The position numbers and the translations under genes are program-made. The notes below the pieces were generated by a model, which saw nothing but the letters and a program-made list of their open reading frames with translations, was not told where the DNA came from and did no database searches. Positions 1 through 15,175 of a stretch of DNA of 15,175 nucleotides are shown piece by piece. Numbering within the stretch: the first letter of the stretch is position 1; every line of letters starts with the position of its first letter. This DNA is from Candidatus Cloacimonadota bacterium (lineage in GTDB: Bacteria > Cloacimonadota > Cloacimonadia > Cloacimonadales > Cloacimonadaceae): positions 1 through 15,175 of the forward strand of contig JAQVMI010000008.1 of assembly GCA_028703735.1 (NCBI GenBank), given 5' to 3'.

Positions 1-222
1 TTCCCTTATTTGGGGATGTAAAGTTGGTTCTCCACCAATTAACCTGATTTGATTTTGATTGGAGGCAGCAAGAATGTTTACAGCTTTTTCGAAAACATCA
101 CTTGGTATAAATTGAGATAATTTAGCATTATCAGAGGATTTGTCTCCTGTGAAGCAATAACAACAATTCCTGTTGCATACAGATGTAATGGCTATATTTG
201 CCAATCTAATTCCATTATTTGC
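1..222 (-). CDS. Radical SAM domain protein, N-terminal part (runs off the window; start unresolved)
   Basis: Translating the minus strand from about 222 to 1 gives an N-terminal radical SAM segment: a strand ending in TSV, then the iron-sulfur motif CNRNCCYC (CxxxCxxC), and about 40 residues later the SAM-binding motif GGEPTLHP. The rest lies beyond position 1. It is the last visible gene of the tat/radical SAM/Cys-rich peptide cluster, so a role in maturing or tailoring the cluster's product is a reasonable inference. The start is odd: a TAA at 223-225 closes the frame just upstream and no in-frame ATG precedes the motif; TTG at 204-202 or ATT at 210-208 are the only candidates, without a good ribosome site. 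Either a non-ATG start is used or the gene begins further upstream and is broken by the TAA. Radical SAM assignment is firm; specificity is unknown. Confidence 0.8.
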
Positions 223-366
223 TTACATCCCTGTTTTGTGGAATGAGCACATAAGGTCTGATAGTGTAATGTTTTTATCGGGGTGGAATTCCCCTGCTTT
301 ACAAAAACATGTAGGCAGACAGACTTCCCCTATGTAAATAATAAGGGAATTATTGACCAGGTACAA
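223..366 (-). other. Short Cys-containing reading frame in phase with the radical SAM gene, ended by TAA
   Basis: The frame of the radical SAM segment stays open upstream of the TAA at 223-225, back to another stop near 378. A TTG at 366-364 could start a 47-residue product containing EVCLPTCFCKAGEF and ending LMCSFHKTGM. It overlaps the end of the beta-barrel gene by 17 bases. It could be the true N-terminus of the radical SAM enzyme, cut off by a nonsense change (CAA or GAA to TAA would be one base), or a separate small cysteine peptide. The missing good start for the downstream radical SAM frame favours the first reading. There is no convincing ribosome site. Confidence 0.4.
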
Positions 367-880
367 AATCCAATTTTAACTGGAAATTTATTAGCTGTCC
401 AACGTCATCTCCTGCCCTGAATACAAATTCACTATATAATACCCATTTTTCATGAATTCTGAATACCGTGCCAAGACGAATTGGAATCATGCTATCAGCC
501 AAAGTAGTTTCATCTCCAGAATTGGGCAGGTAATAGGTAACAAATGAAGCACCAAGGTATGGAGTAAGGTATTTATAAGATTTGCCAAAACGGATGCTTG
601 CCCAGTCCCACACAATAACACCATCCGAACTTTTGCCAACCGAGTTGTTGGTGAATCCAAAGCCAAGCAATTCAGCTTTGTAAAACCCATCGTCATCAAG
701 TGACATCAGTCCGGCAAAATTGAACAGAAAAGCGGGGCTATATTTATTATCCCCTTCACCCTTAAAAGGAAACACCATAAACTCCCCACCTGCAGAATAC
801 ATAGTATCAATATCGTAGTATCGGGAAAGCAGAGGGCTACAGAACAGGATAATCACTAAGAGCAGTAATATTGCTTTCAT
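350..880 (-). CDS. Small secreted, probable outer-membrane beta-barrel protein
   Basis: 176 residues. An N-terminal hydrophobic signal peptide (about residues 1-19, ending near PLLS) is followed by alternating polar and aromatic stretches typical of short outer-membrane barrels: FMVFPF, FLFNFAGLMSL, YLTPYLGASFVTYY, WVLYSEFVFRAG, and a C-terminal strand INFQLKLDFVPGQ. No enzymatic motif is visible. It starts 14 bases after the Cys-rich peptide gene ends, so the two are almost certainly co-transcribed; a weak GAGG precedes the ATG. By context it may be an outer-membrane anchor, receptor or exit point for the exported peptide, which is inference. Confidence is good for a real secreted protein, moderate for a barrel, low for a role. 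Confidence 0.7.
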   Translation of the reverse strand: MKAILLLLVIILFCSPLLSRYYDIDTMYSAGGEFMVFPFKGEGDNKYSPAFLFNFAGLMSLDDDGFYKAELLGFGFTNNSVGKSSDGVIVWDWASIRFGKSYKYLTPYLGASFVTYYLPNSGDETTLADSMIPIRLGTVFRIHEKWVLYSEFVFRAGDDVGQLINFQLKLDFVPGQ

Positions 881-893
881 TTCGCCTCAATTA

Positions 894-1289
894 TCAATTA
901 GGATACCAATAACCACAGCTTCCACAACTGGAAGAGTTTGAGCCGCAAACACTTTGGCAAGAGCAAACCATATTGCAAGTACAAACCATATTACAGGTGC
1001 AAACCGTATTGCAGGTGCAGGTTGATCCATTATAGGTGGATCCTATTGTTGATTCCGTATTAGAATTGTAATCATTTTCGTCATCATTCGAAACAGCATG
1101 ACACAGGCAGTTCCCATTAGTATTCCCTACAATATCTATTCCATCATCACAACCATTAATCATTGCGCTAAGACCCAAAGCTCCAGCTCCAAGGGCTAAT
1201 CCCTTCAGAAAACTCCGCCGTGATACCTTTTGGCTTCCCACATGGGCAATAACAAAGACTTTGGGTTGCTCATTATCATTTTCATGCAT
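894..1289 (-). CDS. Twin-arginine-signal, cysteine-rich repeat protein; candidate radical SAM (RiPP-like) substrate
   Basis: 131 residues. Residues 1-22 are a polar leader; SRRSFLKG at 23-30 is a textbook Tat motif, followed by a mild hydrophobic stretch (31-44) and Cys47 in a lipobox-like but non-canonical INGC. A Ser/Asn/Gly/Asp-rich linker follows, then a C-terminal core (91-125) built from six-residue units CTCNTV, CTCNMV, CTCNMV, CSCQSV, with further Cys at 115, 122 and 125. There are 14 Cys in total. The ATG at 1289 has a strong AGGAGGT ribosome site. The gene lies between a radical SAM/SPASM gene and a barrel gene, downstream of its own tatA, tatA/B and tatC. Known precedent: radical SAM/SPASM enzymes install thioether bonds in Cys-rich peptides (sactipeptides, ranthipeptides). 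Inferred here: the core is crosslinked in the cytoplasm and exported by Tat. An alternative is a metal-binding Tat lipoprotein. Confidence 0.8.
   Translation of the reverse strand: MHENDNEQPKVFVIAHVGSQKVSRRSFLKGLALGAGALGLSAMINGCDDGIDIVGNTNGNCLCHAVSNDDENDYNSNTESTIGSTYNGSTCTCNTVCTCNMVCTCNMVCSCQSVCGSNSSSCGSCGYWYPN
948..1019 (-). repeat. Four 18-bp in-frame repeats encoding CxC(N/Q)xV units
   Basis: Codons 91-114 of the Cys-rich gene form four tandem 18-base units, each giving Cys-x-Cys-Asn/Gln-x-Val. At DNA level the units differ by only a few bases (variants of GTGCAAACCGTATTGCAG on the plus strand), so copy number may change by slippage. The array lies wholly inside the coding region and has no spacers. 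Confidence 0.85.
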
Positions 1290-1327
1290 ATATACCTCCT
1301 AAATGCTTCAGAAAACAATTCTTCATC

Positions 1328-1416
1328 TTTATACCTTAGTGAACTTATTCGTCAGGATCACTGATTAACTTGGTGAACCTCTCTCTCCAATGTGTCACCA
1401 AGTGATTTTTTGTCAA
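1328..1416 (-). promoter_or_regulatory. Putative promoter and operator region for the Cys-rich peptide gene
   Basis: An exact TTGACA lies on the minus strand at 1416-1411, without a good -10 partner (ACATTG at 17-bp spacing). A second option is TATAAA at 1333-1328, about 40 bases before the ATG. An inverted repeat lies between and around them. The 184-base gap separates the peptide gene from the upstream radical SAM gene, so separate and stronger expression of the peptide is possible, as is usual for peptide substrates of modifying enzymes. Sequence inspection only. Confidence 0.4.
1368..1403. repeat. Perfect 9-bp inverted repeat ACTTGGTGA-N18-TCACCAAGT
   Basis: The arms are at 1368-1376 and 1395-1403 and are perfectly complementary. 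A third related half site (CCTTAGTGAAC on the plus strand, 1334-1344) sits close to the candidate TATAAA box, so the GTTCACYAAG-like half site occurs three times in 70 bases upstream of the Cys-rich gene. This could be an operator for a dimeric regulator or a stem-loop in a read-through mRNA. No T-run follows on the minus strand, so it is not an intrinsic terminator for the upstream genes. Confidence 0.55.
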
Positions 1417-1473
1417 GAAGTTTCATAATCGAGCTTGGCTAACTTCAGCATCAGCTAACAATATCATTGTTTT

Positions 1474-2811
1474 CTAAAAACTCTTTACTGTTTCCCAGAA
1501 GATGTCTATGTTTGAATGGAGATCCAGTGCTTCGAGTATCTGATAAAAGAACAACGCCTTGTTAATTTTACACCTGTAATGTAGCCCGGAATCTGTAGAT
1601 GCAAAACTATGTGCTCGCTTTGCCGGACAATCACCTGCACAATGCCATTTACAAAAGCAATGTTCACAATCATCATAATACGTAACATTCATGTTAGCTA
1701 AATATCTTATTTTGTCGTCATCAATAACTAATTTCTTACCCTTTATATTTACTTCCCCAAACACAAACATCTCGCCTAAGGGAGTAGTTTCATCAATTAT
1801 TTCGTAGCAACTGGTGATTTTGCCTGTTTGAGTAAAACAATATGAGTTTCCCGCAGCACCACAAAAAGTGTGGCATAAACTACTTAAGTTTGCCCCGGAA
1901 TAGGTTAGCTGGCGGTTATACTTTTTCGCTATCTCTTTAGCAGAAATAAAGTTACTTATATACTTCATTTGGCTGGGTGCAGTTAATACACTGGTTCGCC
2001 CCATCGGGAACATGGGTTCTGCCATTATTTTGTGAACTTTATACTGACTGCAGATATCTTCGATTGAGCCGGGTAGCATATCTACGCTTTGATCTGTTAC
2101 TGTCATACGCAATCCGTAATTGTAACCAAGCTTGTCAAAAATGCGTAAGGTTCTTTGAGCATATACATAGGAACCCTTTCCATTAGCTAAAGGTCTTTGC
2201 ATATCGTGAACTGTTTGCGAACCATCCAGGGAAAAAGTGGTATTGTTAACGTTTCGGGCAATCCAGACAGCCTGTTCTTCACTAAGGACACCATTGATAC
2301 CAACAGATGTGAAGATTTTCAATCCCTTATTTGTCGCCTCTTGATATAGATAATCGTATGCCTTTCTAAATAACTTCCAATCAGCTGAGATGTCTCCACC
2401 TCCATGGAAGTGCATCTTTACGTGCTTTGTACCAGTTAGCAGGCAATTGGCTATTAGAATACCGACAATCGTAGAGTATAGATCCCAATCCATAACCGAT
2501 GGATTGTCTCCACCATTAGCATAACAGTAAAGGCACCGGCAAGTGCACTTACCGGTAAGGAAAACTGTGGCTGAGGTTGGTTTTGTGTTAATTTGGGGAA
2601 TTCCATTGTATTTGTTCGTGAAGGGTGAAGATAATTTTAGGTACTCCATATCTTTTTGCGTAAGCCCAAGCTCTTCAAAAGGATCAAGATTTCCCTCTAA
2701 TGCCATGTTTAAGCGATGCCAAAGGCTGGTATCTGCCAGAAGTAATATCTGTTTGAATGGAATAAATACAATGTCCTTATCCTGATAGGGGAATCGAAAC
2801 ACATTGTTCAT
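1474..2811 (-). CDS. Radical SAM/SPASM enzyme, probable peptide maturase
   Basis: 445 residues. Residues 1-80 form an N-terminal extension. The radical SAM cluster motif KCTCRCLYCYANGG follows, with C89, C93 and C96 as CxxxCxxC and an extra C91 inside it; FHGGGD (about 135-140) stands where SAM enzymes carry GGEP. The C-terminal third has the SPASM-type auxiliary-cluster cysteines: CHTFCGAAG...CFTQTGKITSCYE, then CEHCFCKWHCAGDCPAKR and YRCKI. SPASM proteins of this architecture typically modify ribosomal peptides or act as sulfatase maturases; no sulfatase is seen here, while a Cys-rich peptide gene lies just downstream. Its ATG overlaps the tatC stop by one base (TAATG), indicating translational coupling. 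Radical SAM/SPASM is near certain; the peptide target is inferred from context. Confidence 0.92.
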   Translation of the reverse strand: MNNVFRFPYQDKDIVFIPFKQILLLADTSLWHRLNMALEGNLDPFEELGLTQKDMEYLKLSSPFTNKYNGIPQINTKPTSATVFLTGKCTCRCLYCYANGGDNPSVMDWDLYSTIVGILIANCLLTGTKHVKMHFHGGGDISADWKLFRKAYDYLYQEATNKGLKIFTSVGINGVLSEEQAVWIARNVNNTTFSLDGSQTVHDMQRPLANGKGSYVYAQRTLRIFDKLGYNYGLRMTVTDQSVDMLPGSIEDICSQYKVHKIMAEPMFPMGRTSVLTAPSQMKYISNFISAKEIAKKYNRQLTYSGANLSSLCHTFCGAAGNSYCFTQTGKITSCYEIIDETTPLGEMFVFGEVNIKGKKLVIDDDKIRYLANMNVTYYDDCEHCFCKWHCAGDCPAKRAHSFASTDSGLHYRCKINKALFFYQILEALDLHSNIDIFWETVKSF

Positions 2812-3578
2812 TATACTGTCACCTCTACGGGCTCTTTATTAAATACCGAACATAATACCAAGCCAATTTCAAAAAGCAAAATCAAGGGCAAAGCCATAAA
2901 AATCATAGAAAGAGGATCTGGAGGAGTTAATACGGCGGAGATAACAAAAAATAACACATAAAGATGTTTCCGTATCTTTCTGATCTTGGATAGCTTAACT
3001 AATCCAAGCCTATGAATCAATAGCAGCATCAATGGGGTTTGGAATAGTGCACCAAAAACTAAAACTACCTGTTGAGTTATTACAACAATGCTCTTTAGCG
3101 ATAATCTAAGGTCGTTTTTTATAAGTGAATTGGAAAACACCCCTTTATCATGCAAACTGTACTGCATGAAATAATTGAAAGTAATGGGAATAATCAGGTA
3201 GTAAGATAGCACAATGCCACCAAAAAAAAGGAGAATAACGCATGAAATAATCAGGATAACTGCTTTCTTTTCTTTCTTATGCAAGGCAGGGACAACAAAC
3301 CCACCCATTACGTACAAAGCAAAAGGTATGGATAGAACCAGCGAAAAGAAGGCAGTGGTTATCATATGCACTTGAAATTTATCTACTATGTTTAGAAGGA
3401 CAATTTCCCCGTTGCTCTGCCTCAAGTTCTTGATTAAAGGACTAAGATACAAGTTTAAAAGATCGTTTCTAAATGTCCAGCAGATTACAAAAAACAAGCT
3501 GAAAATAGCTGTTACAACTATAAGCCTGACACGTAATTCTTTTAAGTGATCACTTATAGAAGCTTGTTTATCGTTCAC
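2811..3578 (-). CDS. tatC: Sec-independent (twin-arginine) translocase subunit TatC
   Basis: 255 residues with six hydrophobic segments, the usual size for TatC. Recognisable landmarks are HLKELRVRL at 11-19, FVVPALHKKEKK with Glu103 (equivalent to the signal-binding Glu103 of the E. coli protein), and TPPDPLSM at 218-225 before the last helices. TatC in the inner membrane recognises the twin-arginine signal. One oddity: the usually conserved FGxxFExP motif reads FGALFQTP here, with Gln180 in place of Glu (Glu170 in E. coli). The gene overlaps the preceding short tat gene by 11 bases and the following radical SAM gene by one, so the group is a tight operon. Its own substrate candidate, SRRSFLKG, is encoded two genes downstream. 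Confidence 0.95.
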   Translation of the reverse strand: MNDKQASISDHLKELRVRLIVVTAIFSLFFVICWTFRNDLLNLYLSPLIKNLRQSNGEIVLLNIVDKFQVHMITTAFFSLVLSIPFALYVMGGFVVPALHKKEKKAVILIISCVILLFFGGIVLSYYLIIPITFNYFMQYSLHDKGVFSNSLIKNDLRLSLKSIVVITQQVVLVFGALFQTPLMLLLIHRLGLVKLSKIRKIRKHLYVLFFVISAVLTPPDPLSMIFMALPLILLFEIGLVLCSVFNKEPVEVTV

Positions 3579-3774
3579 TATCTGATTTTTCCTCTAAGTT
3601 CTGTTCTTCATGGATCTGATTGTTCAGGTCTGTTTCAATTTCGTTTTTGTATTCTTTTATCTTGAATATGAACTTTTTGATCTTCTTAACATAAGCCATT
3701 GTATCCTTGGGTCCCAAAATGATAATCGCAATAATAATTAGAACTATTAGTTCTGCATTGCCAACCCCAATCAT
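3568..3774 (-). CDS. Second short TatA/TatB-family protein (TatB-like)
   Basis: 68 residues: a short N-terminal periplasmic end, one transmembrane helix (ELIVLIIIAIIILG, about 8-21), the hinge sequence GPKDT, a basic amphipathic helix (YVKKIKKFIFKIKEYKNEI) and an acidic tail. The LGP hinge, rather than FG, is more TatB-like, but the Pro that usually follows (GPxxLP) is absent and the protein is much shorter than E. coli TatB. It lies 9 bases after tatA and overlaps tatC by 11 bases. It probably acts with TatC in the receptor complex or as a second pore-forming TatA. Family assignment is good; A versus B is not decided. Confidence 0.8.
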   Translation of the reverse strand: MIGVGNAELIVLIIIAIIILGPKDTMAYVKKIKKFIFKIKEYKNEIETDLNNQIHEEQNLEEKSDSER

Positions 3775-3783
3775 CGGAATGCC

Positions 3784-3990
3784 TTATTTTTCTTCTGAAT
3801 CATCAGTCTTATCAGGATGTTCATCCAGCTTAGAAGTAGGTGTATCATCAGAATTAGACATTTCCTTTTTGAACTCCTTCAAACTTCTTGCCAAAGATTT
3901 AGCTACTCCAGGTAGCTTATTGGCACCAAAAAAAACAAAAACTATCACACCAATTATCAGCAATTCCATAAATCCCAATCTTCCAAACAT
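3784..3990 (-). CDS. tatA: Twin-arginine translocase subunit TatA
   Basis: 68 residues with the classic TatA layout: FGRLGFMELLIIGVIVFVFFGANKLPGVAKSLARSLKEFKKEM, i.e. one transmembrane helix containing a polar Glu near its start, the FGxxKLP hinge, an amphipathic helix, and a charged tail (DEHPDKTDDSEEK). TatA oligomers form the passage for folded proteins. The ATG at 3990 follows AGGAG at a good distance. It is the first gene of the operon tatA, tatA/B-like, tatC, radical SAM enzyme. Confidence 0.93.
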   Translation of the reverse strand: MFGRLGFMELLIIGVIVFVFFGANKLPGVAKSLARSLKEFKKEMSNSDDTPTSKLDEHPDKTDDSEEK

Positions 3991-4302
3991 GATAAACTCC
4001 TATTTACAATCATTAATGAAACATAAGTGGTAACAAACAACCATAGGTGGGCTGCCAAATTCCAATTCTGTTATGGGGAAATGGAATTAACTACCACACT
4101 ATTCTGTAATCTGAAACCTCAGATATTCTCGTTGATGTATTTAGCAATTTCTAAAAACGCTCACTAAATACATGAACACAGTTTCAACTATGCTTAACCA
4201 GCTTGTTCAATATTCAGCACAGTAGAATCCTGTCAAGAAATTTGAAAATCTGATAAATATTCCGGTAAACCCAAATGTCCCAAGCAACAGATCAAATCAG
4301 TT
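3991..4302 (-). promoter_or_regulatory. Intergenic leader of the tat operon with two stem-loops
   Basis: This 312-base gap holds no gene. On the minus strand TTGACA at 4236-4231 with a weak TATTGA 18 bases further (4212-4207) is a candidate promoter, giving a transcript leader of about 200 bases. Inside it, ATGTATTTAG (4135-4144) pairs with CTAAATACAT (4164-4173), a perfect 10-bp stem that extends by three pairs past one mismatch. A second stem, AATTCCA (4058-4064) with TGGAATT (4082-4088), lies nearer the gene. No known riboswitch class was recognised. Confidence 0.45.
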
Positions 4303-5013
4303 CTACAAATGCAGAAAGTTAGTTTTCTCCCAGCCTAAGCTATCCAGCAAGGCAGAAATTTCAGCTATAGGAATACCCTTAAATTTGGATACTTCCCGGG
4401 AAATTGCAGCCTTGGTAAGCCGGGAAATTGCTCCACCTTCGCTTTGCATGGCTGCCCGGGTTGCTGGTTCTACTTTGAACCCCAACTTCAGGGCAAAGCG
4501 CATGGCTCTTAATAAACGTAAGGGGTCTTCCTGAAATCTGGTTACCGGCTCACCGATACAGCGGATTAATCCTTGGTGCAGATCAGCAAGTCCTTTTCCG
4601 CTAAGATCAAATACCTTACCGGTGCATATATGTTGCAGTAAGGCATTAATGGTAAAATCCCGCCTCAATACATCATCTTTCAGCGTGCCAAAGCTGATGC
4701 AAGGATAGCGGCTACCACTTTGATACTGCTCTTTGCGGGTTGCCACAAATTCCAGATTCAGATTGGCAGTTTTCAGCTTTGCCGTACCATATAAGGGATG
4801 CAAGGTAATTTGGCTATCCGGAAATTTGGGTTGCAGCAATTTTGCCAAGCCAATTCCACCTTCGGGTAATTCCACGCAGATATCAATATCGCTTCCTTGC
4901 TGAAAATTCTGCAACCAGTCTCGAACGCAGCCTCCGGCGAAGTAGGCATGAGTTGCATATTCGGTGTTTTGGATATAGGCAGAGATAATTTCCCGCTGTT
5001 CTTTTAGATTCAC
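4303..5013 (-). CDS. Short CCA-adding / poly(A) polymerase-family tRNA nucleotidyltransferase
   Basis: 236 residues of the class II nucleotidyltransferase head and neck. Visible motifs: FAGGCVRDWL (25-34) with SDIDI (41-45) providing the metal-binding acidic pair, RRDFTINAL (117-125), DLHQGLIRCIGEP (about 144-156), and EDPLRLLRAMRF (162-173), the EDxxR nucleotide-template motif. These enzymes add or repair the 3' CCA of tRNAs. Usual family length is about 400 residues or more; here the body and tail domains are missing, and the frame ends normally after LGWEKTNFLHL. It overlaps the HemW-like gene upstream by four bases (ATGA). It could be a CC- or A-adding partner of a second enzyme elsewhere, or a minimal CCA enzyme. 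Family sure, exact activity not. Confidence 0.88.
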   Translation of the reverse strand: MNLKEQREIISAYIQNTEYATHAYFAGGCVRDWLQNFQQGSDIDICVELPEGGIGLAKLLQPKFPDSQITLHPLYGTAKLKTANLNLEFVATRKEQYQSGSRYPCISFGTLKDDVLRRDFTINALLQHICTGKVFDLSGKGLADLHQGLIRCIGEPVTRFQEDPLRLLRAMRFALKLGFKVEPATRAAMQSEGGAISRLTKAAISREVSKFKGIPIAEISALLDSLGWEKTNFLHL

Positions 5014-6134
5014 AAGATCAATTCCGCAATAACCGCATTGGAAATAAACAATGCCTGCTGTGTAAGCCTAAGCCGCTCTTCTTTCTGCTCCAATAAACCA
5101 AGGTGCATTAATCGCTTTATCTTTGCCCCATAAAAATCCGGCAAATTTACCTCAAAGAGCTTTTGGAAACTATTGATGTTTATACCCTCAAGCAGCCTCA
5201 AGCCCATCATCAAATAGTCTTCCCAAATCCGTTGCTTGTTTTGGATAGTGGCATCAGGGAATCTTTCACCCTGCCAAACACAAGCGTAATACTCTGCCAA
5301 GCCGGAAGGATTATGGTAACGGCAAGGAGAAATCCAACCAGCAGCCGAAGCTCCAATTGCCAGATAGTTTTTGCTATGCCAATAGGTTAAATTATGTTGT
5401 GATTCTTTTCCCACCAAGGCAAAATTGGAGATTTCGTATTGAGCATAACCTGCCTCTTTAAGGCTGTTACAGATAGTATCGTATTGCTCTGCCTGAGTAT
5501 CATCATCCGGCAATAATGCCATATCTTTATACAAAGAACAATCTTCATCCAAGGCTAGCAAATAGCAGGAAATATGCTCTGGCTGAAGGTTCAGATAAGC
5601 CTGAATATTCCTTTGCAACCCCGGAAGATCGCTTTTAGGTAAGCCATACATCAGATCAAGGGATATATTGTTGTAGCCATAATCTCGGCATAGTTTTATT
5701 TTTTGGGGAATCTGCTCAGCTTTATGCCTTCGGTTTAACCATAAAAGATCGTCATTATTCATGCTCTGTACCCCAAGCGAAAGCCTGTTAATCCGCGTTT
5801 TACTTAAACCTTGCAGAAATTCCGGAGTAAGCTGAATCGGGTTAATTTCCAGGGTTACTTCTGCCTGGGGAGAAAGATTAACGGATTGGCAGATTTCAGC
5901 TAATTGCAGGGGAGTTAATAACGAAGGAGTTCCTCCCCCGAAATAAAGAGTATGCAGCGGTTTCTGCAGCAAATCCTGGTATAGATCAAGCTCTTTATGC
6001 AGATGCTTCAGATAGTTTTGTAGCTCTACAATGCTGAACGGCACCGAAAAAAAACTGCAATAACCGCATTTTGATAGACAAAAGGGAATGTGAATATATA
6101 GGCTTAATGGGGGTGGCGAAATACCCTGTTCCAT
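5010..6134 (-). CDS. hemW: HemW-like radical SAM protein (coproporphyrinogen III oxidase-like, heme chaperone family)
   Basis: 374 residues, normal for HemW. It starts with SLYIHIPFCLSKCGYCSFFS (11-30), with C19, C23 and C26 as CxxxCxxC, then FGGGTPSLL (65-73), SLGVQSMNNDDLLWLNRRH and the HemN-type C-terminal region. HemW binds SAM and an iron-sulfur cluster and is thought to deliver heme to respiratory enzymes; it is not the true oxygen-independent coproporphyrinogen oxidase, which carries a fourth motif cysteine (CxxxCxxCxC) that is absent here. It overlaps lepB by 31 bases and the nucleotidyltransferase gene by four, forming one operon. Confidence 0.88.
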   Translation of the reverse strand: MEQGISPPPLSLYIHIPFCLSKCGYCSFFSVPFSIVELQNYLKHLHKELDLYQDLLQKPLHTLYFGGGTPSLLTPLQLAEICQSVNLSPQAEVTLEINPIQLTPEFLQGLSKTRINRLSLGVQSMNNDDLLWLNRRHKAEQIPQKIKLCRDYGYNNISLDLMYGLPKSDLPGLQRNIQAYLNLQPEHISCYLLALDEDCSLYKDMALLPDDDTQAEQYDTICNSLKEAGYAQYEISNFALVGKESQHNLTYWHSKNYLAIGASAAGWISPCRYHNPSGLAEYYACVWQGERFPDATIQNKQRIWEDYLMMGLRLLEGININSFQKLFEVNLPDFYGAKIKRLMHLGLLEQKEERLRLTQQALFISNAVIAELIL

Positions 6135-7021
6135 CGGATATGAGGTTCATCAAAAAGCTTATTGAACTCTATACCCTTGCTCCAGAATATCATCCAGGGA
6201 GTTCCGGTAATAAATCTACGTTCCAGAAAACCCCAATAGCGGCTATCTTCACTAACATCGCGATTGTCACCCATCACAAAATACTGCCCCGGGGGAACTT
6301 TGATGGGTCCAAACCAATCCCGGTTAAACACTTTACGCACCATGGTGGAATCATTTTCGGGATAAGCAATATAAGGCAGATACCATTGGCTCATGGAAAT
6401 AAAATCCATCTGATCTTCTGCATAGGTAAAATCCTCCACAACTCGTGGTGAGGCAGGAGGATTGGGAATTGCATTACCGTAGTTTTCGAAGCCCTTGGTA
6501 TATTCTTTACCGTTCACAAATACAATCTTGTTCTTTATTTCCACAATATCACCCGGCATGCCGATAACCCGTTTTACTACATTCTTGCGAGCGTAATAGG
6601 TGAGGTGGAAAGCTGTAAGAGGGTACTTTGCAAAGCTGGTAGATTTATCTATGTAAATAGGGTGAAAAATCTTGATGAAATCGTTCTTACTATCTGGGTG
6701 TTCGGGAGTTCCTTCCTCTATCTTGGGGAACCGGAAGGTAACAATTTCGCCTTGTTTGGGATCGGTAAAATAGTACTTCAGCTTATTTGCCACCAGATAA
6801 TCACCCACTAAAAGTGTCTTTTCCATGGAGGAAGAGGGAATAAGGAAGTTCTCGAAAGTGTAGTTGCGAATTATCATCGCTGCCACAAAGGCAAAGAGAA
6901 TTGCCTCTATCCAATCCTGTACAACAGGTTTATGCTTGCGGAATTTCTTGCCAGCAGGAATAGGGGTAACACCATATTCCAACTTGCCTTTATCTTGCTT
7001 TAGTACGGGTTTTTCTCTCAT
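6104..7021 (-). CDS. lepB: Signal peptidase I
   Basis: 305 residues. A basic cytoplasmic N-terminus precedes one membrane anchor (about 38-52, AILFAFVAAMIIR). Catalytic box IPSSSMEKTLLVGDYL carries the Ser nucleophile (Ser65, before Met66); VVKRVIGMPGD has the general-base Lys150; GDNRDVSEDSRYWG (251-264) is the conserved box E. The enzyme removes signal peptides from exported proteins at the outer face of the inner membrane, including the metalloproteases further along. An insertion between boxes C and D and another before box E make it longer than minimal forms. The ribosome site is weak. It is first in an overlapping group with the HemW-like and nucleotidyltransferase genes. Confidence 0.95.
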   Translation of the reverse strand: MREKPVLKQDKGKLEYGVTPIPAGKKFRKHKPVVQDWIEAILFAFVAAMIIRNYTFENFLIPSSSMEKTLLVGDYLVANKLKYYFTDPKQGEIVTFRFPKIEEGTPEHPDSKNDFIKIFHPIYIDKSTSFAKYPLTAFHLTYYARKNVVKRVIGMPGDIVEIKNKIVFVNGKEYTKGFENYGNAIPNPPASPRVVEDFTYAEDQMDFISMSQWYLPYIAYPENDSTMVRKVFNRDWFGPIKVPPGQYFVMGDNRDVSEDSRYWGFLERRFITGTPWMIFWSKGIEFNKLFDEPHIRWNRVFRHPH

Positions 7022-7085
7022 CTGCCTATGTTTCCTTGTCCATTACTTGCGTATTTTTTCCACAAGCTTGCAAGAAGGGGGTTTG

Positions 7086-7091
7086 TGTCAA
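7086..7091 (-). promoter_or_regulatory. TTGACA -35 box upstream of lepB
   Basis: An exact TTGACA on the minus strand, 65 bases before the lepB start. The following bases (CCCCTTCT, then AAGCTTGTG) resemble those after the TTGACA at 9350, in front of the DUF697-like gene. No TATAAT is found at 16-18 bp. Confidence 0.45.
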
Positions 7092-7129
7092 GTGAAAAGC
7101 GATTTATCCCCTTGCAGAACGCAATAATG

Positions 7130-8272
7130 CTAATAAGCCAACATAAGCAAGGCTTCAATATCGTGAGACCGGAACTTACTTATCCCGCCCACTTCAGAAT
7201 CATGCATAATCAATTTTGCTATTTCGGACAGTTCATTTTCTTTAATGCCCAAATCCCGCAACGATGTAGCCATACCCCAAGAATCTATTTTGTCTCTAGC
7301 TCTGCGAACTCCCAAAGCTACCTTGTCCTCACCCCAAACATTTTTTGCCCATCGTAGAAATAGCGAAGGGTTTTTTTCGCTCATGTATTCCACCCAAGCA
7401 GGGAAAATTACCCCCAGCCCTTCACCATGAGCTATGTCCGGATGCAAGGCAGAAATAGCATGCTCTATTTGATGGCAAGCCCAGTCTCCTCCCCTCATGC
7501 CTATACCTGTGATTCCACTAAGTGCCAGGCTGGCACTCCAGGCAAGATTAGATCTTGCTACTAGATCGCTGGGATTGTGCTGTAAAATATCGGTCATTTT
7601 TACTATGTTTTTTAGCAAGGCATCATTTATGCAAAGAGTGCTAAGTGCTTTGTTGTTCGAAAAATAGTATTCCATAATGTGAGACATTGCATCAATTGCC
7701 CCATTCGCAGTTAATTTGAAGGGTAAGCTGCATTGAACCGTGGGATCTATGAAAGTAACCTTGGGGAACACATGTTGCGAGGTGAAAGACCACTTTTGTA
7801 GCTTATCTGTGTTTGTTATCACGGCATTGGAATTCAGCTCACTACCAGATGCAGATATGGTTAAAACCGTAAAAATTGGCAGAGCTTGGGTAATTTTTTC
7901 CACATCGGTAAAAGCATTCCAAACATCATTCAGATACACACCAGCAGCCACAGATTTAGCAGTATCGATAACGCTACCGCCCCCTACCGCTAAAATGGCA
8001 TCCACCTGCTTTTCTTTAGCAAAGCTAATAATTTCTTTTACTTTGTTCAGAGTTGGATTAGCCTGAACTCCCCACACTTCGCTTACAGATATACTGCAAC
8101 CGGAAAGGGATTCCATCACCTGATTATACACGCCATTTTGCTTTATTGATCCACGCCCGGCGATCAGTAAACAGTGTTTTACTCCTGCATTCATCATCTC
8201 GCTGCCAAGTTTGCGAATCATCCCCACACCAAACTGAACTTTGGTAGGATTGTAGAAACTGAAGGATTCCAC
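7130..8272 (-). CDS. Iron-containing alcohol dehydrogenase (butanol dehydrogenase / YqhD type)
   Basis: 380 residues, the family's normal length. The dinucleotide-binding loop is AVGGGSVIDTAK (95-106). Metal ligands can be read as Asp194 and His198 in GAIDAMSHIMEYYF, His267 in CHQIEH, and His282 in AHGEGLG; these match the positions known for E. coli YqhD closely. It interconverts aldehydes and alcohols in the cytoplasm with NAD(P)H, likely in fermentation or aldehyde detoxification; substrate cannot be told. It begins with GTG at 8272 preceded by AAGGAG at good distance. It is separated from both neighbours by about 100-200 bases and looks monocistronic. Confidence 0.92.
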   Translation of the reverse strand: MESFSFYNPTKVQFGVGMIRKLGSEMMNAGVKHCLLIAGRGSIKQNGVYNQVMESLSGCSISVSEVWGVQANPTLNKVKEIISFAKEKQVDAILAVGGGSVIDTAKSVAAGVYLNDVWNAFTDVEKITQALPIFTVLTISASGSELNSNAVITNTDKLQKWSFTSQHVFPKVTFIDPTVQCSLPFKLTANGAIDAMSHIMEYYFSNNKALSTLCINDALLKNIVKMTDILQHNPSDLVARSNLAWSASLALSGITGIGMRGGDWACHQIEHAISALHPDIAHGEGLGVIFPAWVEYMSEKNPSLFLRWAKNVWGEDKVALGVRRARDKIDSWGMATSLRDLGIKENELSEIAKLIMHDSEVGGISKFRSHDIEALLMLAY

Positions 8273-8466
8273 AGTGTTCTCCTTAAAAGTTTTTAGTATT
8301 TATTGCTGGTGCATAGCAGATATTTCTTTGCTGCACCACAGCCTATTTCCCTGATGGGATGCCAAACCAAAGCATCTGTGAACAAACAAGTTTGAAAACT
8401 TTCACCATAATCTTCAAAATCAGCCTGTCCTGATATTATAATAAGGCAATTTGGTTGCTAAACAAC

Positions 8467-9093
8467 TTAAAATCTCCTAATTACAATATTTATTCGATCC
8501 GGCTGGTAAATCCAAACATCTCTAAGCTTAAGGCAGGCTGCTAATTCTGTAGCCAGATCGGGTTCTAATGTGGCAATCTGCTCCATAGCCCGATTTATGG
8601 CACGCTTTACACGCTTACGTTGCCGATATCCTTCATTTTGGAAATTCCGAGCCTTCCCATTGGGGGAGTAAACCTGCTTCAGGTAATCTGCCAAGCTGTC
8701 CCTTTCTTCACACAAATCATCCCTGGCAGCATAATCGCAATTCTCTTCCAGTTCTGCAAGTTGTGATATTATGTCATTTAACCGCTCCTTTACCTCATTA
8801 ATGGTTTGCATATCTGCAAGTGGCTGAGATAAAAAACCTCTTTGCAGATGCAAATCCATGTCCCGCAGTTGATTGGTATCTTTAAACTGATGATACCTTG
8901 GTGCAGGAGAAGCCCAACCGCAATCTAATTGCATAATACTTATGGGTAACCCGGGATTAGAAATCAGCTCCAGCAGATGGTTTAATCCTATGCTGCGCTT
9001 TAGCTTATGCTGATGCCCTTTATAGTCTATACATACGTACTTGCCTTCAATAGTGAAGCTGCACTTTTCGTGTTCATTACTATCTTCACACAT
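8467..9093 (-). CDS. Stand-alone regulator-tail domain protein (winged-helix-like ends around a coiled coil)
   Basis: 208 residues, soluble. Residues about 12-56 (FTIEGKYVCIDYKGHQHKLK, then GLNHLLELISNPG) resemble the segment of the type YWxIxYxGRxxRLRDSKGLRYLARLLxxPG that I know from C-terminal parts of large ATPases and regulators in actinobacteria and acidobacteria. A charged coiled coil follows (about 98-145), then the ending RKRVKRAINRAMEQIATLEP...LRDVWIYQPD, matching the RARVxVxRAIRxAIxRI...TGxxCxYxPD ending of the same proteins. Here these parts stand alone without ATPase or receiver domains. Likely DNA- or protein-binding regulator, biochemical role unknown. Strong GGAGGTGAT ribosome site. 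Resemblance is from memory, not a search. Confidence 0.65.
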   Translation of the reverse strand: MCEDSNEHEKCSFTIEGKYVCIDYKGHQHKLKRSIGLNHLLELISNPGLPISIMQLDCGWASPAPRYHQFKDTNQLRDMDLHLQRGFLSQPLADMQTINEVKERLNDIISQLAELEENCDYAARDDLCEERDSLADYLKQVYSPNGKARNFQNEGYRQRKRVKRAINRAMEQIATLEPDLATELAACLKLRDVWIYQPDRINIVIRRF

Positions 9094-9426
9094 GATAAAT
9101 CACCTCCAGATATTTCGTTGTGCGTCAAAAGCATATTAGCAATGCTTAATTGTGGTCAACAATCTTAGCATTACTTATAATGTCAAGAAATAAATGAGGG
9201 GGGCTAATGCTGGTTAAGAGGAAGCCGATCCCGTAGCGGAGCTTTCCAAAGCTCCGCAGCTATTCTTGCCACATTTATAGGGAAGCCAATGTCTCCTTTA
9301 TACATAGAAACCATTCGTAAAAGACAGCAAAATAAGAAAGCTAATTTTATTGACAGAAAGAACCCCTTCTGAAGCTGTGCGGTAAATTCTGTTTACAAAA
9401 CATATTCACAATTCCAAGGAGAAAAC
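9094..9426. promoter_or_regulatory. Divergent intergenic region with promoters both ways
   Basis: 333 bases between divergently transcribed genes. On the minus strand (for the 8467-9093 gene) there is TTGACA at 9186-9181 and a second set, TTGACC at 9159-9154 with TAATAT at 9138-9133 (15-bp spacing). On the plus strand TTGACA at 9350-9355 precedes the DUF697-like gene. A perfect 22-base palindrome lies between them. No coding frame was seen. Confidence 0.45.
9236..9257. repeat. Perfect palindrome GCGGAGCTTT-CC-AAAGCTCCGC
   Basis: Two 10-base arms separated by CC. It is much more GC-rich than the surrounding DNA. No T-run follows on either side, so it is not an obvious terminator. It resembles dispersed intergenic hairpin repeats in style; whether it recurs in the genome cannot be seen here. 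Confidence 0.75.
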
Positions 9427-9972
9427 ATGAAAGCAGAACAAGCCTACCGTATTATTATGCAGAAAGCCGAAGATAACACTGTGGCGCAATCCCTTAGCGG
9501 GATCATAGGCTGGCCACTAACCATTGCTACAGATATTGCCGTTATCCCTCTTATTTATGTCCCCCTATGGGATCGTATCCGCGAGCTGTATGATAGATCA
9601 AACATCAGCCAGGACGTATCAACCAAGGTAATAACCGGCATAATCAGCGAGATTTTTGTTGATATCGCTCTGGATAAAATTATGGGGAACATCCCTCTTA
9701 TCGGAATTTACTTCAATGCCATTTGTGCCAAAACTATGACCTGGAGGTTGGGAACCCTATTCGGTATGCTGGCTGCCCGGGGTGATGAAGTGGACGATAC
9801 CATAGTAAAAGAATCCATGGTACTTATCCGCAAAACCTTTCCTCAAAACGATATGTTCAAATTCAGAACTCCCGATAAAAAAACCTTTATAGACCTGGTG
9901 GAAAGCTTTAACGGGCTATCTACGGAGCAATATAAAAGCAGAGTTATAGGTTTATTGGAATGCAAGGGTTAG
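9427..9972 (+). CDS. DUF697/YcjF-like small membrane-associated protein
   Basis: 181 residues. The central part has two hydrophobic Gly/Pro-rich hairpins, GIIGWPLTIATDIAVIPLIY (about 25-44) and IMGNIPLIGIYFNAICAK (about 84-101) followed by TMTWRLG, which recalls the DUF697 domain found in small membrane proteins linked to GTPases. The remainder is charged and helical, with a C-terminal VLIRKTFPQNDMFKF...FIDLVESFNGL. No signal peptide. The ATG follows AAGGAG. It is alone on its strand upstream of the metalloproteases and has no visible GTPase partner. Family link is tentative; function unknown. Confidence 0.6.
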   Translation: MKAEQAYRIIMQKAEDNTVAQSLSGIIGWPLTIATDIAVIPLIYVPLWDRIRELYDRSNISQDVSTKVITGIISEIFVDIALDKIMGNIPLIGIYFNAICAKTMTWRLGTLFGMLAARGDEVDDTIVKESMVLIRKTFPQNDMFKFRTPDKKTFIDLVESFNGLSTEQYKSRVIGLLECKG

Positions 9973-10403
9973 GGTAATTGGTTAGAATCAGTTAACTGCT
10001 TGAAAATAGTAAGAGAGAACAACTTGCCGTGTGTGTAGGCTGAAAATAGGCTGATTGGCATGTGAAGCAAACATATCTCCGTCTATTCAGAAAACGAAAG
10101 CGCAAAATTATTGACACAAAATTAACCATGTAAAACATAGGTTTTGCAAACAAAACATAGAGTGTATTAAGCGCTGGGGTTTTTGTAAACAGGCATAAAC
10201 CCTAAATGGTGTATTGCAGAATTGCAAGCATTATAATGTGACCGTGCTTGGATGAATAATTGTCACCCTCACCCCCAACCCCTCTCCCATCAAGGGAGAG
10301 GGGATAAAGTTCCCTCTCCCCTTGTGGGAGAGGGTTAGGGTGAGGGGAGAAAACCGCAATAGCAAGAACACAACAACAAACCTCTAAAACGAAGGAGACG
10401 AAA
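9973..10403 (+). promoter_or_regulatory. Upstream region of protease copy 1: duplicated promoter block plus repeat element
   Basis: 431 bases without a gene. A block at 10083-10140 containing TTGACA (10111-10116) is nearly identical to 12683-12740 upstream of copy 2: the first 38 bases are the same, then two bases differ, then 18 more match. Between this block and the gene start lies the 10264-10347 hairpin repeat, which copy 2 lacks. The last 20 bases before the ATG (CCTCTAAAA...AAGGAGACGAAA) are again shared by both copies. Confidence 0.6.
10264..10347. repeat. CCCTCACCC/GGGTGAGGG intergenic hairpin repeat (REP/MITE-like)
   Basis: The outer arms CCCTCACCCCCAACC and GGTTAGGGTGAGGG are complementary with few mismatches. 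The inner arms (CAAGGGAGAGGG and CCCTCTCCCCTTG) form a second hairpin, and the C-rich and G-rich tracts can also pair in alternative ways. I recognise the C-rich/G-rich sequence as a type of short intergenic repeat common in many bacterial genomes. Its composition is far more GC-rich than the flanks. It carries no transposase. Confidence 0.75.
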
Positions 10404-12635
10404 ATGAAAACAAGAGTATTTATCTTCCTCCTGCTGATGATAATGGCTTTTACTGCCATCTATGCCAGCGAGGATCCCACCGAACAAGAGGAGTATTTTA
10501 GGAAAAAACAAGAACTGGATTTACTCGCAGATCAGTTCAAAGCGGAGACAGGATTTACAGGTGAAATCCAGTATAACTTTGAACAAATGTGCTTAGGGGT
10601 ATTGGAGGGTAAGTTCTCTGGTATTACGATAACCAGCACAGCGGACACCACAGCTTTCAGAACTGCGTTTAATATGATACTGGACAAAGTACTACCTTAT
10701 TCAAAGGCTACAAAAAGTAAATTGTATATGAGTAAGATTACAAGTATTTGGGGAGATATAGATACTAAATACTACCAAATCGCAAATGGTTACAATATTG
10801 AAGGGGCGGGTTCAATAAAAATAGGATATGATTCCGGGCGCAATAGATTTGTGGTTAGCGATAGTGCAGTGGATATACCGCAAATAAATGCGAATGATTT
10901 AATCCCCAAAGAAAGAGCAGAGGAAATAGCTCTTCTTGACAAGAACGATGCACGATATCGCAAAGCAAGAGTGAAATCAACATTCTACACAAACATGGGT
11001 TCGAATGCTTATTATCTGGCTTACCTTGTATGCGTTAGTGACGATTCAAATCCAATACTCGGGGATTACTATTACTATATTGAAGCATTAACTGGCATAA
11101 TTATGACAAAGTATCGTGCTAATCATATTAATTCTGATGTAACCGTTCGCGTTATGGGTAACGATTACATTGAATCATCAATCTGGAGCATACCACCAAC
11201 ATATTATACTGAAGAGCCATTGAAAGATGTTAGAGTAATTGTTAATCCAGATTCGTCTCAAACAGATCTATCAGGATGCGCTTACTTCTATGATGTTGTC
11301 GATAGCACTAAAACCGCTAAGCTAACTAATTCACTTTTCAGGTTGTCGTGTAGTAGTGACACCCTAAATGCTATATCATACACAACTGCAAGTGTGGATA
11401 CTTTACATCATTATACTTTCAGCATTCCAGACAATACTTATTATGCATCTAATGCATACATAGAAGCCGTCAACCACGTTAATGGTTTAATTCGTTTGAA
11501 CGAAACCCAAGACTACTTTCTAAATCACCTGAACATTACTACATTTTCAACTCCACCAGATCCCACCGCTCAAACATATGGCTGTTATAGCCCTGAAGAT
11601 AATCTCATATGGTTAAGAGATGGATGACTCTCTGATACTGTTAGACACGAACTTAGCCATCACTTCATTCATCGCAAAATTGGAGCCTGGTCTTTTGATT
11701 ACCCCATCACAACACACACTGATACAGGTGCCATGGATGAAGCCTGTGCAAATTACTTATGTGGTGCTCCAACCAATAATAGTATTTTGCCTGGGATTGG
11801 TAATTATTGCGATATGTCATTATTAAACAGTCTGCCTGCATCCGCTTCATTGAATGAGGATCTATATGCAAAATATGCAAACTCACTATGTATCTCATCT
11901 GCTTGGTGGAGTTTGAGAAACAACCAGTACTTCGGTCAAGTGGAACCAGGCAAAAATGCTGTTGATACATTGCTTGTAAAGGGGTTAAATGTTGTATATA
12001 ATGAAAGCCAATACAATTCCTCCTACAGGTATATACCAAGATATTTCTACAATATTCTGATGAAACGGGTTGACACAGACAGTGAGCCTTGGCCTCTCAA
12101 TGCTAAACAGATTGCCATCAATGATGCTTACACAAGCCGCGGCTTACATTTCTACCCCAAGGTGGAGAGCATCAGCTCTGGGAATAGTAGCAGGAATATC
12201 TTTGGATTGAATGAGCCTGTCCACGTCCAGATTAGCGATTGCCCCCAGAATACCAGGATAAATATCTATGTGATTAAACATGGTGATTACAATTATACGG
12301 ATGGGGCACCTGTTTCTGCTCTTAGCAGTTTCTATGCCAGTGGTTTTACTCCCATCACAACTGTATCAACTGATCCATCCGGTAACTGGAGCGGATTGAT
12401 TTGGACTACTCCCAGTTTAGCAGAAGATGGGGTGGGTGATTACGATATAATTGTAGATATTGGTAGCCATACTGCACCCGATGGAATTATTCATTTCGTT
12501 TTCAGCGGTGCCAATGTTATGGATGGGTTTGATGGCAGAACCGCTTCGGGATTTAGTGTTATTGATAACGGTATTGATGTGGTGATGGTAAAGCAAGACT
12601 TTCCTAAGCAGCAAATTACAATATCAAATAATTAG
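10404..12635 (+). pseudogene. Secreted HExxH metalloprotease, copy 1, interrupted by in-frame TGA
   Basis: One frame of 743 codons broken only by TGA at 11625-11627 (codon 408). Order: signal peptide 1-21 (cut after AIYA), propeptide-like region with KYYQIANGYNIEGAGSIKI (about 122-140) as in thermolysin/fungalysin propeptides, then HELSH (415-419) with a downstream Glu446 in MDEACANYL as probable third zinc ligand, and an Ig-like C-terminal domain (about 600-725) ending in TISNN. The TGA falls seven codons before the active site; paralog codon 408 is TTA (Leu), so one T-to-G change explains it. TGA is a normal stop elsewhere in the window, and no selenocysteine-type hairpin was obvious. Without read-through only a catalytically dead 407-residue N-terminal piece is made. 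A sequencing error is possible. Good AAGGAG ribosome site. Confidence 0.8.
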
Positions 12636-12682
12636 TACCATTGTTCTGCACAGGCAGGCATCTGTAATAAACAGGTTTCCGC

Positions 12683-12740
12683 CTATTCAGAAAACGAAAG
12701 CGCAAAATTATTGACACAAAGATAACCATGTAAAACATAG
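12683..12740 (+). promoter_or_regulatory. Second copy of the protease promoter block
   Basis: TTGACA at 12711-12716 sits inside a 58-base block repeated from 10083-10140 with two differences, about 2600 bases apart. Similarity continues more weakly through GCAAACAAAACATA and GTGTATTA. The block is 105 bases from the copy 2 start. Its conservation compared with the protease middle parts suggests functional promoter or regulator sites. Confidence 0.55.
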
Positions 12741-12844
12741 GCATTGCAAACAAAACATAAGATAGAGTGTATTAGGCGTTAGTTGAAAAAAGAACTGACA
12801 TAAGAACAGAACAGTAAACCTCTAAAATAATAAAGGAGACGAAA

Positions 12845-15175
12845 ATGAAAACAAGAGTATTTATCTTCCTCCTGCTGATGATGATAATGGTTATTTCTGC
12901 CATCTACGCCAGCGAGGATCCCACCGAAAATGAGGAGTATTTTAGGAAAAAACAAGAACTTGGTATTCTTGCAGATCGATTCAAAGCTGAGACCGCATTC
13001 AGGGGAGATATCGAAACCTATCCGGATCAAATGAAGCTCGCCAGATTTACAGGCAATTTCGATGACATCGATATGACGAATGTAAGAGATTCTGTTGCCT
13101 TCAGGCAGGTGTGCACTAACGTTATAAACAAGTTGCTGCCTTACATTGGGGCTAATAGTGAACAACTGGTGCTCGGGAAAATCAATGTTGATTCTGATCA
13201 GATAGATACCAGATACTATCAGAAAGTAAATGGATACCAAATTGAAAGTGGTGGATACCTGAATATATACTATTTGTATAGCCATAAAAGATTTGGAATT
13301 CTGAATGTAACCGTTGATATCCCGCAGGAATCTTTAGGTAACATTATCTCAAAAGAAGAGGCATTCAGTATTGCGAGAAGTGCATTCGAGCAGACCGAAT
13401 ATTGTAACGAAAACACCCCAAAACACAGAAGTAGAACTACAATAATATACAGAAATAGAGTATTGAATGGGAAATCACAACCTTACAGATTGTATTGGAA
13501 AGTTGCATTTCCTGGATTGTTGTATTACATAGATGCGGTTACCTCTGAATACTACACTGAAAGATATGTGGTTAACGATGTTTATACATATTCGGTTGAT
13601 GGCAAGAAATATGGGGTTGATACCAGTTTCGGGCTTATAGGCATGAAGCCAGTGAAGGGTATTGAAGTTTGTAATGGAGCAGACCCAGATTATACTAATG
13701 CAGTTGGCGAGGTTCAATTTCCGAACCTACCAGACTCCTCTTTTCAAGTTACTCTTTCGAGCGAAAAATTTAGCATTAGTTCAGGCAACAATCCGGATAT
13801 AATACATGTAAACTCTTTCACAACAATAGATTCATTGAATTATGAGACTCTCCTGGATGATTTGATAATCCAGAGCGATAGCACTTATTCGTATTTTGCA
13901 CCTAATATATTCCATCATATAATCGAACAGGACACTTTGTTTTGCAAACTTGATAGCAATTTTTCTACAATAACATATCCGAATGTTATTAACGATTGTC
14001 AAAATATGAGTTCGGCATTGGGTGAATTTGATCCTCAGACTTATGCGATTAAACTGGCAAATGGATTAAATTCGCACGTAGTTAGACATGAATCTTCTCA
14101 TTTCTTTACTTATCAAGTAATGAATTATCACCAGTTTTATGAGTCAGCCAGCCCGATAAATGCAAATCTCTATCAATCCATGGATGAAGCATTTGCGGAG
14201 TATTGGCTAAGCATTGGAATCAATTCAACAACTCACAATTACGGGCAGCCAGTTGATATTCAAAACGTAGATGTTGGAGTCGTTTATACTTCATACAATA
14301 ACTACTCTTTGCCGCTAAATGAAGCTTTTTATTCATGGTATTCAAATAGATACCCTATCGCTTCTGCTTGGTGGTCACTCAGAAACAACTCAATTTTCGG
14401 TTCAGATCCAAGGCCAGGGGTAAAAGCTTTTGATGATATTCTGGTAAAAACACTTCGCCAGGATGTTGATCCAAATTACGCTCAACGTTACAAACCCCGT
14501 TATTTCTATAACCTACTTATGCAAAGAACCGCTGATCTGCTGCAACCTGATGTGCTTAATAATAAGCAAAAAGCCATCAATAACGCTTATAATAGCCGAG
14601 GTTTAAAATTCTATCCTACTGTAGAAAGCTACAGCGGAGGAAACAAAGGCAGAAATGTTTACAATATGAATGATTCCGTTTATGTTGAGATCAGTAACTG
14701 CCCTCAGAATACCAGGATAAACATCTATGTGATTAAACATGGCAATTACACTTATACTGATGGGGCACCTGTTTCTGCACTAAATGATCATCTTGCCAAT
14801 GGATTTACTCAAGCAATAATTGCAACTACCAATGCCGATGGAGAATGGAGTTCTCCTACTCCTATCTGGATCGCAACAGAGGAAGGGGAATACGACATTA
14901 TAGTAGATATCGGCAGTCCCGGTACACCCGATGGCATTATTCATTTTGCTTTCAGCGGTGCCAATGTTATGGATGGAATTGATGGCAGAACTGAAGCAGG
15001 GTTTACAGTTATAGAAAATGGGATTGATGTGGCTGTTGCGTTAGATGTTTCTGGTTCAATGTTGGACGTGGATGATGATATTCAGAGAGCTACTCGTGCT
15101 TTAATAGGGTATCTTGATAATGGAGATCGGGTAAATGTGTTCAAGTTCTGTTCTGATGGGCTGTCAAACTACGTT
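12845..15175 (+). CDS. Secreted HExxH metalloprotease, copy 2, with von Willebrand A domain (partial)
   Basis: Open for 777 codons from ATG 12845 to the window end. Signal peptide is almost identical to copy 1 (MKTRVFIFLLLM...AIYA). It has a propeptide-like region (QKVNGYQIESGGYLNI; ISKEEAFSIARSAF), the zinc motif HESSH (415-419), Glu448 in MDEAFAEYW as likely third ligand, an Ig-like domain (about 608-725), and then VALDVSGSM, whose D734, S736 and S738 form the DxSxS metal site of a von Willebrand A domain; the rest lies outside. It is probably a secreted or surface protease using the A domain for binding. Copy 1 diverges exactly where this domain begins. The ribosome site (AAGGAGACGAAA) is shared with copy 1. 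Substrate unknown. Confidence 0.88.
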   Translation, partial: MKTRVFIFLLLMMIMVISAIYASEDPTENEEYFRKKQELGILADRFKAETAFRGDIETYPDQMKLARFTGNFDDIDMTNVRDSVAFRQVCTNVINKLLPYIGANSEQLVLGKINVDSDQIDTRYYQKVNGYQIESGGYLNIYYLYSHKRFGILNVTVDIPQESLGNIISKEEAFSIARSAFEQTEYCNENTPKHRSRTTIIYRNRVLNGKSQPYRLYWKVAFPGLLYYIDAVTSEYYTERYVVNDVYTYSVDGKKYGVDTSFGLIGMKPVKGIEVCNGADPDYTNAVGEVQFPNLPDSSFQVTLSSEKFSISSGNNPDIIHVNSFTTIDSLNYETLLDDLIIQSDSTYSYFAPNIFHHIIEQDTLFCKLDSNFSTITYPNVINDCQNMSSALGEFDPQTYAIKLANGLNSHVVRHESSHFFTYQVMNYHQFYESASPINANLYQSMDEAFAEYWLSIGINSTTHNYGQPVDIQNVDVGVVYTSYNNYSLPLNEAFYSWYSNRYPIASAWWSLRNNSIFGSDPRPGVKAFDDILVKTLRQDVDPNYAQRYKPRYFYNLLMQRTADLLQPDVLNNKQKAINNAYNSRGLKFYPTVESYSGGNKGRNVYNMNDSVYVEISNCPQNTRINIYVIKHGNYTYTDGAPVSALNDHLANGFTQAIIATTNADGEWSSPTPIWIATEEGEYDIIVDIGSPGTPDGIIHFAFSGANVMDGIDGRTEAGFTVIENGIDVAVALDVSGSMLDVDDDIQRATRALIGYLDNGDRVNVFKFCSDGLSNYV

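Follow-up and report, generated by a model that had tools for sequence, protein, structure and literature searches.

A gene run in a Cloacimonadota bacterium that may pair a radical SAM-modified Cys-rich peptide with its own Tat translocase

Gene run at the contig end

The window analysed is the complete contig JAQVMI010000008.1 of a Candidatus Cloacimonadota bacterium (assembly GCA_028703735.1), with a length of 15,175 nucleotides. Seven reading frames on the minus strand occupy positions 1 to 3,990, all of them at the places named in the original prediction (Table 1). The tatA gene is followed after 9 bp by the tatB-like gene, which overlaps tatC by 11 bp. The predicted TAATG coupling of tatC and the gene of the SPASM radical SAM enzyme (SPASM1) is confirmed as an overlap of one base. 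The subsequent gaps are 184 bp (SPASM1 to precursor peptide), 13 bp (peptide to the 176-residue protein) and 145 bp (to the second radical SAM gene, rSAM2). The run is thus tight, as had been stated, but its spacing is uneven, with gaps of 9–184 bp. As the window is the whole contig, rSAM2 ends at base 1 and only its 68 N-terminal residues are present.

Table 1. Genes of the run in transcriptional order, with family matches.
Feature	Length (aa)	Positions	Strand	Evidence
tatA (first gene of the run)	68	3784..3990	-	TIGR01411 60.6 bits (cut-off 53.9); PF02416 1.5e-15
TatB-like protein	68	3568..3774	-	TIGR01410 2.6e-11, below cut-off
tatC	255	2811..3578	-	PF00902 1.6e-51; TIGR00945 above cut-off
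SPASM radical SAM enzyme (SPASM1)	445	1474..2811	-	TIGR04085 above cut-off; seven-Cys motif; PF04055 below cut-off
Precursor peptide	131	894..1289	-	TIGR01409 above cut-off; leader alignment; W[YH]PN-ended relatives elsewhere
Small protein with signal-like start, perhaps beta-barrel	176	350..880	-	PorG E 0.077 only
rSAM2, N-terminal part	68	1..204	-	PF04055 5.6e-08, above cut-off

The run had been described as carrying a complete Tat set. This holds for TatA and TatC, which score above the curated cut-offs of both NCBIfam (60.6 and 151.7; cut-offs 53.9 and 132.7) and Pfam (56.6 and 175.5; cut-offs 21 and 25.1). The TatB-like frame does not reach the cut-off of the tatB model TIGR01410 (43.9 of 56.5 bits). 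TatA-TatC systems without TatB are known. In a tree, the TatC of the window lies on a long, unplaced branch, with at most 31% identity to the other 27 rows.

The small secreted protein, predicted to be beta-barrel-like, has a signal-like start. Its assignment as a barrel is weak, PorG (E of 0.077) being the sole family match in the NCBIfam search. It was also proposed as the destination of the exported peptide. No relative was found in 23 related loci, and this role was therefore set aside. Neither a protease nor an MNIO enzyme is present among the Pfam and NCBIfam matches of the seven genes, in a run that is cut by the contig end.

The precursor and its putative modifying enzymes

The precursor starts with the leader EQPKVFVI, followed by the Tat signal SRRSFLKG, a lipobox-like INGC, a core of CxC repeats and the C-terminal end GYWYPN. 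The Tat signal passes TIGR01409 (25.9, cut-off 16.7) and lies just under the cut-off of PF10518 (22.3 of 22.7). The precursor contains 14 cysteines. Four CxCxxxC motifs are present in its body (residue 43 onwards), a number matched by 3 of 20,000 composition shuffles, whereas its five CxC motifs are matched by 529 of 20,000. Hence the regular spacing of the cysteines is a stronger signal than the CxC count.

Members of the precursor family are also found in Chloroflexi, Lentisphaerae and UASB270. They share a leader motif, Px[VIL][FY], which precedes the twin arginine by about 15 residues. A folded domain, frequently WD40, may follow, and the tail is rich in CxC and ends in W[YH]PN. The cargo domains vary (none recognised, WD40 or SH3) and the tail is kept. 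In an alignment of ten chosen leaders (L062 with its variant leader, L063 and L069 left out), P, RR and F are invariant in all rows. Lipobox-like sites were recognised by eye in several precursors. No curated precursor model matches any of the ten relatives scanned, and tblastn gave no match of the precursor on plasmids. A leader search in 400 genomes of the phylum of G144 (the genome of L078) matched four genomes. Two of them, both already known, contain the full leader (G144 and G824, the latter with the Chlorohelix leaders at identical coordinates); the other two match the Tat part only. The search added no new member, so the precursor family is rare. Its association of leader and CxC core is not independent evidence, because the leader pattern was drawn from the same sequences.

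SPASM1 passes the SPASM domain model TIGR04085 (32.5, cut-off 27). It falls short of the gathering score of PF04055, Radical_SAM (21.6 of 29.5; E of 0.00026), although the motif and the SPASM domain are present. An alignment of 19 enzymes, comprising SPASM1 of the window and those of 18 of the 23 related loci (L063, L070, L072, L073 and L080 left out), contains the CX3CX2C motif throughout, as well as the seven-cysteine SPASM pattern. The best NCBIfam matches of SPASM1 are PapB (4.7e-29) and SCIFF (3.3e-21), both far under the equivalog cut-offs (101.7 of 340 and 75.7 of 425). Among the best 25 matches of each of eight related enzymes, none reaches an equivalog cut-off either. Among solved structures, the family profile has its best match in 5wgg, presumably CteB (positions 38–426, 1.5e-46). 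The system thus resembles the ranthipeptide/SCIFF maturases in the best matches of its enzyme and in the Cys-rich substrate adjoining it. It differs in the low scores of SPASM1 against these families, in the CxC hexads, Tat signal and W[YH]PN end of the substrate and in the several radical SAM enzymes that recur together.

The rSAM2 fragment passes PF04055 in the Pfam search (33.6, cut-off 29.5) and is 33–49% identical to rSAM2 of eight related clusters. Two further SPASM enzymes of the host genome are encoded on another contig (C281). They are 30–38% and 27–34% identical to the corresponding recurring enzymes, in seven clusters each. A single-protein genome scan with SPASM1 gave no relative.

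Recurrence of the cluster and distribution of Tat

A CxC-repeat precursor is present in 20 of the 23 loci found through SPASM1. The exceptions are L070, L080 and L077, the last of which begins near a contig end. Twelve control loci with weaker or other SPASM matches from the phylum (L003–L014), which are shorter (2.8–4.1 kb each) than the cluster loci (4.8–17.3 kb), contain no frame that passes the same CxC or leader pattern. Furthermore, rSAM2 recurs beside W[YH]PN precursors. The neighbours therefore do not vary freely between relatives. In most related clusters of the precursor family, SPASM1 and rSAM2 are accompanied by the same two additional SPASM enzymes. Neither rSAM2 nor an additional SPASM enzyme was detected in L062 and L063, two of the Tat-type clusters (L063 being outside the identity comparison).

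The twin-arginine signal is located on the precursor itself in 10 of the 23 loci (by pattern and by eye). In eight loci a Tat or Tat-like signal, mostly recognised by eye, is found on a neighbouring PqqD-like protein. Loci L061 and L068 have a precursor and a PqqD-like gene without such a signal, and in their genomes neither TatC nor a Tat signal was detected. Two Clostridiales loci (L071 and L072) correspond to the second form. Here the Tat signal resides on the PqqD-like protein and is missing from the peptide. Each of these genomes yielded two TatC genes and no others, both shortly upstream of the genes of the PqqD-like protein, SPASM1 and the peptide, and the single TIGR01409 match of the genome of L072 falls in the same cluster. 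None of ten other TatC loci, examined in stretches fetched from the order of one Clostridiales genome, has a SPASM relative. The TatC of the window does not group with those of L071 and L072, so the three private Tat sets may have arisen separately. Of the 19 cluster genomes that contain TatC, 17 lack it in the cluster flanks examined; a private Tat set is thus an exception among these clusters. No TatC was found in G125 (L059) and G132 (L066) despite Tat-type signals in their clusters and 12 and 2 Tat signals, respectively, in the genomes. Incompleteness of the two genomes is a likely cause.

In the host genome, which is 80.8% complete, a single TatC was found, that of the run, and with it no second tatABC locus. 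Even at E values up to 10 there is one TIGR01409 signal, and there is one leader match; both are located in the run as well. A tat locus serving many substrates is thus not visible. The sensitivity of the signal model is limited, however: only one of six Tat-type precursors scanned (L075) passes TIGR01409, with two just below the cut-off and three not listed, and the count of one signal could therefore be low. Across the phylum, TatC is present in 6 of 124 genomes (five above cut-off) and a Tat signal in three; the seven other members of the genus have neither. Given these numbers and the lone TatC and signal of the host, the idea that this is the general housekeeping Tat locus of its lineage was rejected.

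Misplacement of the whole contig from another organism was likewise rejected, as cca, hemW, lepB and adh are 45–79% identical to those of genus members. The order cca-hemW-lepB is the same in five of six genus neighbourhoods fetched; the sixth is cut before cca. Beyond cca the five differ among themselves, and for this reason they show no clean empty site. A chimeric join of the contig between positions 3990 and 4303 is possible.

A putative Tat-exported RiPP pathway

The original prediction of a SPASM-modified CxC peptide with its own Tat exporter is supported by the recurrence of the gene set, by the lone TatC and signal of the host and by the two Clostridiales loci, all of which are sequence evidence. 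We estimate a probability of about two in three that the locus encodes a RiPP-like pathway bringing its own Tat translocase, in which the core would be modified in the cytoplasm and exported folded. The assignment to RiPPs agrees with the precursor gene adjoining a putative modifying enzyme and with the conserved leader.

In the pathway proposed, SPASM1 or a PqqD-like partner would bind the leader in the cytoplasm. SPASM1, together with rSAM2 and probably the two SPASM enzymes on C281, would modify the C-terminal CxC-repeat core. Given the kinship of SPASM1 to the PapB and SCIFF maturases, these modifications would most likely be thioether cross-links. About 15 residues separate the leader motif from the twin arginine, so a protein bound to the leader could mask the Tat signal as long as modification is in progress. 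Export of the completed, compact product would then fall to TatA, the TatB-like protein and TatC. In the PqqD-like form, the modified peptide would be exported jointly with its partner, as a Tat hitchhiker complex. The lipobox-like INGC suggests that the product is anchored at the membrane as a lipoprotein, and it would thus probably be a cell-envelope structure rather than a diffusible toxin, with a possible role in metal binding, redox handling or damage resistance.

Three other explanations have to be weighed. The enzymes might modify the peptide while the tat genes represent a general Tat system acquired by transfer, whose pairing with the cluster is incidental. The rarity of TatC in the flanks of related clusters and the unplaced TatC of the window would fit, and other Tat substrates may be missed by the signal model. 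On the other hand, the run itself encodes the one Tat substrate that was recognised in the host genome, and the pairing recurs in two Clostridiales genomes as opposed to none of the ten other TatC loci. An incidental pairing is thus unlikely. Slightly less likely again is that the Tat-signal protein serves as an anchored scaffold and that the product is a small peptide, such as a signal or an antibiotic, cut from the tail after export. Varying cargo domains with a constant tail are consistent with such a scaffold. It also fits the plasmids of Salmonella and Edwardsiella, where related SPASM enzymes have short peptides, S8 peptidases and an ABC transporter as neighbours. The truncated run, however, encodes no recognised protease, and the lipobox-like sites of several precursors suggest anchoring.

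CxC repeats are reminiscent of metal-binding proteins, and the cargo of Tat consists of proteins that are folded or already loaded with a cofactor. The peptide might accordingly be an unmodified, metallothionein-like binder that is loaded with metal in the cytoplasm and for this reason uses Tat, the radical SAM enzymes acting elsewhere. This explanation is improbable, the most so of the three, as the precursor family neighbours SPASM1 in 20 of the 23 loci and as the leader motif conserved before the Tat signal would be needless for an exported metal binder.

ABC transporters are the usual exporters of RiPP precursors. A broader reading, for which the odds are a little short of even, is that of a RiPP class exported via Tat by design, with the twin arginine on the precursor, often one ending in W[YH]PN, or on its PqqD-like partner and with a cluster that can bring its own translocase into bacteria lacking Tat. 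On this reading, Tat would be an accessory that moves with a biosynthetic cluster.

The closest parallels in the literature differ in the enzyme, the cargo or the export route. Bufferins and other MNIO-modified RiPPs contain cysteines and a signal peptide; some are predicted lipoproteins and a few are fused to larger domains (PMC12452194). As a speculation, their authors propose masking of the signal by a partner protein while modification is under way, and they call Sec signals a rare feature among RiPP precursors (PMC12452194). These systems use Sec and MNIO enzymes, in contrast to the Tat-type signal and radical SAM enzymes of the present run, and the words "Tat" and "twin-arginine" are absent from the main text of that paper (PMC12452194). 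The same applies to the main text on the RiPP-lipoprotein DybA, which is modified in the cytoplasm, by an MNIO rather than a radical SAM enzyme, and is then predicted to enter the lipoprotein pathway (PMC12636315). In fepABC of S. aureus and ywbLMN of B. subtilis, tat genes directly adjoin the locus of a protein exported by Tat, but this protein is of the heme-peroxidase type, belongs to an iron-uptake system and is not a modified peptide (PMC3577903). The authors of a lanthipeptide display study speculate that Tat could lengthen the time of a precursor with its cytoplasmic enzymes before export (PMC5686179). The logic is that of the pathway proposed here; theirs is a remark on engineered phage display, and the passages available give no natural example (PMC5686179). 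A radical SAM/Tat/RiPP system of this kind was found neither in the family models nor in the available portions of the open-licence PMC literature.

The gene run and similar pairings in distant bacteria suggest that a chemically modified peptide is made and exported by a route not yet described. As no curated precursor model matched the relatives scanned, exported WD40 and other proteins with an apparently radical SAM-modified Cys tail would be a family new to annotation. If the proposed pathway is correct, the use of Tat by a radical SAM pathway would account for the passage of a cross-linked, bulky or domain-sized product through the membrane. The run would also provide a naturally occurring Tat system that has perhaps a single client, useful for asking what Tat requires of its substrates.

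Gene run and precursor family

Window 1-3990 holds a single minus-strand run of seven frames, the last of which is incomplete. The set named in the original prediction (tatA, a TatB-like gene, tatC, a SPASM enzyme, a Tat-signal peptide, a barrel-like protein and a second radical SAM enzyme) is present there. The tight spacing that was also claimed holds from tatA to SPASM1, where neighbouring starts and stops overlap or almost meet, and likewise for the peptide and the barrel-like frame, but not for the remaining gaps of 184 bases (SPASM1 to peptide) and 145 bases (barrel-like frame to rSAM2).

Frames of the minus-strand run
Feature	Location	Strand	Remark
tatA	window run	-	over curated cut-off
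TatB-like frame	window run	-	under curated cut-off
tatC	window run	-	over curated cut-off
SPASM1	window run	-	SPASM radical SAM enzyme
peptide, 131 residues	window run	-	Tat signal
barrel-like protein, 176 residues	window run	-	signal-like start
rSAM2, first 68 residues	window run	-	second radical SAM enzyme, ends at contig edge

The adjoining genes cca-hemW-lepB keep their order in five of the six genus neighbourhoods fetched; the sixth ends before cca. This order places the contig in the host lineage. None of tat, SPASM1 and the peptide occurs at this neighbourhood in those five genus members. Window 10404-15175 encodes two adjacent, similar, large secreted-looking proteins that start with MKTRVFIFLLL; the first is broken into separate open frames.

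Searching plasmids with SPASM1 turned up an enzyme of Candidatus Chlorohelix allophototropha (28% identical), which is accompanied by a relative of rSAM2 (41%). Two proteins of that cluster have the leader EEKPQVFAV, then FNRRDFLAAA, CxC motifs and the end HYWYPN or HYWHPN. The equivalent places of the window peptide read EQPKVFVI, SRRSFLKG and GYWYPN. With both SPASM1 enzymes aligned as query, a genome-collection search yielded 23 loci from Tannerellaceae, Clostridiales, Lachnospiraceae, Eggerthellaceae, Verrucomicrobiota, Nitrospirae, Lentisphaerae, Acidobacteriota, Brocadiaceae, Chloroflexi and scaffold UASB270. The neighbours, whose constancy was at issue, do not vary freely: a CxC-repeat precursor accompanies the SPASM1 relatives in 20 of the 23 loci (none was seen in L070, L077 and L080). 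A control with shorter loci, 12 places in the phylum with different or weaker SPASM matches, gave no frame that passes the same patterns. By its motifs the window peptide is assigned to a wider precursor family.

One cluster (L079) has a second frame of 60 residues at 15218-15400 that ends in HYWHPN and carries no Tat signal. On a Caballeronia plasmid (L044 5044-5643), a SPASM1 relative precedes a twin-arginine protein that has CxC motifs and lacks the Px[VIL][FY] leader. Plasmids of Salmonella (L053) and Edwardsiella (L054) encode related SPASM enzymes; a short peptide is encoded there too, along with S8 peptidases and an ABC transporter, an ABC route instead of Tat.

Two cluster forms and their enzymes

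In the first form, comprising ten loci (L062, L063, L067, L069, L073-L076, L078, L079), the precursor itself bears the twin-arginine signal, as judged by pattern and by eye. Seven of these precursors end in W[YH]PN (exceptions L062, L063 and L069), and such members are located in Chloroflexi, Lentisphaerae and UASB270. Between signal and tail, the six first-form precursors scanned contain WD40 repeats (four), SH3 (one) or no recognised cargo (one).

In the second form (L058, L059, L060, L064, L065, L066, L071, L072) the precursors lack a signal, and most have the end C[SR]C[AV]PVH; here the Tat or Tat-like signal sits on a PqqD-like protein encoded next to them. These signals were assigned by eye, except that of L072, which is over the TIGR01409 cut-off; the weakest is that of L066. 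In the Pfam scan of L064, L065 and L071, PqqD was over the cut-off in L064 and L071 and under it in L065 (21.5 of 23.4); other PqqD assignments were made by eye. L061 and L068 have a signal on neither protein, and neither TatC nor a Tat signal was found in their genomes. A B12-binding radical SAM protein and a U32-peptidase-like protein follow the second-form cluster of L071 (10818-13182); similar-looking genes, by eye, follow in L061, L064, L066 and L068.

Among NCBIfam models SPASM1 is nearest to PapB and SCIFF, and among solved structures to 5wgg; by sequence it is closest to thioether-forming maturases. CX3CX2C and the seven SPASM cysteines are kept in all 19 aligned enzymes (that of the window plus those of 18 of the 23 loci). 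Three further enzymes, rSAM2 and two more SPASM proteins, recur in the W[YH]PN clusters (comparison set: ten loci and Chlorohelix). The window rSAM2 fragment matches eight clusters (33-49% identity), and two genes on host contig C281 match the remaining two enzymes in seven clusters each (30-38% and 27-34%). Since these genes match the recurring enzymes, the host pathway probably comprises four radical SAM enzymes across two contigs, C21 (the window) and C281. None of the three was seen in the Tannerella loci L062 and L063, L063 having been checked in fewer comparisons.

Tat genes in the host lineage and beside the clusters

TatC is present in 6 of 124 phylum genomes (5 over the cut-off), and the TatC search found none in the genomes of the seven other genus members. 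A recognised Tat signal occurs in 3 of the 124. As for a further tat locus, the host genome (2.5 Mb in 472 contigs, completeness 80.8%) yielded one TatC, that of the window run. Its one TIGR01409 signal, even at E up to 10, lies in the same run; this model has limited sensitivity (one of the six Tat-type peptide relatives scanned passes, two are just under the cut-off and three are unlisted). With the leader-plus-signal alignment as query, the sole host match is the window peptide. A Tat system is atypical for the host lineage. In a genome of the same order (G105, L027 1927-7050), tatA and tatC lie ~3 kb from the only recognised Tat-signal protein, aldo/keto reductase-like by eye; here too a small Tat set adjoins a probable client.

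TatC was found in 19 of the 23 cluster genomes, 17 of which have none in the examined cluster flanks. G137 (L071) and G138 (L072) each yielded just two TatC genes, both placed between a TatA-like frame and, directly downstream, the PqqD-like gene, SPASM1 and the peptide. The single TIGR01409 match of G138 falls inside the same cluster; G137 has one match anywhere in the genome (E 0.0098). The paired TatC genes (L071 6072-7530, L072 482-1736) are adjacent and very different; of the 208 positions in the TatC model, the second gene matches only the first ~165.

Within the order of G137, TatC occurs in 12 of 392 sampled genomes (11 over the cut-off). Of the TatC places in the 11 other genomes, the ten over the cut-off were inspected (up to ~6 kb on each side, less near contig ends). 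None of the ten has a SPASM relative in the inspected stretch, and the only CxC-rich frame flagged (L123) is unconvincing. The window was picked for its Tat/SPASM pairing; the two Clostridiales genomes were not, and in these the private Tat set recurs. Two cluster genomes, G125 (L059) and G132 (L066), count against such recurrence: Tat signals are present and no TatC was found. The window TatC forms a long branch that could not be grouped in the tree, so repeated capture of the private sets is as likely as common descent.

Proposed route and known parts

In the cytoplasm, leader binding would bring SPASM1 and the C-terminal CxC core together, and cross-links or other radical changes would stiffen the tail. 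Tat takes folded proteins and would export the modified precursor. In the leader alignment the distance from leader motif to twin arginine is near-constant, a hint that leader binding may mask the signal until modification is complete. Masking of the signal is speculated for Sec-exported bufferins in PMC12452194. Several precursors have lipobox-like signal ends by eye, so the product is likely anchored in the envelope. In the second form, the PqqD-like protein would take the peptide across along with itself.

Precursor models of NCBIfam and Pfam matched none of the ten relatives scanned. For eight related enzymes, no model was over its equivalog cut-off among the best 25 matches each. Searches of the open-licence literature, mostly at the level of hit lists, brought up no Tat-exported radical SAM peptide; one paper proposes Tat, speculatively, as suited to engineered lanthipeptide display (PMC5686179). 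In S. aureus and B. subtilis, according to PMC3577903, Tat genes adjoin their substrate, an arrangement shared with the window. Because the parts are known separately and no model or paper was found for the whole, the proposed Tat-exported radical SAM peptide would be a new combination of known parts. The second form, if its peptide does hitchhike on the PqqD-like protein, would be more than that.
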